Of a stretch of 64,000 nucleotides of DNA, positions 1-64,000 are shown piece by piece; the first letter of the stretch is position 1, and the number at the start of each line of letters is the position of its first letter. The notes under the pieces were generated by a model. The model was not told the DNA's origin. It saw only the letters and a program-made list of their open reading frames with translations, and made no database searches. The stretch lies in NCBI RefSeq assembly GCF_009908265.2, contig NZ_JAAATX020000003.1, positions 1-64,000 of the forward strand, given 5' to 3'. Made by a program: the position numbers and the translations under genes. This stretch comes from Paragemmobacter amnigenus. GTDB taxonomy: Bacteria; Pseudomonadota; Alphaproteobacteria; Rhodobacterales; Rhodobacteraceae.

Positions 1-407
1 GCCTCGCGCGCGCCCGCCTCGGCCTCGGCCAGCGCCGCCGCCGCCAGATCGCGCGCCGCCGTCGCCTCGGCAGGGTCCAGACGGACCAGCACCTCGCCCG
101 CCGCCACCTCGGCCCCGTCGGCAAAACCGGGCGACAGCTCCGCCACACGCCCCCCCACCGGCGCGCGCAGCTCCAGCCGCCGCACCGCCCGCACCTCGCC
201 ATAGGCGACCAGTTCGGGCACCACGCGGCCCGCCGTGACGGTGACGACATTGGCCGAGATGACGCGCTCTTCCGCGGGCATCGCCGGACCGCCACCCGCC
301 ATCCGCGCCTGCAGCGCCGCCACGATCACCCAGACCGCCGCCGCCAGCAGCGCCAGCGTCAGGGCCGCAAGGAACAGCCCGCCCATCGCGCGCCCGAAAA
401 ACCGCAT
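1..407 (-). CDS. HlyD-family efflux adaptor (membrane fusion protein), N-terminal part
   Basis: This is the first 135 or so residues of a periplasmic adaptor of an RND-type efflux pump; the rest lies beyond the window edge. One membrane segment (about residues 8-33) anchors it in the inner membrane. It is followed by a beta-barrel/lipoyl-like strand region with the phrases AYGEVRAVRRLELRAPVGG and then DGAEVAAGEVLVRLDP, which is the usual biotinyl-lipoyl half motif of these adaptors, and then the start of an Ala/Glu-rich helical hairpin. The ATG is at 407. A gap of 145 bases separates it from moaB, so it may have its own promoter. The partner pump gene is not visible; substrate unknown. Confidence 0.8.
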   Translation of the reverse strand, partial: MRFFGRAMGGLFLAALTLALLAAAVWVIVAALQARMAGGGPAMPAEERVISANVVTVTAGRVVPELVAYGEVRAVRRLELRAPVGGRVAELSPGFADGAEVAAGEVLVRLDPAEATAARDLAAAALAEAEAGARE

Positions 408-552
408 CAAGACTCCTTCCGCCCGCAAGGCTGCACCAAACCTAGCCCTGCGCGGCCCGTCCGCCAATGACGGCTGCGTGAAACCGCGCCAGAGCATATC
501 GAGAGGGTGGCGACCGCCCCGCCCCTGCGCGCCGACCGGACCGCCGCCCCCG

Positions 553-1095
553 CTACTTCCGCCGCTTGTGCTCTTCCAGCCGCGGGAAGATCTCCACGAA
601 ATTGCAGGGCCGGTGCCGGTAATCCAGCTGCCACACCAGTATCTCGTCCCACGCATCCCGGCAGGCCCCCGGACTGCCCGGCAGCGCGAAAAGATACGTC
701 CCCCCCGCCACGCCGCCACAGGCCCGCGATTGCACCGCACTCGTCCCGATCTTCTGCATCGACACGATGGTGAACACTGTCCCGAAGGCCTCGATCTCTT
801 TTTCGTAGACGTCGCGATGCGCCTCCACCGTCACGTCCCGCCCCGTCAGCCCCGTGCCCCCCGTGGTCAGGATCACGTCCACCTCCGGGTCTGCGATCCA
901 CGCCCGCAGCCGCGCCGCGATCTCGGCCCGTTCGTCCCGCACGATCCCGCGGGCGGCCAGCACATGCCCCGCCGCCGTCAACCGCTCCACCAGCGTATCC
1001 CCCGACCTGTCCTCTGCCGCCGTCCGCGTATCGCTGACCGTCAGCACCGCGACCCTGACCGGGATGAAGTCCTTCGTCTCGTCGATCCGCCCCAT
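553..1095 (-). CDS. moaB: MoaB, molybdenum cofactor biosynthesis protein (MogA/MoaB fold)
   Basis: A 180-residue protein of the MoaB/MogA family, which acts on molybdopterin (adenylylation) before molybdate insertion. The sequence shows the molybdopterin-binding phrases TTGGTGLTGRD (about residues 77-87) and LPGSPGA (138-144) plus the SDTR start of the fold near residue 21. The ATG at 1095 is 5 bases after the stop of the LysE-type gene, so the two are very likely cotranscribed. An open frame continues upstream of this ATG but only through the neighbouring gene in another frame. No other molybdenum-cofactor gene is seen nearby. Confidence 0.92.
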   Translation of the reverse strand: MGRIDETKDFIPVRVAVLTVSDTRTAAEDRSGDTLVERLTAAGHVLAARGIVRDERAEIAARLRAWIADPEVDVILTTGGTGLTGRDVTVEAHRDVYEKEIEAFGTVFTIVSMQKIGTSAVQSRACGGVAGGTYLFALPGSPGACRDAWDEILVWQLDYRHRPCNFVEIFPRLEEHKRRK

Positions 1096-1100
1096 CTGCC

Positions 1101-1730
1101 TCACCCCTTCGACATCAGCGCCAGCCGCACCGCCAGCCCCGCAAAGATCACCGCGCCCACGCGCCCCAGCCAGCGCGCAAAGACCGCCGATCCCGCCAGC
1201 CGCTGCCCCGCCCCGCCCGCAAAGACCGCCACCACGCCATTCACCACGAACCCGCCCAGCGAAAACACCAGCCCCAGCACAAGGAACTGCGGCAGCACCG
1301 CGCGCGACGGGTCTACGAACTGCGGCAGGAAAGCCAGGATGAACAGGATCACCTTCGGGTTCAGCAGGTTCACCATCAACCCGTCGACGAACACCCGCCC
1401 CAGCGACCGCGCCGCCACATCCCCCCGCGCCGCCATCGGCCCCGCGCGCAGCGACTGCACCGCCAGCCACAAAAGATAGGCCACGCCGCCCCAGCGGATC
1501 ACGTCGAAGGCCACCGGATGCGCCGCGACCAGCGCCCCCAGCCCCAGCCCCGCGATCACCGTATGGACCATACCCCCCACGGCGATCCCCGCATTGGCCG
1601 CCATCCCCGCCCGCGGCCCGCCCTTCAACCCCTGCGCCAGCGTGAACATCATGTCCGCCCCCGGCGTCAGGTTCAGCGCCAGCCCCGCAGGGATGAACGC
1701 CAGAAGGACCCAAGGATCGACCGGAAACAT
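1101..1730 (-). CDS. LysE/RhtB-family amino acid exporter
   Basis: A 209-residue inner-membrane protein with six hydrophobic segments and the family motif NLTPGADM at residues 20-27. LysE/RhtB proteins export amino acids such as lysine, homoserine or threonine; the substrate here cannot be told from the sequence. The ATG at 1730 shares its A with the TGA of the uracil-DNA glycosylase gene (TGATG), which implies translational coupling. The much longer open frame upstream is simply the shadow of that gene. Confidence 0.9.
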   Translation of the reverse strand: MFPVDPWVLLAFIPAGLALNLTPGADMMFTLAQGLKGGPRAGMAANAGIAVGGMVHTVIAGLGLGALVAAHPVAFDVIRWGGVAYLLWLAVQSLRAGPMAARGDVAARSLGRVFVDGLMVNLLNPKVILFILAFLPQFVDPSRAVLPQFLVLGLVFSLGGFVVNGVVAVFAGGAGQRLAGSAVFARWLGRVGAVIFAGLAVRLALMSKG

Positions 1731-2587
1731 CACCCGAGCCTCGCCCTGATCTCCAAGAGGTCCGCCCAGGCCTCGCGCTTGGCCGCCGGATTGCGCAGCA
1801 GATAGGCCGGATGCGTCATCGGCATCACGGGCCGCCCCAGCGCCTGCGCCCACGTCCCCCGCAACCGCAGGATGCCCTTCGCCCCCAGCAGCGCCGAACA
1901 GGGCGTATTGCCCATCAGGACGATCACCTCGGGCGCGGCCAGTTCGATATGCCGCTCCACGAAGGGCCGCATCATCGCGATCTCCTCGGGCGAGGGGTCA
2001 CGGTTCCCCGGCGGCCGCCACGGCATGACATTGGTGATGTAAAGTGCGCGCTCCAGATCGGGGCTTTCCCGCGACAGCCCGATCGCCGCGAACATCCGGT
2101 CCAGAAGCTGCCCCGCCGCGCCCACGAAGGGTCGCCCCTCCAGATCCTCGTCCCGCCCCGGCGCCTCGCCCAGAACCAGAACCCGCGCGCCCGCCCGCCC
2201 GTCGGCAAAGACAAGGTTGCGCGCCCCGCGCTTCAATTCGCAATGCTCGTAGCCCGCCATCGCCTCGCGCAGCGCCTCGAGCGTGCCCGCCCCCGCCGCC
2301 CGCGCCACCGCCTCGGCCACGGCGGCATCGGCCATGGCCGCCGCCCGCTCTGCCGCGCTGATCTGGGGGACATAGGGCGCAGGTTCGGCCCGCGCCCCCC
2401 GCTGCGGCTCGGCCCCCGCAGGGGCAACCTGCGCCACCCCCTGCCATGCCGCCCGCTCGGGCAGGTCATAGGCGTTGACCGGCTCCTCGCCGATCACCTC
2501 GGCCAGCCCCATCTCGACCTGCCACTGCAACGCCGCCAGCGCGGCCTGCCATCCCTCGGGGGTCGAAGTGTCGAACGCGATTCCCAT
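1730..2587 (-). CDS. Family 4-type uracil-DNA glycosylase lacking most Fe-S cysteines
   Basis: A 285-residue glycosylase that removes uracil from DNA. The C-terminal 165 residues carry motif 1 GEAPGRDED (140-148) followed by [12 protein letters not shown], the [15 protein letters not shown] block (184-198) and motif 2 HPAYLLR (259-265). The N-terminal 100 residues are Ala-rich and poorly conserved. Classical family 4 enzymes hold a [4Fe-4S] cluster with four Cys; here only C116 occupies an expected site, while the other three expected positions read K119, W190 and M205/M206. The only other Cys is C230. First gene of a minus-strand operon with the LysE and MoaB genes. Start chosen at ATG 2587. 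Confidence 0.9.
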
Positions 2588-2680
2588 ACCCGCCAAACTA
2601 GGCCGCAGGGCAACCCCGTGCCACAGGCAATTTGCGCGCGGGTCGCCCTTCCCTTTTCCCCCACGCAACGGTCAGGTCAG

Positions 2681-2741
2681 GCCCGTGGCCCCAAGCCACG
2701 GGCCGCGCACGACCCGCCCCCTCGGGTCGTGCGCCACGGGC
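2681..2741. repeat. Palindromic repeat family 1, copy 1 (GCCCGTGGC hairpin plus second hairpin)
   Basis: The first hairpin is GCCCGTGGC (2681-2689), a 5-base spacer, and GCCACGGGC (2695-2703). The second is a perfect 12-pair stem, GCGCACGACCCG (2705-2716) with its complement at 2723-2734. A third arm CCACGGGC (2734-2741) could pair with the first arm instead, giving two alternative folds. The same arrangement recurs at 14109-14173 and 16725-16777. Confidence 0.75.
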
Positions 2742-2781
2742 GCCCGCCCCGGCGGATCATGCGCGCCCCTACCGGCGGTCA

Positions 2782-2810
2782 CGCGAAACGCTCCACAGGA
2801 GCCTTTCGCG
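2782..2810. repeat. Isolated hairpin upstream of pyrB
   Basis: Arms 2782-2794 and 2798-2810 pair over 13 positions with one C-C mismatch; the loop is ACA. It lies 100 bases before the pyrB start and 34 bases after the family 1 repeat. Role unknown; it could be part of the pyrB leader. Confidence 0.6.
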
Positions 2811-2909
2811 CGCCCTCGCACCCAGAGACGCGCGCAAGCCCCCACCCCGCCGCTTGCCCGAACCCCCGCCCCCCGCTACAAGCCCTCCAAACCCCGAAGG
2901 AGGAACCCG

Positions 2910-3872
2910 ATGACCTTCCGCGCCCGCCACCTCCTCGGCATCGAACATCTGGCACCGCTGGAAATCACCACCGTCCTCGACCTTGCCGACCGCTATGTCG
3001 ACCTCAACCGCCGGACCGTGAAACAGTCCGACGTGCTTGCGGGCATGACGCAGATCAACATGTTCTTCGAAAACTCCACCCGCACGCAGGCCAGCTTCGA
3101 ACTCGCGGGCAAACGGCTCGGCGCGGATGTGATGAACATGTCCGTCGCCCAGTCCTCGGTGAAAAAGGGCGAGACGCTGATCGACACCGCCATGACGCTG
3201 AACGCCATGCACCCCGACCTTCTGGTCGTCCGCCACGGCGCATCGGGTGCGGTCAACCTGCTCGCCTCCAAGGTCAACTGCGCCGTCCTGAACGCGGGCG
3301 ACGGCCGCCACGAACACCCCACGCAGGCGCTGCTCGACGCGCTGACCATCCGCCGCGCCAAGGGCCGCATCCAGCGCCTGACCGTCGCCATCTGCGGCGA
3401 CATCGCCCATTCCCGCGTCGCGCGGTCGAACCTCATCCTTCTGGGCAAGATGGAAAACCGCATCCGCCTGATCGGCCCGCCGACGCTCATGCCCGCAGGC
3501 ATCGGGGAATTCGGGGTCGAGGTCTATGACGACATGAAAAAGGGCCTCGAAGGCGCGGATGTCGTCATGATGCTCCGGCTGCAGAAGGAACGCATGGACG
3601 GCGGCTTCATCCCGTCCGAACGCGAATACTACCACCGCTACGGGCTGGACGCCGACAAGCTCTCGCACGCCAAGCCCGATGCCATCGTCATGCATCCCGG
3701 CCCCATGAACCGCGGCGTGGAAATCGACGGCGACCTTGCCGACGACATCAACCGTTCGGTGATCCAGGACCAGGTCGAAATGGGCGTCGCCGTCCGCATG
3801 GCCTGCATGGACCTTCTGGCCCGCAACCTGCGCGCCGAACGCGGCCGCAAGATCGCCGGAGAGATGGTGTGA
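2910..3872 (+). CDS. pyrB: Aspartate carbamoyltransferase catalytic subunit
   Basis: A 320-residue cytosolic enzyme that joins carbamoyl phosphate and aspartate in the second step of pyrimidine synthesis. It shows the carbamoyl-phosphate motif FENSTRT (residues 53-59), [10 protein letters not shown] (134-143) and HPGPMNRG (262-269). ATG 2910 follows the ribosome site GAAGGAGG at a good spacing; the longer frame upstream is non-coding. It opens a six-gene run in which every stop overlaps the next start by four bases. No regulatory pyrI is present. The pseudo-dihydroorotase four genes downstream suggests the type of ATCase that forms a dodecamer with an inactive dihydroorotase chain. Confidence 0.96.
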
Positions 3873-4381
3873 CCCCCACCCCCTTCGCCGATATCCTCCA
3901 CCCCGGCGAAACCCTGCTCTGGCAGGGGCGGATCGGCTTCAACCTCACCTCCTCCCCCCTCCTCACCGCCCTCCTCCTCGCGCTGACCGCCTATGTCACC
4001 GCCTCGCTCTGGATCCTCCAGTCCGAGGCCGCCTTCTGCGCCACGGCCCCCGGTCAGGCGGGCTGCGGCTTCCTCTACCGCCTGCTGCCGCCCACCGCCC
4101 TGATCCTGACCGCCTTCCAGTGCTTCGACATGCTGGAACGCCGCGCCCTGACCTCGGGCCGCGCGCAGGGTGCGATCCTGCTGACCGACCGCCGCCTGAT
4201 CCGCGTCTCCGACTGGCCCCGCCGCCGCCTCCGCAGCTTCGACCACGGCGCCACCGCCCCGCGCCGCGGCATCGGCGGCGTCATCCGCTTCGGCACCTTC
4301 GGCGGCAGCGTGATCCTGTCGCCCGAAGACGCGGCCACCCTCCGCGACCTGATGCGCACCCCCCGAAAGCGCCCCGCATGA
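3869..4381 (+). CDS. Hypothetical membrane protein in the pyrB operon (170 aa)
   Basis: I do not recognise a named family. The protein has a short cytosolic start with the phrase [13 protein letters not shown], then two membrane segments (about residues 29-51 and 69-86) and a C-terminal soluble part with [13 protein letters not shown], the pattern seen at the front of bacterial PH-like domains. The start is a GTG that overlaps the pyrB stop (GTGA). It and the two following small genes sit inside a pyrimidine operon, so a role in membrane or signalling rather than catalysis is an inference only. Confidence 0.75.
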
Positions 4382-4497
4382 CCCCCGATCCCGACCGCAA
4401 ACCCACCAAGGACGAGATGCGCGCAGGCGGCAAGGTCGCGGCGCTGGTCCTCATCTTCCTCGCCCTCTTCACCATCCTCTTCGTGGTGACGGCATGA
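4378..4497 (+). CDS. Small single-span membrane protein (39 aa)
   Basis: A 39-residue reading frame starting at ATG 4378 (ATGA overlap with the preceding stop) and ending at 4497, where the next gene starts in the same ATGA manner. The first 18 residues are polar and charged (PDPDRKPTKDEMRAGGK); the remainder is one membrane helix. Both ends being locked to neighbours by four-base overlaps is the main evidence that it is translated. No family recognised. Confidence 0.65.
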   Translation: MTPDPDRKPTKDEMRAGGKVAALVLIFLALFTILFVVTA

Positions 4498-4877
4498 CGG
4501 TCGACTTCCGCCCCGACCCCGCCACCTACTGGCGCGCCCATGCCATCATGGCCCTCGTGGGCGGCGTCGCTGCCGGGATCGTCCTGATCCTGCTCGGCAA
4601 TCCCGACCCTTGGGTGGGGCCCGTCGCGGCGCTCCTCGCCATTGCCATCCGCGCCGCCTATGTCAAATCCGAAGCCATGGCCGAGGTGTGGACGCTGACC
4701 CCCACCCACCTCACCGGCCCCGCAGGCCGTTCCATCCCCCGCGCGCAGATCGCCCTCGTCCGCCCCTTCCTCGGCGCGGTGCAGATCGTCACCACCACGG
4801 GCGACAAGCACCTCATCCGCTACCTCCCCGATCCCGCCGCCGCCGCGCGCGCGATCCATACCGGACCCCGCACATGA
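4494..4877 (+). CDS. Hypothetical membrane protein with PH-like tail (127 aa)
   Basis: Two hydrophobic segments (about residues 17-35 and 41-55) are followed by a beta-rich soluble part containing EVWTLTPTHLTGPAG, IPRAQIALVRPFLGAVQIVTT and DKHLIRYL, which resembles a bacterial PH/YdbT-type domain and mirrors the C-terminal half of the 170-residue protein two genes earlier. Overlaps both neighbours by four bases. Function unknown. Confidence 0.75.
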   Translation: MTVDFRPDPATYWRAHAIMALVGGVAAGIVLILLGNPDPWVGPVAALLAIAIRAAYVKSEAMAEVWTLTPTHLTGPAGRSIPRAQIALVRPFLGAVQIVTTTGDKHLIRYLPDPAAAARAIHTGPRT

Positions 4878-6145
4878 CCACGCTGCACCTGACCAACGCC
4901 CGCCTCATCGACCCCGAGGCAGGCACCATCACCCAAGGCTCCGTCACGCTGGCCAAAGGCGTCATCGCCGCCATCAACGGGCCAAAGCCAAAAGCCGCAA
5001 CAGAGATCGACTGCGGCAACCACCACCTCGCCCCCGGCATCGTGGACATCGGCGTCAAGATCGGCGAACCCGGCGAACGCCACCGCGAATCCTTCCGCTC
5101 CGCGGGCCTCGCGGCGGCGGCAGGCGGCGTCACCACCCTCATCGCCCGCCCCGACACCGCCCCCGCCATCGACACGCCCGAAACGCTGGAATTCGTCACC
5201 CGCCGCGCGGCCGAGGCGTCGCCCGTCCGCATCCGCCACATGGCCGCCCTGACCAAGGGCCGCGAAGGGCGCGAGATGACGGAAATCGGCTTCCTCCTCG
5301 ACGCGGGCGCCATCGCCTTCACCGATGCCTTCGCCGTGACACAGGACGCCAAGGTGCTCTCCCGCGCCTTCACCTATGCCCGCTCCTTAGGTGCCCTCGT
5401 GATCGGCCACCCGCAAGACCCCGGCCTCTCCAAAGGCGCCGCCGCCACCTCCGGCAAATTCGCCTCGCTGCGCGGCCTGCCCGCCGTGTCGCCCATCGCC
5501 GAACGCATGGGGCTGGAACGCGACCTCGCCCTCGTCGAAATGACCGGCGTGCGCTACCACGCCGACCAGATCACCACCGCCCGCAGCCTCCCCGCCCTCC
5601 AAAGCGCCAAATCCGCAGGCCTCGACGTCACCGCCGGCACCTCCATCCACCACCTCACGCTGAACGAGATCGACCTCGGCGATTACCGCACCTTCTTCAA
5701 GCTGACCCCGCCGCTCCGCTCCGAGGAAGACCGCCTCGCCATGGTCGAAGCCGTCGCCAACGGCACCATCGACTGCATCTCCTCAATGCACACCCCCGCC
5801 GACGAGGAATCCAAACGCCTGCCCTTCGAGGACGCCGCCGCAGGCGCGGTCGCGCTGGAAACCCTCCTCCCCGCCGCGATGCGCCTTTACCATGCAGGCC
5901 ATATCGACCTGCCCACCCTCTTCCGCGCCCTCTCCACCAACCCCGCGAAACGCCTCGGCCTGCCGCAGGGCCGCTTGGCCCAAGGCGCCCCCGCCGACCT
6001 CGTCCTCTTCGATCCCGATGCGCCCTTCCTGATGGACCGCTTCAAGCTGCGCTCGAAATCCAAGAACACCCCGTTTGACGGGCAGCGGATGGAAGGTAAG
6101 GTCCTCGCCACCTTCGTGAACGGAACACAGGTCCACAGCGCATGA
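4874..6145 (+). CDS. pyrC': Dihydroorotase-like protein, probably non-catalytic (PyrC')
   Basis: A 423-residue amidohydrolase of the class I dihydroorotase type. The fold is intact ([27 protein letters not shown]-like blocks), but the metal site is not. The usual HxH after PGxxD reads G60-V61-K62, the following Arg is G64, and the catalytic Asp of the TDHAP motif is M305 (SSMHTP), so zinc binding and catalysis look lost. Inactive PyrC' chains are known as structural partners of ATCase in pseudomonads; finding this one in the pyrB operon fits that role. A catalytic dihydroorotase must be encoded elsewhere. Start ATG 4874 overlaps the upstream stop. Confidence 0.9.
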
Positions 6146-6768
6146 CGATCTTCCTGCCCGAATTCACCTCGCCGCCCCTGATGCTCGCCCTCGTGGCCGC
6201 GCTGGCCTATCTTCTGGGCTCCATCCCCTTCGGCGTGGTCATCACCCGCGCCATGGGCCTTGGCGATTTGCGGCAGATCGGGTCGGGCAATATCGGCGCG
6301 ACCAACGTCCTGCGGACGGGCAACAAACCCGCCGCCGCCGCCACCCTGATCCTCGACGCAGGCAAGGGCGGCATCGCCGTCCTCATCGCCCGCGCCACGC
6401 TGGGCGAGGATGCGGCACAGGTCGCCGCGCTCGCCTCCTTCCTCGGCCACCTCTACCCCGTCTGGCTGGGGTTCAAGGGCGGCAAGGGCGTTGCCACCTT
6501 CCTCGGCATCCTTCTGGCGCTGGTCTGGCCCGTGGGCCTGATCGCCTGCGCCACATGGGCCGTCACGGCGGCCATCACCCGCATCTCCTCGGCCTCGGCC
6601 CTTGCCGCCGCGGCCCTGACGCCCGGCTATCTGGCCTTTCTCGACCATTCCGATGCGGTCCTTCTGACGCTGCTTCTGGCCATCCTCGTCTGGGTCCGCC
6701 ACGCCGCGAATATCCGCCGCCTGCGCGACGGCACCGAACCGCGGATCGGCCGGAAAAAGGGCGTCTGA
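6142..6768 (+). CDS. plsY: Glycerol-3-phosphate acyltransferase PlsY
   Basis: A 208-residue inner-membrane enzyme that moves acyl groups from acyl phosphate to glycerol 3-phosphate, the first step of phospholipid synthesis. Motifs seen in order: [36 protein letters not shown] and a C-terminal [15 protein letters not shown]. Five to seven membrane segments. It is the last gene of the pyrB run and starts in an ATGA overlap with the dihydroorotase-like gene, so membrane lipid and pyrimidine genes are cotranscribed. Confidence 0.95.
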
Positions 6769-6770
6769 GC

Positions 6771-6808
6771 GCCCATCCTCCCCTTTGCGCCGCACGCCGC
6801 GGATGGGC
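6771..6808 (+). terminator. Possible hairpin after plsY
   Basis: Arms GCCCATCC (6771-6778) and GGATGGGC (6801-6808) start two bases after the plsY stop codon. The loop is long (22 bases) and there is no T-run, so termination is only a possibility. Confidence 0.35.
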
Positions 6809-6924
6809 GGCGGCCTGCGCCCTCACTCGACGGTTGATCTCTGCGGCAAGGTGATTCACCCTGCTACCGCCGCCTTCCCCCATATTCGGAAGGGCAGGCC
6901 AACAATGGAACAGAGGGAACCGGA

Positions 6925-7290
6925 ATGAACATGATCGAGGCCGTCAAGGCCGTCTTCTCGAAATACGCCACCTTCGAAGGCCGCGCGCAGCGGTCGGAAT
7001 ACTGGTGGTTCGTGCTGTTCAACCTGATCGTCAGCATCCTCCTGAACATCCTCGCCCCCGGCCATGGGCAGGGCATGGGCGGCGGTCTGCTCGGCATGAT
7101 CTGGTCGCTCGCGACGCTGCTGCCCTCGCTCGCCGTCGGCGCGCGGCGCCTGCATGACACCGACCGCTCGGGCTGGTGGCTGCTGATCGGGCTGGTGCCT
7201 CTGGTCGGGCTGATCGTGCTGATCGTCTTCTTCGCCTCGCGCGGGACCACGGGTTCCAACCGCTTCGGTCCCGACCCGCTGGCCGCCTGA
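6925..7290 (+). CDS. DUF805 family membrane protein (121 aa)
   Basis: A small inner-membrane protein of the DUF805/YhaH type. It begins with a soluble stretch containing VFSKYATFEGRAQRSEYWWF, the signature of the family, followed by three or four hydrophobic segments and the conserved RRLHDTDRSGWW. The family has no settled function. ATG 6925 follows a GGAACCGGA ribosome-like site. It stands alone, convergent to gshA, and ends at a palindromic repeat. Confidence 0.88.
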   Translation: MNMIEAVKAVFSKYATFEGRAQRSEYWWFVLFNLIVSILLNILAPGHGQGMGGGLLGMIWSLATLLPSLAVGARRLHDTDRSGWWLLIGLVPLVGLIVLIVFFASRGTTGSNRFGPDPLAA

Positions 7291-7297
7291 CCAACGC

Positions 7298-7323
7298 GTA
7301 GGGCGGGGTTTACCCCGCCTTAC
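7298..7323. repeat. GTAGG-type palindrome, copy 1; likely terminator
   Basis: GTAGGGCGGGG pairs with the complementary arm ending in TTAC around a tight TTTA centre. It is 7 bases after the DUF805 stop and 60 bases before the convergent gshA stop, so it can serve both genes as a terminator. Related palindromes lie at 19226-19249 and 51131-51158. Confidence 0.65.
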
Positions 7324-7382
7324 CCGCCCGTGCGCGGCGTATGTACAGCTGTCTGCACAGCCTGCGGTACAACCGGCGGCCC

Positions 7383-8729
7383 TTACAGACTCGCCGCCTC
7401 GTAGATGCGGCCCAGCTCCCCGCCCCATTCGCCGCGATACAGCGACAGCCAGCGATCGGCCTGCGTGACACCGGTCTCCACCGTCTCGACCAGCGGCGCG
7501 AGATAGCGCTCCTCGCCCAGTCCCCGCCCCGCCAGCCCCGCCTGCGACAGCGCCACGGCAGCCCGCGCAAGGTCGGAAATCCGCACCCCCCCCGCACGCC
7601 CCGCCATCCCCTCGACCGAGGCCGCGACCCGCAGCCCCTCGCGCGTCTCGGCATCCAGACCCTTGACCAGATCCCATGCCGCATCCAGCACCGTCTGGTC
7701 ATACATCAGCCCGACCCAGAACGCAGGCAGCGCCTGGATATGCGCGGCATCCCCGCAATCGGCCCCGCGCATCTCGATATAGCGCTTCACGCGGGCCTCG
7801 GGGAAAACGGTCGTCATATGGTCCGCCCAGTCCGAAAGCGTCGGCTTCTCGCCGGGCAGCGCGGGCAGCTCGCCCTTCAGGAAATCGCGGAAGGACTGGC
7901 CCAAGGCATTGATATACTTGCCGTCCCGATAGACGAAATACATCGGCACATCCAGAACCCAGTCGACATAGCGCTGGAAGCCGAACCCGTCCTCGAAGGC
8001 GAAGGGCAGCATCCCCGTCCGGCTGGCATCCAGATCGCGCCAGATCCGCGACCGCCACGACCGGTGCCCGTTCACCTTGCCCTCGAAGAAGGGCGACGAG
8101 GCAAAGAGCGCCGTCGCAACAGGCTGCAACGCCAGCGCCACCCGCATCTTCTTCACCATGTCCGCTTCGGACGCATAGTCCAGATTCACCTGCACCGTGC
8201 AGGTGCGGTACATCATCTGCGTGCCATGCGTGCCCACGCGGCCCATGTAATCGGTCATCAGCCGGTAGCGCCCCTTGGGCATCACCGGCATCTCGGCATG
8301 GCTCCATTCCGGCGCGGCCCCGATCCCCATGAACCCGATGCCCAGCGGCTCGGCCAGACGGCGCACCTCGTCCAGATGGTTGTAAAGCTCGGCCTCGCCC
8401 GCCTTCAGGTCGGCGACCACCGCCCCCGACAATTCGAACTGCCCGCCCGGTTCAAGGCTGATATTCGCCCCGTTCCGCGTCATCCCGATGACATTGCCAC
8501 CCTCGCGCACGGGCGCCCATCCGAACCGCGATTCCAGTCCCGCGAAAAGCGCGCTGATCGACCGCTCTCCGGCATAGGGCAGGGGCTGGCGGCTGTCGGT
8601 CAGATAGCCGAACTTCTCGTGCTCGGTCCCGATGCGCCAGTCGGACTTGGGCTTGCAGCCGGATTCCATGAAGGCCGCAAGCTGGTCGAAGCTCTCGATC
8701 GGCCCGCCGCCGGACTGGGGAATGGACAT
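7383..8729 (-). CDS. gshA: Glutamate-cysteine ligase (GCS2/plant-type)
   Basis: A 448-residue cytosolic enzyme for the first step of glutathione synthesis. It belongs to the proteobacterial/plant-type group, recognised by IGTEHEKFG (about 33-41), LEPGGQFELSG (about 92-102), and the block MYRTCTVQVNLDYASEADM. Length is usual for the family. ATG 8729 is 91 bases after the stop of the upstream membrane protein gene; an inverted repeat with TTGACT arms lies in this gap, so gshA may have its own control in addition to readthrough from rsmE. Confidence 0.95.
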   Translation of the reverse strand: MSIPQSGGGPIESFDQLAAFMESGCKPKSDWRIGTEHEKFGYLTDSRQPLPYAGERSISALFAGLESRFGWAPVREGGNVIGMTRNGANISLEPGGQFELSGAVVADLKAGEAELYNHLDEVRRLAEPLGIGFMGIGAAPEWSHAEMPVMPKGRYRLMTDYMGRVGTHGTQMMYRTCTVQVNLDYASEADMVKKMRVALALQPVATALFASSPFFEGKVNGHRSWRSRIWRDLDASRTGMLPFAFEDGFGFQRYVDWVLDVPMYFVYRDGKYINALGQSFRDFLKGELPALPGEKPTLSDWADHMTTVFPEARVKRYIEMRGADCGDAAHIQALPAFWVGLMYDQTVLDAAWDLVKGLDAETREGLRVAASVEGMAGRAGGVRISDLARAAVALSQAGLAGRGLGEERYLAPLVETVETGVTQADRWLSLYRGEWGGELGRIYEAASL

Positions 8730-8774
8730 CGCAAGGGGCTCCGGTTCACGTTCGTCAAGGCCACGACTCGTGCT

Positions 8775-8795
8775 TTGACTGCACGGTCAAGTCAA
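8775..8795. promoter_or_regulatory. Inverted repeat TTGACT-N9-AGTCAA upstream of gshA
   Basis: Perfect six-base arms at 8775-8780 and 8790-8795, located 46-66 bases before the gshA start. Read toward gshA, one arm supplies a TTGACT that looks like a -35 box, but no good -10 follows at 16-18 bases. Could be an operator; no family assigned. Confidence 0.35.
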
Positions 8796-8820
8796 GGGGC
8801 CGAAACCGTCCGGACGGCGG

Positions 8821-9363
8821 TCATACAGCCGAAACGCCCCGCCCCGCACGCCGCCAGATCACCTGCACCGCCCCGCCCAAGGCCACCGCGCGCCCCGTTG
8901 CGGCCCCCTGCGGCTCCAGCGCGGCCAGCAGCGCGGCGACATCCATCCCCGGCAGCGCGGCAAAGACATCGAACAGCGCCTCGGCCCCCGCCGCATCGAC
9001 GGGGACCAGCAGCGCCTGACCGTCCGCCTGCTTCATCCGCCACAACCGCCGCCCCCGCAGGGTGACTAGCCGCAGCTCCACCAGTTCCGGCCCGCTGACG
9101 AAACCGCCAAGCTCGGGCCCCATGTAGGAAATTTGCCCCTCGTCCACCTCGACGATCCCCGGCGCGTCGGCCCCTTGGGCAAAGCGCAGCCGCCGCCACG
9201 CCTGCACGCCAAGCCCCGCCCCCACCGCAGCGATGCACAGGCCCACGGGAACCAGCAGATAGCCCCCCTGCGCCGCGACCCAGAGGCCCAGAGCCGCGAC
9301 CAGCCCCGCCGCGATCCCCTCGCGGCCCCGCCACAGCGCCGCCCGCGCGCCCTCGCGGATCAC
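8821..9363 (-). CDS. Hypothetical membrane protein between rsmE and gshA (180 aa)
   Basis: Two adjacent membrane helices (about residues 15-55) are followed by a soluble domain with short beta-strand-like phrases (IVEVDEGQISYMGPELGGFVSG, LRRVTL-like, WRMKQADGQALLVPVDAAG). It has no motif I can tie to a function. Similar proteins accompany rsmE-gshA in related bacteria. The start is a GTG at 9363 in a GTGA overlap with the rsmE stop, which strongly supports translation and an operon. Confidence 0.8.
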   Translation of the reverse strand: MIREGARAALWRGREGIAAGLVAALGLWVAAQGGYLLVPVGLCIAAVGAGLGVQAWRRLRFAQGADAPGIVEVDEGQISYMGPELGGFVSGPELVELRLVTLRGRRLWRMKQADGQALLVPVDAAGAEALFDVFAALPGMDVAALLAALEPQGAATGRAVALGGAVQVIWRRAGRGVSAV

Positions 9364-10082
9364 CGCCAATCCCCCAAGCTCGCCTGCCACAGCGCCAGCG
9401 CCGCCACCGCCGCAGTATCCGCCCGCAGGATGCGCGGCCCAAGGCTGACGGGCAGCACCGCAGGCATCGCCCGCAACTTCGCCTTCTCGCCCTCCGAAAA
9501 CCCGCCCTCGGGTCCGATCAGGATGGCCCAAGGCCCCGCCTCCGCGCCGGAAAGCCCCGCCTGCGCGCCCACCAGCGACTCGTCGCACCACAGGATGCGC
9601 CGCCCCGCGGGCCAGCCCACCAGCAACCGGTCCAGCGCCATCAGATCGGCCACCTCGGGCACGAAGGTGCCGCCGCATTGCTCGGCCGCCTCCACTGCAT
9701 GGGCCTGCAGCCGGTCCTGCCGGATGCGCTCGGAATTGGTGTGGCGCGTCTGGACCGGCACGATCCGCCGCGCCCCCATCTCCACCGCCTTTTCCACGAT
9801 GAAATCGGTCCGCGCCTTCTTGATCGGCGCGAAGAGCAGCCACAGGTCCGGCGGCATCAACAGCGCCCGCGTCTGCACGTCACAGACCAGCACGCCGCCG
9901 CGCTTGCCCGCCTCGGCCACTTCGGCCCGCCATTCCCCGTCGCGCCCGTTGAACAGCGCGACAGGCGCGCCCTTGCCAAGACGCATCACCGAAAACAGGT
10001 AATGCGCCTGATCGGCGGTCAGGGCCACGGCTTGCCCCGGGGCAAGCGGCTGATCTACATACAGTCGAACCTTCGCTTCCAT
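9360..10082 (-). CDS. rsmE: 16S rRNA (uracil-1498-N3)-methyltransferase
   Basis: A 240-residue SPOUT-class methyltransferase that modifies U1498 of 16S rRNA. It shows the N-terminal PUA-like part (QAHYLFSVMRLGKG), LLFAPIKKARTDFIVEKAVEMG, RHTNSERI, EQCGGTFVPEV and the SAM-binding knot phrases ILIGPEGGFSEGE and LGPRILRADTAAVAAL. ATG 10082 lies only 12 bases from the divergent ubiA start. Confidence 0.95.
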   Translation of the reverse strand: MEAKVRLYVDQPLAPGQAVALTADQAHYLFSVMRLGKGAPVALFNGRDGEWRAEVAEAGKRGGVLVCDVQTRALLMPPDLWLLFAPIKKARTDFIVEKAVEMGARRIVPVQTRHTNSERIRQDRLQAHAVEAAEQCGGTFVPEVADLMALDRLLVGWPAGRRILWCDESLVGAQAGLSGAEAGPWAILIGPEGGFSEGEKAKLRAMPAVLPVSLGPRILRADTAAVAALALWQASLGDWR

Positions 10083-10094
10083 GATCGGCACCCT

Positions 10095-11072
10095 ATGACC
10101 CAAGCGCCCCGAATTCCAGAGGCACCGCCCGCCTCGGGCACCGTCGCGGACGCCCCGCGCGGCAACTGGGTCGACACGCTCGCCCCCGCCGCCACGCGGC
10201 CCTATCTGCGCCTGTCGCGGGCCGACCGGCCCATAGGGACGTGGCTCCTGCTCATCCCCTGCCTCTGGGCCATCGCGCTGGCCGCCGCCGCGACGGGCGG
10301 CTTCACCCTGCTGGACCTGTGGCTGGCCACGTCCTCGGCGCTGGGGGCCTTCCTGATGCGGGGCGCGGGCTGCACATGGAACGACATCACTGACCGCGAC
10401 TTCGACGCTGCAGTGGCGCGCACCCGTTCGCGCCCCATCCCCTCGGGTCAGGTCACGGTCAGGCAGGCGCTGGTCTGGATGGTGACACAGGCGCTCATCG
10501 CCGCGCTGATCCTGTTCACCTACCACCCGCTTGCCATCGCCTTGGGCGTGGGCTCGCTGGCGCTGGTCGCGCTCTACCCCTTTGCCAAACGATTCACATG
10601 GTGGCCGCAGGCCTTTCTCGGCCTTGCCTTCAACTGGGGCGCGCTGCTCCTCTGGGCCGCGCATTCCGGCAGCCTGACAGCTGCGCCGGTCTTCCTCTAT
10701 GCGGCGGGTTTTGTCTGGACGCTCTTCTACGACACGATCTACGCCCATCAGGACAAGGAGGACGACGCCCTGATCGGCGTGCGCTCCACCGCGCGGCTCT
10801 TCGGGCGCAACACCGCGCGCTGGCTTGCGGGCTTCCTCGTCGCCACCGTCACGCTGATGGCCGCCGCCGTGATCGCGGCCCTTCTGCCGCTGGAAAATCC
10901 CCTGCCGCTGCTGATCGGGCTGGCGGGCACATGGGCGATGGGCTGGCACATGCTCTGGCAGATGCGCCGCCTCGACATCGACGATCCCGCCAATTGCCTC
11001 CGCCTCTTCCGCTCCAACCGCGACGCGGGGCTGATTGCTGCGCTGTTTCTTGCCGCAGCGGCGCTGGTTTGA
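10095..11072 (+). CDS. ubiA: 4-hydroxybenzoate polyprenyltransferase
   Basis: A 325-residue membrane enzyme that prenylates 4-hydroxybenzoate in ubiquinone synthesis. The two Asp-rich Mg/diphosphate motifs are visible: NDITDRDFD and YDTIYAHQDKEDD. Eight or nine hydrophobic segments follow a soluble N-terminal tail of about 45 residues. The ATG at 10095 is 12 bases from the divergent rsmE start, so each gene's promoter must overlap the other's transcribed region. Confidence 0.95.
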   Translation: MTQAPRIPEAPPASGTVADAPRGNWVDTLAPAATRPYLRLSRADRPIGTWLLLIPCLWAIALAAAATGGFTLLDLWLATSSALGAFLMRGAGCTWNDITDRDFDAAVARTRSRPIPSGQVTVRQALVWMVTQALIAALILFTYHPLAIALGVGSLALVALYPFAKRFTWWPQAFLGLAFNWGALLLWAAHSGSLTAAPVFLYAAGFVWTLFYDTIYAHQDKEDDALIGVRSTARLFGRNTARWLAGFLVATVTLMAAAVIAALLPLENPLPLLIGLAGTWAMGWHMLWQMRRLDIDDPANCLRLFRSNRDAGLIAALFLAAAALV

Positions 11073-11179
11073 TTGATCCCTGCCCCACCGGGCCGTAAGA
11101 GGCTGGGGCGCATGGCACGGGCGCGGGATTCCCCCCGCCCGCCCGGCCATGTACGGACTGCAACGACGAAAGCCCCAGA

Positions 11180-13717
11180 ATGCGTCTGCCCACGCTGCAC
11201 CTGCCTGCCCTTCGCCTGCCCGCACTGCGCCTGCCCTTCCGCACGGGCGGCGGGACGGGCGGACCGGCGGGTCCGCGCCTGCCGAACGGCGCGCTGATGC
11301 TGCTGGCCTTCACCGCCGCGGGCTGTCTTGCCGTCTTCATCGCCTGGACCGCCGTGCAGGTGATCGAACGCCGCTCGCTCAAGGCCGTGAACTACGTTCT
11401 GGCCAATGCCGGCATCACCTGGGTCGAACCCGCCGCCGACGGGATGCTGGTCACCCTGCGCGGCACCGCCCCGAACGAGGCCGCCCGCTTCCGCGCCGTC
11501 AACCTTGCCGGATCGGTGATCGACAGCGGCCGCGTCCGTGACGAGCTTGACGTCACCCCCGTCCGCCAGATCGAAGCCCCCCGCTTCTCGGTCGAGATGC
11601 TTCGCAATGACGATGGCATCCAGCTCATCGGCCTTCTGCCCGAGGGCACGGACGAGACCGCGCTCACCACACTCGCCCAAACCCTAGCCACCGAAGGGCA
11701 AGGCGGCGCCACCATCCCCGTGGCCGACATGCTGGAGACCGCCGCCTACACGCCCCCGGCCGCATGGCAACCGGCCTTCGACTTCGGCCTTGCCGCGCTG
11801 AAACTGCTGCCGCGCTCGAAGATTTCCGTCGCCGCCGACCGCGTCACCGTCACCGCCATCGCCACGGGCGAGGCCGAAAAGCGCAGCCTTGAATCCGAAC
11901 TGTCCCGCCTGCGCCCGCAGGGCCTTGCGGTCGCCATCGACATTTCGGCCCCGCGCCCCGTGCTGACCCCCTTCACCCTGCGTTTCGTCAAGGATGCCGA
12001 AGGCGCGCGCTTCGACGCCTGCTCGGCCGATACCGATACCGCCCGGAACCGCATCCTTGCGGCTGCCGTGGCCGCAGGGGTCGAAGGCAAGGCTGGCTGC
12101 ACCGTCGGTCTGGGTGTCCCCACCCCCCGCTGGGCCGAAGCGGTCGAGGCCGGCATCCGTGCCGTGGCCGCAATCGGCGCGGGCACGATCACCTTTTCGG
12201 ATGCCGATATCTCGTTCATCGCCGCCGAAGGCACCGATCAGGCCGCCTTCGACCGCGCGGTGGGCGAACTCAAGGCCGCGCTCCCGCCCGTCTTCTCGCT
12301 CGACGCCATCCTGACCCGCTCTGCGGCCTCGGCCGCCGCCGGCCCTGCGGAATTCACTGCCCGCCTCTCTGCCGAAGGCAAGGTCGAACTGCGCGGCCGC
12401 ATCACCGACGACATGCAGCGCGCCGCCGTCGACAGCTTCTCCAAGGCCTATTTCGGCGTGGGCAAGGTCTACAACGCCACCCGCCTCGACCCCGAACTGC
12501 CCGACGGTTGGCCCGTCCGCGTCTTGGCCGGACTCGAGGCGCTGGCGCAGCTCGACGAAGGCGCGCTTCTGGTGCGCGAGGATACGGTGGAAATCTCGGG
12601 CACAACCGGATCGCAGAACGCGCGCGGCCGGATCAGCCAGATCCTGTCGGACAAGCTGGGACAGGGCCAGACCTTCAAGGTCGCCGTCCGCTATGACGAG
12701 GCGCTCGATCCCCTCGCCGCCCTGCCCACGCCCGAGGAATGCCTTGCCACGCTCGATGCGATCCTTGCCGAACAGAAGATCACCTTCCCCCCCGGCTCGG
12801 CGGAAATCGACGCAGCCACCAGCCAGCTGATGACCCGCATCGCGGATGCGCTGAACGAATGCACCGCGCTGCCGCTGGAAATTTCCGGCCATACCGACGC
12901 GCAGGGCTCGGAAGAGGGCAACCGCGCCCTCTCGCAGGCACGGGCCGAGGCGGTGCTGCTCGCCCTGCAGGGTCGCAGGGTCGAGGTATCCCTGATGCGC
13001 GCCGTGGGCTATGGCGAAACCCGCCCCATCGCCGACAACGAAACCGAGGAAGGGCGCGAGGCAAACCGCCGGATCGAATTCACCCTGATCGGCGCACCTG
13101 CCGCGACGGCCGCTTCCGGCACGGCCACGGCCGTGGCCCCTGCGGATGCCGCCGCCACTCCGGCCGCAGGGTCCGGCACCACCCTCGCCGCACCCGCCGC
13201 TCCCGCCGACGGGGCGGCCTGCATCGGCCGGATCACCGATCTGCTCAAGGGCGACAAGATCACCTTCGACCCCGGCTCGGACGATATCGCCTCCGGCTCC
13301 TCCGGCCTGATCGACGCTCTCGCCGCCCTCTTGAAACAATGCCCCGGCACCCCGATCGAGGTCGCAGGCCATACCGACAGCCAGGGCACCTCGCGCAACA
13401 ACACCACCCTTTCCGAAGACCGTGCCAAGGCAGTGCTCGTCGCGCTGGCCGAACGCGGGGTGGATGTCTCCACGCTCAAGGCCACAGGCTATGGCGAGGA
13501 CAAGCCCATCGCCGACAATGACAGCGAAGAGGGCCGCGAATCGAACCGGCGGATCGAATTCACCCTGATCGGCGCACCCGCAGCGGCCACCGCCGCCCCC
13601 GCCACCAGCGGTACGACGGCAACGGACGGCCCCGATTTCTCCTCCGACACCAGCCCGTCCATCGCGCCGCAGGAAAAGACCTTGCGTCCGCAGCGCCGCC
13701 CCGCGAATAACGGCTAG
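11180..13717 (+). CDS. Large OmpA-family protein with two tandem C-terminal OmpA domains
   Basis: An 845-residue envelope protein. After a Leu/Pro-repeat start (LPALRLPALRLP) there is one membrane helix at about residues 37-58, then a long periplasmic part with BON-like repeats, then two OmpA peptidoglycan-binding domains at about 535-640 and 682-795, joined by an Ala/Thr/Pro linker. Each OmpA domain has the diaminopimelate-binding phrase GHTD and NRRIEFTLIGAPA. A 28-base stretch is identical in the two copies (13071 and 13551, 480 bases apart). Probably inner-membrane anchored and wall-binding. ATG 11180 is chosen because it precedes the basic N-terminus. Confidence 0.88.
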   Translation: MRLPTLHLPALRLPALRLPFRTGGGTGGPAGPRLPNGALMLLAFTAAGCLAVFIAWTAVQVIERRSLKAVNYVLANAGITWVEPAADGMLVTLRGTAPNEAARFRAVNLAGSVIDSGRVRDELDVTPVRQIEAPRFSVEMLRNDDGIQLIGLLPEGTDETALTTLAQTLATEGQGGATIPVADMLETAAYTPPAAWQPAFDFGLAALKLLPRSKISVAADRVTVTAIATGEAEKRSLESELSRLRPQGLAVAIDISAPRPVLTPFTLRFVKDAEGARFDACSADTDTARNRILAAAVAAGVEGKAGCTVGLGVPTPRWAEAVEAGIRAVAAIGAGTITFSDADISFIAAEGTDQAAFDRAVGELKAALPPVFSLDAILTRSAASAAAGPAEFTARLSAEGKVELRGRITDDMQRAAVDSFSKAYFGVGKVYNATRLDPELPDGWPVRVLAGLEALAQLDEGALLVREDTVEISGTTGSQNARGRISQILSDKLGQGQTFKVAVRYDEALDPLAALPTPEECLATLDAILAEQKITFPPGSAEIDAATSQLMTRIADALNECTALPLEISGHTDAQGSEEGNRALSQARAEAVLLALQGRRVEVSLMRAVGYGETRPIADNETEEGREANRRIEFTLIGAPAATAASGTATAVAPADAAATPAAGSGTTLAAPAAPADGAACIGRITDLLKGDKITFDPGSDDIASGSSGLIDALAALLKQCPGTPIEVAGHTDSQGTSRNNTTLSEDRAKAVLVALAERGVDVSTLKATGYGEDKPIADNDSEEGRESNRRIEFTLIGAPAAATAAPATSGTTATDGPDFSSDTSPSIAPQEKTLRPQRRPANNG

Positions 13718-13740
13718 CGCATCCTTACCGACTCAGGGCC

Positions 13741-14070
13741 ATGAACCGTCAGGAATTCATCACCGCCACCGCGATCATCCTGCTTCTGGCCTTCGCGCTG
13801 GGTTGGTTCACCTACTGGCTTCTGCACCGCTTCACCCGCGTCGCGGGCGGCGACGTGTCCGAGATGGACAACCTCGCCCAGGCCCTGCACGAGGCCGAGG
13901 AGACCCGCGATCAGGCCCTGATCTATCTGGAAGAGCGCGAGGCGGAACTGATGAACCAGATCGCCCAGACCGAGGCCGAGTTGCGCGCCGCCATGGAAGG
14001 CCTGCGCGACGCGCGCCACGAGGCCGAAGAGATGCGCGCCTATATCGAACGGATGCACGCCGCGAACTGA
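13741..14070 (+). CDS. Hypothetical single-span protein with coiled coil (109 aa)
   Basis: One membrane helix (residues 8-30) is followed by about 70 residues of almost unbroken charged helix (EMDNLAQALHEAEETRDQAL and onward), a clear coiled-coil pattern. No catalytic motif. It is 23 bases downstream of the OmpA-like gene and likely cotranscribed; a structural or scaffold role in the envelope is an inference. Confidence 0.8.
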   Translation: MNRQEFITATAIILLLAFALGWFTYWLLHRFTRVAGGDVSEMDNLAQALHEAEETRDQALIYLEEREAELMNQIAQTEAELRAAMEGLRDARHEAEEMRAYIERMHAAN

Positions 14071-14108
14071 CGGGGCGGTCTCGCCCCCCATGCCCTCGCG
14101 CAACGGCA

Positions 14109-14173
14109 AGTGTCGGCCCATGGCCCATGCCACGGGCCGCGCACGACACTCCCGGCGCGGCCACGGGCCGCGC
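14109..14173. repeat. Palindromic repeat family 1, copy 2
   Basis: The core hairpin is 14115-14138 (ten pairs, one mismatch) and carries GCCACGGGCC. It is enclosed by AGTGTCG (14109-14115) and CGACACT (14144-14150), which can pair. A second hairpin, GCGCGGCC-ACG-GGCCGCGC, follows at 14155-14173. This copy is more diverged than those at 2681 and 16725. Confidence 0.6.
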
Positions 14174-14183
14174 GTTCGGCGGG

Positions 14184-14206
14184 GAAATCGTCCGCTGGAC
14201 GATTTC
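14184..14206. terminator. Perfect 10-pair hairpin between convergent genes
   Basis: GAAATCGTCC (14184-14193), loop GCT, and the exact complement (14197-14206), then TT. It lies in the 156-base gap between the convergent 109-residue protein and the hydrolase and looks like a single unit of the hairpin arrays at 32709 and 47336, though its apical bases differ. Confidence 0.55.
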
Positions 14207-14226
14207 TTGTCCCGCCTCACCCCGCC

Positions 14227-15036
14227 TCACCCCAACCCGCCCAGACAGGCCTCCACCAGACCAGACCCCGCCTCTGCCAGACCCTCGACCACATCGAAAT
14301 GGTGCCGCCCCGCCTCAACGGTCCACGGAGAATCCCATTCCTCCGACAGCACCCGCGCCTGCCACAGGAAGGCAGGCCGCTCCTGCCCGCCCACCCAGAC
14401 ATGGCACCCCACCCCCTCGCGCCGCGCCAACCGCGCGGGGCTTTCCGCCGCACACTCCGCCGGATCCAGCCGCAGCGCATCCTGCATCTCCGTCTCCATC
14501 AACGGGGCCAACTCGGCCAAGGGTGACACCGGCACCACCCGCCGCAGGCGCGGCACCGCCATATCCGCACAGGCCATCCGCGCCGCCAGATGCCCCCCCG
14601 CCGAATGGCCCGTCACCACCACGGGCACATCCGGCACCGCCTCGGCCGCCGCCGCACAGGCCCGCGCGATTTCCGCCGTGATCGCCGAAATCCGCGCCTC
14701 AGGGGCCAGCGTGTAGGACGGCACCGCACAGGCCCATCCCCGCGCCACCGCGCCTCCCGCCAGATGCGACCACGTCCCGCGCCCGAAGGCCATCCAATAG
14801 CCGCCATGCACAAAGACCAGCAGTCCCCGCGCCGCCCCTTCGGGCAGGAACAGGTCGAACCGTTGGCGCTCCCCGCCGCCATAGGCCAGCCCCAGCCGCG
14901 CCCGTGGCCCCAGCGACTCGCGGAACGCCGCCGCAGCCGCCTCCCATCGCGGCGGGAACCCCTCCGCCCCCGCGATGAAGGCCCCGTTGGCATAGGCCCG
15001 ATCCGTCGCGTTGCGCCATTCCCGCCCTGCCGCCAT
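14227..15036 (-). CDS. Alpha/beta hydrolase, kynurenine-formamidase-like
   Basis: A 269-residue cytosolic hydrolase. It has the oxyanion-hole phrase HGGYW (77-81), the nucleophile elbow GHSAGG (143-148, Ser145) and a late His-His (RHHFDVVEGL) for the triad. HGGYW is typical of the arylformamidase branch of this fold, so N-formylkynurenine is a possible substrate, but no tryptophan-degradation gene is next to it. It stands alone, convergent to the coiled-coil protein. Confidence 0.8.
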   Translation of the reverse strand: MAAGREWRNATDRAYANGAFIAGAEGFPPRWEAAAAAFRESLGPRARLGLAYGGGERQRFDLFLPEGAARGLLVFVHGGYWMAFGRGTWSHLAGGAVARGWACAVPSYTLAPEARISAITAEIARACAAAAEAVPDVPVVVTGHSAGGHLAARMACADMAVPRLRRVVPVSPLAELAPLMETEMQDALRLDPAECAAESPARLARREGVGCHVWVGGQERPAFLWQARVLSEEWDSPWTVEAGRHHFDVVEGLAEAGSGLVEACLGGLG

Positions 15037-15156
15037 TAGAAACTACCCCGATTTGATCAAAATTCTTCCGCCGCAGCCGGAATCTGCCCTGCCGGAACTG
15101 GACAAGAACCCCCTCGCGGATGCATCCATCCTTAACCCGTTTTCCCGGAGGCCCAC

Positions 15157-16635
15157 ATGCTCGATTCCGTCACCAATCTCGCGTCGCTCCTGAAGGACCC
15201 GACGCTTCTGGCAACCAAGGCCTATGTCGCCGGCCAATGGATCGACGCCGACGATGGCACCACCTTCGAGGTGACGAACCCCGCCCGCGGCGACGTGATC
15301 TGCACGCTCCCCAACCTTGGCCGCGCCGAAACCGCCCGCGCCATCGCCGCCGCCGAAGTGGCGATGAAGGACTGGGCCGCCCGCACCGGCAAGGAACGCG
15401 CCGCCGTCCTGCGCAAATGGTTCGACCTGATGATGGCCAATCAGGACGATCTGGGCAAAATCCTGACCGCCGAAATGGGCAAGCCGCTGGCCGAGGCGAA
15501 GGGCGAGGTCGCCTATGGCGCCTCCTTCATCGAATGGTTCGCCGAAGAGGCCAAGCGCGTCTATGGCGAAACCATCCCCGGCCACCAGCGCGACAAGCGC
15601 ATCACGGTGATCAAGCAGCCCATCGGTGTCGTCGGCTCCATCACCCCGTGGAACTTCCCCAACGCGATGATCGCGCGCAAGGTCGGCCCGGCGCTGGCCG
15701 CAGGCTGCGGCTTCGTCGCGCGCCCTGCCGCGGAAACGCCGCTCTCGGCGCTGGCCATGGCCGTGCTGGGCGAACGCGCGGGGCTGCCTGCAGGCATCTT
15801 CTCGGTCATCACCTCCATCCGCTCCTCCGACATCGGCAAGGAATTCTGCGAAAACCACGCCGTGCGGAAACTGACCTTCACGGGGTCCACCGAAGTGGGC
15901 CGCATCCTGCTGCGTCAGGCGGCGGATCAGGTGATGAAATGCTCGATGGAACTGGGCGGCAACGCGCCCTTCATCGTCTTCGACGACGCCGATCTGGATG
16001 CCGCCGTGGCCGGTGCCATGGTGTCCAAATTCCGCAACAACGGCCAGACCTGCGTCTGCGCCAACCGCATCTATGTGCAGGCGGGCGTCTATGACGCCTT
16101 CGCCAAGAAACTGGCCGAGGCGGTGGCAAAGACCAAGGTGGGCGATGGCCTGTCCGAAGACGTGACCTTCGGCCCGCTCATCAACGACAAGGCGGTCGCC
16201 AAGGTCGAGGAACATATCGCCGACGCGCTGGCCAAGGGCGCGCGCATCGAAACCGGCGGCAAGCGCCACGCGCTGGGCGGGTCGTTCTTCGAACCCACGA
16301 TCATGACGGGCGTCACCACCGACATGCTGGTGACGAACGAGGAAACCTTCGGCCCCCTCGCGCCCCTCTTCAAGTTCGAGACGGAAGAAGAAGTGATCGC
16401 GCTGGCCAATGCCACAATCTTCGGCCTTGCCTCCTATTTCTACGCCCGCGACATCGGCCGCATCACCCGCGTGCAAGAGGCGCTGGAATACGGCATGGTC
16501 GGCGTGAACACGGGCCTCATCTCGACCGAGGTCGCGCCCTTCGGCGGGGTCAAACAGTCCGGCCTTGGCCGCGAAGGCTCGCGCCACGGGATGGAGGACT
16601 ATCTGGAGATGAAATACATCTGCCTGAGCGTCTGA
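15157..16635 (+). CDS. gabD: NAD(P)-dependent succinate-semialdehyde dehydrogenase
   Basis: A 492-residue aldehyde dehydrogenase. Motifs: [49 protein letters not shown] and the catalytic [11 protein letters not shown] near residue 298, where the Cys-x-Cys is typical of succinate-semialdehyde dehydrogenases. The usual Lys of the KPAxxTP coenzyme motif is Arg here (RPAAETP, about R189). It probably finishes GABA-type degradation to succinate. ATG 15157 follows CCCGGAGG. A strong terminator follows. Confidence 0.9.
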
Positions 16636-16658
16636 CGCCCCCCGACACCGTCACGAAG

Positions 16659-16690
16659 CGCGCCCGTGGCCCCCGCTGCGGGCGCGTTTT
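16659..16690 (+). terminator. Rho-independent terminator after gabD
   Basis: Stem CGCGCCCG (16659-16666) with CGGGCGCG (16679-16686), then TTTT. Located 23 bases after the gabD stop. Confidence 0.8.
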
Positions 16691-16724
16691 CCATTCCGGA
16701 ACCAGAGCGCAACGGCAGACCATC

Positions 16725-16777
16725 GCCCGTGGCCAAAGCCACGGGCGGCGGCCGTCCCGCCCCCCCGGGGCGGCCGC
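16725..16777. repeat. Palindromic repeat family 1, copy 3
   Basis: GCCCGTGGC (16725-16733), CAAA, GCCACGGGC (16738-16746) forms a perfect 9-pair hairpin. It is followed at once by a 12-pair GC hairpin (16748-16759 with 16766-16777, one G-T pair). The same two-hairpin order is seen at 2681-2734. Confidence 0.75.
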
Positions 16778-16895
16778 ACGGGGTCCGTGCAGCCACCCCG
16801 GCGTGACGGCCACCACCCTACCGTTGCACGCCACCCCTTGAACTTGCCTGCAATCATGCGACGGTTGTTCCGGCACAAACCGGACATCTTGCGTC

Positions 16896-16979
16896 ATGCT
16901 GAAACGAACCACCCTCCTCCTCGCAGCCCTCGCCACCCTCACCGCCTGCGGCGGCGTCCCCCTCGTCCCCTTCATTTGA
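16896..16979 (+). CDS. Tiny lipoprotein (27 aa)
   Basis: A 27-residue peptide with a basic start (MLKRT), a hydrophobic stretch and a lipobox LTAC with Cys18, leaving a mature lipopeptide of about ten residues (CGGVPLVPFI). Entericidin-like micro-lipoproteins of this shape are common in Rhodobacterales, often unannotated. It starts at ATG 16896 and lies alone between gabD and the peptidoglycan-binding gene. Confidence 0.65.
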   Translation: MLKRTTLLLAALATLTACGGVPLVPFI

Positions 16980-17165
16980 CGCGGGCGGTTCCGCCATCTC
17001 CTTGCGACCAAAGCCTTTTCCGCGCCCCTAAACCCATGGCCTAGTCCCATGGTCAGCCCCGCTATCCCATAACAACCCCGCGCTTTTGCCTAGCACGGCG
17101 CGGGCTGCCACATCGGTCCCAAGGCATCACGCCGAACGACGCTGCAACCCGAAAGGACCGATGCA

Positions 17166-17672
17166 ATGCTGCCCACCATCCGCACCGCGACCACCGCCGC
17201 CATCGCGGCCCTCTCCATCGCCGCCACCGCCGCCGCCCCCGTGCAGGCCGGCCAGCGCGAGCGGGACTTCCTCAAGGGCGTCGCCGCCACCGTCATCGTG
17301 GGCAGCGTCCTGCAAAGCATGAACAACCGCGCCGCAGCCCAGCCGCGCTATGTCACGCAGCAGCCGCGCTACGTGGCCCCCCAGCCGCAATACTACGTTC
17401 CCCCGCGCGAACCCGCCTATTACGCGCCGCCCGCTCAGCATGGCCTCTCGACCTCGGCCGCCGCACAGGCGTTCAAGAGCTACAGCCCCACCGAACGCCG
17501 CGCGATCCAGCGCGAACTGGCCCGCGCGGGCTATTACTCCGGCTCCATCGACGGGGTCTTCGGACCGGCCACCTATCGCGCCGTGGCCGCCTACGCCGCC
17601 GACCGCGGGCTGAACGCCCGCATCGACAGCGCCTCGGGCGCCTACACGGTCTATGACAGCCTGATCTACTGA
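17166..17672 (+). CDS. Secreted peptidoglycan-binding-domain protein (168 aa)
   Basis: A signal peptide (about residues 1-28, ending APVQAG) leads to a Tyr/Pro/Gln-rich low-complexity region with repeated QPRYV phrases (about 60-90) and then a PG_binding_1-type domain (about 105-150: RAIQRELARAGYYSGSIDGVFGPATYRAVAAY). It likely binds cell-wall glycan in the periplasm. ATG 17166 follows GAAAGGA. Ends at a strong shared terminator. Confidence 0.85.
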   Translation: MLPTIRTATTAAIAALSIAATAAAPVQAGQRERDFLKGVAATVIVGSVLQSMNNRAAAQPRYVTQQPRYVAPQPQYYVPPREPAYYAPPAQHGLSTSAAAQAFKSYSPTERRAIQRELARAGYYSGSIDGVFGPATYRAVAAYAADRGLNARIDSASGAYTVYDSLIY

Positions 17673-17698
17673 TCCCCGTCCCCAAGGGCCGTCATGGA

Positions 17699-17728
17699 AG
17701 AAGGGGCGCCTGGCAGGGCGCCCCTTCT
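17699..17728. terminator. Bidirectional terminator
   Basis: A perfect 12-pair stem (17699-17710 with 17717-17728) and a 6-base loop between the convergent peptidoglycan-binding and Hsp20 genes; the stem begins AGAAGGGG and ends CCCCTTCT, so T-rich ends occur in both directions. Confidence 0.8.
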
Positions 17729-17752
17729 GTCATTCCATCAAGACCGAAACCG

Positions 17753-18229
17753 TCAGTGCGTCGCGTCCTGCGCCTTCGCCTCCAGCACCGGCGCGGCCTT
17801 GGGCGCGGCGGAGGCGATCTCGATCCGGCGGGGCTTCAGCGCCTCGGGCGTCTCGCGCACCAGATCGATATGCAGCATCCCGTGCTCATGCGCGGCCCCC
17901 GTCACGCGGACATGGTCCGCCAGCGCGAAGCGGCGTTCGAAGGCGCGGGTGGCAATGCCACGATGCAGATAGGTCTTTGCCCCATCCTCCGGCGCCTTGC
18001 GCGCGGTCACCAGCAGGGTGCCATCCTTCACCTCGACACCCAGCTCATCCGGCGTGAATCCGGCAACGGCGATCGAGATGCGATAGGCATCCTCGGCGGT
18101 CTTTTCGATGTTGTAGGGCGGATAGGTCGGCTGTGCGACGTCGCTGGTCAGCACGCGATCCATCAGGTCGGCAATCCGGTCGAAACCGACGGTTGCACGG
18201 TAAAGCGGGGCGAAATCAAGGTTCCGCAT
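17753..18229 (-). CDS. Small heat-shock protein (Hsp20/IbpA type)
   Basis: A 158-residue cytosolic holdase chaperone. The N-terminus FDRIADLMDRV and the alpha-crystallin domain (about 40-130) with YRISIAVAGFTPDELGVEV, ARKAPEDGAKTYLHRGIATRAFERRF and the C-terminal IEI-type phrase (RIEIAS) identify the IbpA-like class. ATG 18229 has a clear GGAGGA ribosome site. A heat-shock promoter is expected upstream, but I could not assign one. Confidence 0.92.
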   Translation of the reverse strand: MRNLDFAPLYRATVGFDRIADLMDRVLTSDVAQPTYPPYNIEKTAEDAYRISIAVAGFTPDELGVEVKDGTLLVTARKAPEDGAKTYLHRGIATRAFERRFALADHVRVTGAAHEHGMLHIDLVRETPEALKPRRIEIASAAPKAAPVLEAKAQDATH

Positions 18230-18366
18230 GGGTCATCCTCCATCGAGCGATGCTATGGTTAATGCCCTCCGGTCCGGACGGGCAGGAAACGCACCGGCCC
18301 CGACTGGGCACCGGCACCTCCCTGATCTGGGAAAGGCGGCGCGGGCTTTCAAGACCCAAGCAGGGG

Positions 18367-19158
18367 TCAGGGCGCGACCTTCACGAACTTCGCCCCTCCG
18401 GACGAGCCCGACAGGACCCGCACCCCCGGCGTCTCGCGGGGCGCATCGGCCGCCATCGCATCGCGCAGCGCGGCCAGCGGCTCCATCAGCGGCACGGCCA
18501 GCGCCACCGCCTTCCCCTCCACCTGCGCCTTGGCCGAGACGACGGAGACGATCCGCACCACCCCGTCCGTCATGGCAAAGACCGGCGCGCCGCTTGCCCC
18601 GAATTCCACCGCACAGCCCAGAACCATCAGGTTCGACCGCTGCGCCATGATCCCGCAGACCTCTTGCAGCGACGGCGCCTCGGACCGGTCCATGGCATAG
18701 GACACAATCCCCACCTCGGCCCCCATCCCGGGCGACCAGTCGGGAACAAAGGGCACCACCTGCGGCAGGCGGATCGGCTGGTCCAGCCGCAACAGCGCCA
18801 GATCGCTGCCCACATTCGCCAGATCCTCGCCGGGCGCAAAGACATAGGCCGGATGCGCCAGCGCCTGCGTCACGTTGCGATAGGCTTCCGCCCGCCCGTT
18901 GCGCCAGCCCGCCAGAAAGCGGAGCTCTCCCGCCTCCAGCCGTGCGCCCGTTTCCTTGTCATACAGGCAATGCGCCGCCGTCAGCACCAGATCATCCGCG
19001 ATGAGCGACCCCGTGCAGAACCCCCGATCCCCCAGCTCGATCCGCCCCACGGCCTCCCACCCCTTGCCTTGATCCTGCGTCTGGAGCGACCGGATCGACG
19101 GCCCCTCGGCCAAGGCCGGGGCGGCAAGAAGCGACAGGAAAAGGACAGCCAGACGCAT
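18367..19158 (-). CDS. Secreted trypsin-like serine protease
   Basis: A 263-residue periplasmic or secreted S1-family protease. Signal peptide residues 1-17 (ending ALA). The catalytic triad is visible: His63 in LTAAHC, Asp119 in SDLALL and Ser189 in GASGAP. No PDZ domain follows, so this is not a DegP-type protein. Four Cys in two likely pairs are present in the chain. Substrate unknown. It stands 137 bases from Hsp20 in the same direction. Confidence 0.88.
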   Translation of the reverse strand: MRLAVLFLSLLAAPALAEGPSIRSLQTQDQGKGWEAVGRIELGDRGFCTGSLIADDLVLTAAHCLYDKETGARLEAGELRFLAGWRNGRAEAYRNVTQALAHPAYVFAPGEDLANVGSDLALLRLDQPIRLPQVVPFVPDWSPGMGAEVGIVSYAMDRSEAPSLQEVCGIMAQRSNLMVLGCAVEFGASGAPVFAMTDGVVRIVSVVSAKAQVEGKAVALAVPLMEPLAALRDAMAADAPRETPGVRVLSGSSGGAKFVKVAP

Positions 19159-19225
19159 GGGGATATCCGTTCAGGGGCAGCTCCGGTTAACCCCTCTTTC
19201 CGGCATAAGTTTGGCACGCCCCCGC

Positions 19226-19249
19226 AGGATGGGCAATATTGCCCGTCCT
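19226..19249. repeat. GTAGG-type palindrome, copy 2
   Basis: AGGATGGGCAAT pairs with ATTGCCCGTCCT, one mismatch only. It sits against the 3' end of glcF, whose stop codon at 19248-19250 overlaps its last bases, so it can act as the operon terminator. Confidence 0.6.
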
Positions 19250-20534
19250 ACGACGCCAGCGCCGCGGGCGTCGGCCCCCCCGTCGCCCAGTCCAAGAGTT
19301 CCACCGTATGCACGACCGGCACGCCCGTCCCCGACCCGATCTGCATCATGCAGCCGATATTGCCCGCGGAAATCACATCCGGCGCCTTCGCCTCCAGCGT
19401 CCGCACCTTGCGCGCCTTCAACTCGCGCGAAATCTCGGGCTGGAGCAGGTTGTACGTCCCCGCCGACCCGCAGCACAGATGGCTGTCGGCAGGTTCCACC
19501 ACCTCGAACCCCACGCGCCTGAGCAGGTCCTTCGGCGCGGTCTTGATCTGCTGGCCGTGCTGCAACGAACAGGCCGCGTGATAGGCGACGCGCATCCCCT
19601 TGGCCGCGCCCTCGGGCAGGCCGATCCGCTGCAGGAGTTCGGAAATGTCGCAGGCCAGCCCCGCGACCCGCGCCGCATCCGCCGCGACGGGATCGTTGCG
19701 GAACATATGCCCGTAATCCTTCACCGTCGTCCCGCAACCGCTGGTATTGATGACGATAGCATCCAGCCCCTCGCCATCCATCTCGGCCACGAAGGCGCGG
19801 ATATTGGCCGCCGCAAAGCCATGCGCCTCGCCCTCGCGCCCCATGTGATGGGTCAGCGCCCCGCAGCAGCCCATGCCCTTGGGCACAACCACCTCGCAAC
19901 CCAGCCGCCGCAAGAGGCGGATGGTGGCATCGTTGATGTCCGTATTCAGCGCCTTCTGCGCGCAACCCGTCATCAGCGCCACCCGCATCTTCCGCGTGCC
20001 CTCGGGGGCAAAGCTCTGCGGATCGTCATTGCGACTGACGGGCGGCACGCGCTTGGGCACCATGTCCAGCATCGCCTGCACCCGCGCATCGGGGATCAGC
20101 CGCGCAAAGGGCCTGCCCATCTTCGCCAGCGCGATGGCGATGCGGAACCGTATCGGATAGGGCAGCACCTTCGCCAGCACAAACCGCAGGGCGCGGTCCG
20201 TCAGGGGCCGCCGATAGGTCGCCTCGACATGCGCGCGGGCATGGTCGATCAGATGCATGTAATGCACACCCGACGGGCAGGTCGTCATGCAGGACAGGCA
20301 GGACAGGCAGCGATCCAGATGCTTCACCGTCCGCGCATCCGCCGCGCGCCCGCTTTCCAGCATCTCCTTGATCAGGTAGATGCGCCCCCTCGGGCTGTCC
20401 AGCTCGTCCCCCAGCACCTGATAGGTGGGGCAGGTCGCCGTGCAGAACCCGCAATGCACGCAGGACCGCAAGATCTCGTTCGACCGCGCCAGCGCGGGAA
20501 CCTTCAACTGCTCGTCGGTAAAGAACGTCTGCAT
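19248..20534 (-). CDS. glcF: Glycolate oxidase iron-sulfur subunit
   Basis: A 428-residue subunit carrying two [4Fe-4S] ferredoxin motifs near the N-terminus: C25-x2-C28-x2-C31-x3-C35 and C76-x2-C79-x2-C82-x3-C86, followed by two CCG domains (MGCCGAL and LCCGSAG) that are typical of GlcF and heterodisulfide-reductase-like proteins. It passes electrons from the flavin subunits GlcD/GlcE to the quinone pool. It is the last gene of glcD-glcE-orf103-glcF. Confidence 0.95.
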   Translation of the reverse strand: MQTFFTDEQLKVPALARSNEILRSCVHCGFCTATCPTYQVLGDELDSPRGRIYLIKEMLESGRAADARTVKHLDRCLSCLSCMTTCPSGVHYMHLIDHARAHVEATYRRPLTDRALRFVLAKVLPYPIRFRIAIALAKMGRPFARLIPDARVQAMLDMVPKRVPPVSRNDDPQSFAPEGTRKMRVALMTGCAQKALNTDINDATIRLLRRLGCEVVVPKGMGCCGALTHHMGREGEAHGFAAANIRAFVAEMDGEGLDAIVINTSGCGTTVKDYGHMFRNDPVAADAARVAGLACDISELLQRIGLPEGAAKGMRVAYHAACSLQHGQQIKTAPKDLLRRVGFEVVEPADSHLCCGSAGTYNLLQPEISRELKARKVRTLEAKAPDVISAGNIGCMMQIGSGTGVPVVHTVELLDWATGGPTPAALAS

Positions 20535-20543
20535 CGGATCCCC

Positions 20544-20855
20544 TCAGAGCAGCATCATGAACAGGGCCAGCGCCGACATGGCCAGACCCGCAGCCAGAGC
20601 AGGCCAGGCCCAGCGGCCCGCCCCGACCGGCAGCAGCCGTCGCAGCCCCTGCGCCAGCGCGGCCAAGGCCACGGGCGCGGCCCCCAGTATCACCATCAGC
20701 CGCGAGAAACCCTCGTCCGCGGCCGGATCACTGGTCAGCCAGACCACCCCGAGGGCGGCGGCCGCCAGCGCGATCCCGATCCCCGCCCGCGCCGGAGGCA
20801 ACAGGCAAAGCGACACATAGACCGCCAGCGGATATGCAAGAAAGATCAACGCCAC
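20544..20855 (-). CDS. Small membrane protein inside the glycolate oxidase operon (103 aa)
   Basis: A 103-residue protein with three hydrophobic segments and no recognised family. GTG 20855 is preceded by AGGAG at a good spacing, 28 bases after the glcE stop and 9 bases before glcF, so it is firmly embedded in the operon. A role as membrane anchor for the otherwise soluble GlcDEF complex is a reasonable inference but nothing in the sequence proves it. Confidence 0.72.
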   Translation of the reverse strand: MALIFLAYPLAVYVSLCLLPPARAGIGIALAAAALGVVWLTSDPAADEGFSRLMVILGAAPVALAALAQGLRRLLPVGAGRWAWPALAAGLAMSALALFMMLL

Positions 20856-20883
20856 CTTTGCCGCTCCTGTCCGTTCCCACCCA

Positions 20884-21975
20884 TCAGGCCGCGCCCATCA
20901 AGCCACGATTGAAGACGCCCTTGGGATCGAACTTCGCCCTGAGCCCCGCCGAAATCGCCGCCACCGCCGCAGGCTCGGGCTGAAAGGCCGGCACCGGTCC
21001 CAAGCCGCGCATCCGCGTCGCATGCCCGTCAAAGGCCCCCAGCCGCGCCCGCAGGTCCACACCCGCCCCGACCAGCAGCCAGACCAGACCGCCACCCCAG
21101 TCGTAAAGCACCGCCTCCGTCCCCGCCCGCGCGACCAGCGCAGGCGCCTCGGACGGCTTCACCGACAGCCGCCACACATCCCCCGTCCTCCCGTGGAACG
21201 GTGCCACATCCCGCACAGCCTGCCAGACGTCACCCGCGACCTCTTCCACCGGACCGAACCGCCCCAGCACGCGGCGCAACTCCCCCGCGCGATAGCGCAC
21301 GGATGTCTCGAACCCCTCGACCCGCAGGAACGTCCCCCGCCCCGGCCAATGCGCCGCCCCCGTCACGTCAAAGGGCGACCCCAGCGCCGCCGCCATCGCC
21401 GCGACCGCCTGCCCGTCGTCCAGCCCCCCCACGCACAGCGTCGCCCCCGCCTCGGGCGCGGGCAGAACCTTGAAGGCCACCTCGGTCAGCACGCCCAGCG
21501 TGCCATGCGACCCCGCCATCAGCTTCACAAGGTCGATGCCCGTGACATTCTTCATCACCCGCCCGCCATTGCGGACCACCGTCCCCGTCCCGTCGACAAA
21601 GCGCACCCCGATCAGGCTGTCGCGGCAGGCCCCCGCCTGCACCCGCCGCGGCCCGCTGGCATTCACCGCCACCACGCCGCCGATGGTCGACTCCCCCTCG
21701 CGCCCCAGAAGTCCCCGCATATCCGGCGGATCGAAGGGCAGGCGCTGCCCCTCGGCCGCCAGCATCCCCTCCACCTCGGCCAAGGGCGTCCCCGCCCCCA
21801 CCACCAGCGTAAGCGCGCCGGGCTCGTAAAGCCGCACGCCGGACAGACCGCCCGTCTCCAGCACCTCGCCCGCCGCCGGAACCCCGATCCCCCGCGTCCC
21901 GCCCCCGCGCAGGACCAAGGGCGCATTCGCCCCCCGCACGATCTCGGCCAGTTCCGCCTCATTTTCCGGACGCAT
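20884..21975 (-). CDS. glcE: Glycolate oxidase FAD-binding subunit GlcE
   Basis: A 363-residue FAD_binding_4-type subunit with VLRGGGTRGIG, GRGESTIGGVVAVNASGPRR-like phrases and GGRVMKNVTGIDLVKLMAGSHGTLG. It partners GlcD in oxidising glycolate to glyoxylate. ATG 21975 (MRPENE) is preferred over an in-frame start 60 bases upstream, because the upstream part falls in a repeated non-coding element after glcD. Confidence 0.93.
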   Translation of the reverse strand: MRPENEAELAEIVRGANAPLVLRGGGTRGIGVPAAGEVLETGGLSGVRLYEPGALTLVVGAGTPLAEVEGMLAAEGQRLPFDPPDMRGLLGREGESTIGGVVAVNASGPRRVQAGACRDSLIGVRFVDGTGTVVRNGGRVMKNVTGIDLVKLMAGSHGTLGVLTEVAFKVLPAPEAGATLCVGGLDDGQAVAAMAAALGSPFDVTGAAHWPGRGTFLRVEGFETSVRYRAGELRRVLGRFGPVEEVAGDVWQAVRDVAPFHGRTGDVWRLSVKPSEAPALVARAGTEAVLYDWGGGLVWLLVGAGVDLRARLGAFDGHATRMRGLGPVPAFQPEPAAVAAISAGLRAKFDPKGVFNRGLMGAA

Positions 21976-22020
21976 CAAAGATCCGCCCGCAGAAGACCAG
22001 CAACAATCCTCATTTTCCGT

Positions 22021-22066
22021 CCCCAAATATCCCACGGGGGTCCGGGGGTGTGAAACCCCCGGTCCG
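22021..22066. repeat. CAAATA/GGGGGTCCGGGGG element, copy 1
   Basis: The plus strand reads CCCCAAATATCCCACGGGGG, then TCCGGGGGTGTGAAACCCCC, then GGTCCGC. It contains a CCGGGGG/CCCCCGG hairpin. It starts 6 bases beyond the glcD stop. A clearly related element is at 61857-61905, also right after the stop of a minus-strand gene and in the same orientation. Confidence 0.65.
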
Positions 22067-22071
22067 CAATC

Positions 22072-23505
22072 TCAAGCCGCGCGCCGCGAGGCAGTCACAT
22101 ACAGCGGAAACACCTTCGCCGGATTGAGCAGCCAGCCCGGATCGAACACGTCCTTCACCCTGAGCTGCGCCTCCATGTCCGCGTCGGAAAACTGCACGCT
22201 CATCAGATCGCGCTTTTCGACGCCCACCCCGTGCTCGCCGGTCAGGCAGCCGCCCACTTCAACGCACAGCTTCAGGATATCCGCGCCCAGCGCCTCGGCC
22301 TTTTCCAGCTCGCCGGGCTGGTTGGCGTTGAAGATGATCAGCGGGTGCATATTGCCATCCCCCGCATGGAAAACGTTCGCCACCCGCAGCCCGTAGCTTT
22401 CCGTCAACTCCCCGATCCGGCGCAGCACGAAGGCCAGCTCGGACACCGGAATCGTGCCGTCCAGACAGATGTAATCCCCCATCTGCCCCATCGCGCCGAA
22501 GGCCGATTTCCGGCCCAGCCAGATGCGCTTGGCCTGATCCTCGGTCTCGGCCTCGCGATAGGCGACGGGGTCGTGGCGCAGCGCGATCTCCTTTATCCGC
22601 GCCAGTTGTTCGTCGATCTCGGCGGGGCTGCCCTCCACCTCGACGATCAGCAGCGCCTCGCAATCGGGATAGCCCGCCTTGGCGAAGGCTTCCGTCGCCT
22701 CGATGCAGGGGCGGTCCATGAATTCGATCGCCACGGGCAAGAGCCCGCCCTTGATGATGTCGGCCACGCAGGCCCCCGCCACCTCGTTCGAGGCAAAGCC
22801 CATCAGCACGGGCCGCGCCCCCTCGGGCTTGGGCAGGATCCGCAGCCAGGCCTCCGTCACCACGCCCAACTGCCCCTCGCTCCCGCAGATCACGCCCAGA
22901 AGGTCCAGCCCCCCCGCATCCATGAACGGCCCGCCGATCCGCAGCACCTCGCCCGTCATGGTGACAAGGGTCACGCCCAGCAGGTTGTTCGTGGTGACAC
23001 CGTATTTCAGGCAATGCGCGCCCCCGGAATTCATCCCGATATTGCCCGCGATGGCACAGGCCAGCTGGCTGGACGGATCGGGGGCATAGAAGAACCCCTC
23101 CGCCTCCACCGCGCCCGTCACAGACAGGTTCGTCCGCCCCGTCTGCACATGGATGAAGCGGTTGGCATAATCCGTCTCGATCACCCCGTTCATCCGCGCC
23201 ACGCCGATCACCACCGCATCCGGCGTAGGCAGCGACCCGCCCGCCAGCGACGTGCCCGCCCCGCGCGGGATGACCTTCACCCCCTCCTCGTGACAGGCCC
23301 GCATCACCGCCGCGACCTCTTCGGTCGTGCGCGGCAGCACCACCGCCATGGGCAGGCAGCGATAGGCCGTCAGGGCGTCGCATTCATAGGCCCGCGTCTC
23401 GGCCGGATCGGATATCAGGGCATCGGCGGGCAGCACGGCGGCCAGCCGCGCCAGAATCCGGTCGCGCCGCGCAAGGATGGCGGGATCGGGCTGGGGCATC
23501 TCCAT
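22072..23505 (-). CDS. glcD: Glycolate oxidase FAD-linked subunit GlcD
   Basis: A 477-residue flavoprotein of the FAD_binding_4/FAD-oxidase_C type, the catalytic subunit that oxidises glycolate. Visible: VIPRGAGTSLAGGSLP, AIAGNIGMNSGGAHCLKYG, GSEGQLGVVTEAWLRI, and the C-terminal HAGDGNMHPLI and GEHGVGVEKRDLM. ATG 23505 has a GGGAGGAG ribosome site. An operator-like palindrome lies 18-42 bases upstream and matches one in front of the FadR-type regulator at 43374. Confidence 0.95.
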   Translation of the reverse strand: MEMPQPDPAILARRDRILARLAAVLPADALISDPAETRAYECDALTAYRCLPMAVVLPRTTEEVAAVMRACHEEGVKVIPRGAGTSLAGGSLPTPDAVVIGVARMNGVIETDYANRFIHVQTGRTNLSVTGAVEAEGFFYAPDPSSQLACAIAGNIGMNSGGAHCLKYGVTTNNLLGVTLVTMTGEVLRIGGPFMDAGGLDLLGVICGSEGQLGVVTEAWLRILPKPEGARPVLMGFASNEVAGACVADIIKGGLLPVAIEFMDRPCIEATEAFAKAGYPDCEALLIVEVEGSPAEIDEQLARIKEIALRHDPVAYREAETEDQAKRIWLGRKSAFGAMGQMGDYICLDGTIPVSELAFVLRRIGELTESYGLRVANVFHAGDGNMHPLIIFNANQPGELEKAEALGADILKLCVEVGGCLTGEHGVGVEKRDLMSVQFSDADMEAQLRVKDVFDPGWLLNPAKVFPLYVTASRRAA

Positions 23506-23522
23506 CGCGGTCTCCTCCCGTG

Positions 23523-23547
23523 AATTGGTAAAAAGTTATAACCAATT
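23523..23547 (-). promoter_or_regulatory. Predicted FadR/GntR-type operator of glcDEF
   Basis: Read toward glcD the site is TGGTTATAACTTTTTACCA with AAT and ATT at its outer ends, so TTGGT and ACCAA half-sites face each other. It matches 19 of 25 positions of a site in front of the GntR/FadR regulator at 43335-43359 and sits at the same distance (about 15 bases) from the start codon. TNGT/ACNA half-sites are typical of the FadR subfamily. Confidence 0.7.
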
Positions 23548-23588
23548 TCTCCGGCTGACAACCCGTTCCGTCATGCTATCCCTTGGCC

Positions 23589-24278
23589 ATGAACATGATC
23601 GACCATCTCGGCGCCCTGACGGCCCCCGATTTCCTTGCCGTTCTGGCGGTTCTGGCCCTGTGGGCGGTCTCGGGCTGGGTGATCGAGCATCCGCCCGCGC
23701 GCCGTCCGTCGGTCAGCCTGATCATGCAGGACTACCGCCGCGACTGGATGCGCCAGTTCGTGACGCGCCAGCCGCGAATCTTCGACGCCACGCTGATCGA
23801 TTCCCTGCGTCAGGGCACGGCCTTCTTCGCCTCGGCCAGCATGATCGCCATCGGCGGGGGCGTGGCGCTGATCGGCAATTCCGACCGCCTGCGCGGACTG
23901 GCGCAGGATCTGACGCTTGCCGCCGACACGATGCAGGTGGAGCTGAAGATCATCCTCGCGCTGGCCTTCCTTGCCAATGCGCTGCTGAAATTCGTCTGGG
24001 CGCACCGCCTGTTCGGCTATTGCTCGATCCTGATGGCCGCCGTCCCGAATGATGCGGCCGACCCGACCGCCACCCCCCGCGCGGCACAGGCGGCCGAGAT
24101 CAACATCACCGCGGCCAAGAATTTCAACCGCGGTCTGCGGTCGATCTACTATGCCCTCGCCGCGCTCGGCTGGCTTTTCGGTCCGGCGGGTCTGGTCCTT
24201 GCGGGGCTTGCCTCTACCACTGTGCTTTTGCGCCGCGAATTCGCCTCGCAGTCGCGCGACGTCATGCTGTCCCGCTGA
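23589..24278 (+). CDS. DUF599 family membrane protein (229 aa)
   Basis: A multi-pass inner-membrane protein of the DUF599 family, function unknown. It has an N-terminal helix, the family phrases RRDWMRQFVTRQPRIFDATLIDSLRQGTAFFASAS and FNRGLRSIYYALAALGWLFGP, and four hydrophobic segments. ATG 23589 is preferred to a TTG two codons upstream. Its 3' end overlaps the convergent membrane protein gene by 17 bases. Confidence 0.85.
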   Translation: MNMIDHLGALTAPDFLAVLAVLALWAVSGWVIEHPPARRPSVSLIMQDYRRDWMRQFVTRQPRIFDATLIDSLRQGTAFFASASMIAIGGGVALIGNSDRLRGLAQDLTLAADTMQVELKIILALAFLANALLKFVWAHRLFGYCSILMAAVPNDAADPTATPRAAQAAEINITAAKNFNRGLRSIYYALAALGWLFGPAGLVLAGLASTTVLLRREFASQSRDVMLSR

Positions 24279-26340
24279 CCCGCCGCCCGCCGCGCCGCCC
24301 TTCCAGCAGCCACGCCGCCACCGCCAGCGCCGCCGCCAGCAAAAGCCACGCCCATGCCGGCAGCACCGGCGCCACGCTGACATCCTCGGTCACATAGGCG
24401 CCGCGCGGGGTGATCCCGATCCAGCCGCGCCCCGCCGCGGGCCGCCCCTCGCGCACAAGGCGGATGTCGGGCGCGCCCTCCTCCACCCGCAGCACGCCGC
24501 CATTGGTCGCCGCGACCGCCTCCGCCATCACCTCGCCCGTGGCGATGGTCGCCTCGAACTCGCGCGGGGCGGACGGGCCCACCGCCACCACCCGCACCAG
24601 ATCGCCCTGTTCCAGCCGGTAAAGCCCCACCACCGGCGCCTGCCAGACCGTCTCGAACTTCCCCGGCCCCGCCTCGGGCATCGGCAGCACCACCTCGGCC
24701 CCGTCCGGCCCCGTGACCGTCACATCGCCCGGCGGCCCCTCGGCCACGGTCCGCCGCGTGATGGTCAAGGCCTGCCCCCTGGCGGTGGCGGTCAGCGCCT
24801 CTTCCTCAAGCTCCGGCTCTTTCAGCATCCAGTGCGCCAGCCGCCGCAAGAGCTCCAGTTGCGGACCGCCGCCCTCGAACCCGCGCCCCCAGAGCCAGGC
24901 GTGATCCGACGCCAGCACCGCCACGCGCCCCTCGCCCACGCGGTCCAGCACCAGAAGCGGCCGCCCGTCTGCGCCCTGCATCACCACCTGCCCCGCACGC
25001 GGGGAAACCTCCACCTGCCGGAACCAGCGGCCCCAGCCCCCCTCGGGCGCCAGCGCCTCCAGCCCCTCGGTCACCGGATGGCGGCGGCCCAGATCCGTCA
25101 GCTCCGGCACGAAGGCCCGCTCGATCACCCGTGCCGTCGGCTCCACCGGCAACACCTCGGCGAGGGGAGAGCGCCAGAGCGAATCGACCGCCCCGAATTC
25201 CGGCCCCGCCGCGACCAGCACCGTCCCGCCATTGCTCACATAATTCGCCACGTTCTCCAGATAGGACATCGGCAGGATGCCCCGCATCCGGTAGCGGTCG
25301 AAGATGATCAGATCGAATTCCTCGATCTTCTCCACGAACAGCTCGCGCGTAGGGAAGGCGATCAGCGACAGCTCCGTCACCGGAATCCCGTCCTGCTTTT
25401 CCGGCGGGCGCAGGATGGTGAAATGCACAAGGTCCACCGACGCATCCGATTTCAGAAGGTTGCGCCAGACCCGTTCGCCCGCATGCGGCTCGCCCGACAC
25501 CAGCAGGACGCGCAGCCGGTCGCGCACGCCGTTCATCTGCACCACGGCGGCGTTGTTGCGCTCGGTCAGCTCACCCTCCACGGCGGGGGTGGCGAATTGC
25601 AGCACGTTCATCCCGCCATGCGGCAGAACCACCGGCAGGTCCAGATCCTGCCCCACCGGCACGCGATAGGTCTGCGGCGCGCCACCATCCACGGTGATCG
25701 TCAGATCCGCCTCTTCGGCCCCCGGCGCGGCCCCCTGATCCTCGATCCGCAGGGTCAGCGTGACCTCCTCGCCCAGAATGGCAAAGGCGGGCGCGTTCTT
25801 CACCACCAGCCGCCGGTCCCAATCCGCCTCGCGCCCCGTCATCAGCAGATGCAGCGGCGCGGGCAGCGCGGGGACCAGCCCCATGTCATGCACCTGCCCG
25901 TCCGAAATCAGGATCGCCCCCGCCACCCGCGCGCGCGGCTCTTCCGACAGCGCCTCGGCCAGCGCGGTCATGGCCAGCGAGCCGGCATCCTCCGGCCCGT
26001 CCCCGAACCGCACCACGCGCAGCTCGGTATTCTCCATCCCTGCGACCTTGGCCTCGATCGCGGCCACCGCCTCGGCCGTCTGCGCCGCACGGTCACCCAG
26101 TCGCTGGCTGGAACTTTCATCCACCACCAGCAGCACGATATCCGACAGCGGCGCCCGCTCCTCCTCCTGCAAGGACGGGTTCGCCAGCGCCGCCAGCAGC
26201 GCGCAGGCCGTCAGCCCGCGCAGCCACCACCCCGCCAGCCCCCGCCACAGCGCCAGCGCCACAAAGGCCACGGCCAGCCCCGCCAGAACCCACAGCACCA
26301 CCACCGGCACCAGCGGCGCAAGGATCACGCTGGCCGTCAT
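24262..26340 (-). CDS. Large membrane protein of the MoxR locus, class I glutamine-amidotransferase-like fold (692 aa)
   Basis: Two N-terminal helices, a VWA-like region beginning DIVLLVVDESSSQRLGD (about residues 67-83), a periplasmic middle with beta-sandwich character, a glutamine-amidotransferase-like part (FDLIIFDRYRMRG, NGGTVLVAAGPEFG) and one C-terminal helix. The VWA metal site reads DESSS. Such proteins follow MoxR-DUF58 genes and are thought to act in envelope stress; no enzymatic activity is established. Its start (26340) overlaps the end of the DUF4159 gene by four bases. Confidence 0.82.
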   Translation of the reverse strand: MTASVILAPLVPVVVLWVLAGLAVAFVALALWRGLAGWWLRGLTACALLAALANPSLQEEERAPLSDIVLLVVDESSSQRLGDRAAQTAEAVAAIEAKVAGMENTELRVVRFGDGPEDAGSLAMTALAEALSEEPRARVAGAILISDGQVHDMGLVPALPAPLHLLMTGREADWDRRLVVKNAPAFAILGEEVTLTLRIEDQGAAPGAEEADLTITVDGGAPQTYRVPVGQDLDLPVVLPHGGMNVLQFATPAVEGELTERNNAAVVQMNGVRDRLRVLLVSGEPHAGERVWRNLLKSDASVDLVHFTILRPPEKQDGIPVTELSLIAFPTRELFVEKIEEFDLIIFDRYRMRGILPMSYLENVANYVSNGGTVLVAAGPEFGAVDSLWRSPLAEVLPVEPTARVIERAFVPELTDLGRRHPVTEGLEALAPEGGWGRWFRQVEVSPRAGQVVMQGADGRPLLVLDRVGEGRVAVLASDHAWLWGRGFEGGGPQLELLRRLAHWMLKEPELEEEALTATARGQALTITRRTVAEGPPGDVTVTGPDGAEVVLPMPEAGPGKFETVWQAPVVGLYRLEQGDLVRVVAVGPSAPREFEATIATGEVMAEAVAATNGGVLRVEEGAPDIRLVREGRPAAGRGWIGITPRGAYVTEDVSVAPVLPAWAWLLLAAALAVAAWLLEGRRGGRRVSGTA

Positions 26341-29138
26341 TGCCCCAGCCTTTCCAGAAGGGCAGGCACATGCACCTGATCGGATTTGTAATTCCCCGTC
26401 AGCACATGCATCACCAGATTGATCCCGAACCGGTTGGCCATCTCGCGCTGCCGCTCGCCCGCAAAACCGCGCCCCACGGGGAACATCGGCACGCCCATCC
26501 CGTCCACCGCCCAGGCCGAGGCCCAGTCGTTGCCCCCAATCACCACCGGAGTCACCCCGTCATTCAGGTTGCGGAAGGGCATCCCCTCGCGCTGCTCGGC
26601 ATCGGGGGGCGCGGCCTCCACCCAGACCGGCGCGCCACCGAAACGGCCGGGGAAATCCTGCAGCAGATAGAAGGTGCGCGTCAGCACATGGTCCTGCGGC
26701 ACCGGCTCCAGCGGCGGGATGTCCAGCCCCGCCGCGATCCGCTGCAGATGCGCGGCCTCTGCCGAACTGCCGCCTGCCCCCGCTACATCCGCATCCCGCG
26801 TGTCGAACAGGATCATCCCCCCCGTCCGCAGAAACTCGTTCAACTTGCGATAGGCATTGGCAGAGGGCAGCGATTGCCCCGTCGTGACGGGCCAGTAGAG
26901 AAAGGGAAAGAACGCCAGTTCATCCCGCTCGATATCCACGCCCACGGGCGCCTCCGGCTCGATCGCCGTGCGCTCCCACAGCCGCTCGCCCAAGCCCCGC
27001 AAACCCGCCTCGGCCACCTCGTCCACCCGTGCATCGCCGGTCAGCACATGGCCCAGAACCACCGCCGTCGTCGCCTCCAGCGCCAGCGCCTCCACCGCCG
27101 GATCGACCGGCGCGCGCCCTGCCACCTCCTGCGCCCACACATCGCCCGCACCCGCCAGCAGCGCGGCCAGCAGCACCGCCGCCGCCCCCGCCCTCGACCG
27201 CGCCCCGACCAGCCGCCCCGACAGCCACAGCGACGCCAGCACATCCACCATCAGCGCGACCAGCGCCACCGTCAGGAACCAGCCCTTCAGCACCCGCTCC
27301 GGCACGGCTTCCAACCCCTCGATCACCGTCCCCGCCGGCCACGCCGCAGGGACAAGGTCCATTCCCGCCGTCACGGCATTCAACGCCACCCGCCGCTCCG
27401 CCCCCGCATAAAGTCCGGGCTGCATCGCCACCGACGGCCCCGCGCCAAGCGCATCGGCCAGCGCCGCGCCCGCGACCCCCGCCACCTCGCCCGCATCGGC
27501 AGGCACGCCATAGGCATCCAGCACCACCTCGGGCACCCAGACCTGCCCCTCCAGATCGCCCGCCTCGGGTGTCACGGGTCGTGTCGACACCGCCAGCCGT
27601 TCCAGCATCTGCACGAACAACCCCGACAGCGGCAGGTTCGACCATTCCGCATTGGCAGTCACATGCACCAGAACCACCTGCCCCTGCCCCACCTCCTTGC
27701 GCGTTACAAGCGGCGTGCCATCCTCCAGCGCGGCAATCGTCCGTTCGGCCAGATCGGGGTCGGGCTGGGCCAGCACCTGCTCGCGCACCGCAATCTCCTC
27801 CGGCACGGCCAGCCCGTGGAAGGGCGACCCCTCGGGGAAAGGGGCCAGCGTCTTTGGCTCGCCCCAGCTCATCGCGCCGCCCACCGTCCGCCCGCCCTCG
27901 CGCAGCCTGACCGGCAACAGCGGGTCTTCGGACAGGCGCGACACCTCTGACGCCGCCAGCCGCGGCCCCGCAAAGCGCAACAGAAGCCCACCGTCATCCA
28001 GCCAGCCCAGCACCGCGTCCTGCTCCTCCTGCGTCAGCGCCGCCACATCGGCCAGCACGACGACATCCGGCCCCGCCTGCAACACATCCATCAGCGACCC
28101 GTCCACCAGATCCGCAACAGGCTCCAGCGCCTGTCGCAGGTAATGCGTGGGCGACAGCAGTTGCAGCCCCTCTTCCGCATCATCACGTCCGCCGATCAGC
28201 GCCACCTTGCGCCGCTTCAGGCTGTCATCCGCAAGACTGACCGCCCCCGCCGACCGCAGCCCCTCGACCTCGAACCGCGTGATCCGGTTTCGCAATTCGG
28301 GCGGCAGCGCCAGCGCCAGTTCCGCCCGCCCGTCCCCCGCGCCAAAGCGCAGCGCACCGCGCGCCAGTTCCCGCTCGATCCCCGCAGGGTCCGGCCCGCG
28401 CGCGATCACCGCCAGATCCAGCGCCGCCCCCGCCGGCAACCTCTGTGCCGTCAGTTGCACTGCCCCCTCGGCAAAGACCGCAGGCGCCAGCGCCACCACC
28501 GGACGCGGGCTTTCGAACACCGTCACCGCCCCCCGCGCCGCCAGCGCATCGAACAGCGCCCCGCGCCCCGCATGGTCCAACCCGTCCGACAGCCAATAGG
28601 TGTCGAACGCCCCCGCGGGCAGCGCGCGCGCCCATCCCGCCATGTCCGGCAACCACGCCTGCGGGGCCAGCGCCGCGACACGCCCCCCCACGGCATCCGC
28701 CGTCCGGAAGACCACCGCCTCGGGCGCATCGGTCAGCCGCACCACCGCAACCGCCCGCCCGTCGCGCCCCGCCTCGTCCACCAGAGCGACCGCCCGCTCC
28801 ACCCGCCGCGGCCAGTCCCGCGCATCGGCCCAGCCGCCATCCATGACCACCAGAAGCGGCCCCGTCCCCGCCTCGCGCTGCACGGGGTTCAGCACCGGCC
28901 CCGCAAAGCCCGCGATCACCGCCGCCACCGCCAGCATCCGCAGCGCCAGCAACCACCACGGCGTGCGGTCCGTCTCGGATTCCTCGTCCTTCAACCCGAG
29001 CAGCAGCGCGACGCCGGGAAACCGCCGCCGGATCGGCGCGGGCGGCACCGCCCGCAGGATCAGCCACAGCACGGGCAAGGCCACCAGCCCCCACAGCAGC
29101 AGGGGCGCGGTAAATCCGACGGGGCCAAGCATGAACAT
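26337..29138 (-). CDS. DUF4159 / BatA-like membrane protein (933 aa)
   Basis: The N-terminus has the BatA-type pattern: two helices around LRAVPPAPIRRRFPGVALLLGL. A VWA-like segment (LLVVMDGGWADARDW) lacks the usual DxSxS. After another helix near the middle comes a C-terminal DUF4159 domain (about 690-933) with FFPFLYWPVTTG, GGMILFDTRDAD and NRFGINLVMHVLTGNYKSDQVH. Probably an inner-membrane partner of MoxR and DUF58. The ATG at 29138 overlaps the DUF58 stop as TGATG; a GTG one codon earlier is the alternative. Confidence 0.85.
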   Translation of the reverse strand: MFMLGPVGFTAPLLLWGLVALPVLWLILRAVPPAPIRRRFPGVALLLGLKDEESETDRTPWWLLALRMLAVAAVIAGFAGPVLNPVQREAGTGPLLVVMDGGWADARDWPRRVERAVALVDEAGRDGRAVAVVRLTDAPEAVVFRTADAVGGRVAALAPQAWLPDMAGWARALPAGAFDTYWLSDGLDHAGRGALFDALAARGAVTVFESPRPVVALAPAVFAEGAVQLTAQRLPAGAALDLAVIARGPDPAGIERELARGALRFGAGDGRAELALALPPELRNRITRFEVEGLRSAGAVSLADDSLKRRKVALIGGRDDAEEGLQLLSPTHYLRQALEPVADLVDGSLMDVLQAGPDVVVLADVAALTQEEQDAVLGWLDDGGLLLRFAGPRLAASEVSRLSEDPLLPVRLREGGRTVGGAMSWGEPKTLAPFPEGSPFHGLAVPEEIAVREQVLAQPDPDLAERTIAALEDGTPLVTRKEVGQGQVVLVHVTANAEWSNLPLSGLFVQMLERLAVSTRPVTPEAGDLEGQVWVPEVVLDAYGVPADAGEVAGVAGAALADALGAGPSVAMQPGLYAGAERRVALNAVTAGMDLVPAAWPAGTVIEGLEAVPERVLKGWFLTVALVALMVDVLASLWLSGRLVGARSRAGAAAVLLAALLAGAGDVWAQEVAGRAPVDPAVEALALEATTAVVLGHVLTGDARVDEVAEAGLRGLGERLWERTAIEPEAPVGVDIERDELAFFPFLYWPVTTGQSLPSANAYRKLNEFLRTGGMILFDTRDADVAGAGGSSAEAAHLQRIAAGLDIPPLEPVPQDHVLTRTFYLLQDFPGRFGGAPVWVEAAPPDAEQREGMPFRNLNDGVTPVVIGGNDWASAWAVDGMGVPMFPVGRGFAGERQREMANRFGINLVMHVLTGNYKSDQVHVPALLERLGQ

Positions 29139-30007
29139 CACCGCCCCCCTTCCAGCGCGCGATAGAGCCACAGCAGCGCCGGTTGCGCCGCCTGTCCCGT
29201 GTGATGGGTCGTGTAATGCCACCCCACCGCACGGGCCAGCATGGCCAGCCGGTCCTTCCGCTCTTCCAGCCGCGCCAGATAGCGCGCCCTCAGATCGCCG
29301 GCCCGCAGCGTCTCGTGCCGCACGGTCCCGCCCATGGATTCAAAAATCGTCCGCCCGTCGAAGGGAAACTCCTCCTCGGCGGGGTCCAGCACCTGCACCA
29401 GCGCCCCCCGTGCCCCCAGATCCGACGCGCGGCCCAGCGCCGCCTCGACCCCCGCAAGATCGCCCATGAAATCCGACAGGAATACCGCGCGCCCGTGGCT
29501 TGCGATTCCGCCCGCATCGGGCACGCCGTAATCCGCCCCGTCCTCGGCCAGCCCGTCCAGCAGGCGCAGAAGCTGCCCCCGCCCGGGGCGCGGCGGCACA
29601 CCGCCGCCCGCCAGCCCGACCCGCTCCCCCCCGCGCAACAAAAGCACCGCCACCGCCATCGCCAGAAGCCGCGCGCGATCACCCTTCGTCACCCGCCCCT
29701 TCGCGCCCGAAAAGGCCATCGACCGCGCCGGATCGACCCACAGCGTCACCGACTGCGCCGCCTGCCATTCGCGTTCCCGCACAAAGGTCGCATCCGACCG
29801 CGCCGACCGCCGCCAATCCACCATCCGCGCGGAATCCCCCGCATGGGTGGGCCGGTACTGCCAGAACTCGTCTCCCTGCCCCGCCCGCCTGCGACCGTGC
29901 TCGCCCAGCATGATCGTGGATGCCAGCAACTCCGCCTCCGCCAGCAAGGGCGGCAGCGAAGCGCCCAGCGTTTCCGCCCGCGTCCGAAGATCGGTCAGAT
30001 CCGTCAC
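29138..30007 (-). CDS. DUF58 domain protein of the MoxR operon
   Basis: A 289-residue cytosolic protein with the DUF58 signature: GEHGRRRAGQGDEFWQYRPT, AGDSARMVDWRRSARSD and a VWA-like core (VTLWVDPARSMAF). DUF58 proteins are regular partners of MoxR ATPases. The start is GTG 30007, overlapping the moxR stop as GTGA; the far end overlaps the DUF4159 gene. The four genes are therefore translationally chained. Confidence 0.9.
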   Translation of the reverse strand: MTDLTDLRTRAETLGASLPPLLAEAELLASTIMLGEHGRRRAGQGDEFWQYRPTHAGDSARMVDWRRSARSDATFVREREWQAAQSVTLWVDPARSMAFSGAKGRVTKGDRARLLAMAVAVLLLRGGERVGLAGGGVPPRPGRGQLLRLLDGLAEDGADYGVPDAGGIASHGRAVFLSDFMGDLAGVEAALGRASDLGARGALVQVLDPAEEEFPFDGRTIFESMGGTVRHETLRAGDLRARYLARLEERKDRLAMLARAVGWHYTTHHTGQAAQPALLWLYRALEGGR

Positions 30008-31008
30008 GCCGCCGCCTCGAGACCCAGCACCCGCTGCGCCGTCCGGTCGATGATGCCCGCAAGGCTTTCCCCCCGCGCCCGCGCCGCAAAGGATAGCGCC
30101 ATCCGGTGCGTCAGCACCGGCCGCGCCAGTGCCGCCACATCCGCCACCGAAGGCGCCAGCCGCCCGTCAAGCAGCGCCCGCGCCCTGACCGTCAGCATCA
30201 AAGCCTGCGCCGCCCGCGGCCCCGGCCCCCAGCTTAGGGAATCCGCCAGTTCGCGCCCCTCGGGCTCCCCCGGACGGCAGGCCCGCACAAGGTCCAGAAT
30301 GGCCTCCACCACCTGATCCCCCACCGGCATCCGCCTGAGCACGCCCTGCGCCGCGATCAGCTCTTCGGCAGAAAACACCTGATGCGCCTCCGCCTCCTCG
30401 GCCCCCGTGGTGGCGATCAGGATATCCCGCTCGGTCGCCCGCGTCGGATATTCCACATCGACCTGCACGAGGAACCGGTCCAACTGCGCCTCGGGCAGGG
30501 GATAGGTCCCCTCCTGCTCGATCGGGTTCTGCGTCGCCAGCACATGGAACGGCCGCCCCAGCGGGCGATGCTCGCCCGCAATCGTCACCTCGCGCTCCTG
30601 CATCGCCTGCAAGAGCGCCGACTGCGTCCGCGGCGACGCGCGGTTGATCTCGTCCGCCATCAAGAGCTGGCAGAAGACCGGCCCCTCGATGAAGCGGAAC
30701 GCGCGGCTGCCATCCGCCGCCGTCTCCAGCACCTCGGACCCCAGAATGTCGGCAGGCATCAGGTCCGGCGTGAACTGCACGCGGTTCCCCTTCAGGCCCA
30801 TGACAGTGGACAGCGTATCGACCAGCCGCGTCTTGCCCAGCCCCGGCAGACCGACCAGCAGCGCATGCCCCCCGCAGAGCATCGAGGCCAGCACAAGGTC
30901 CACCACCCGCTCCTGCCCGATGAAGCGGCGGTTGATCGATGCCTTGGCGGAACCCAGCCGCGCCCCCAGCTCTTCGATACGCGCGACGAGTTCGGGTCCT
31001 TCGGCCAT
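30004..31008 (-). CDS. MoxR-family AAA+ ATPase
   Basis: A 334-residue AAA+ chaperone-like ATPase. Walker A is GLPGLGKT (53-60), Walker B LLMADEINRASPRTQSALL, sensor 1 VLATQNPIEQEGTYPLPEAQLDRF. MoxR proteins remodel or mature partner proteins, here presumably the DUF58 and VWA-like neighbours. ATG 31008 is used; the open frame continues upstream without family similarity. It is divergent from the DUF1285 gene across an 83-base gap. Confidence 0.93.
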   Translation of the reverse strand: MAEGPELVARIEELGARLGSAKASINRRFIGQERVVDLVLASMLCGGHALLVGLPGLGKTRLVDTLSTVMGLKGNRVQFTPDLMPADILGSEVLETAADGSRAFRFIEGPVFCQLLMADEINRASPRTQSALLQAMQEREVTIAGEHRPLGRPFHVLATQNPIEQEGTYPLPEAQLDRFLVQVDVEYPTRATERDILIATTGAEEAEAHQVFSAEELIAAQGVLRRMPVGDQVVEAILDLVRACRPGEPEGRELADSLSWGPGPRAAQALMLTVRARALLDGRLAPSVADVAALARPVLTHRMALSFAARARGESLAGIIDRTAQRVLGLEAAA

Positions 31009-31091
31009 GACAATGCTCCTCAAGCGGCTATATGGTCCATTAGACCCAACTATCCCGCGCGGCACAAATGACAAAACAGACCGGGGCACAA

Positions 31092-31667
31092 ATGATCGTG
31101 AAACCATCCGCCGAAGGACTGGCCGCCTCGGCACAGGCCGCGACGCAGAAAGGCCCGCCCCCCGTCCACCTGTGGAACCCGCCCTTCTGCGGCGACATCG
31201 ACATGCGGATCGCCCGCGACGGGACATGGTTCTATCAGGGCACCCCAATCGGCCGCCCCGCGCTGGTCAAACTCTTCTCCGGCATCCTGAAACGCGAGGG
31301 CGACCGCTACTTCCTCGTCACCCCCGTGGAAAAGGTGGGCATCACCGTGGACGACGCCCCCTTCGTCGCGGTGGATTTCGACGTGACGGGCGACGGCGCC
31401 GACCAGCGCCTCACCTTCACCACGCAGGTGGGCGACAGCGTGACCCTCGACGATGACCACCCCCTGCGGGTCGACCGCGATCCCGCCACGGGCGAGCCTG
31501 CCCCCTACCTCCACATCCGGCGGGATCTGTGGGCCCTGATCGACCGCAAATCCTTCTATCGCCTCGTCGATCTGTGCAAACACGATCAGTTTCAGGGAAA
31601 AGACTGGTTTGGTATCCGGTCATCGGGCAGGTTCTTCCCGATGATTCCCTCGGAAGACCTCACCTGA
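31092..31667 (+). CDS. DUF1285 family protein
   Basis: A 191-residue protein of the DUF1285 family, recognised by PPVHLWNPPFCGDIDMRIARDGTWFYQGTPIGR and VRDRKSFYRLV-like end. Function unknown; structures of the family show a two-domain beta fold. Start ATG 31092 is chosen by family length, but an in-frame ATG at 31068 is possible. Both ATGs sit in the same context, GGCACAAATGA, which is directly repeated. The stop is followed immediately by the ATG of the isomerase gene. Confidence 0.85.
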   Translation: MIVKPSAEGLAASAQAATQKGPPPVHLWNPPFCGDIDMRIARDGTWFYQGTPIGRPALVKLFSGILKREGDRYFLVTPVEKVGITVDDAPFVAVDFDVTGDGADQRLTFTTQVGDSVTLDDDHPLRVDRDPATGEPAPYLHIRRDLWALIDRKSFYRLVDLCKHDQFQGKDWFGIRSSGRFFPMIPSEDLT

Positions 31668-32444
31668 ATGCCCCGTTTCGCCGCGAATGTGACGATGCTC
31701 TTCACCGAAGTCCCGATGCTCGCCCGCCCCGATCTGGCGCGCGAGGCGGGATTTGACGGGGTCGAGGCGCTGTTTCCCTACGACCATCCGGTGAAGGACT
31801 GGCAAAGCGCGCTGGCGGGCCTGCCGCTCGCGCTTCTCAACACCCATCCGGGCGACTGGGGCGCGGGCGACCGCGGCCACGCCGCCGTCCCCGGCGCGGA
31901 AGAGACGTTCCGCACCTCCTTCCTGCGCGCCCTCGACCTTGCCGGCCAGCTTGGCGCGTCGCGCATCCACGTCATGGCCGGCGTCGCCCGCGGCGAACAG
32001 GCCGAGGCGACCTATCGCGACAACCTCGCCTGGGCCGCCGCACAGGCGCCCGACCTGCAGCTGACGATCGAACCGCTGAACCCCGACGACATGCCGGGCT
32101 ATTTTCTCAACGATTTCGATCAGGCCGCGCGGATCGTCGACGACCTTGCCCTGCCCAATCTGGGCATCCAGTTCGACCTGTGGCACGCGGCGCGCATCCA
32201 TGGCGACGCCGATGCCGTCTGGGCGCGCCACAAGGCCCGCGTGAACCACATCCAGATCGCGGGCTTTCCGAACCGCAACGAACCCGGCGGCGGCGGCTTC
32301 GACCTGACGGGGCTATGCACCGAGCTTGACGCGACCGGCTACGACGGCTGGGTCAGCGCCGAATACCTGCCCGCCCGCGCGACGGTGCACGGGCTCATGT
32401 GGCTCAACGCGCTCAAGGGGCGGGCGCGTCTGATCGGGGCGTGA
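31668..32444 (+). CDS. hyi: Hydroxypyruvate isomerase-like TIM-barrel protein
   Basis: A 258-residue AP-endonuclease-2-type TIM barrel of the Hyi/OtnI family, which interconverts hydroxypyruvate and tartronate semialdehyde or acts on related keto-sugars. Visible metal-site phrases: [45 protein letters not shown] and a late Glu in VSAEYLP. The start abuts the DUF1285 stop (TGAATG). The glyoxylate made by the window's glycolate oxidase feeds the same pathway, but the genes are not linked. Confidence 0.85.
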
Positions 32445-32518
32445 CGCCACAGCCGCCCCCCCTTGCCCCCCGCGCGCCAGCGGATAGAATGGCGGCGCTT
32501 GAAGGAAAGGTAGCCCAA

Positions 32519-32704
32519 ATGCCCATCGACGCCCCCGAAACCGAAGTCGTCACCATATGGAAAGTGGCCTGCGACGGGGGCGAAGGCGCGCTTGGCCATC
32601 CCCGCGTCTGGCTGACGATTCCGCAGGACACCGGCTGGGTCGAATGCGGCTATTGCGACAAGCGCTACGTCATCGACCGCGACCACGCCCACGACGACCA
32701 CTGA
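32519..32704 (+). CDS. Zinc-finger protein of the NDUFS6 (complex I) type
   Basis: A 61-residue protein with one zinc site C18-x8-H27-x15-C43-x2-C46 and the phrases [18 protein letters not shown] and [14 protein letters not shown]. This is the CHCC zinc finger of the mitochondrial complex I subunit NDUFS6, whose alphaproteobacterial homologues are accessory subunits in Paracoccus-type complex I. ATG 32519 follows GAAGGAAAGG; an earlier in-frame ATG at 32489 lacks such a site. Its stop lies 4 bases before a hairpin array. No other complex I gene is near. Confidence 0.85.
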
Positions 32705-32708
32705 CGAA

Positions 32709-32834
32709 GAAATTTCTGGCGAAATTTCCTCTCCCGATCCTTCTCGCGAAGGATCGCCCCAGCCCGATTTTTCGCCAGAAAAATCGCCTCCAAGAATTTT
32801 CGCCAGAAAATTCTTGCCCCCGCTTGACGCAAGC
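32709..32834. repeat. Tandem hairpin array A (four hairpins with a constant apex, plus a fifth)
   Basis: Hairpins: 32709-32728 (GAAATTTC, TGGC, GAAATTTC), 32735-32756 (CGATCCTTC, TCGC, GAAGGATCG), 32765-32786 (CGATTTTTC, GCCA, GAAAAATCG), 32791-32816 (11-pair stem, GCCA). The apex reads TTCTGGCGAA, TTCTCGCGAA, then twice its reverse complement TTCGCCAGAA. Stems share no sequence. A fifth, GCTTG-ACG-CAAGC (32822-32834), carries the apex word of array B. It is AT-rich against a very GC-rich background and follows the NDUFS6-type gene. Confidence 0.85.
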
Positions 32835-32858
32835 CCCGCGCCGGTGCAGCGTGACGCC

Positions 32859-32909
32859 ATGCTGAACCGTATCGCCACCGCCTCGTATTACTTTACCGAC
32901 GCTTCATAG
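32859..32909 (+). CDS. Possible micro-ORF (16 aa)
   Basis: A 16-codon frame, MLNRIATASYYFTDAS, just after hairpin array A and 95 bases before the acetyltransferase start. It has aromatic residues in the middle, as in leader peptides, but there is no clear ribosome site and no conserved partner known to me. Listed as a candidate only. Confidence 0.3.
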   Translation: MLNRIATASYYFTDAS

Positions 32910-33004
32910 GCGGCCGGTCAGCGTTTCTTGCACAAACCAGACCAGATAGGCCGCCCCTGCGGGTGGTCGGTCAAACTCTCTCGCAGCGGCGGCGGGAGAT
33001 GACC

Positions 33005-33430
33005 ATGAAAACCGAAATCCGCGCCGAAATCCGCCTCGCCACCCCCGACGACCTGCCCGCGCTGCACGCCCTGTCGCAGCAGCTCGCCGCCCATCTGGGC
33101 GACGCCCCGCGCAGCGCCGAAACCCTGCACCGCGACGCCTTCATCCTGCCCGGCACCCGCGTTCTCGTCGCGCGGCAGGCGGGCGAAACCGTGGGCTACG
33201 TCCTGATGCGCCTGACCCGCGATCCGCTGACATGGCGCATGGGATACGAGATCACAGACCTCTTCGTGGACCATCCCCACCGCAACCGCGGCATGGGCCG
33301 CCGCCTGATCGGTGCCGCCCGCCTCCTGGCCCAGGCCGAAGGCCGCGCCACCCTTGCCATCACCCCCGGCATGGCCGCGCTCACCGCCCATCTCGGCGCC
33401 GCCCGCGCCCTGCCTCTGGCACTGGCCTGA
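33005..33430 (+). CDS. GNAT-family N-acetyltransferase
   Basis: A 141-residue acetyl-CoA-dependent acetyltransferase. It shows IRLATPDDLPALHALSQQ at the front, VGYVLMRLTRD, and the acetyl-CoA phrase VDHPHRNRGMGRRLIGAA. Substrate unknown. The in-frame ATG at 32999 is too close to GGGAG; ATG 33005 has proper spacing. It ends 55 bases before polA. Confidence 0.85.
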   Translation: MKTEIRAEIRLATPDDLPALHALSQQLAAHLGDAPRSAETLHRDAFILPGTRVLVARQAGETVGYVLMRLTRDPLTWRMGYEITDLFVDHPHRNRGMGRRLIGAARLLAQAEGRATLAITPGMAALTAHLGAARALPLALA

Positions 33431-33485
33431 CGGGGGGGATCATGCGATACCTCCCCCCGACTCCACGCGACAAGGGATGCACCAG

Positions 33486-36304
<2,819 letters not shown>

Positions 36305-36323
<19 letters not shown>

Positions 36324-36883
36324 AACCGCCCGCCCCCCTGACCTTCGCCACGCCCGAGGAATGGAACTTCTGGCTCTCCATGCGCCATGACAAGGCGGCC
36401 GAGGCATGGCTGCGCCTTGCCCGCAAATCCACCGGCACCGCCTCCATCGACTGGGAACAGGCCTTGGAAGAGGCGCTGGTCTGGGGCTGGGTCGATGCCC
36501 AGAAGAAACCCGACGGCCCCGACCACATGCTCCACCGCTTCACCCCCCGCCGCCCTGCCAGCCCATGGACGGCCAAATCCCGCGCCACGGCAGAAAGGCT
36601 CATCGCGGGCGGCTGGATGGAAGCCCCCGGCCTTGCCGAAGTCGCCCGCGCCCAAGGTGACGGCCGCTGGGACGCCGCCTATGCGGCGGAAAAGCCCAGC
36701 GAGATTCCCGACGACTTCCTCACCGCCCTCGCCGCCGCCCCCGCAGCCGCCCAGACCGCCTTCGCCGCCCTGCCCGCCAAACCCCGCGCCGCACTTGCCT
36801 TCCGTCTTGCCACCGCCAAAACGCCCAAGGCCCGCGCCCGCCGCATCGCGGATTTCATCGCGTCACTCGCAGACGGCCCGTGA
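36305..36883 (+). CDS. YdeI-like (bacteriocin-protection/DUF1801-type) protein
   Basis: A 192-residue protein with the YdeI/OmpD-associated family pattern: FATPEEWNFWL, AEAWLRLARKSTG, SIDWEQALEEALVWGWVD and the C-terminal LATAKTPKARARRI. These proteins are linked to antimicrobial peptide tolerance in some bacteria; the mechanism is unclear. ATG 36305 overlaps the polA end by 19 bases, implying cotranscription. Confidence 0.8.
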
Positions 36884-36905
36884 CCGCCCCCCGCGGCACA
36901 GCCGA

Positions 36906-36923
36906 TTTACGTAATTTACGTAA
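36906..36923. repeat. Doublet of TTTACGTAA
   Basis: Two adjacent copies of the 9-mer TTTACGTAA, each containing the palindrome TTACGTAA, between the convergent YdeI-like and sulfotransferase genes. The same TTACGTAA palindrome occurs at 45387-45394 between atpE and atpX. Could be a terminator-like AT stem or a protein site. Confidence 0.4.
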
Positions 36924-36926
36924 ACC

Positions 36927-37745
36927 TCAATCGCCCAATTTGGCGTGGACCTCGTCAAGATCGATCTCGCCCTTGGGCATCTTGTTGGCCGGATTGTCGA
37001 AATCATATTTGAACAGCTGGAAATCGCGCTTGTAGATCTCCCAGACCAGATGGCGCGACAGATCGTCGAAATAATCCTCGACCGGATGCAGCCGCTTTGG
37101 CCCGTGGCCCTCGCTTTCATTGAACTTCGGGATCGCCTTCAGATCGACGGGATGGCGCGTGGCGATATTGTCCAGCACGACCTGCATCCCCGCATCGAAC
37201 CGCTCGGTAAAGAAGATGTGGTCATACCGCCCCCCGTTCACGATGAAGGTCGAGATATGCCCCGACATCGCCGACCAGTGGATGTCCGGCTCCATCGGCT
37301 TGCGAAATCGGATGGTATCGCGCGCGAACAGAAGAAAGCGGCGGAAGGACGCGATCTGGTCGAACTCCTGCCTGCCGTCATCACCGCCGACCTGTACCCC
37401 GTATTTCTGCACCAGCATCGGCACGAGATTGCCGCGATAGCGTTTGCCGTTCCTCTGGATGCCGCAGATCTTGTCGAAGAACGAGGACAGGATGCGGGTA
37501 TAGGGATTGCGGACACAGGTGAAGGCAAAGGACTTGTGCGCCTTGACGTTCGCCTCGATCAGGGGCTGGCTTTCCTCCTGCGCCCATTTGTGCAGGCCCG
37601 CCGTGCTGTCATGGATGTCGCCCTCGAAAAAGCGGCCATGGTCGGAATAGAACATGATCTGCCCGATGGACGAACAGGCGCATTTCGGCACCACGCGATA
37701 GACCACGCTCTCGCTTTCCGTCATCCATGTGCCGGGAAACCCCAT
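36927..37745 (-). CDS. Sulfotransferase (Sulfotransfer_2 type)
   Basis: A 272-residue PAPS-dependent sulfotransferase, probably acting on a carbohydrate. The 5'-phosphosulfate-binding phrase VVPKCACSS is at 18-26 and the 3'-phosphate phrase CVRNPYTRILSSF at 77-89. ATG 37745 has GGAGG eight bases ahead; the ATG 54 bases further up lacks a ribosome site. It is divergent from a GT14-like glycosyltransferase, which suggests joint synthesis and sulfation of a surface polysaccharide. Confidence 0.85.
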   Translation of the reverse strand: MGFPGTWMTESESVVYRVVPKCACSSIGQIMFYSDHGRFFEGDIHDSTAGLHKWAQEESQPLIEANVKAHKSFAFTCVRNPYTRILSSFFDKICGIQRNGKRYRGNLVPMLVQKYGVQVGGDDGRQEFDQIASFRRFLLFARDTIRFRKPMEPDIHWSAMSGHISTFIVNGGRYDHIFFTERFDAGMQVVLDNIATRHPVDLKAIPKFNESEGHGPKRLHPVEDYFDDLSRHLVWEIYKRDFQLFKYDFDNPANKMPKGEIDLDEVHAKLGD

Positions 37746-37890
37746 AACTCGTGCCTCCAAATACCGGGCGTTCTTGCGTGCCCTTGGCCCAATGGGCACA
37801 AAAAAGCAAAGAAAACCCGTTCATTCAATGTCCGTTGATGCTATTTGTCCCCTCAGTGACACTTAGTCCACCGTAAGTTCCAAGGGTCGA

Positions 37891-39468
37891 ATGGCAAAGA
37901 TCGCCTATATCCTGCTGTGCCACAAAGACCCCGATGGCATCATCGCCCAGGCCGAGCGGCTCACCGCAGCCGGTGACTTCGTGTCGATCCATTTCGACGC
38001 CCGCGCCCCGCGCGAGGCCTTTGACCGCATCCGCACGGCGCTGGCCGCCAATGGCTCCGTCACCTTCGCCCGTCGCCGCATCAAATGCGGCTGGGGCGAG
38101 TGGAGCCTGGTCGAGGCCACGCTTCACGCCACGCAGGCGGCGGTCGCCGCCTTTCCCTATGCCACGCATTTCTACATGCTGTCCGGCGACTGCATGCCGA
38201 TCAAATCGGCCGAATTCGTCCATGCCTTCCTCGACAGGGACGAGGTCGACTACATCGAAAGCTTCGATTTCTTCACCTCGGACTGGATCAAGACCGGCAT
38301 CAAGGAAGAACGGCTGATCTATCGCCACTGGTTCAACGAACGCACCCACAAGCGGCTATTCTACGGCTCGATGCAGGTGCAGGAACGGCTGGGTCTGGCG
38401 CGTCAGGTTCCCGCCGACCTCCAGATGCAGATCGGCAGCCAGTGGTGGTGCCTGCGCCGCCGCACGGTCGAGTCGGTGCTCGACTTCTGTGCAAGGCGCA
38501 AGGATGTCATGCGCTTCTTCCGCACCACATGGATTCCGGACGAGACATTCTTCCAGACCCTCGTCCGCCACCTCGTGCCCGAGGCCGAGATCCGCTCGCG
38601 CACGCTGACATTCCTGATGTTCACCGACTACGGAATGCCGGTGACCTTCTACAACGACCATTACGACCTGCTCCTGTCGCAGGACTATCTCTTCGCGCGC
38701 AAGATCTCCTCCGACGCGCGCGAACTGCGGGCGCGTCTGGGCACGCTCTACGCCGCCAAGGGCGTGCAGTTTGCCATCTCGAACGAAGGGCGCAGCCTTT
38801 TCCGTTTCCTCACGGGACGGGGCCGCGTCGGACGCCGCTTCGCCCCGCGCTTCTGGGAACGCGAAGCCTCCCTCGGGCGCGAACGGACGCTGATGATGGT
38901 GACCTGCAAGAAATGGCACGTCGCCAAACGGCTGGTCGAACGCGTGCGCGACGTCACCAACCTTCCGGCGATGGACTATCTCTTCAACGAGGCATCGACA
39001 CCCCTGCCCGATCTGGGCGGCATCCAGACCACGCTTGAAAAACGCACCCGTCACCGCCGCGCGCTTGTGCGGATGCTGTTTGACTACTGGCAGTCGGACC
39101 AGCTTCTCTTCTGCATCGATCCGGCCAACGTGGACCTGATGCAGGATTTCTACAACGACAAGGCCGTGGTGCGCCTGCTCGAAATCGAATGCGACTTCAC
39201 CGACGACTACCTGATCGGCCATGCGCGGCGCGTGGGTCTTGCGGGTGACCGCACGCCCAAGGAAACCATCGACCGGCTTCTGCCCACGATCCGCTATGAC
39301 GTAAGGTTCGAAAGCGACCGCATCAGGGACGCCAACTTTCCGCATTTCCACCGCATCAGGGAAAGCGCCAGCGTGGACGAAAACACCGTGCCACTTGCGG
39401 AATTCCTTGATATCCCCATGGAAAAGGCGCGCGAGATCGCGGCCACCGGACATCTTTTCGTGGATTGA
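37891..39468 (+). CDS. GT14/DUF5928-type glycosyltransferase (core-2 branching enzyme-like)
   Basis: A 525-residue protein. The first 280 residues have the core-2/I-branching fold: AYILLCHKDPDGI, VSIHFDARAP, HFYMLSGDCMPIKS, GSQWWCLRRRTVE and WIPDETFFQTL. The C-terminal 240 residues correspond to DUF5928 and resemble a P-loop-less sulfotransferase or kinase-like part (MMVTCKKWHVAKRLVERV, FDYWQSDQLLFCIDP). It likely adds N-acetylglucosamine or xylose to a polysaccharide. No membrane segment. The neighbour in divergent orientation is a sulfotransferase. Confidence 0.82.
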   Translation: MAKIAYILLCHKDPDGIIAQAERLTAAGDFVSIHFDARAPREAFDRIRTALAANGSVTFARRRIKCGWGEWSLVEATLHATQAAVAAFPYATHFYMLSGDCMPIKSAEFVHAFLDRDEVDYIESFDFFTSDWIKTGIKEERLIYRHWFNERTHKRLFYGSMQVQERLGLARQVPADLQMQIGSQWWCLRRRTVESVLDFCARRKDVMRFFRTTWIPDETFFQTLVRHLVPEAEIRSRTLTFLMFTDYGMPVTFYNDHYDLLLSQDYLFARKISSDARELRARLGTLYAAKGVQFAISNEGRSLFRFLTGRGRVGRRFAPRFWEREASLGRERTLMMVTCKKWHVAKRLVERVRDVTNLPAMDYLFNEASTPLPDLGGIQTTLEKRTRHRRALVRMLFDYWQSDQLLFCIDPANVDLMQDFYNDKAVVRLLEIECDFTDDYLIGHARRVGLAGDRTPKETIDRLLPTIRYDVRFESDRIRDANFPHFHRIRESASVDENTVPLAEFLDIPMEKAREIAATGHLFVD

Positions 39469-39473
39469 CAGAC

Positions 39474-39854
39474 ATGCCCCACAGCTATGACCCGACCAAC
39501 ATCTTCGCCCGTATCCTGCGCGGCGAGATCCCGAACAAAACCCTGATCGAGACCGATCACACCTTGGCCTTTCACGACATAAACCCGCAGGCCCCCCACC
39601 ATGTTCTGGTGATTCCGAAGGGTGCCTATATCACTTTCGATCATTTCTGCGCCGAAGCGACCGAGGCAGAGATCGTCGATTTCTACCGGACCGCAGCCTC
39701 GGTCTGCGCCATGCTCGGGGTCAGTCTCGGCGATGGCGGGGCGGGCTATCGCGGCATCACCAATGCGGGCGGCGATGGCGGGCAGGAAGTGCCCCATTAC
39801 CACCTGCATATCGTGGGCGGCGCGCCACTGGGCCGGATGCTCTCGCGCGGCTGA
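39474..39854 (+). CDS. HIT-family nucleotide hydrolase/transferase
   Basis: A 126-residue histidine triad protein with the active-site phrase HYHLHIVGG (His108, 110, 112). Length and NIFARILRGEIPNKTLIET match the HINT branch, which hydrolyses nucleoside phosphoramidates. ATG 39474 is used rather than a TTG three codons upstream. It is 5 bases after the glycosyltransferase gene. Confidence 0.93.
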   Translation: MPHSYDPTNIFARILRGEIPNKTLIETDHTLAFHDINPQAPHHVLVIPKGAYITFDHFCAEATEAEIVDFYRTAASVCAMLGVSLGDGGAGYRGITNAGGDGGQEVPHYHLHIVGGAPLGRMLSRG

Positions 39855-39933
39855 GGCCTCCATCCCCTCACGGACGCCCCTGACGGACGCCCATGACGGA
39901 CCCGTCCGGGGCGGAACCCGCCGCCCCGACTGG

Positions 39934-40917
39934 TCAGACCAGCCCTTCCTTGCGGAACAGTGCCTTCAGGTCCGTCTCGGGCCGTGCGCCGAAATGGCTG
40001 ATGACCTCGGCCGCCGCAACGCAGCCCATGCGCCCGCAGACCGCCAGCCCCTGCCCCGTCGCCAGCCCGTAAAGGAACCCCGCCGCGAACTGGTCGCCCG
40101 CGCCGGTCGCATCCACCGGCACCACGCGGTTCACCGGCACCGTCACCATCTCGTCCCCGCGGACCAGAATGACCTCGTCCCCGGACCGCGTGCAGACCAC
40201 CACGCCCGCATCCGCCGCCGCCTGCTCCAGCGCGCTGGACAGGTCGGTCTGATAGAGCGAGGACCACTCGTGCTCGTTCCCGATGACGTAGTCGAGTTCC
40301 TTCACCAGCCGCCGGAAATCGTCGCGGTGGCGGTCCACGCAGAACGGGTCCGACAGCGCGATCCCCGCCTTGCCGCCCGCGTTGCGGCACAGCTTTGCCG
40401 CGCGTTCGAAGGCCTGCTTCCCCTTCGGCTTGTCGTAAAGATAGCCTTCAAGGAACAAGAGCACCGCCTCGCCCGCCACGGCATCGGACACATCCTCCGG
40501 CCCCAGCTCGGACGAGATCCCCAGATAGGTGTTCATCGACCGCTCGCCATCGGGCGAGACAAAGATCATCGACCGCGACGTGGGCAGCTCGCCCCCTGCC
40601 ACCGGCGGGTTGGGAAAGGCCGTGCCGCTGTCGCCCATCGTCTTGGCATAGAACCGCCCCAGCGCATCGTCATGCACCCGCCCGATGAAGGCCGTCCGCA
40701 GGCCAAGGTTCCCCAGCCCCGCGATGGTATTGGCCACCGACCCGCCCGGCGCCTGCACGCGGTCCTTCATCGCAGCATAAAGCAGCTCGCCCCGCTCGCG
40801 CTCGACCAGCTGCATGATGCCCTTCTCGATCCCCATCATCTCGATGAAGCTGTCATCTCCTTGCGTGAACACATCGACGATGGCATTGCCGATGCCGACG
40901 ACATCATAGGTCTTCAT
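39934..40917 (-). CDS. PfkB-family kinase, adenosine kinase-like
   Basis: A 327-residue ribokinase-fold enzyme. Visible: VVGIGNAIVDV, the substrate phrase PGGSVANTIAGLGNLG, and the anion-hole/catalytic DATGAGDQFAAGF near residue 265. The start GIGNAIVDV and overall length match proteobacterial adenosine kinases, which convert adenosine to AMP; inosine-guanosine kinase activity cannot be excluded. ATG 40917 overlaps the end of nth by four bases. Confidence 0.9.
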   Translation of the reverse strand: MKTYDVVGIGNAIVDVFTQGDDSFIEMMGIEKGIMQLVERERGELLYAAMKDRVQAPGGSVANTIAGLGNLGLRTAFIGRVHDDALGRFYAKTMGDSGTAFPNPPVAGGELPTSRSMIFVSPDGERSMNTYLGISSELGPEDVSDAVAGEAVLLFLEGYLYDKPKGKQAFERAAKLCRNAGGKAGIALSDPFCVDRHRDDFRRLVKELDYVIGNEHEWSSLYQTDLSSALEQAAADAGVVVCTRSGDEVILVRGDEMVTVPVNRVVPVDATGAGDQFAAGFLYGLATGQGLAVCGRMGCVAAAEVISHFGARPETDLKALFRKEGLV

Positions 40918-41558
40918 TCGGTCTTTTCCTCATACAGACAAAGATCGCGGATCGGGCAGATGCCGCATTTGGGTTTGCGCGCGACGCAGATATAGCGGCC
41001 GTGCAGGATCAGCCAGTGATGCGCGTGCAGTTGGAATTCGGCGGGAACATTGTCCTCGATCGCCCGCTCCACCGCCGTCTCGTCCTTTCCGGGCGCGATG
41101 CCGGTGCGGTTGCCGACGCGGAAGATATGCGTATCCACCGCCTGCGCGGGCTGGCGGAACCACATGTTCAAGACGACATTCGCCGTCTTGCGCCCCACCC
41201 CCGGCAGCGATTGCAGCGCCGCGCGCGACGACGGCACCTCGCCCCCGAACTCGTCGATCAGGATGCGGCACAGCTTGATGACGTTCTTCGCCTTGTTGCG
41301 GTAAAGGCCGATCGTCTTGATGCGCTCGGTCAACCCCTCCTCGCCCAAGGCCAGCATCTTGTCGGGCGTATCCGCCACGGCGAACAGCCCCCGCGTCGCC
41401 TTGTTCACCCCCGCATCCGTCGCCTGCGCCGACAGCGCCACCGCGACCAGCAGGGTAAAGGCGTTCACATGCTCCAACTCCCCCTTCGGCTCCGCCTCCA
41501 GCGCGTGGAAGCGGGTGAAGATCTCCTTCATCTGGGCATAGGGAAGCTGCTTGACCAT
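40914..41558 (-). CDS. nth: Endonuclease III
   Basis: A 214-residue DNA glycosylase/AP lyase for oxidised pyrimidines. The helix-hairpin-helix LPGVGRKTA with catalytic Lys124, Asp142 in VDTHIFRV, and the [4Fe-4S] set C191-x6-C198-x2-C201-x5-C207 are all intact. ATG 41558; the sugar kinase gene follows with a four-base overlap. An inverted repeat lies in the divergent gap to the Ada-like gene. Confidence 0.95.
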   Translation of the reverse strand: MVKQLPYAQMKEIFTRFHALEAEPKGELEHVNAFTLLVAVALSAQATDAGVNKATRGLFAVADTPDKMLALGEEGLTERIKTIGLYRNKAKNVIKLCRILIDEFGGEVPSSRAALQSLPGVGRKTANVVLNMWFRQPAQAVDTHIFRVGNRTGIAPGKDETAVERAIEDNVPAEFQLHAHHWLILHGRYICVARKPKCGICPIRDLCLYEEKTE

Positions 41559-41578
41559 GCGAAGCCCATAAGCGAGGC

Positions 41579-41601
41579 GATCCCGCCAAACAAGGCGGAT
41601 C
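41579..41601. promoter_or_regulatory. Inverted repeat between divergent nth and Ada-like genes
   Basis: GATCCCGCC (41579-41587), AAACAA, GGCGGATC (41594-41601), pairing with one extra C. It sits 21 bases from nth and 63 bases from the Ada-like gene, both DNA repair functions. Possible shared operator. Confidence 0.35.
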
Positions 41602-41663
41602 AAGCAGAAAACGGGTCGCCTGTGGCCGTCCGCGCCCATAGATTGGCCGGCAAGGAGGCCCCC

Positions 41664-42497
41664 ATGACCGACCAATCCCCCGCCTACCATTTCGCCGTCA
41701 TCGCCCGCGCGCTGCGCTTGATCGACGAGGCGGGCCCCACCTTGACGCTCGATGACCTTGCCGCGCGGATGGACATGTCGCCCGCGCATTTCCAGCGCAC
41801 CTTTTCCGCCTGGGTCGGCATCTCGCCCAAACGCTACCAGCAGTACCTGACGCTGGACCACGCCCGCCGGATGCTGGCCGAACGCTTCACCACGCTGGAA
41901 ACCGCGCTTGCCACCGGCCTGTCGGGCACGGGCCGCCTGCACGACCTGTTCCTCACATGGGAGGCGATGACCCCGGGCGATTTCGCCAAGGGCGGCGAGG
42001 GGCTGACCATCCGCCACGGCTGGTTCGACAGCCCCTTCGGCCCCGCCATCGTCATGGGCACCGACCGCGGCATCTGCGGCATGGGCTTCGCGGCCGAGAT
42101 GGGGGCCGATGCCGCCTTCGACGACCTGATCCGCCGCTGGCCCAAGGCCCGCTTCACCGAAGACCCCGCCGACCTGCGGACTTGGGCCGATGCCGCCTTC
42201 GGCACCTCAGGCACCGCACCCCTGCACCTGATCGGCGCGCCCTTCCAGATCAAGGTCTGGGAGGCGCTGATGCGGATCCCCACCGGTCACGTCACCACCT
42301 ATTCGGAAATCGCGGGCACCATCGGCAATCCCCGCGCCGTCCGCGCCGTGGGCACCGCCGTAGGCCGCAACCCGATCAGCTTCCTCATCCCCTGCCACCG
42401 CGCACTGCGCCGCGACGGCAGCCTTGGCGGCTATCACTGGGGCCTGCCAGTGAAACGCGCGATCCTCGCATGGGAATCCGCGCGCACCGGAATGTGA
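41664..42497 (+). CDS. Ada-like AraC HTH + O6-methylguanine-DNA methyltransferase
   Basis: A 277-residue two-domain protein. Residues about 10-100 form an AraC-type helix-turn-helix (LTLDDLAARMDMSPAHFQRTF, GISPKRYQQYL). Residues about 110-275 form the alkyltransferase with GHVTTYSEIAGTIGNPRAVRAVG and the acceptor PCHR (Cys244). The Cys-rich N-terminal methylphosphotriester domain of E. coli Ada is absent, so it may not act as a methylation-activated regulator in the same way. ATG 41664 follows AAGGAGG. Confidence 0.92.
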   Translation: MTDQSPAYHFAVIARALRLIDEAGPTLTLDDLAARMDMSPAHFQRTFSAWVGISPKRYQQYLTLDHARRMLAERFTTLETALATGLSGTGRLHDLFLTWEAMTPGDFAKGGEGLTIRHGWFDSPFGPAIVMGTDRGICGMGFAAEMGADAAFDDLIRRWPKARFTEDPADLRTWADAAFGTSGTAPLHLIGAPFQIKVWEALMRIPTGHVTTYSEIAGTIGNPRAVRAVGTAVGRNPISFLIPCHRALRRDGSLGGYHWGLPVKRAILAWESARTGM

Positions 42498-42529
42498 TGC
42501 GCGGATTGTTGCCGCAAGGGGGGCGGTCC

Positions 42530-42558
42530 TATCCAGCCCGCCGCCGCCTTGGTATAAT
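42530..42558 (+). promoter_or_regulatory. Likely promoter of the OmpA lipoprotein gene
   Basis: A perfect TATAAT at 42553-42558, 48 bases before the start codon, with a weak -35 (TATCCA) 17 bases upstream. Confidence 0.5.
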
Positions 42559-42606
42559 AGGGACCAGAGCCCGCAACAGGGCCTTCCACCATCGAGGCGG
42601 CAGCAA

Positions 42607-43269
42607 ATGACCTTCAAGACACCCCTGATCCTTTCCACCCTCGGCATCCTTGCCCTGACGGCCTGCGTCCCGGCGGATCCCTACGGTGCCGCCCCCGCAG
42701 GGCAGCCGATGGGCCCCCGCACCCAGTCCGGCGCGCTGATCGGCGCCATGGCGGGCGGCCTGATCGGGTCGCAATCCGATGACGACCGCCTTCTGAAAAC
42801 CGCCGTCGGCGCGGGCATCGGTGCCATCGTCGGCGGGGCCATCGGCGCGACGCTCGACCAGCAGGCGGCGGAACTGCGCGGCATCAACGGCCAGTTCAAC
42901 GTCACCAACATGGGCGACTACCTCGTCGTCAACATGCCGCAGGACGTGCTGTTCACCGTCGACAGCGCCGCGCTGCGCCCCGACCTGACGCGCGACATCA
43001 AGGCCGTGGCGCAGAACCTGCTGCGCTATCCCAACAGCCAGATCCAGATCGTGGGCCATACCGACAACACCGGTTCCGCCAGCTACAATCAGGACCTATC
43101 GCAGCGCCGCGCCGTGTCGGTCGCCAACGTCCTGCGCGAAAGCGGCGTCCCGAACGGCCGCATCGCCGCCTTCGGCCGGGGCGAGGATCAGCCCGTCGCC
43201 TCGAACCTCACCCCCGAAGGCCGCGCCCAGAACCGCCGCGTGGAAATCATCATCCGCCCGACGGCCTGA
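42607..43269 (+). CDS. OmpA-family lipoprotein with glycine zipper (YiaD-like)
   Basis: A 220-residue outer-membrane lipoprotein. Lipobox LTAC with Cys20; a glycine-zipper region (about 42-84: GALIGAMAGGLIG and GAGIGAIVGGAIGATL); and a C-terminal OmpA domain (about 110-215) with IVGHTDNTGS and NRRVEIII for peptidoglycan binding. ATG 42607 is preceded by GAGGCGGCA. Ends in a strong terminator. Confidence 0.92.
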   Translation: MTFKTPLILSTLGILALTACVPADPYGAAPAGQPMGPRTQSGALIGAMAGGLIGSQSDDDRLLKTAVGAGIGAIVGGAIGATLDQQAAELRGINGQFNVTNMGDYLVVNMPQDVLFTVDSAALRPDLTRDIKAVAQNLLRYPNSQIQIVGHTDNTGSASYNQDLSQRRAVSVANVLRESGVPNGRIAAFGRGEDQPVASNLTPEGRAQNRRVEIIIRPTA

Positions 43270-43289
43270 CATTCCGCACCACCGCATCC

Positions 43290-43317
43290 AAAGGCCGGGC
43301 ACCCTGCCCGGCCTTTT
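43290..43317 (+). terminator. Rho-independent terminator after the OmpA lipoprotein gene
   Basis: Perfect 12-pair stem (43290-43301 with 43305-43316), loop CCC, ending in CCTTTT. Confidence 0.88.
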
Positions 43318-43334
43318 CCATTGTGCAAACCCGC

Positions 43335-43359
43335 ATCTGGTCATAACTTCCGACCAATT
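43335..43359 (+). promoter_or_regulatory. Predicted autoregulatory operator of the FadR-type regulator
   Basis: TGGTCATAACTTCCGACCA followed by ATT, ending 14 bases before the start codon. It matches the glcD upstream site at 19 of 25 positions, including the shared ATAACTT core and the ACCAATT end. Confidence 0.7.
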
Positions 43360-43373
43360 GTTGCGAGGTTGCC

Positions 43374-44141
43374 ATGCCCTTCGAGAAAGCCCAGACCGAA
43401 AAGCTTTCCCACTCCATCGTCCGCCAGATCGAACTGCTGATCCTGCGCGGCATCCTGCGGCCCGGCGAACGCCTGCCTTCAGAACGCGAACTTTCCGAAA
43501 AGATGGACGTCTCGCGCCCCTCCCTGCGCGAGGCAATCGCGGACCTGCAGGAACGCGGCCTCGTCAGCGCGCGCCCCAATGCGGGCATCTACGTGGCCGA
43601 GGTGCTGGGCTCCGCCTTCTCGCCCGCCCTCGTCGACCTCTTCTCCCGCCATGAAGAGGCGGTGCGCGACTACCTCTCCTTCCGGCGCGACATGGAGGGG
43701 CTCGCCGCCGAACGCGCGGCGCGTCTCGCCTCGGACACCGACCTAGCCGTGATCGACGAGATCTTCCGCAAGATGGAAGCCGCCCATTCCAAACGCGACC
43801 CGTCCGACGAATCCCAACTCGACGCGCAATTCCACATGGCCATCATCGAGGCGGGGCATAACGTCATCATGCTGCACATGATGCGCTCGATGTTCGACCT
43901 GCTGCGTCAGGGCGTGTTCTACAACCGCCAGATCCTGTTCAAGGTCCGCACCACGCGCGAGGCGCTTCTGGACCAGCACCGCGCCATCAACACCGCGATC
44001 CAGTCCCGCGACCCCGCCGCCGCCCGCGCCGCGATCGAGGCGCATCTGGGCTTTGTCGAAGTGGCCTTCGAGGAACAGGCCCGCGCCGCCCGAAACGAAG
44101 CCGTGGCCCGCCAGAGGCTGGAACACGAAAAGACGCGCTAG
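43374..44141 (+). CDS. GntR-family regulator, FadR subfamily (FCD domain)
   Basis: A 255-residue transcription factor. The winged helix (about 10-75) has LRPGERLPSERELSEKMDVSRPSLREAI; the FCD effector domain (about 95-235) has the metal-binding pattern DAQFHMAIIEAGHN and a later HRAI and HL. FadR-type regulators with this domain often sense short hydroxy or carboxylic acids (lactate, glycolate, pyruvate). The operator shared with glcDEF points to glycolate or a related acid as the signal; this is inference. It ends near the shared atpF terminator. Confidence 0.9.
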   Translation: MPFEKAQTEKLSHSIVRQIELLILRGILRPGERLPSERELSEKMDVSRPSLREAIADLQERGLVSARPNAGIYVAEVLGSAFSPALVDLFSRHEEAVRDYLSFRRDMEGLAAERAARLASDTDLAVIDEIFRKMEAAHSKRDPSDESQLDAQFHMAIIEAGHNVIMLHMMRSMFDLLRQGVFYNRQILFKVRTTREALLDQHRAINTAIQSRDPAAARAAIEAHLGFVEVAFEEQARAARNEAVARQRLEHEKTR

Positions 44142-44155
44142 GCCGCAAAATGAAA

Positions 44156-44178
44156 AAACCCGGCCAGAGGCCGGGTTT
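44156..44178. terminator. Bidirectional terminator between the FadR-type gene and atpF
   Basis: Stem AAACCCGGCC with GGCCGGGTTT and loop AGA. On the minus strand it ends in TTTTTT, so it closes the F0 operon; the plus-strand T-run is weaker. Confidence 0.85.
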
Positions 44179-44200
44179 CTTCGATCCGCTTTCGGTTCGG

Positions 44201-44755
44201 TCAGTGCAGCTTTGCTTCGACCTGCGCGATGGCCGCATCGATCGAAGCCGACGCACCCTCCTTGGTCATCTGCTTGGCCAGCACATCGCCCGCCGCCGCG
44301 ACCGCGACCGAAATCGCCGTCTCGCGCACTTCGCGGATGGCCGAGGCTTCGGCCGAAGCGATCTGCTCCTCCGCCGCCGCCAGACGCCGCGCGATCGAGG
44401 CTTTCAGATCCGCCTTGGCCTGCGCCGCCGCGTTCATCGCCTCTTCCTTGGCCGAAGCGACGATGCGCTCGGACTGCTCCTGCACGTCCTTCTGCTTCTT
44501 CTCATAGGACGCCAGCACCGCCTTGGCCTCGTCCCGCAGCGCGCGGGCCTCTTCCAACTCGGCCTTGATCTGCGCCGCACGGCCATCCAGCAGGGCGCCG
44601 ATCTTGGCCGGAACCTTGAAGTAAAGCAGCACGCCCACAAAGACGAGGAAGGCAATCGTCACGACAAAGTCGGTATTCCGCAGCGAAAAGAACGGACCGC
44701 TCGCCGCAAAGGCGGGGGAACCGATCAGTGCCAGAACCGGCAAAAGCTTTTTCAT
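44201..44755 (-). CDS. atpF: ATP synthase F0 subunit b
   Basis: A 184-residue peripheral-stalk subunit: a signal-like start, one membrane helix (about 29-47, DFVVTIAFLVFVGVLLYF) and a long charged coiled coil (about 55-165). Together with the b' subunit encoded just upstream it forms the heterodimeric stalk typical of alphaproteobacteria and chloroplasts. It is the last gene of atpI-B-E-X-F. Confidence 0.95.
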   Translation of the reverse strand: MKKLLPVLALIGSPAFAASGPFFSLRNTDFVVTIAFLVFVGVLLYFKVPAKIGALLDGRAAQIKAELEEARALRDEAKAVLASYEKKQKDVQEQSERIVASAKEEAMNAAAQAKADLKASIARRLAAAEEQIASAEASAIREVRETAISVAVAAAGDVLAKQMTKEGASASIDAAIAQVEAKLH

Positions 44756-44759
44756 CGGA

Positions 44760-45326
44760 TCACCCTTTCAGTCGCGCGGTCACGGCAGCGGTCACCGATT
44801 TCGCATCGGCCTTGCCACCCAGCGCCGCCACCAGTTCCTTGGCGGTATCCTTCGCCACCTCGGTCACGGCATCCAGAGCACCCGCACGGATTTCCCCGAT
44901 GCGCTTCTCGGATTCCGAAGCCTTGGCCGCGATTTCGGCATCAGCACGGGCCGTCGCCGCATCCAGATCCTTCTGGATTTCCGCCTTCGCCTCGGCCACG
45001 ATCTTCGCGGCTTCGGTGCGGGCGCGCGCCAGTGCGTCCTGATAGGCCTTTTCCGCCTCCACGGCCTTGGCCTTCAGCTCTTCAGCCGCGGTCAGGTCGT
45101 TGGTGATGGTGCCCTTGCGTTCCGCCAGCACGCCGCCAATCCGCGGCAGGGCGATGCGCGACAGCACGAAATAGATCACGACAAGCGCGACCACCAGCCA
45201 GAAGATCTGGTTCGGCATCCAGTCCGCACAGAGCTGCGGCATGCCGATGGCGCTGCCAGTCTCGCTGACGCAGGCACCGAGGTCGGCTGCGCCATGTGCG
45301 GCGTCGGCTGTAGATTCAGTTGCCAT
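44760..45326 (-). CDS. atpX: ATP synthase F0 subunit b'
   Basis: A 188-residue second stalk subunit. It has an N-terminal extension of about 30 residues with two Cys, one helix (about 41-60, [20 protein letters not shown]) and a coiled coil with [14 protein letters not shown]. The start codon is ATG 45326 with a GGAGGA site. Separated from atpE by a structured 83-base gap. Confidence 0.95.
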
Positions 45327-45350
45327 CTTGTCCTCCGTCGGACCCTTTGA

Positions 45351-45405
45351 ACTTCGAAGGGGCGCCGGACAACCGGCGCACCCCCCTTACGTAAGGATTC
45401 GAAGT
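45351..45405 (-). ncRNA. Branched RNA structure between atpE and atpX
   Basis: Outer arms ACTTCGAA (45351-45358) and TTCGAAGT (45398-45405) are exact complements. They enclose a 10-pair GC hairpin (45359-45368 with 45373-45383, one bulge) and the self-complementary CCTTACGTAAGG (45385-45396), so a three-way junction can form. It begins 5 bases after the atpE stop on the transcribed strand. A likely job is to protect or terminate the atpE message so that more c subunit is made than b'. The type is a cis RNA element, not a separate RNA gene. Confidence 0.6.
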
Positions 45406-45409
45406 CGGA

Positions 45410-45646
45410 TCAGACGGCGAACATCAGCAGAAGCGCGACGAGGAACGCAAAGATCCCCAGAGCTTCCGCGAAGGCCAGACCGATGAACAGCGTCGCGGTC
45501 TGCGAACCGGCCGCCGACGGGTTGCGCAGGGCGCCCGCCAGGAAGTTGCCGGCCACATGGCCCACGCCGATGGCGGCAGCGCCCGAACCGATGGCGGCGA
45601 GGCCGGCACCGATGAACTGACCCATGCTTGCGATATCGCCTTCCAT
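45410..45646 (-). CDS. atpE: ATP synthase F0 subunit c
   Basis: A 78-residue proteolipid with two membrane helices joined by the polar loop RNP (41-43). The proton-carrying carboxylate is Glu61 in [12 protein letters not shown]. The Gly/Ala-rich first helix ([17 protein letters not shown]) is normal for proton-type rings; no sodium signature is obvious. Its message ends at a branched structure. Confidence 0.96.
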
Positions 45647-45693
45647 GATTTTCTCCTTACGATGGAATGCTTGAGTTGGTAGTTGACCGCGCG

Positions 45694-46446
45694 TCAGTGG
45701 CCCGGATGCAGCGCATCCTTCAGATAGACGCAGGTCAGGATGGTAAAGACGTAGGCCTGGATGAAGGCGACCAGCACCTCCAGCCCGTAGATCGCGACGA
45801 TGGCCGCGATCGACACCGGCGAGATCGCGGCGATGGCTGCGAAGCCCGCGAAAACCTTGATCACGGCGTGACCGGCCATGATGTTGCCCGCAAGACGGAT
45901 CGAATGGCTGACGGGGCGGACGAAGTACGAAATCACCTCGATCACCGCGATGATCGGGCGCAGGATCAGCGGCGCATCCGACATCCAGAACAGACCGAGG
46001 AAATGCGCGCCATGCTTGTAAAAACCCAGCAGCGTGACCGCGAAGAACACGCCAAAGCCCAGAACCGCCGTCACCGCGATATGCGAGGTGGGGGTAAAGG
46101 ACATCGGCAGCAGGCCGAGATAGTTGGTGAAGATGATGAAGACGAAGAGCGTGAAGATCTTCGGGAAGTACTTCACCCCGTCATGGCCGCAGATATCCTC
46201 GACCATCTTGTAGATGAAGCCATAGGCCAGCTCGGCCACCGACTGGATGCGCGACGGGATCACCGCACGGCCGCGCGTGCCCAGCACGAACAGCCCGATC
46301 ACGCAGAGCACCGCCAGACCCATCCACAGCGTCACATTGGTGGGCGTGTACCATTCGATCGGGCCGTGTCCGAACAGCGGCTTCACGATGAACTGGTCCA
46401 TCGGGTGGAACACCAGACCGCCTTCGCTGTGCGCTTCTTCCGCCAC
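45694..46446 (-). CDS. atpB: ATP synthase F0 subunit a
   Basis: A 250-residue membrane subunit with five to six helices. The essential Arg is R184 in [13 protein letters not shown], and the C-terminal [18 protein letters not shown] is typical. The start is a GTG at 46446, one base after the atpI stop, with AGAGGAAG ahead; the next ATG (MDQF) would cut the conserved N-terminal LVFHPMDQF. Confidence 0.93.
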
Positions 46447-46447
46447 G

Positions 46448-46780
46448 TCAGTCTTCCTCTCGCTCGGTGGACGCCGCCACCTTCCGTTCCTGCACTTCTT
46501 TCGCCGACCGCAGCATGGTTTTGATCCCCGCCGCAAAGCCCGCCAATATGAACAGCACCAGAAACAGCGGCATGGTCCCCAAAAGCGAGTCCAGCCCGTA
46601 TCCGATGCCGAAGCCGATCCCCAGACCGGCCACAAGCTCGATCACCATCCGCCACGCGAGTTGCGCCTGCGAATACTGATCCTCCTGATGGCGTTTCCGC
46701 GGCCCTTCGACCGCGCCCTTCGCCTTGGCCAGCTTCTCCTCCAGCGCCGCAAGACGCGCGCGATCGGGTTCTTCAGCCAT
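46448..46780 (-). CDS. atpI: ATP synthase assembly protein AtpI
   Basis: A 110-residue membrane protein with a charged N-terminal helix and two membrane segments ([20 protein letters not shown] and [18 protein letters not shown]), the pattern of AtpI/AtpQ proteins that help c-ring assembly or Mg supply. ATG 46780 is chosen; the open frame upstream covers the promoter. First gene of the F0 operon. Confidence 0.9.
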
Positions 46781-46809
46781 GACGGGGTGCCCCCAGAACA
46801 GTCGGGCGG

Positions 46810-46838
46810 AACGTACGGAGCGCACCCCCCCGAGTCAA
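46810..46838 (-). promoter_or_regulatory. Likely sigma-70 promoter of the F0 operon
   Basis: Read on the minus strand: TTGACT, 17 bases, TACGTT. The -10 lies 30 bases before the atpI start codon. Confidence 0.55.
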
Positions 46839-46951
46839 GCGACGAAATGGCACGTCCAGCGACGGCCAACCCCTTGATTTTCCAACATGTTCAAATGCAG
46901 CATCCCGCATCGTTTTCCCCTTCGCACCGCATCCGGCGCCATTTGCCATAT

Positions 46952-46967
46952 TCAACCGAACGGTTGA
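46952..46967 (+). promoter_or_regulatory. Predicted ArsR-type operator
   Basis: TCAACC-GAAC-GGTTGA, a perfect inverted repeat 31 bases before the ArsR-family start codon. Six-base arms with a short spacer near the own gene are usual for autoregulation in this family. Confidence 0.6.
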
Positions 46968-46998
46968 CGATCCATCCCGATCCCGCCAAACACGCCAT

Positions 46999-47346
46999 AT
47001 GTCCACGCCCGCCCCCCATCCGCTCGACACGGTCTTCGCCGCGCTGGCCGATCCCACGCGGCGCGCGATCCTGACCATGCTGCTCGAGGATGACATGGCC
47101 GTCACCGATGTGGCCGAACCCTTCGCCATGTCGCTGGCCGCAATCTCCAAACACCTCGCCGTGCTGGCCGAGGCGGGCCTGATCACGCAGGAAAAGCGCG
47201 GGCGCGTGAAATGGTGCAAACTGGAACCCGACGCGCTGCGCGCCGCCTCGGTCTGGATGCAGGGCTTCGGACAATTCGATCCCGTCGACCTCGACGCCTT
47301 CGAACGCTTCCTCGAAACCGAACTGGGCGACGGGGGCGTTTCCTGA
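46999..47346 (+). CDS. ArsR/SmtB-family transcriptional regulator
   Basis: A 115-residue winged-helix regulator (LADPTRRAILTMLLEDDMAVTDVAEPFAMSLAAISKHLAVL AEAGLI in two parts). It has a single Cys (KWCKLEP) and no metal-binding ELCVCDL box, so it belongs to the metal-independent group often found next to activator-of-Hsp90-like proteins; none is adjacent here. Its last codons and TGA stop lie inside the first hairpin of array B. Confidence 0.88.
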   Translation: MSTPAPHPLDTVFAALADPTRRAILTMLLEDDMAVTDVAEPFAMSLAAISKHLAVLAEAGLITQEKRGRVKWCKLEPDALRAASVWMQGFGQFDPVDLDAFERFLETELGDGGVS

Positions 47347-47431
47347 CGCAGGAAACGCGCCGGAATTTGACGCAAATTCCGGCCCCGATTTTTGCGTCAA
47401 AAATCGTCGCGAAATCTGCGTCAGATTTCGC
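47336..47431. repeat. Tandem hairpin array B (four perfect hairpins with a constant apex)
   Basis: Hairpins: 47336-47358 (GCGTTTCCTG, ACG, CAGGAAACGC), 47360-47382 (CCGGAATTTG, ACG, CAAATTCCGG), 47386-47406 (CGATTTTTG, CGT, CAAAAATCG) and 47409-47431 (GCGAAATCTG, CGT, CAGATTTCGC). All stems are perfect and unrelated. The apical word is TGACGCA twice, then TGCGTCA twice. The TGA stop of the ArsR gene is in the first hairpin and the stop of the convergent matB gene in the last. Spacers are only 1-3 bases. Acts at least as a two-way terminator-like block. Confidence 0.9.
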
Positions 47432-48941
47432 CCTGTCCCGCGAACCACCCCTTGTAGCTCTCGCGCAAGACGTTCTTCTGCACCTTGCCCATGGTGTTGC
47501 GCGGCAAAGCCTCCACCACCACCGCCGCCTTTGGCTGCTTGAACCGCGCCAACCGATCCGCAATCGCCGCCAGCACCGCCCCCGCCTCCAGCGCCGTGCC
47601 CCTCTCGGGCACCAGCACGGCAAAGACCGCCTCGCCGAAATCCGGATGCGGCACGCCGATCACCGCGCTTTCCGCCACCCCCGGCACCTCGTCCAGCAGC
47701 AGCTCCACCTCCTTGGGATAGACGTTGTAGCCCCCCGTGATCACCAGATCCTTCGCGCGGCCCACGATATGCACATAGCCGTCCGCATCCCGCTTCCCCA
47801 GATCGCCGGTGATGAACCACCCGTCCGGCCGCAACTCCTCGCGCGTCTTTTCGGGCATCTGCCAATAGCCGACAAAGACATTCGGCCCCCGCACCTCGAT
47901 CATGCCGACCTCGTCCACCGCCGCCTCGCGCCCCTCGACCAGGATCCGCAGCTCCACCCCCGGCAGCGGATGGCCCACCGTCCCCGCCCGCCGCTCGCCC
48001 TCATAGGGGTTCGAGGTGTTCATGTTCGTCTCGGTCATGCCATAGCGTTCAAGGATGCGATGCCCCGTCCGCGCCTCCCACGCCTCGTGCGTCTCGGCCA
48101 GCAGCGGCGCCGATCCCGACACGAACAGCCGCATATGCCCAACCAGCGCGCGGTCCAGCCCCGCCTCGTCCAGCAGCCGCGTATAGAAGGTCGGCACCCC
48201 CATCATCACGCTCGCCCGCGGCAGCGCCGCCAGCACCGCGCCCGCCTCGAACCCCGGCAGCCAGATCATCCGCGCCCCCGCCAGCAGCGCCACGTTCGAC
48301 GCCACGAACAGCCCGTGCGTATGGAAGATCGGCAGCGCATGCAGCAGCACATCCCCCGCCGTGAACCGCCATTCCCGCACCAGCACCTCGGCATTGGACA
48401 GAAGGTTGCGATGGCTCAGCATCGCGCCCTTCGACCGCCCCGTCGTGCCCGAGGTGTAAAGGAACGCCGCCAGATCGTCGGGCCCGCAGGCCGCCACCCG
48501 CGCCAGAGGCTCCGCCCCGTCGGCCAGATCCGACAGGCTCCCCCGCCCCGCCGCATCCAGCGTCAGAAGCCGCGCCCCGTTCCGCTCGGCCACAGGGGCC
48601 AGCGCCGCTGCCGTCCCGCTGTCACAGACAAAGATGCGCGGCGTGGCATTGCCAAGGAAATACTCCACCTCCGCCGCCGTATAAGCCGTGTTCAGCGGCA
48701 GGAACACCGCGCCCAGCGCCACCGCCGCGCCATAGATCGCCAGCGCCTCGGGCGTCTTGGCCACCTGCACCGCGATCCGGTCGCCCTTGCCAAGGCCCAG
48801 CGCCGCCAGCGCCCCCGCCTGCCGCAGCACCAGCCGCAAAAAGGCATCCCCCGTCACCTCGCGCCCGTCGCGCAGGATCAGGAGCGGAGTCTCGCGCCCC
48901 GCCAGCGGGGCGAACAGCGCATCGTAAAGCATGTTGGTCAT
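47421..48941 (-). CDS. matB: Malonyl-CoA synthetase (MatB/ACSF3-like)
   Basis: A 506-residue adenylate-forming ligase that makes malonyl-CoA from malonate. The AMP motif is YTSGTTGRSKGAMLSHRNL, and ERYGMTETNMNTSNPYEG followed by RRAGTVGHPLPGV is the hallmark of the MatB branch. The C-terminal part has GWFITGDLGKRD and the Lys of NTMGKVQKN. ATG 48941 is used; the upstream part of the frame runs through a tandem 13-base repeat. Its stop lies inside hairpin array B. Confidence 0.9.
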   Translation of the reverse strand: MTNMLYDALFAPLAGRETPLLILRDGREVTGDAFLRLVLRQAGALAALGLGKGDRIAVQVAKTPEALAIYGAAVALGAVFLPLNTAYTAAEVEYFLGNATPRIFVCDSGTAAALAPVAERNGARLLTLDAAGRGSLSDLADGAEPLARVAACGPDDLAAFLYTSGTTGRSKGAMLSHRNLLSNAEVLVREWRFTAGDVLLHALPIFHTHGLFVASNVALLAGARMIWLPGFEAGAVLAALPRASVMMGVPTFYTRLLDEAGLDRALVGHMRLFVSGSAPLLAETHEAWEARTGHRILERYGMTETNMNTSNPYEGERRAGTVGHPLPGVELRILVEGREAAVDEVGMIEVRGPNVFVGYWQMPEKTREELRPDGWFITGDLGKRDADGYVHIVGRAKDLVITGGYNVYPKEVELLLDEVPGVAESAVIGVPHPDFGEAVFAVLVPERGTALEAGAVLAAIADRLARFKQPKAAVVVEALPRNTMGKVQKNVLRESYKGWFAGQGEI

Positions 48942-48961
48942 GGGGCCATCCTCGGTCTGCC

Positions 48962-49000
48962 CGACAGTCTTGCCGCACAGTCTTGCCGCACCGTCTTGCC
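48962..49000. repeat. Three tandem 13-base repeats upstream of matB
   Basis: CGACAGTCTTGCC (48962-48974), GCACAGTCTTGCC (48975-48987) and GCACCGTCTTGCC (48988-49000), beginning 20 bases before the matB start. Could be a regulator site array or recent slippage. Confidence 0.65.
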
Positions 49001-49107
49001 ACGCCCCGCCCTGCCGAGGAAAGACCCCGCGCGCGCCCAACTCCTGCCCGTTTTCCCCGCAACCTTAACGGCAGTTAACTCGCCCATCCGGGGAAGGAAG
49101 TCGCACC

Positions 49108-49299
49108 ATGCAATTCGGCCTCGCCATTCTGGCCCGCATCGGCCTGCTCGCGCACAAATCCGCGCAGGTGGACCCGCAATTCGACCTGCGCCTGCAACGC
49201 CTCGGCGCGCGCGAACAGCTGCGCGCGGCGCAGACCGGCCCGATCAAGGGCGCGGCACGGACGGCGGTCAGAAATCCACCCGAACCCCGGGCAGTCTGA
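49108..49299 (+). CDS. Possible small protein (63 aa)
   Basis: A frame starting at ATG 49108 with a strong GGGGAAGGAAG ribosome site, in the divergent space of matB. The first 40 residues (MQFGLAILARIGLLAHKSAQ and following) look plausible and basic; the last ten codons overlap the convergent mipZ gene. No family recognised. It could be real or a chance frame. Confidence 0.4.
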   Translation: MQFGLAILARIGLLAHKSAQVDPQFDLRLQRLGAREQLRAAQTGPIKGAARTAVRNPPEPRAV

Positions 49300-50077
49300 G
49301 CTCGGTCATCAGGTCGCGCACTTCCTGCCGCGCCGCGATATTGGACAAGTTCAGCTGGTCCACCCCCGTGTCGCGCAGGTCAAGCAGCGTCAGCCCCCGC
49401 GGGAACAGCTCGCGGAAGATCACCCGTTCCGAAAATCCCGGCGCCACGCGGAACCCGATCCGCTTGGACAGTTCCTCCAGCGCGGCACCCACCTTTTTCT
49501 TGTTGTGCATCTGCTGCGCGCCCAGACGGTTACGCAGCACGATCCAGTCGATGGGCTTCAGCCCCGCCTGCGCCCGCAACTGCCGCGCGTTCCACACCAT
49601 CTCGGAATAGATCGACGGCCCCTTCACCTTGCCCGTCTCGGGGTCCACCCGCGCCAGCAGGTCGAAATCCACGAAACTGTCGTTCAGCGGCGTGACCAGC
49701 GTATCGGCCAGCGAATGCGCCACCTGGCTCAGCCGCGTATGCGACCCCGGGCAGTCGATCACGATGAAATCCGCCTCGCGCTCCATCTCGGCAATCGCCG
49801 CCGCCAGCCGCGCGTCAAAGGCATTCTCGCCGGGCTGCAACGCCTCGGGCGCGATCTCGGGCAGGTCGCGGTATTCGGGGCTGGGCAGGGACAGCCCCGC
49901 GCGGGCCAGATAGGCGCGGCGGTTCTCGACATAGCGGCCAAAGCTCTTCTGCCGCAGGTCAAGGTCCAGCGCCCCCACGCGGAATCCCAGCCGCGCCAGC
50001 GCCGTGCCGACATGCATGCAGGTGGTCGATTTCCCTGACCCGCCCTTCTCGTTCCCCACGACGATGATATGCGCCAT
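49268..50077 (-). CDS. mipZ: MipZ, division-plane positioning ATPase
   Basis: A 269-residue ParA/MinD-class ATPase. The deviant Walker A is KGGSGKST (11-18), followed by GALDLDLRQKSFGRYVENR, which is diagnostic for MipZ, and DFIVIDCPGSHTRLSQ. In Caulobacter and relatives MipZ forms a gradient from the poles and blocks FtsZ assembly near the origins. ATG 50077; upstream frame is non-coding. Confidence 0.93.
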   Translation of the reverse strand: MAHIIVVGNEKGGSGKSTTCMHVGTALARLGFRVGALDLDLRQKSFGRYVENRRAYLARAGLSLPSPEYRDLPEIAPEALQPGENAFDARLAAAIAEMEREADFIVIDCPGSHTRLSQVAHSLADTLVTPLNDSFVDFDLLARVDPETGKVKGPSIYSEMVWNARQLRAQAGLKPIDWIVLRNRLGAQQMHNKKKVGAALEELSKRIGFRVAPGFSERVIFRELFPRGLTLLDLRDTGVDQLNLSNIAARQEVRDLMTELRLPGVRVDF

Positions 50078-50195
50078 CCGACATCCCCCAAGGCAACCGA
50101 CACATCCCGCGCGGCAGAACGCGGGTCGCGAGACTGCGAAAGACCCGACTTGGCGGATTTCCGCAAGCCCCTTCGGCCCTCCCCGCAAACGGAAA

Positions 50196-50218
50196 GCGCC
50201 GCCCCGTGGGGGCGGCGC
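50196..50218 (-). terminator. Rho-independent terminator after rpmE
   Basis: Perfect 10-pair stem GCGCCGCCCC with its complement, 3-base loop, then TTTCC on the minus strand. It closes the ribosomal-protein operon before mipZ. Confidence 0.8.
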
Positions 50219-50246
50219 ATCCGTTTGCCGTCGCAGTCGCGGGCGA

Positions 50247-50468
50247 TCAGAAGCCCAGACCGGCGTACTTGTTCTTGAACTTCGACACGCGGCCGCCGGT
50301 GTCCATCAGCTTGGCCGACTGGCCGGTCCATGCCGGATGCGCCAGCGGGTCGATGTCCAGCGCCATCTGCTCGCCTTCCTTGCCCCAGGTGGTGCGGGTC
50401 TGGAAGGTGGTGCCGTCGGTCATCTTGACCGTGATCATGTGATAGTCGGGGTGGATGCCCTTTTTCAT
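50247..50468 (-). CDS. rpmE: 50S ribosomal protein L31
   Basis: A 73-residue L31 ([40 protein letters not shown]). There is no Cys, so this is the zinc-free (C-minus) form; a zinc-binding paralogue is not seen here. It lies 12 bases after rplS. Confidence 0.95.
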
Positions 50469-50480
50469 CGGTCCGGCTCC

Positions 50481-50855
50481 TTACTCGGCTTTTTCTTTGT
50501 AGTTCGACACTTCGGCGATACGGGCCGACTTGCCGCGACGCGAACGCAGGTAATACAGCTTCGCACGGCGCACGCGGCCACGACGCACGACCTCGATCGA
50601 GTCGATGTTCGTGGAATACAGCGGGAACACACGCTCCACGCCTTCGCCGAAGGAAATCTTGCGGACGGTGAACGAGGCCGAGATGGTCATCCCGCCCTTG
50701 CGGCCGATGCAGACGCCTTCATACATCTGCACGCGCGAGCGCGAGCCTTCGGTCACCTTGTAGCCGACACGGATGGTGTCGCCGGCCTTGAAATCCGGAA
50801 TGGTCTTGTTCAGGGCGGCGATCTGTTCCGCCTCGATCTGCGCGATCAGGTTCAT
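50481..50855 (-). CDS. rplS: 50S ribosomal protein L19
   Basis: A 124-residue L19 with the typical [43 protein letters not shown] and [21 protein letters not shown] 50855 has AAAGGAT ahead; the frame stays open upstream for about 100 codons, but that part is not L19-like. Confidence 0.96.
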
Positions 50856-51154
50856 GCGCAATCCTTTCTGTCGCTCACGGTTTGCCCGTGAAGGTGATGC
50901 CGCCCCAGAGCTCTCGGTCCTTGATCGGGTCCGCCTTACGGCGCCCGCCAGAGATGCAGGCCTGCTTTTCATGCCGCCTCCCCTGCCCTGTCGCCTGCGA
51001 AGGAATGCAGAAGGCAAAGGGAATCGCGCCCGGATGGCGAAACCGCCCCGGACGGGCGCGTATAGGGGCGAAAGGGGCAGATGGTCAAGCGGGAAAGGGC
51101 GGGGTTCCCCCGTTCGCCTCGGGCCGACCTGTAGGATGGGCAATACGGCCCATT
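50856..51154 (-). other. Long leader space between trmD and rplS
   Basis: 299 bases without a confident gene. The 90 bases just before rplS are codon-like in a frame ending [19 protein letters not shown] before a stop, but there is no usable start codon. The far end has the GTAGG-type palindrome. It may be a structured rplS leader. Confidence 0.5.
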
Positions 51155-51158
51155 CTAC
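51131..51158. repeat. GTAGG-type palindrome, copy 3
   Basis: GTAGGATGGGC (51131-51141), AATACG, GCCCATTCTAC (51148-51158), one mismatch. It overlaps the last bases of trmD (stop 51155-51157). Confidence 0.65.
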
Positions 51159-51949
51159 CGCCGCCGCTTCTCCCACAGATCAGGCCGCCGTTCCTGCGTC
51201 AGACGCTCCCGCTCGGCCCGCCGCCACTTCTCGATCTCGCCGTGATGGCCCGACATCAGGACGGGCGGGATCTCCCGCCCCTCCCAGACCGCGGGGCGCG
51301 TGTATTGCGGATGCTCCAGAAGCCCGTCCGAGAAACTCTCCTCCTCGGTGCTCGCCGCATTGCCCAGAACGTCGGGCAACAGCCGCACGGTGGCGTCGAT
51401 CATCGCCTGCGCCGCGATCTCGCCCCCTGTCAGGACGAAGTCGCCCAGCGACACCTCCTGCACCTCCCAGTGGTCCAGCACCCGCTGGTCCACCCCCTCG
51501 AACCGGCCGCACAGGATCGTCACCCCCTCGGCCGCGGCCCAGTCCCGCGCCATGGCCTGATCGAACCGCCGCCCGCGCGGCGACAGATAGACCACCGGCC
51601 ACCGCCCCCGATCCGCAGGCGCGCCCACCGCCGCCTGCCGCAGCGCGCGGTGCACGATGTCGGCGCGCAGCACCATCCCCGCGCCCCCGCCCGCCGGGGT
51701 ATCATCGACATTCCGATGCTTGCCCTCGCCAAAGACGCGCAGATCCAGCGTCTCCAGCCGCCACAACCCCTGATCCAGCGCCTTGCCCGTCAGCGACAGG
51801 CCCAGCACGCCCGGAAACGCCTCGGGAAACAGCGTGACGATCTTCGCCGCCCATGCCCCCTTGACCACGCGCGGCTCTTCCATCAGGTCGCGCGGTTGCA
51901 GGCTGACCTGCACCTTCAGCCGCCCATGCGATTTGGGCGCCCCGGTCAT
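51155..51949 (-). CDS. trmD: tRNA (guanine-37-N1)-methyltransferase
   Basis: A 264-residue SPOUT knot methyltransferase. It shows [22 protein letters not shown], the knot phrases [36 protein letters not shown] and the C-terminal [14 protein letters not shown]. The start at ATG 51949 gives a 30-residue extension before the core; it overlaps the rimM stop as ATGA, which supports it. Confidence 0.94.
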
Positions 51950-52452
51950 TCCAGCCCCTCGGGCAGATCGGCCACGACCTTGCCCGCCGCCAGATCGACC
52001 GTCGGCACATTGGCCAGCGTGAAGGGCAGCAGCAGCGCCGATTTCCGCCCCGGCGCAAAGATTTCAAGGATATCCCCCGCGCCATGGTTGTAGATCGCGC
52101 GGATCGTGCCCACCACCGCGCCGCCCGTGTCCTGCACGGTCAGCCCGATCAGGTCGGCATGGTAGAATTCGTCATCCGGCAGCGACGGCAGACGGTCGCG
52201 GTCGGCATAAAGCTGCACGCCCTTCAGCGCGTCAGCCTGTTCCTTGGTGGCCACCCCCGACAGGCGCACCCCGACCCCGCCCGACACGTTCGAACGCGTC
52301 AGCCGCACATCGAAGGACCGCGACCCGTCCTCGGTCCACAGCGGGCCATAATCGGCAATCGCAAGCGGGTCAGAGCAGAAACTCTTCAGGCGCACCTCGC
52401 CCTGCACGCCGAAGGAACCGGCGATGGCACCGACGCAGACGCGGTCCGTCAT
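51946..52452 (-). CDS. rimM: Ribosome maturation factor RimM
   Basis: A 168-residue 30S maturation factor with the N-terminal [19 protein letters not shown] and the PRC-barrel half ([48 protein letters not shown]). Sits in the conserved rpsP-rimM-trmD order. Confidence 0.95.
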
Positions 52453-52473
52453 GGGTCTCTCCCCCAAGGTTGC

Positions 52474-52501
52474 GGCAGGGCCACGCCGACGCGGCCCTGC
52501 C
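52474..52501 (-). promoter_or_regulatory. Hairpin between rpsP and rimM
   Basis: GGCAGGGCC (52474-52482) pairs with GGCCCTGCC (52493-52501). A second GGCCCTGCC at 52534-52542 could compete for the same arm. It may tune readthrough or mRNA processing between S16 and RimM. Confidence 0.45.
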
Positions 52502-52550
52502 GGATGGTCTGTACGGGGCCACGCCCGAGGCATGGCCCTGCCAGAGGATC

Positions 52551-52904
52551 TTATTCCTCGGCGGGGGCCGCGTTGCGGGCGGCCTTCTTGGCGGCGCGCT
52601 CGGCCATCTGCTTGCCCGGGACGGCGGATTTCGGGTTGTTGCGGACCTTCTTCTCCACCACGCCCGCCGCTTCCAGCATGCGCGCGATCCGGTCGGTCGG
52701 CTGCGCGCCCTGACCCAGCCAATGCTTGATCCGGTCAATATCCATCTTCACGCGGTTCTCGTCATCCTTGGCCAGCAGCGGGTTGTAGGTGCCCAGCTTC
52801 TCCAGAAAGCGGCCATCGCGCGGCATGCGCGAGTCGGCGGCGACGATGGAGTAGTAGGGGCGCTTCTTCGAACCACCACGGGCCAGACGGATTTTCGTTG
52901 CCAT
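52551..52904 (-). CDS. rpsP: 30S ribosomal protein S16
   Basis: A 117-residue S16 ([49 protein letters not shown]) with a Lys/Ala-rich tail of about 35 residues, common in alphaproteobacteria. GGAG lies 10 bases before the ATG. Confidence 0.96.
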
Positions 52905-52950
52905 GTCGTATCTCCTTTGAATGGCGTTGTTTGCAGGGGCGCACAGGCCC

Positions 52951-53250
52951 CTACTGGGATTGCAGTTTCTCGTGATGCCTGATGACTTCGCTGATGATGA
53001 AGTTCAGGAATTTCTTCGCCAGATCGGGGTCCAGATCGGCCTCCTTGGCCAACTGGTCCAGCCGCGCCATCTGCCGCGCCTCGCGGTCGGGGTCGCTGGG
53101 CGGCAGGTCATGCGCCGCCTTCAACTGCCCCACGGCCTGCGTATGCTTGAACCGTTCGGCCAGCGTATAGACGAGGATCGCATCCAGCCGGTCGATGGAC
53201 TGGCGATGCTCCTTCAGGATCTCGGCGGCACGCTGGGCGGCGTCGGTCAT
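52951..53250 (-). CDS. Chorismate mutase (AroQ type)
   Basis: A 99-residue all-helical chorismate mutase that makes prephenate for Phe and Tyr. The pattern [21 protein letters not shown]44 region ([21 protein letters not shown]) and [14 protein letters not shown] fits the monofunctional AroQ class. It sits 7 bases after ffh, an arrangement usual in Rhodobacterales. Confidence 0.9.
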
Positions 53251-53257
53251 GGCAGCC

Positions 53258-54754
53258 TCACTTCTTCTTCATAAGGCCGGACAGCCCCGCAGGCAGTTGC
53301 ATCCCCCGCGGCATCCCCGGGAAACCCCCGCCCTGCCCCAGACCCTGCCGCATCCCCTTCGCCGCTTCTTCCAGCTGCTCGGGCGTCATCTTGCTGGGGT
53401 CGGGCATCCCGCCCTTGCCCAGCATCTGGCGCATGGCCTGCTTCATCATGCCGCCCTTGCCCATCTTCTTCATCATCTCGGCCATCTGCTTGTGCTGCTT
53501 CAGCAGACGGTTCAGATCGGCCACGTCCAGCCCCGCCCCCGCCGCGATCCGCTTCTTCCGGCTCGCCTGCAACAGGTCGGGATTGGCCCGCTCCTTCTTG
53601 GTCATCGACTGGATCAGCGCGATCTGCCGCTTCAGCATCTTGTCGTCCAGACCCGCCTCGGCCGCCGCAGCCTGCATCTTGCCCATGCCGGGAAGCATCC
53701 CCATCAGGCCCTGCATCCCGCCCATCTTGATCATCTGCTCAAGCTGCATCTTCAGGTCGTTCATGTTGAACAGACCCTTGGCAAATCGCTTGGCCATCCG
53801 CTCGGCCTGCTCGGCCTCGAAGGTCTCCTGCGCCTTCTCGACCAGGGCCACGATATCGCCCATCCCAAGGATGCGGCCCGCCACGCGCTCGGCCTCGAAG
53901 GTCTCCAGCGCGTCCATCTTCTCGCCCAGACCGACGAAGCGGATGGGCTTTCCGGTGATCGCCCGCATCGACAGCGCCGCACCGCCGCGCCCGTCGCCAT
54001 CCATCCGCGTCAGCACGACGCCCGAAATCCCGACCTTGCCGTCGAACTCGGTCGCCACGTTCACCGCGTCTTGACCGGTCAGGCCGTCGACGACCAGCAG
54101 CACCTCGCGCGGCTGGGCGATGTCGCGCACCGCCTGCACCTCGTCCATCAGGACTTCGTCGATATGCAGACGCCCCGCGGTATCAAGGAACAGGACGTCA
54201 TAGCCGCCAAGGCTCGCCTGCGTCTTGGCGCGCTTGGCAATCTGCACCGCCGTCTCGCCCTTGACGATGGGCAGGCTGTCCACCCCGATCTGCGCGCCCA
54301 GAATCGCCAACTGCTCCATCGCCGCCGGACGGTTGGTGTCGAGCGACGCCAGCAGGACCTTCTTCCCGTTCCGCTCCTTCAACCGCTTGGCCAGCTTTGC
54401 CGTGGTCGTGGTCTTGCCCGACCCCTGCAAACCCACCATCAGCACCGCCGCGGGTGGATTGTCGATCTTCAGCGCATCCGCAGGCCCCTCGCCCTGCAGC
54501 ACGCGGATCAGCTCGTCATGCACGATCTTGACGACCATCTGGCCCGGCGTGATCGACTTCGTCACCGCCGCGCCCGTCGCCTTGTCCTGCACCCGCTTGA
54601 TGAAATCGCGCGCCACGGGCAGCGAGACATCCGCCTCCAAGAGCGCCACCCGCACCTCGCGCAGCGCCGCCACCACGTCGGCTTCCGTCAGTGCGCCCGC
54701 CTTGGTCAGACGGTCGAACACGCCACCAAGGCGTTCTGACAGGCTCTCGAACAT
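53258..54754 (-). CDS. ffh: Signal recognition particle GTPase Ffh
   Basis: A 498-residue SRP54 homologue. The N domain is followed by the G domain with GLQGSGKT (108-115), DTNRPAA, DTAGR, TRMDGDGRGGAALS and the closing GLGEKMDALETF, then a Met-rich M domain (about 300-450) that binds 4.5S RNA and signal peptides, ending KGMRQGLGQGGGFPG. The start is ATG 54754; the frame is open upstream but unconserved. Confidence 0.97.
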   Translation of the reverse strand: MFESLSERLGGVFDRLTKAGALTEADVVAALREVRVALLEADVSLPVARDFIKRVQDKATGAAVTKSITPGQMVVKIVHDELIRVLQGEGPADALKIDNPPAAVLMVGLQGSGKTTTTAKLAKRLKERNGKKVLLASLDTNRPAAMEQLAILGAQIGVDSLPIVKGETAVQIAKRAKTQASLGGYDVLFLDTAGRLHIDEVLMDEVQAVRDIAQPREVLLVVDGLTGQDAVNVATEFDGKVGISGVVLTRMDGDGRGGAALSMRAITGKPIRFVGLGEKMDALETFEAERVAGRILGMGDIVALVEKAQETFEAEQAERMAKRFAKGLFNMNDLKMQLEQMIKMGGMQGLMGMLPGMGKMQAAAAEAGLDDKMLKRQIALIQSMTKKERANPDLLQASRKKRIAAGAGLDVADLNRLLKQHKQMAEMMKKMGKGGMMKQAMRQMLGKGGMPDPSKMTPEQLEEAAKGMRQGLGQGGGFPGMPRGMQLPAGLSGLMKKK

Positions 54755-54919
54755 GGCAACCCTCCGGGTTCGTTGCGTCTGTGCCGGATATGGGCATCCG
54801 GCGGCGGATGTGAACCGGCGCAAAGCAGGACGGCACCCGTGGGCGCAACGCGCTGACGGATGGCGATCCCCGCAAATGCGACGGGACCGGAAGCATTGGC
54901 CTCCGGGGAATTCCAGCGG

Positions 54920-54948
54920 GCGATACGCCCAAGCGGGGCCAGAGTCAA
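54920..54948 (-). promoter_or_regulatory. Possible ffh promoter
   Basis: On the minus strand TTGACT, 17 bases, TATCGC. The TTGAC is the last of three spaced exactly 12 bases apart. The implied 5' leader is about 155 bases. Confidence 0.4.
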
Positions 54949-54979
54949 CGCAAACGTCAACGAAGGCGTCAACGCCCGC
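54944..54979. repeat. Three tandem 12-base repeats (GTCAACGNNNNC)
   Basis: GTCAACGCAAAC, GTCAACGAAGGC, GTCAACGCCCGC at 54944, 54956 and 54968, with a degenerate fourth unit GTCACC. On the minus strand they place TTGAC every 12 bases. Confidence 0.6.
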
Positions 54980-55085
54980 GTCACCGGATAGGCCCCGCAA
55001 ACCCCCTTGCATTCCGCCGCGCACCATAGCCACATGACGCAGATGACGGTTCACTGGCGCACAGTCGCGCGGAACGGACAGACCG

Positions 55086-55970
55086 ATGGCCATCGACACC
55101 TGGGACGAAATCCGCACCGCCTATCAGGTCGCCCGCCTCGGCACCGTCTCGGGCGCCGCCGAAATCCTTGGCGTCCACCACGCCACCGTCATCCGCCACA
55201 TCGACGCGCTGGAAAAGCGCCTCGGCACCCGCCTCTTCCAGCGCCACGCCCGCGGCTATACCCCGACCGAGGCCGGGGCCGACCTCCTCGCCGTGGCCCA
55301 GACCACGGACGAGCAATTCGCCCAGCTTGCCAGCCGCATCAAGGGCTTCGGCGAAACCGTGGCCGGAGAGCTGGTCGTCACCTCCATCTCGGGCATGGGC
55401 GCGCTGCTCGTCCCCGTCCTGACCCGCTTCCAGACGCAATATCCCGACGTGCTCCTGCGCTTCCTGACCGACATGCGCGTCTTCCGTCTGGACTATGGCG
55501 AAGCCCACGTCGCCATCCGCGCCGGTGCCGCGCCGGAAGAACCCGACAACGTGGTCCAGCCGCTCGCCCGCATCCGCACCGGCCTCTACGCCGCACGCAG
55601 CTATGCCGAAGCCCACGGCATCCCGACGTCCGAGGCGGATTTCCCCGCCCACCGCTTCGTCGGCCCCGACAATGCCGACAACCGCGCCCCCTTCAACCGC
55701 TGGCTGCGCGACAACGTCCCTCTCGACCGCATCACCTTCCGCGCCACCGAGATGGCCGCGATGGACACTGCCGTGCGGCAGGGTCTGGGCATCGGCTTCC
55801 TCTCCGCCTTCCGCGCCGAAGCCGACCCCGACCTCGTCGAGGTGATGCCCCCCCGCCCCGAATGGGACGCGCCGCTCTGGATCGTCACCCATGTCGACCT
55901 GCACCGCACCCGCAAGGTGCAGGCCTTCCTGTCGGTGCTGAAAGAGGCCGCCCGCGGCTGGTCCCTGTGA
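55086..55970 (+). CDS. LysR-family transcriptional regulator
   Basis: A 294-residue LysR regulator. The HTH is at about 8-60 (RTAYQVARLGTVSGAAEILGVHHATVIRHIDALEKRLGTRLF); the substrate-binding part begins near residue 92 (GELVVTSISGMGALLVPVL). It ends in a GTGA overlap with the EamA exporter, so it probably regulates that transporter or shares its signal. Confidence 0.9.
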   Translation: MAIDTWDEIRTAYQVARLGTVSGAAEILGVHHATVIRHIDALEKRLGTRLFQRHARGYTPTEAGADLLAVAQTTDEQFAQLASRIKGFGETVAGELVVTSISGMGALLVPVLTRFQTQYPDVLLRFLTDMRVFRLDYGEAHVAIRAGAAPEEPDNVVQPLARIRTGLYAARSYAEAHGIPTSEADFPAHRFVGPDNADNRAPFNRWLRDNVPLDRITFRATEMAAMDTAVRQGLGIGFLSAFRAEADPDLVEVMPPRPEWDAPLWIVTHVDLHRTRKVQAFLSVLKEAARGWSL

Positions 55971-56854
55971 CGCTCACCGCCCCGCAGCGCGGCCATGCCG
56001 CCATGCTCGCCTTCTCGGCGCTGGTGGCAGGCTCCTTCAGCCTCGGCGCCATGGCCGCCCCCCTGATCGACCCGCTCGCCCTCACCGTCCTGCGTTTCCT
56101 GCTCGCAGGCGCGCTGGTCGGCACCGCCGCCTTCGCCACCACGGGCATCCGGCGCAGCGCCCTTGCCGCCCCGTGGCGCTACCTGATCCTCGGCGCGCTC
56201 CTTGCCACCTATTTCGTCCTGATGTTCGAAGGTCTGAAGACCGCCGAACCCGTCTCGGCGGCGGCGGTTTTCACCCTGACCCCGCTCATGGCCGCAGGCT
56301 TCGGCTGGCTCACCCTGCGCCAGCGCCTGACCGCCCGCATGGGCATAGCCCTTGCCATCGGGGCGGCGGGCGCGCTCTGGGTCATCTTCCGCGCCGATCT
56401 CGGCAAACTCCTTGCCCTGCACATCGGCTATGGCGAGGTAGTCTATTTCGCAGGCTGCGTCGCCCACGCCCTCTACGCGCCCCTCGTGCGCAAACTGAAC
56501 CGCGGCGAACCCGCCGTCGTCTTCACCTTCGGGATGATGGTGGCAGGCTGGCTCCTGCTCGCCCTCCTCGGCGCGCCCGCCACGCTTGCCACCGACTGGC
56601 CCGCCCTGCCCGCCATCGTCTGGATCACGCTGGTCTACACGGCCGTCTTCGCCTCTGCCGCGACCTTCGTCCTCCTGCAATACGCCACGCTCCGCCTGCC
56701 CGCGGCCAAGGTCATGGCCTATACTTACCTCGTCCCCTCATGGGTCATCCTGTGGGAAATCGCGCTGGGCAAGGGCACGCCCCCCGCGCTGGTCCTCGTG
56801 GGCGTCGCCCTCTCCGTCACCGCCCTCGCGCTCCTGCTCAAGGACGAAGACTAG
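55967..56854 (+). CDS. EamA/DMT-family transporter
   Basis: A 295-residue drug/metabolite exporter with ten membrane segments in two EamA repeats (first repeat about 12-140, second about 150-290). Start is GTG 55967, overlapping the LysR stop. Substrate unknown. Confidence 0.9.
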   Translation: MTLTAPQRGHAAMLAFSALVAGSFSLGAMAAPLIDPLALTVLRFLLAGALVGTAAFATTGIRRSALAAPWRYLILGALLATYFVLMFEGLKTAEPVSAAAVFTLTPLMAAGFGWLTLRQRLTARMGIALAIGAAGALWVIFRADLGKLLALHIGYGEVVYFAGCVAHALYAPLVRKLNRGEPAVVFTFGMMVAGWLLLALLGAPATLATDWPALPAIVWITLVYTAVFASAATFVLLQYATLRLPAAKVMAYTYLVPSWVILWEIALGKGTPPALVLVGVALSVTALALLLKDED

Positions 56855-56870
56855 CCGCGCCGTATCAGGT

Positions 56871-56890
56871 GCGGGGGTTGCCCCCCGCTT
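56871..56890. terminator. Bidirectional GC hairpin between convergent genes
   Basis: GCGGGGG (56871-56877), TTG, CCCCCCGC (56881-56888), then TT. It is between the ends of the EamA and dehydrogenase genes. Confidence 0.65.
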
Positions 56891-56898
56891 CCGCCGGT

Positions 56899-58404
56899 TC
56901 AGCGCAGCTCTTCGGGCAGCAGCGCCTCGGGGATGTTCTGATAGCTCACGGGCCGCAGCCAGCGGCGGATCGCCATGGTCCCCACGCTGGTGGCACCGAA
57001 ATTGGTCGATGCAGGGTAAGGCCCGCCATGCACCATGGCCTCGCAAACCTCCACCCCGGTGGGAAAGCCGTTGGCCAGCACGCGGCCCGCTTTGCGCTCC
57101 AGCACCGGCATCAGCCGCCGCGCCAGGTCGGTATCGCCCGCATCCATCTGGAGCGTGCAGGTCAACTGCCCTTCCAGCGACCGCGCCACGGCCTCCATCT
57201 GCGCGAAATCCGCCACCCGCACGATCAGGCCCAGCGGACCGAAGACCTCCTCGCCCAGCGCGTGATTGGCCAGCCAGTCATCGCCCGACACCTCGAACAG
57301 ATAGGGCGTCGCATTGCGCCGGTCGCACATCGTGACCAGCACCTCGCGCACCCCCGCCGTGCCCGCGATCCGCTCGCGCCCCGCGCGATAGGCCGCCGCG
57401 ATCCCGTCGGTCAGCATCACCTGCGGCCCGACCGCGCCCACCGCCTCTTTCGCCGCCGCGACGAAAGCATCCGCATCCGCCCCCCCGATCGCCACCACGA
57501 TCCCCGGATTGGTGCAGAACTGCCCCGCCCCCATAGTCAGCGATCCGGCCCAGCCCTTGGCAATCGCCTCGCCCCGCGCCGCCAGCGCGGCGGGCATCAG
57601 GAAGACAGGGTTCACCGACCCCAATTCGCCATAGAACGGGATCGGCACCTCCCGCCGCGCGCACAGGTCGAACAGCGCCCGCCCCCCCGCAAGCGACCCC
57701 GTGAACCCCACCGCCGTGATCAGCGGATGCGTCACCAGCGCCGCGCCCAGATCGTTGCCCACCCCCTGTATCAGGCTGAATACGCCCGGATGCACGCCAC
57801 AGGCCGCAATCGCCGCCGCCACCGCCTGCGCCACGATCTCGCCCGTTGCCGGATGGGCCGGATGCCCCTTCACCACCACCGGACACCCCGCCGCAAGGGC
57901 CGAGGCCGTATCCCCCCCCGCCGTGGAAAAGGCCAAGGGGAAGTTCGACGCCCCGAACACCGCCACCGGCCCCACCGGCCGCTGCATCATCCGGATATCG
58001 GGCCGCGGCAGCGGCTGGCGGTCCGGCAGCGCCACATCATGGCGCAGGTCCAGAAACCCCGTCTCGCGGATATGTTTCGCAAACAGCCGGATCTGCCCCG
58101 TCGTCCGCCCCCGCTCCCCCTCCAGCCGCGCCGCGGGCAGCCCCGTCTCGGCATGGCCCGCCGCCGTCAACTCGGCCCCGCGCGCCTCGATCTCTTCCGC
58201 GATCCGCTCCAGAAACGCCGCCCGATCCGCACGCGACAGCGCGGAATAGGACCAGAACGCCTCTTCCGCCGCCCGCACGGCACGGTCCACCTCGGCCGCG
58301 CCCGCATTGGCGAACTGCGCGGGCTCCCCGCTCGCGGGCTGCGAGGCAAAGGTTTCCGCCCCCCCGACCCATTCCCCAGCAATCAGGTGCTTTCCGTGCA
58401 GCAT
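56899..58404 (-). CDS. Alpha-ketoglutaric semialdehyde dehydrogenase-like aldehyde dehydrogenase
   Basis: A 501-residue NADP-type aldehyde dehydrogenase. It has FGASNFPLAFSTAGGDTASALAAGCPVVVKGHPAHP, VGFTGSLAGGRALFDL, YGELGSVNPVFLMP and the catalytic GQFCTNPG, all typical for 2,5-dioxovalerate dehydrogenases that finish sugar-acid or hydroxyproline breakdown. No sugar-acid pathway genes are adjacent. ATG 58404 with GGAG upstream is preferred to an earlier in-frame GTG/ATG. Confidence 0.88.
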   Translation of the reverse strand: MLHGKHLIAGEWVGGAETFASQPASGEPAQFANAGAAEVDRAVRAAEEAFWSYSALSRADRAAFLERIAEEIEARGAELTAAGHAETGLPAARLEGERGRTTGQIRLFAKHIRETGFLDLRHDVALPDRQPLPRPDIRMMQRPVGPVAVFGASNFPLAFSTAGGDTASALAAGCPVVVKGHPAHPATGEIVAQAVAAAIAACGVHPGVFSLIQGVGNDLGAALVTHPLITAVGFTGSLAGGRALFDLCARREVPIPFYGELGSVNPVFLMPAALAARGEAIAKGWAGSLTMGAGQFCTNPGIVVAIGGADADAFVAAAKEAVGAVGPQVMLTDGIAAAYRAGRERIAGTAGVREVLVTMCDRRNATPYLFEVSGDDWLANHALGEEVFGPLGLIVRVADFAQMEAVARSLEGQLTCTLQMDAGDTDLARRLMPVLERKAGRVLANGFPTGVEVCEAMVHGGPYPASTNFGATSVGTMAIRRWLRPVSYQNIPEALLPEELR

Positions 58405-58466
58405 CTCCGGCCTCCGTTCGACATGCCCCGCTGACATGCCAGTTTCGCGCGCCGCAGTCGAGGGGA

Positions 58467-60017
58467 TCAGCCCGCCGGCAAGGGAAAGCGCACCCGCATC
58501 ATCGCCCCCGCGCCCGAGATGCGCTCGATGCTGCCGCCGATCTGTCCCACCAGCGCATCCACGATCGCCATCCCCGACCTCCGCTGCGGCGCATCGGGCA
58601 GGCCCACCCCGTCATCCGACACTTCCAGCACGCCCTCGCCATCCATGCGGTGCAGCCGCACATGGATCACCCCGGCCTCGCGCCCCGCAAAGGCATGCTT
58701 GACCGCATTGGTCAGCAACTCCGCCGCGATGACGGCCAGCGGCGTCAACTGGTCCGGCCCCAGCACGATCCCCGGCTCGGCGCGGCAATCGACCGAAATC
58801 CCCCGCTCCTGCGGCACGATGGCCGGGCTCTCGGCCAGTTCCCGCAGCGTATGGGCGAAATCCACATGCACCCCGTCGGCGGCGCGATACATCAGGTCAT
58901 GCACGCGGCTGATCGCCCCGATCCGCGCCTTCAACTGGTTGCCGTCGATCCCCGACTTGCCCCGCATCTGCATGTTGATCAGCGACACCACCAGCGCGAG
59001 GTTGTTCTTCACCCTGTGGTTCGTCTCGCGCATCAGATGCGTGCGCTCCTCGGCCATCCGCTCGGCCGCCTCCACCCGCCGCCGCCCCGCCTCCAGTTCC
59101 AGCACCTCGCCCAACCGCCGCTGCGCCCGCAACACCGCCAGCAGCAAAAGCCCCGACAGCGCCCCCAGCATCACCCAGACCGGCGCCGCCCGCCGCAGCC
59201 AATCCACCAGAACGATCCGCGTCGGCGTTCCGAAATTGGCGTAAAGCGGCAGATTCTCCAGCTTGTGATAGGCATAGACCCGTTCGATCCCGTCGCTCGC
59301 CGCCACGGTCGAAAAACTGCCCCGTTCGGCCTTCCGCATTTCCTGCCGGATCCGGGCATCCTCGGGCAGCATCATCGGCGGGGCATCGAAATTCCGGATC
59401 AGCAGCATCCCGTCCTCGCGCATGAGAGACGCCGCATCCCCGTCCCGTATCACGATCCCCCGCAGGAATTCCTGCGCCACCGAACTGTCCACGCTGGACA
59501 CCAGCAGCATCCGCCGCCCGTCCCGCTCCAGCGCGGTGGCCAGAACCATCGCATCGATCCCGTCAGGCTGCAGGATCAGCCGGTCGATGAACGTCTCCGC
59601 GCCCCCCGCCACCGCGTCGACATAGCTGCGCCCCGTCAGGCGCATGTCGACCGGCCACTTCCGGCTCGACGCAATCACCTCGCCATCTGCCGCCACCAGC
59701 AGCATGCCATGCATCATGGGCATTCCGGCATCCAGATCACGCAGAAAGCGGTGCACCCCCTCACCCCGGATCTCCTCGCCCGTCAGCCCCTCCAGCCGTG
59801 CCTTCGCCGCATCCTGCAACAGACGCTGCGTCTCGATCATCCGTTCGGCATATTGCGCGACCAGTTCCGCACTCGCCACCGCATGGCTGCGCGTGTCCTT
59901 CATCTCGGCCCGCCAGGCCATCAGACCCCAGACGATGGCAGCAAACATCGGCAGCGCCACGCTTCCAAGGCGCAGGGCAACAAAGGTCGCACGCCCGTCA
60001 CGAACGAGCTTTGACAC
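58467..60017 (-). CDS. Sensor histidine kinase, HisKA_2/HWE type
   Basis: A 516-residue membrane kinase. One helix at about 18-35, an extracytoplasmic sensor of about 240 residues, a second helix (about 282-300), then a HisKA_2 phosphoacceptor with ETNHRVKNNLALVVSLINMQ and an ATP-binding domain with AAELLTNAVKHAF and SDDGVGLP. This subtype is common in alphaproteobacterial general stress response and light sensing. No response regulator or PhyR/NepR/EcfG gene is nearby, so it is an orphan here. The start is uncertain: GTG 60017 is used, ATG 60089 is possible. Confidence 0.85.
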   Translation of the reverse strand: MSKLVRDGRATFVALRLGSVALPMFAAIVWGLMAWRAEMKDTRSHAVASAELVAQYAERMIETQRLLQDAAKARLEGLTGEEIRGEGVHRFLRDLDAGMPMMHGMLLVAADGEVIASSRKWPVDMRLTGRSYVDAVAGGAETFIDRLILQPDGIDAMVLATALERDGRRMLLVSSVDSSVAQEFLRGIVIRDGDAASLMREDGMLLIRNFDAPPMMLPEDARIRQEMRKAERGSFSTVAASDGIERVYAYHKLENLPLYANFGTPTRIVLVDWLRRAAPVWVMLGALSGLLLLAVLRAQRRLGEVLELEAGRRRVEAAERMAEERTHLMRETNHRVKNNLALVVSLINMQMRGKSGIDGNQLKARIGAISRVHDLMYRAADGVHVDFAHTLRELAESPAIVPQERGISVDCRAEPGIVLGPDQLTPLAVIAAELLTNAVKHAFAGREAGVIHVRLHRMDGEGVLEVSDDGVGLPDAPQRRSGMAIVDALVGQIGGSIERISGAGAMMRVRFPLPAG

Positions 60018-60203
60018 GATCTGGCGTTCCCATCCTGATTGCCGATGCTTGTATAAACACCCGTTAAGATGGTGCTGCATCGGCAGCATCGGGTCAATGC
60101 GGGAATGCGTCCCCCGCAAGCCAGACAGCCGTAACCCGCGCACGCTGCAGTGCAGCACAGGCAGCGCGGTGCGGTTGCGGCAACGAGTAAAATGAAGGGG
60201 AAG

Positions 60204-60280
60204 TGGCGGACCCGGAGCGATTCGAACGCCCGACCCTCAGATTCGTAGTCTGATGCTCTATCCAGCTGAGCTACGGGTCC
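60204..60280 (-). tRNA. tRNA-Arg (anticodon ACG)
   Basis: A full cloverleaf can be drawn: acceptor GGACCCG/CGGGTCC, D arm GCTC/GAGC, anticodon stem TCAGA/TCTGA with loop CTACGAA, T arm GGGCG-TTCGAAT-CGCTC, discriminator G and an encoded CCA. Anticodon ACG, normally edited to ICG, reads CGU, CGC and CGA. 77 bases. Confidence 0.95.
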
Positions 60281-60338
60281 GTCTTGAGGGCAGCGTTTAG
60301 CCGTGGTCGCGGGGGGGCGCAAGGGGAAAAACGCGCCC

Positions 60339-61760
60339 TTACTCTCCCTCGCCCGCGCCAAGGCTTTTCGGCAGACGGATCATGAACTCCGTCCCGTCCG
60401 CGTCGCTGCGTGCCAGTTCCAGCCGCCCGCCATGCCCGCGCACCAGCTCTGCCGCGATGGCCAGACCCAGCCCCGTGCCCCCCTTGCGCGCCCCGCCCTG
60501 AAAGGCCTCGAACAGATGCTCGCGCGCCTTGGGCGGCAGGCCCGGCCCCGTGTCGCCCACACGTATCCACCAGTCCCGCTCGTCCTCGCCGCCGGAAATC
60601 TCGATGGTCCCGCCCTGCCCCGTCGCCTCGATCGCCTGCCGCGCGTTTCGCACCAGATTGGCCAGCACGCGGTGCAACTGCTCGCCATCCGCGCGGATCA
60701 CCAGCCCCGCCGGTACATCCACCAGACAGACCACCGCCCCCTCGGTCCCCGCCAACCCCTCACCCTCGACCACCTCTTCCGCCAGCACCCGCAGCGGCAG
60801 CCGCTTCAACTGCGGCGGCGGCTCCTCGGCCTTGCCGAAGGCCAGCGTGGATTCGCACAAGGACACCGCGCGCGAGATGCTCCCCACCAGCTTCGGCGCC
60901 GCCCGCGCCACGGCGGGGTCCGCACTCGCCTCCAGCCGGTCCGCGAACAACTGTGCCGTGGTCAGGATGTTGCGCAGATCATGGCTGATCTTGGCCACCG
61001 CCGCGCCCAGTTGCGCCAGCCGCTCCTTCTGGCGCAGCGCATTGGTCAACTGCGTCTGCATCGACGCCATCGCCTCCTCGGCCACGCGCAACTCCTCGAC
61101 CTCGGCCGACGGCGCGATCACCCGCCGCGCATCCTCGGGCGCCTCGGCATAGGCCGTCATGTGCCGCACCACGCGCCGGATCGGCCCCACCAGCAGGCGC
61201 TGCACCGCCAGAAACAGCAAGAACGCCGTGACGACCGAAATCAGCGCCGACAGGAACAGGATCCGCAACCCGTACTCCACCATCGCCACGCGCAGCGGCC
61301 CCGTCTCCATCGTGATCTCGATCAGAAGCCCCGCATCCTGCACCGGATTGCCGATCACGCGGATGATCCGCTCCTCGGGCCGCCACAGCACCGCCGCCGC
61401 ATCGCGGATCAGCTCCCACGGCCCCGCCATCCGCAGGTCATAGGTCGCCTCGATCGGCGCCGGAATGGGCGAGGACAGCACCAGTTGCCGCACCTCGTCC
61501 CGCCGCAGCACGACGTTGAACACCTCGGCATTCTTCAGCAGTTCGGATTCCAGCTCCGCCCCCACTGTCGCATCCTCCGCCGCCAGCAGCGCGAGCGAGG
61601 CGATCTGCGCCTTCTCCAGCCGCAGCGCCAGAAAATCCACGCGGAACCGCGCAATCGACGGCACGAAGATCAGGATCTCGGCCAGCATGACAAAGGCCAC
61701 GGTCAGCAGCAGGAACCGCCCCGACAGGGTATTCAGGAACCGCCCCCGCCCGATCCTCAC
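60339..61760 (-). CDS. Sensor histidine kinase (HAMP, HisKA, HATPase)
   Basis: A 473-residue inner-membrane kinase. Helix 1 (about 11-32, LSGRFLLLTVAFVMLAEILI), a periplasmic segment to about 170, helix 2, a HAMP region (VGPIRRVVRHMTAYAEAPEDARR), a HisKA-like box with ISHDLRNIL and an ATP domain with NLVRNARQAIE, GDTGPGLPP and GGTGLGLAIA. Start is taken as GTG 61760, since no ATG exists before the first helix. No cognate response regulator adjacent. Confidence 0.86.
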   Translation of the reverse strand: MRIGRGRFLNTLSGRFLLLTVAFVMLAEILIFVPSIARFRVDFLALRLEKAQIASLALLAAEDATVGAELESELLKNAEVFNVVLRRDEVRQLVLSSPIPAPIEATYDLRMAGPWELIRDAAAVLWRPEERIIRVIGNPVQDAGLLIEITMETGPLRVAMVEYGLRILFLSALISVVTAFLLFLAVQRLLVGPIRRVVRHMTAYAEAPEDARRVIAPSAEVEELRVAEEAMASMQTQLTNALRQKERLAQLGAAVAKISHDLRNILTTAQLFADRLEASADPAVARAAPKLVGSISRAVSLCESTLAFGKAEEPPPQLKRLPLRVLAEEVVEGEGLAGTEGAVVCLVDVPAGLVIRADGEQLHRVLANLVRNARQAIEATGQGGTIEISGGEDERDWWIRVGDTGPGLPPKAREHLFEAFQGGARKGGTGLGLAIAAELVRGHGGRLELARSDADGTEFMIRLPKSLGAGEGE

Positions 61761-61856
61761 CGTCCCCGCCCCCCCGCTCCGGCAGACACCCCCGCCGCCG
61801 CGCGGCCCGCCCGCGCGCCCTTGCCGTCCCGACTGGAAACCGCCCTCTTCATCTCG

Positions 61857-61905
61857 GTCCAAATACCCTCAGGGGGGTCCGGGGGGCAGAATGCCCACCG
61901 GTTCC
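61857..61905. repeat. CAAATA/GGGGGTCCGGGGG element, copy 2
   Basis: Plus strand: GGTCCAAATACCCTCAGGGG, then GGTCCGGGGGGCAGAATGCC, then CACCGGTTCCGC. It parallels 22021-22066 block by block and also lies just after the stop of a minus-strand gene (8 bases). Confidence 0.6.
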
Positions 61906-61913
61906 GCCGCAGG

Positions 61914-63332
61914 TCAGGGGATCATCCGCTCGACGAACCTCACCACACGCTTCAACCCGGCATTATCAAACAGTTTCGGGGAAAAATAGGCACCCGCCGC
62001 GCGTTTGGCCACCTCGGCCAGCGTCGGATAGGGCAGCACCATCCCCGCCAGCGCCGAAACCTTCATCCGCGCCGACACCGCCAGCGCCAGCGGCGCGATC
62101 ACCTCGCCTGCCCGCGGCCCCGCGACCGTGGCCCCCACGACCCGCCCCCGCACCACCATCAGCTTGGCGAAACCCTCCGCCTCGCCCATGGCCTGCGCGC
62201 GGTCGTTATGATCGAACCCCGCCCGCGCCACCACCAGCCGCGCCCCCCATGTCGCCCGCGCCTCCGCCTCGGTCGGCCCCACCTGCGCCAGCTCCGGTGC
62301 GGTATAGGTCACGCGCGGGATATGGTCGTCCCGCAACCGCGCCGGCAGGCCCAGCACCGCCTGCCGGATCACGATCCCCGCATGATAGGCCGCCACATGG
62401 GTGAATTGCGCCCCGCCCGCGGCATCGCCGATGGCATAGACCCGCCGGTTGCTCACCGACCGCAGCCCGCGCCCCACCGTCACGCCCCGCCGGTCAAAGG
62501 CCACGCCGCCCGCCGCCAGATCCAGCCGTTCCAGCGCGGGCAACCGCCCCACCGCGACCAGCAGATGCGACCCCGTCACCACCTGCCCGTCGGCCAGCAC
62601 GATCTCCACCCCGCCGCCCGCGGGCACCCGCAGCCTGACCGCCGCCGCCCCCTCGCGGATATCCACCCCCTCGGCCCGCAGCCGCGCCAGCACCACCGCC
62701 GCCGCCTCGGCATCCTCGCGCCCCAACGCCCGCGCCGCCTCCACCACCGTCACCGCACAGCCCAGCCGCCGGTGCGCCTGCGCCATCTCCATCCCGATCG
62801 GCCCGCCCCCCAGAATCACCAGATGCTCCGGCCGCTCGCGCAGCGCGAACACCGTCTCGTTGGTCAGATAGGGCACAGCCGCCAGCCCCGGCACATCGGG
62901 GACCATCGCATGGGATCCCGTGGCGATGACAAAGCGCCGCGCGCGGATGCGCTCGCCCGCCACCTCCACCTCGTGCGGGCTGACGAAACGCGCCCAACCA
63001 CGGATCACGCGCACGCCCAGCCCCTCGAACCGCGCCTGACTGTCCACCGGCGCGATGGTGGCGATCACCCCCGCCACATGATCCTTCACCGCCCCGAAAT
63101 CCACCGCAGGCTCCACCGCGCCGATCCCGAACCGCCCCGCACCCCGCATCGCCGCCGCCGCCTCCGCCGCCGCGATCAGAGCCTTGGACGGAACGCAGCC
63201 CGTGTTCAGGCAGTCGCCCCCCATCTCGGCCCCCTCGACCAGCACGACCTGCGCGCCCATCTGCACGGCCCCCGCCGCCAGCGACAACCCGCCCGACCCC
63301 GCCCCGATCACACAGATATCCGTTCCCGCCAT
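61914..63332 (-). CDS. Flavin-dependent disulfide oxidoreductase (mercuric-reductase-like)
   Basis: A 472-residue pyridine nucleotide-disulfide oxidoreductase. FAD-binding GAGSGG (10-15), redox-active CLNTGCVPSK (Cys41, Cys46), NAD-binding LGGGPIGMEMA, VYAIGDAAGG and a dimerisation domain. It lacks the C-terminal His-Glu dyad region typical of lipoamide dehydrogenase and the vicinal Cys of MerA, so the substrate is open. It starts in a TGATG overlap with the TVP38 gene, a pairing often seen (MerA-like plus TVP38). Confidence 0.88.
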   Translation of the reverse strand: MAGTDICVIGAGSGGLSLAAGAVQMGAQVVLVEGAEMGGDCLNTGCVPSKALIAAAEAAAAMRGAGRFGIGAVEPAVDFGAVKDHVAGVIATIAPVDSQARFEGLGVRVIRGWARFVSPHEVEVAGERIRARRFVIATGSHAMVPDVPGLAAVPYLTNETVFALRERPEHLVILGGGPIGMEMAQAHRRLGCAVTVVEAARALGREDAEAAAVVLARLRAEGVDIREGAAAVRLRVPAGGGVEIVLADGQVVTGSHLLVAVGRLPALERLDLAAGGVAFDRRGVTVGRGLRSVSNRRVYAIGDAAGGAQFTHVAAYHAGIVIRQAVLGLPARLRDDHIPRVTYTAPELAQVGPTEAEARATWGARLVVARAGFDHNDRAQAMGEAEGFAKLMVVRGRVVGATVAGPRAGEVIAPLALAVSARMKVSALAGMVLPYPTLAEVAKRAAGAYFSPKLFDNAGLKRVVRFVERMIP

Positions 63333-64000
63333 CACAGCCCCCCGCGCCGCAGCGCCCGCACCACGATGGGCATCACGCCCAGCGCCACCAGCCCCACGAT
63401 GGGCCCCGCCACCCAGGGCTCCAGAAACACCGACAGGTCCGGCCTGCCCCCCGTCTCGAACACCTCGCCCAGCCCCGACCCGACCGATGTCAGCACCAGC
63501 GCGCCCGGCACGATCCCCACCGCCGTCGTCACCGCGAATTTCACCAGCGAGATGTTCAGCAGCGCCGGAATCAGGTTCGCCATGAAGAACGGCACGACGG
63601 GCGTCACCCGCATCAGGAACAGCACCTCCCACTCGTTGCGCGCCAGCGCCTCGCGCAGCCGCGCCACCTTTCCCCCCTCGGCCTCGATGCGCGCCGCCAG
63701 CCGCGCCCCGAACCCAGCCTTCACCGCCAGAAACAGCAGCACCGCCCCCACCGTCGCCCCCGCCAGATTGAACAGGACCCCGGGAAACAGCCCGAACAGG
63801 AACCCGCCCGTCAGCGTGGCCACGGTGGCACCGGGCAGCGAGAAGGCCACGATCCCCGTATAGGCCGCCACAAAGACCACCACGGCCAGCGCATAATGCG
63901 CGTCCCGATAGGCCAGCAGGGTCTCGCGATGCGCGGCCAGCGCGTCAAAGCCCAGCTCGTCGCGCAGCAGCACCGCGCCCGCCACGGCGACGGCCAGCAG
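63332..64000 (-). CDS. TVP38/TMEM64-family membrane protein, C-terminal part
   Basis: The visible 222 codons cover most of a DedA/TVP38-type membrane protein: VAAYTGIVAFSLPGATVATLTGGFLFG and FLMRVTPVVPFFMANLIPALLNISLVKF with five or so helices. The frame is open to the window edge, so the N-terminus is outside. It is translationally coupled to the flavin oxidoreductase. Proposed roles of the family include lipid scrambling and metal homeostasis. Confidence 0.88.
   Translation of the reverse strand: MLAVAVAGAVLLRDELGFDALAAHRETLLAYRDAHYALAVVVFVAAYTGIVAFSLPGATVATLTGGFLFGLFPGVLFNLAGATVGAVLLFLAVKAGFGARLAARIEAEGGKVARLREALARNEWEVLFLMRVTPVVPFFMANLIPALLNISLVKFAVTTAVGIVPGALVLTSVGSGLGEVFETGGRPDLSVFLEPWVAGPIVGLVALGVMPIVVRALRRGGL

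Follow-up and report, generated by a model that had tools for sequence, protein, structure and literature searches.

The window, a 64,000-nt stretch of Paragemmobacter amnigenus DNA, contains at 47336-47431 four perfect hairpins in the order forward, forward, reverse, reverse (FFRR). This array belongs to a family of cassettes scattered over the genomes of one genus. It is a dispersed, vertically inherited composite palindrome made of an outer and an inner hairpin, a spacer, and the inner and outer hairpins reversed. Family members have in common their order, their place beside stop codons, a constraint on pairing, vertical retention and an apex consensus. On these sequence features, we propose that the array may act as a two-way transcription stop or insulator with a REP-like layout, a reading to which we give a probability of about 0.5. 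To our knowledge, how transcripts end without a U-tract in high-GC alphaproteobacteria is poorly known. Dozens of gene ends per genome carry this conserved, mirror-symmetric element, which can be counted.

Hairpin calls confirmed the four perfect hairpins and the mirror order of the apices (TGACGCA, TGACGCA, TGCGTCA, TGCGTCA) reported in a first-pass annotation of this DNA. The gaps between hairpins are 0, 2 and 2 bases instead of the 1-3 bases given there. As that annotation also stated, the stop codon of the arsR gene is in the first hairpin and that of matB in the fourth; both lie in apices, and the last codons of both genes are inside the array (Table 1). MatB has 506 residues from the start that the gene caller selected and 539 in the longest ORF, which begins at 49040. 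The best named MatB matches include Gemmobacter aestuarii (75%) and Fuscovulum blasticum (73%). The array folds with a z-score of -7.5 as RNA and -7.1 as DNA. An Rfam search of the window returned tRNA and ffh only, the best match at the array having an E value of 0.88 and 22 bits versus a gathering score of 89. Searched against plasmids, one array gave a sole match, of 27 nt, in one Devosia plasmid. In the window copy, CCCGATTTTT follows hairpin 2 and, on the other strand, GACGATTTTT follows hairpin 4, owing to the 2-nt spacer; matches of this kind number 2 in 2 kb versus 1.1 in shuffles. The bare TGACGCA 7-mer, counted in the window only, occurs 18 times versus 8.6 expected, 4 of them within the array.

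Table 1. Features of the window: the two hairpin arrays and the convergent genes.
Feature	Position	Strand	Description
Second four-hairpin array, family B	32709-32816		Apex TTC[TGGC]GAA forward, TCGC variant, GCCA reverse twice
ArsR-family HTH regulator	46999-47346	+	115 aa; Pfam HTH_20/HTH_5; final codons GTT TCC TGA inside hairpin 1
Hairpin 1, outer forward	47336-47358	+	10-bp stem, loop ACG, apex TGACGCA; contains ArsR stop TGA (47344-47346)
Hairpin 2, inner forward	47359-47383	+	11-bp stem, loop ACG
Remnant spacer	47384-47385		2 nt; also 2 nt between the modelled 47-nt halves
Hairpin 3, inner reverse	47386-47406	-	9-bp stem, loop CGT
Hairpin 4, outer reverse	47409-47431	-	10-bp stem, loop CGT; contains MatB stop (minus-strand TGA, 47421-47423)
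MatB-like AMP-binding enzyme	47421-48941	-	506 aa; Pfam AMP-binding; final codons inside hairpin 4

Other such arrays exist. The 11-mer TTTGACGCAAA occurs 30 times in the 4.14-Mb P. amnigenus genome, against once for the reversed control word. All 24 places read (six duplicates omitted) fall within hairpin arrays, mostly FFRR, a few having imperfect or missing partners. A covariance model of one FF half, R1, was built from 29 halves (two exact repeats among 31 were dropped), picked at the loci located by TTTGACGCAAA when 8 or more of their 10 pairs were formed and the apex was TG[AG]CGCA. The halves of a second model, R2, were picked for perfect stems of at least 8 bp. Because of this preselection, the paired percentages of both models are inflated by construction. 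At E values up to 0.1, R1 gave 120 rows in the P. amnigenus genome, of which 39 were the opposite strand of a place already counted, leaving 81 halves at no fewer than 42 places. Genome counts with R1 and R2 are lower bounds, 150 candidates being scored per genome in this genome, in its sisters and in the R2 search. The 42 places comprise 37 forward-reverse arrays, one forward-reverse-reverse array and 4 single halves; none of the 38 places with two or more halves starts with a reverse one. The spacer measures 16-28 nt in 29 of the 37 forward-reverse arrays, and the window copy, with 2 nt, is an outlier. Clusters of three or more such hairpins number one in 727 kb of MatB loci taken from 80 public contigs and 0 in one first-order shuffled set of the same loci. 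This sole cluster, in Psychromarinibacter sediminicola (L170, 6353-6433), consists of three tandem hairpins with CTAG or CTGG loops, and so resembles the arrays but has a different apex.

The stems had been described as unrelated and freely varying. They are in fact not free: the family consensus is mostly GCG (or CCG)-nnn-TYTG[RCR]CARA-nnn-CGC (or CGG), in which the base and the top of the stem are shared and about 3 to 5 pairs are free. The conserved core spans positions 7-17 of the 23-mer. Among 240 hairpins, the loop is ACG in 180, GCG in 29 and ACA in 21.

The family extends to related species. With E values up to 5e-6, a stricter threshold than that used for the P. amnigenus genome, at least 35 places (30 forward-reverse, 5 single) were found in the sister genome G006 and at least 36 (28 forward-reverse, 8 single) in the sister genome G018. 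The order proposed in the first-pass annotation, two forward then two reverse, turned out to be a rule: all places with two or more halves run forward to reverse (38/38 in P. amnigenus, 30/30 in G006, 28/28 in G018). At 1e-4, R1 matches at least 21 of 61 genomes, namely all 19 of the genus, P. amnigenus included, and two further family members, which have 1 and 2 matches. Matches per genus genome vary from 1 to 98, opposite-strand repeats included (lower bounds, 101 candidates scored per genome). In 394 genomes across the family, at least five match at 1e-7 in four genera (15 candidates scored per genome). In the three additional genera, FFRR arrays are present in five of eight stretches (L341, L342, L344, L347, L348), with forward apices TGGCGCA or CGGCGCG, CGACGCG, and TGACGCA; one hairpin of L341 is imperfect. 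L343 and L346 have a hairpin pair only, and L345 has no cluster at the threshold used. All of the five except L341 have a called stop codon 3 nt or less from the array.

Many loci are retained between species. Both flanks of 23 of the 42 P. amnigenus arrays match an array locus in G006 at 80-88% identity (mean about 83%), and for 25 of the 42, one or both sisters have an array at the orthologous site. Between G006 and G018, 33 of 35 G006 loci match, mostly at about 98%.

The second array of the window represents another family, B, with TTC...GAA apices. It starts 4 nt past the stop codon of a 61-residue ORF (32519-32704, plus strand). Exact matches of TTTCTGGCGAAA number 55 in the P. amnigenus genome, where a control word has 0; none of 60 other genomes has more than 8. 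Model R2 (24 aligned rows; five of an earlier 29, most of them misaligned, were omitted) matches the P. amnigenus genome at least 77 times; of the 18 other members of the genus, 17 have two matches or more. Among 74 of the 77 matches, 40 places were distinguished, 34 forward-reverse and 6 single reverse; the order is again forward to reverse in 34 of 34. At the site orthologous to the window array, 6 of 16 other species (L324, L326, L328, L330, L331, L332) have hairpins of the same kind with other loops and 9 have none; the remaining contig ends there. In G006 (L325) and G018 (L327), the site carries a different sequence and no array. Elsewhere in other species, TTC[TGC]GAA is a frequent apex. 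In family B, TTC...GAA and the architecture are thus kept, and the loop word varies by species. Three R2 matches (L363, L364 and L365, in G012, G016 and G017) are pairs of perfect loop-free palindromes centred on TTCGAA, without any asymmetric apex. A solitary hairpin of family B is joined directly to a G/C-rich one at L217 and L228; this is perhaps a half array captured by another terminator.

The site between arsR and matB was compared in the genus, using the best-matching MatB loci of 17 genomes. ArsR adjoins MatB in 15 of them, P. amnigenus included. Eight of the 15 sites retain at least one family hairpin: the array is full or near-full in P. amnigenus, G006, G018 and G014, partial in G002, and reduced to one hairpin in G017, G005 and G010. 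No clear hairpin is seen in G008. In G013, G007, G011 and G003, a GC-rich hairpin stands behind each gene instead, and G015 and G016 have other GC-rich hairpins. This replacement of the array by GC-rich hairpins at convergent gene ends is the main reason for reading it as a two-way stop. Conversely, the seven sites of 15 without a family hairpin count against that reading. Such natural variants at one site, with four, two, one or no hairpins, are well suited to testing.

Placement was analysed with genes called by a codon-usage gene caller trained on seed genes. The 42 P. amnigenus arrays lie between convergent genes in 16 cases, co-directional genes in 22 and divergent genes in 4. On 43 of 54 stop sides, no more than 12 nt separate the array edge from the stop codon; start codons lie that close on 3 of 30 start sides. 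The corresponding counts are 34/47 versus 2/23 in G006 and 33/48 versus 1/24 in G018. Random placement in P. amnigenus gaps of at least 110 nt would give 30% of stop sides and 24% of start sides. Family B arrays behave similarly, with 20 of 27 stop sides within 12 nt in 17 arrays (three single-hairpin places and ten duplicate loci omitted from 30). The stop-codon placement and the symmetric order, in P. amnigenus, in its sisters and in family B, favour the two-way stop. So do the other convergent gene pairs of the window: a shared hairpin between the two stop codons is found in 7 of 9, with a T run in 1 of these 7 and on one strand.

According to the two-way stop reading, a polymerase coming from either side would transcribe two strong hairpins of about 10 bp right behind the stop codon, then two more. 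Because FFRR reads FFRR on both strands, both directions would yield the same transcript. The hairpin cluster would fold in the nascent RNA behind the terminating ribosome and stop or release the polymerase. The array would also block antisense read-through arriving from the other side, and 3' ends would be left capped by structure. Several observations do not sit easily with this scheme. In the 8 nt behind the array, TTTT is rare (3 of 84 ends), and TTT is present at 14 of 84. More than half of the arrays are not between convergent genes, 22 of 42 being co-directional and 4 divergent. Distal and proximal halves are equally well kept, the gene-proximal half scoring better in just 9 of 19 tandem arrays with two halves. 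Lastly, one family B array (L209) trails a hairpin that, by eye, already resembles an ordinary terminator. There (G000:C1, about 321800), a T-run hairpin directly precedes the array, giving two end signals in series. T is enriched at array exits over 3 nt only (33, 43 and 40% versus about 10% further out); the signal is weak, although in the direction that would be expected of a two-way terminator. Two-way terminators are flanked by A and T in the account of PMC1852404.

The proximity to stop codons could also point to translational control, the hairpins stalling the terminating ribosome from a distance of 15 nt or less. E. coli REP hairpins within 15 nt of a stop codon are described as stalling the ribosome (PMC12306157), and the 43 stop sides within 12 nt would be compatible with such a role, as would the 10 of 54 at which the stop codon is the TGA of the apex. 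This state is not conserved, however (2/47 in G006, 2/48 in G018), and the location of the stop codon within the apex is incidental. Stalling would require neither four hairpins nor a mirror order, nor a distal half maintained equally well, and we consider this explanation very improbable.

Sequence divergence separates the constraints on stems and loops. In 58 orthologous hairpins of P. amnigenus and G006 (about 17% divergence), 495 pairs are unchanged, 57 show two-sided and 28 one-sided changes, with 17 of the latter at the outermost pair. Stems differ at 142 of their 1160 bases and loops at 29 of their 174. Complete identity is seen in 7 stems and in 30 of the seven-base apices. Orthologous stems have 8.53 of their 10 pairs in common, versus 7.08 for unrelated stems, and spacer identity is 49% versus 41%. 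Loop differences per hairpin are 0.50 at orthologous sites versus 0.46 at other sites; loops carry no ancestry signal at this divergence. In 100 hairpins of G006 and G018 (2% divergence), 24 one-sided and no two-sided changes were counted in 2000 stem bases, against 16 changes in 300 loop bases and 36 non-identical positions in 685 spacer positions. For this comparison, 16 of 66 half comparisons were omitted, 7 missing a half and 4 differing and 5 identical ones not being of 47 nt. Loops and spacers thus change about four times as fast as stems. The stem changes are one-sided or compensated, and therefore stems are held by pairing. Because stems, loops and spacers evolve at measurably different rates, the arrays are a clean case to separate selection on pairing from selection on the apex.

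Perfect pairing may in principle arise as a mutational by-product, through template switching at quasi-palindromes, a known mechanism (PMC8794818), or through array-array conversion. Perfect stems and equal numbers of GU and AC cells speak for such an origin without selection. We put it low, since the stem changes between G006 and G018 are all one-sided: mismatches appear singly and are compensated later instead of a whole arm being rewritten in one step. Nor could self-templating maintain a consensus in an unpaired loop. We consider this origin very improbable.

Pairing is a stronger constraint than the apex word. The first-pass annotation proposed a constant apex on varying stems, the apex being read and the stem having only to pair. 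The covariation of the stems and the recurrence of TGACGCA, on different stems, in a further genus of the family (G318: L347, L348) agree with the former part, and only 30 of the 58 orthologous apices being identical does not. Of the latter part, the constraint on pairing and the survival of the apex consensus through turnover hold; the loop changes fit weak selection and not a strictly read word. Conserved stems with unconserved apices, named there as a refuting case, are partly seen in the 16/300 and 24/2000 changes at 2% divergence and in the loop, stem and apex differences at about 17%. Loops changing at about the spacer rate in the short term and showing the same distribution after turnover would fit weak stabilising selection on the apex. 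The TGACGCA-type apex may then be a favoured loop and not an essential signal for the putative terminator, explained by stability or by a weakly selective factor. Terminators are described in PMC5381666 as normally having loops less conserved than stems.

A stricter role for the apex would make the arrays a lineage-specific class of factor-read, strand-symmetric end-of-gene cassettes, in which a trans-acting protein recognises RCR between TG and CA. At least two families would then have separate apex codes, recognised on both strands or on extruded DNA; the TGACGCA code would be genus-wide and present in other genera, and the TTC-GAA code would drift between species. We regard this joint reading as rather unlikely.

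Mispairs were counted in 2400 pair cells of 47-nt halves (of 210 halves, 35 not of 47 nt and all those of G018 were omitted). Watson-Crick pairs account for 2296 cells, GU for 23, AC for 22 and other mispairs for 59, of which 43 concern the outer pair of hairpin 2. When the strand transcribed in tandem arrays is counted, with G018 and that outer pair omitted, GU and AC each number 7, a small number. In B. cereus terminators, a set filtered for pairing, PMC5381666 gives 4.98% GU and an inferred 0.02% of other mispairs. GU and AC being about equal and both rare here, it therefore seems that pairing is needed on both strands or in DNA. The former need fits the two-way stop. The latter would suit an element acting as DNA, either extruded as hairpins or cruciforms or bound as duplex, at gene 3' ends, by a protein of the nucleoid or topoisomerase type, the bound word being the apex with TYTG...CARA. 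Gyrase at E. coli BIMEs provides a precedent. The low GU frequency in comparison with B. cereus, the strong fold as single-strand DNA, the conserved core of the 23-mer and the loop consensus that survives turnover all speak for a DNA element. However, arrays track stop codons and not start codons, and ordinary hairpins replace them at an orthologous site, as expected for transcript ends; RNA pairing required on both strands predicts equal GU and AC as well. Given the equality of GU and AC, a DNA-level role has some probability, which we put well below that of the two-way stop.

The first-pass annotation viewed the array as the opposite of a REP element. Yet inverted palindrome groups beside stop codons are the layout of REPs and BIMEs. 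Like those of E. coli and Pseudomonas, the arrays are short dispersed intergenic palindromes in inverted groups, often near stop codons. Unlike them, they have four hairpins in fixed FFRR order, their stems diverge by compensation, and many of their sites are old and shared between species. They could nevertheless be selfish relics, left by a mobile palindrome that multiplied in the ancestor of the genus, inserted preferentially behind stop codons and has since been functionless. The dozens of copies at gene ends, the range of 1 to 98 matches across the genus, the amplification of the family B apex in P. amnigenus alone and the slight likeness of a few spacers (top identity 0.81 versus 0.76 in shuffles) are compatible with such an origin. 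Stems evolving about four times slower than spacers and compensated over longer times, and the sharing of array loci at both divergences, oppose it. An association with RAYT was rejected: PF01797 (Y1_Tnp) is absent in 5 of 5 genomes, in a search whose control was positive in 5 of 14 known genomes, E. coli included. Altogether we find functionless relics unlikely. RAYT-linked REPs carry a GTAG (or GGAG) tetranucleotide at the hairpin foot. Here the dinucleotide in front of the array is GG, AG or AA in 59 cases out of 84. It is TA, which might complete a GTAG together with the first G, in just 6 of 84; where read, these six adjoin a TAG stop codon.

CGTC-tagged REPs of Alphaproteobacteria resemble the arrays in forming inverted dimers without a dedicated transposase. 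As characterised in PMC3733652, their CGTC end is unpaired, their stems of 8-9 bp open with AT, their loops measure 4-5 nt and their tail is of the CCA type. The stems here are of about 10 bp and open with GCG or CCG, loops are mostly of 3 nt, and CGTC is found solely across the reverse apex. Hairpin clusters without U-tracts, contiguous and just behind stop codons, have been proposed as terminators (PMC8355165). The clusters of that report are generic and found by structure, whereas ours form a sequence family with fixed order and an apex consensus; hairpins do lie less than 15 nt apart behind the stop codon, and the spacer between halves is often longer than 15 nt. DNA uptake signals of Neisseria and Pasteurellaceae also place a repeated word in hairpins, mostly between convergent genes, but according to PMC1852404 the word is there the stem, in generally 1000 copies or more, and here it is the apex. 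Identity with uptake signals seems less likely. The arrays are built like REPs or BIMEs and placed like hairpin-cluster terminators; they lack the tested marks of RAYT-linked REPs, of CGTC-tagged REPs and of terminators with a U-tract. A literature search (titles and abstract openings, few subscription journals) found no description of such arrays.

A different stretch recurs behind stop codons in the genus. CCCCnGnGGATATTTG-like sequences were observed at the ArsR and MatB 3' ends of L242-L245 and, on the minus strand of the window, near 22050 and 61850. They are preceded by GC-rich hairpins or C-rich stretches, and look like another dispersed end-of-gene element of the genus.
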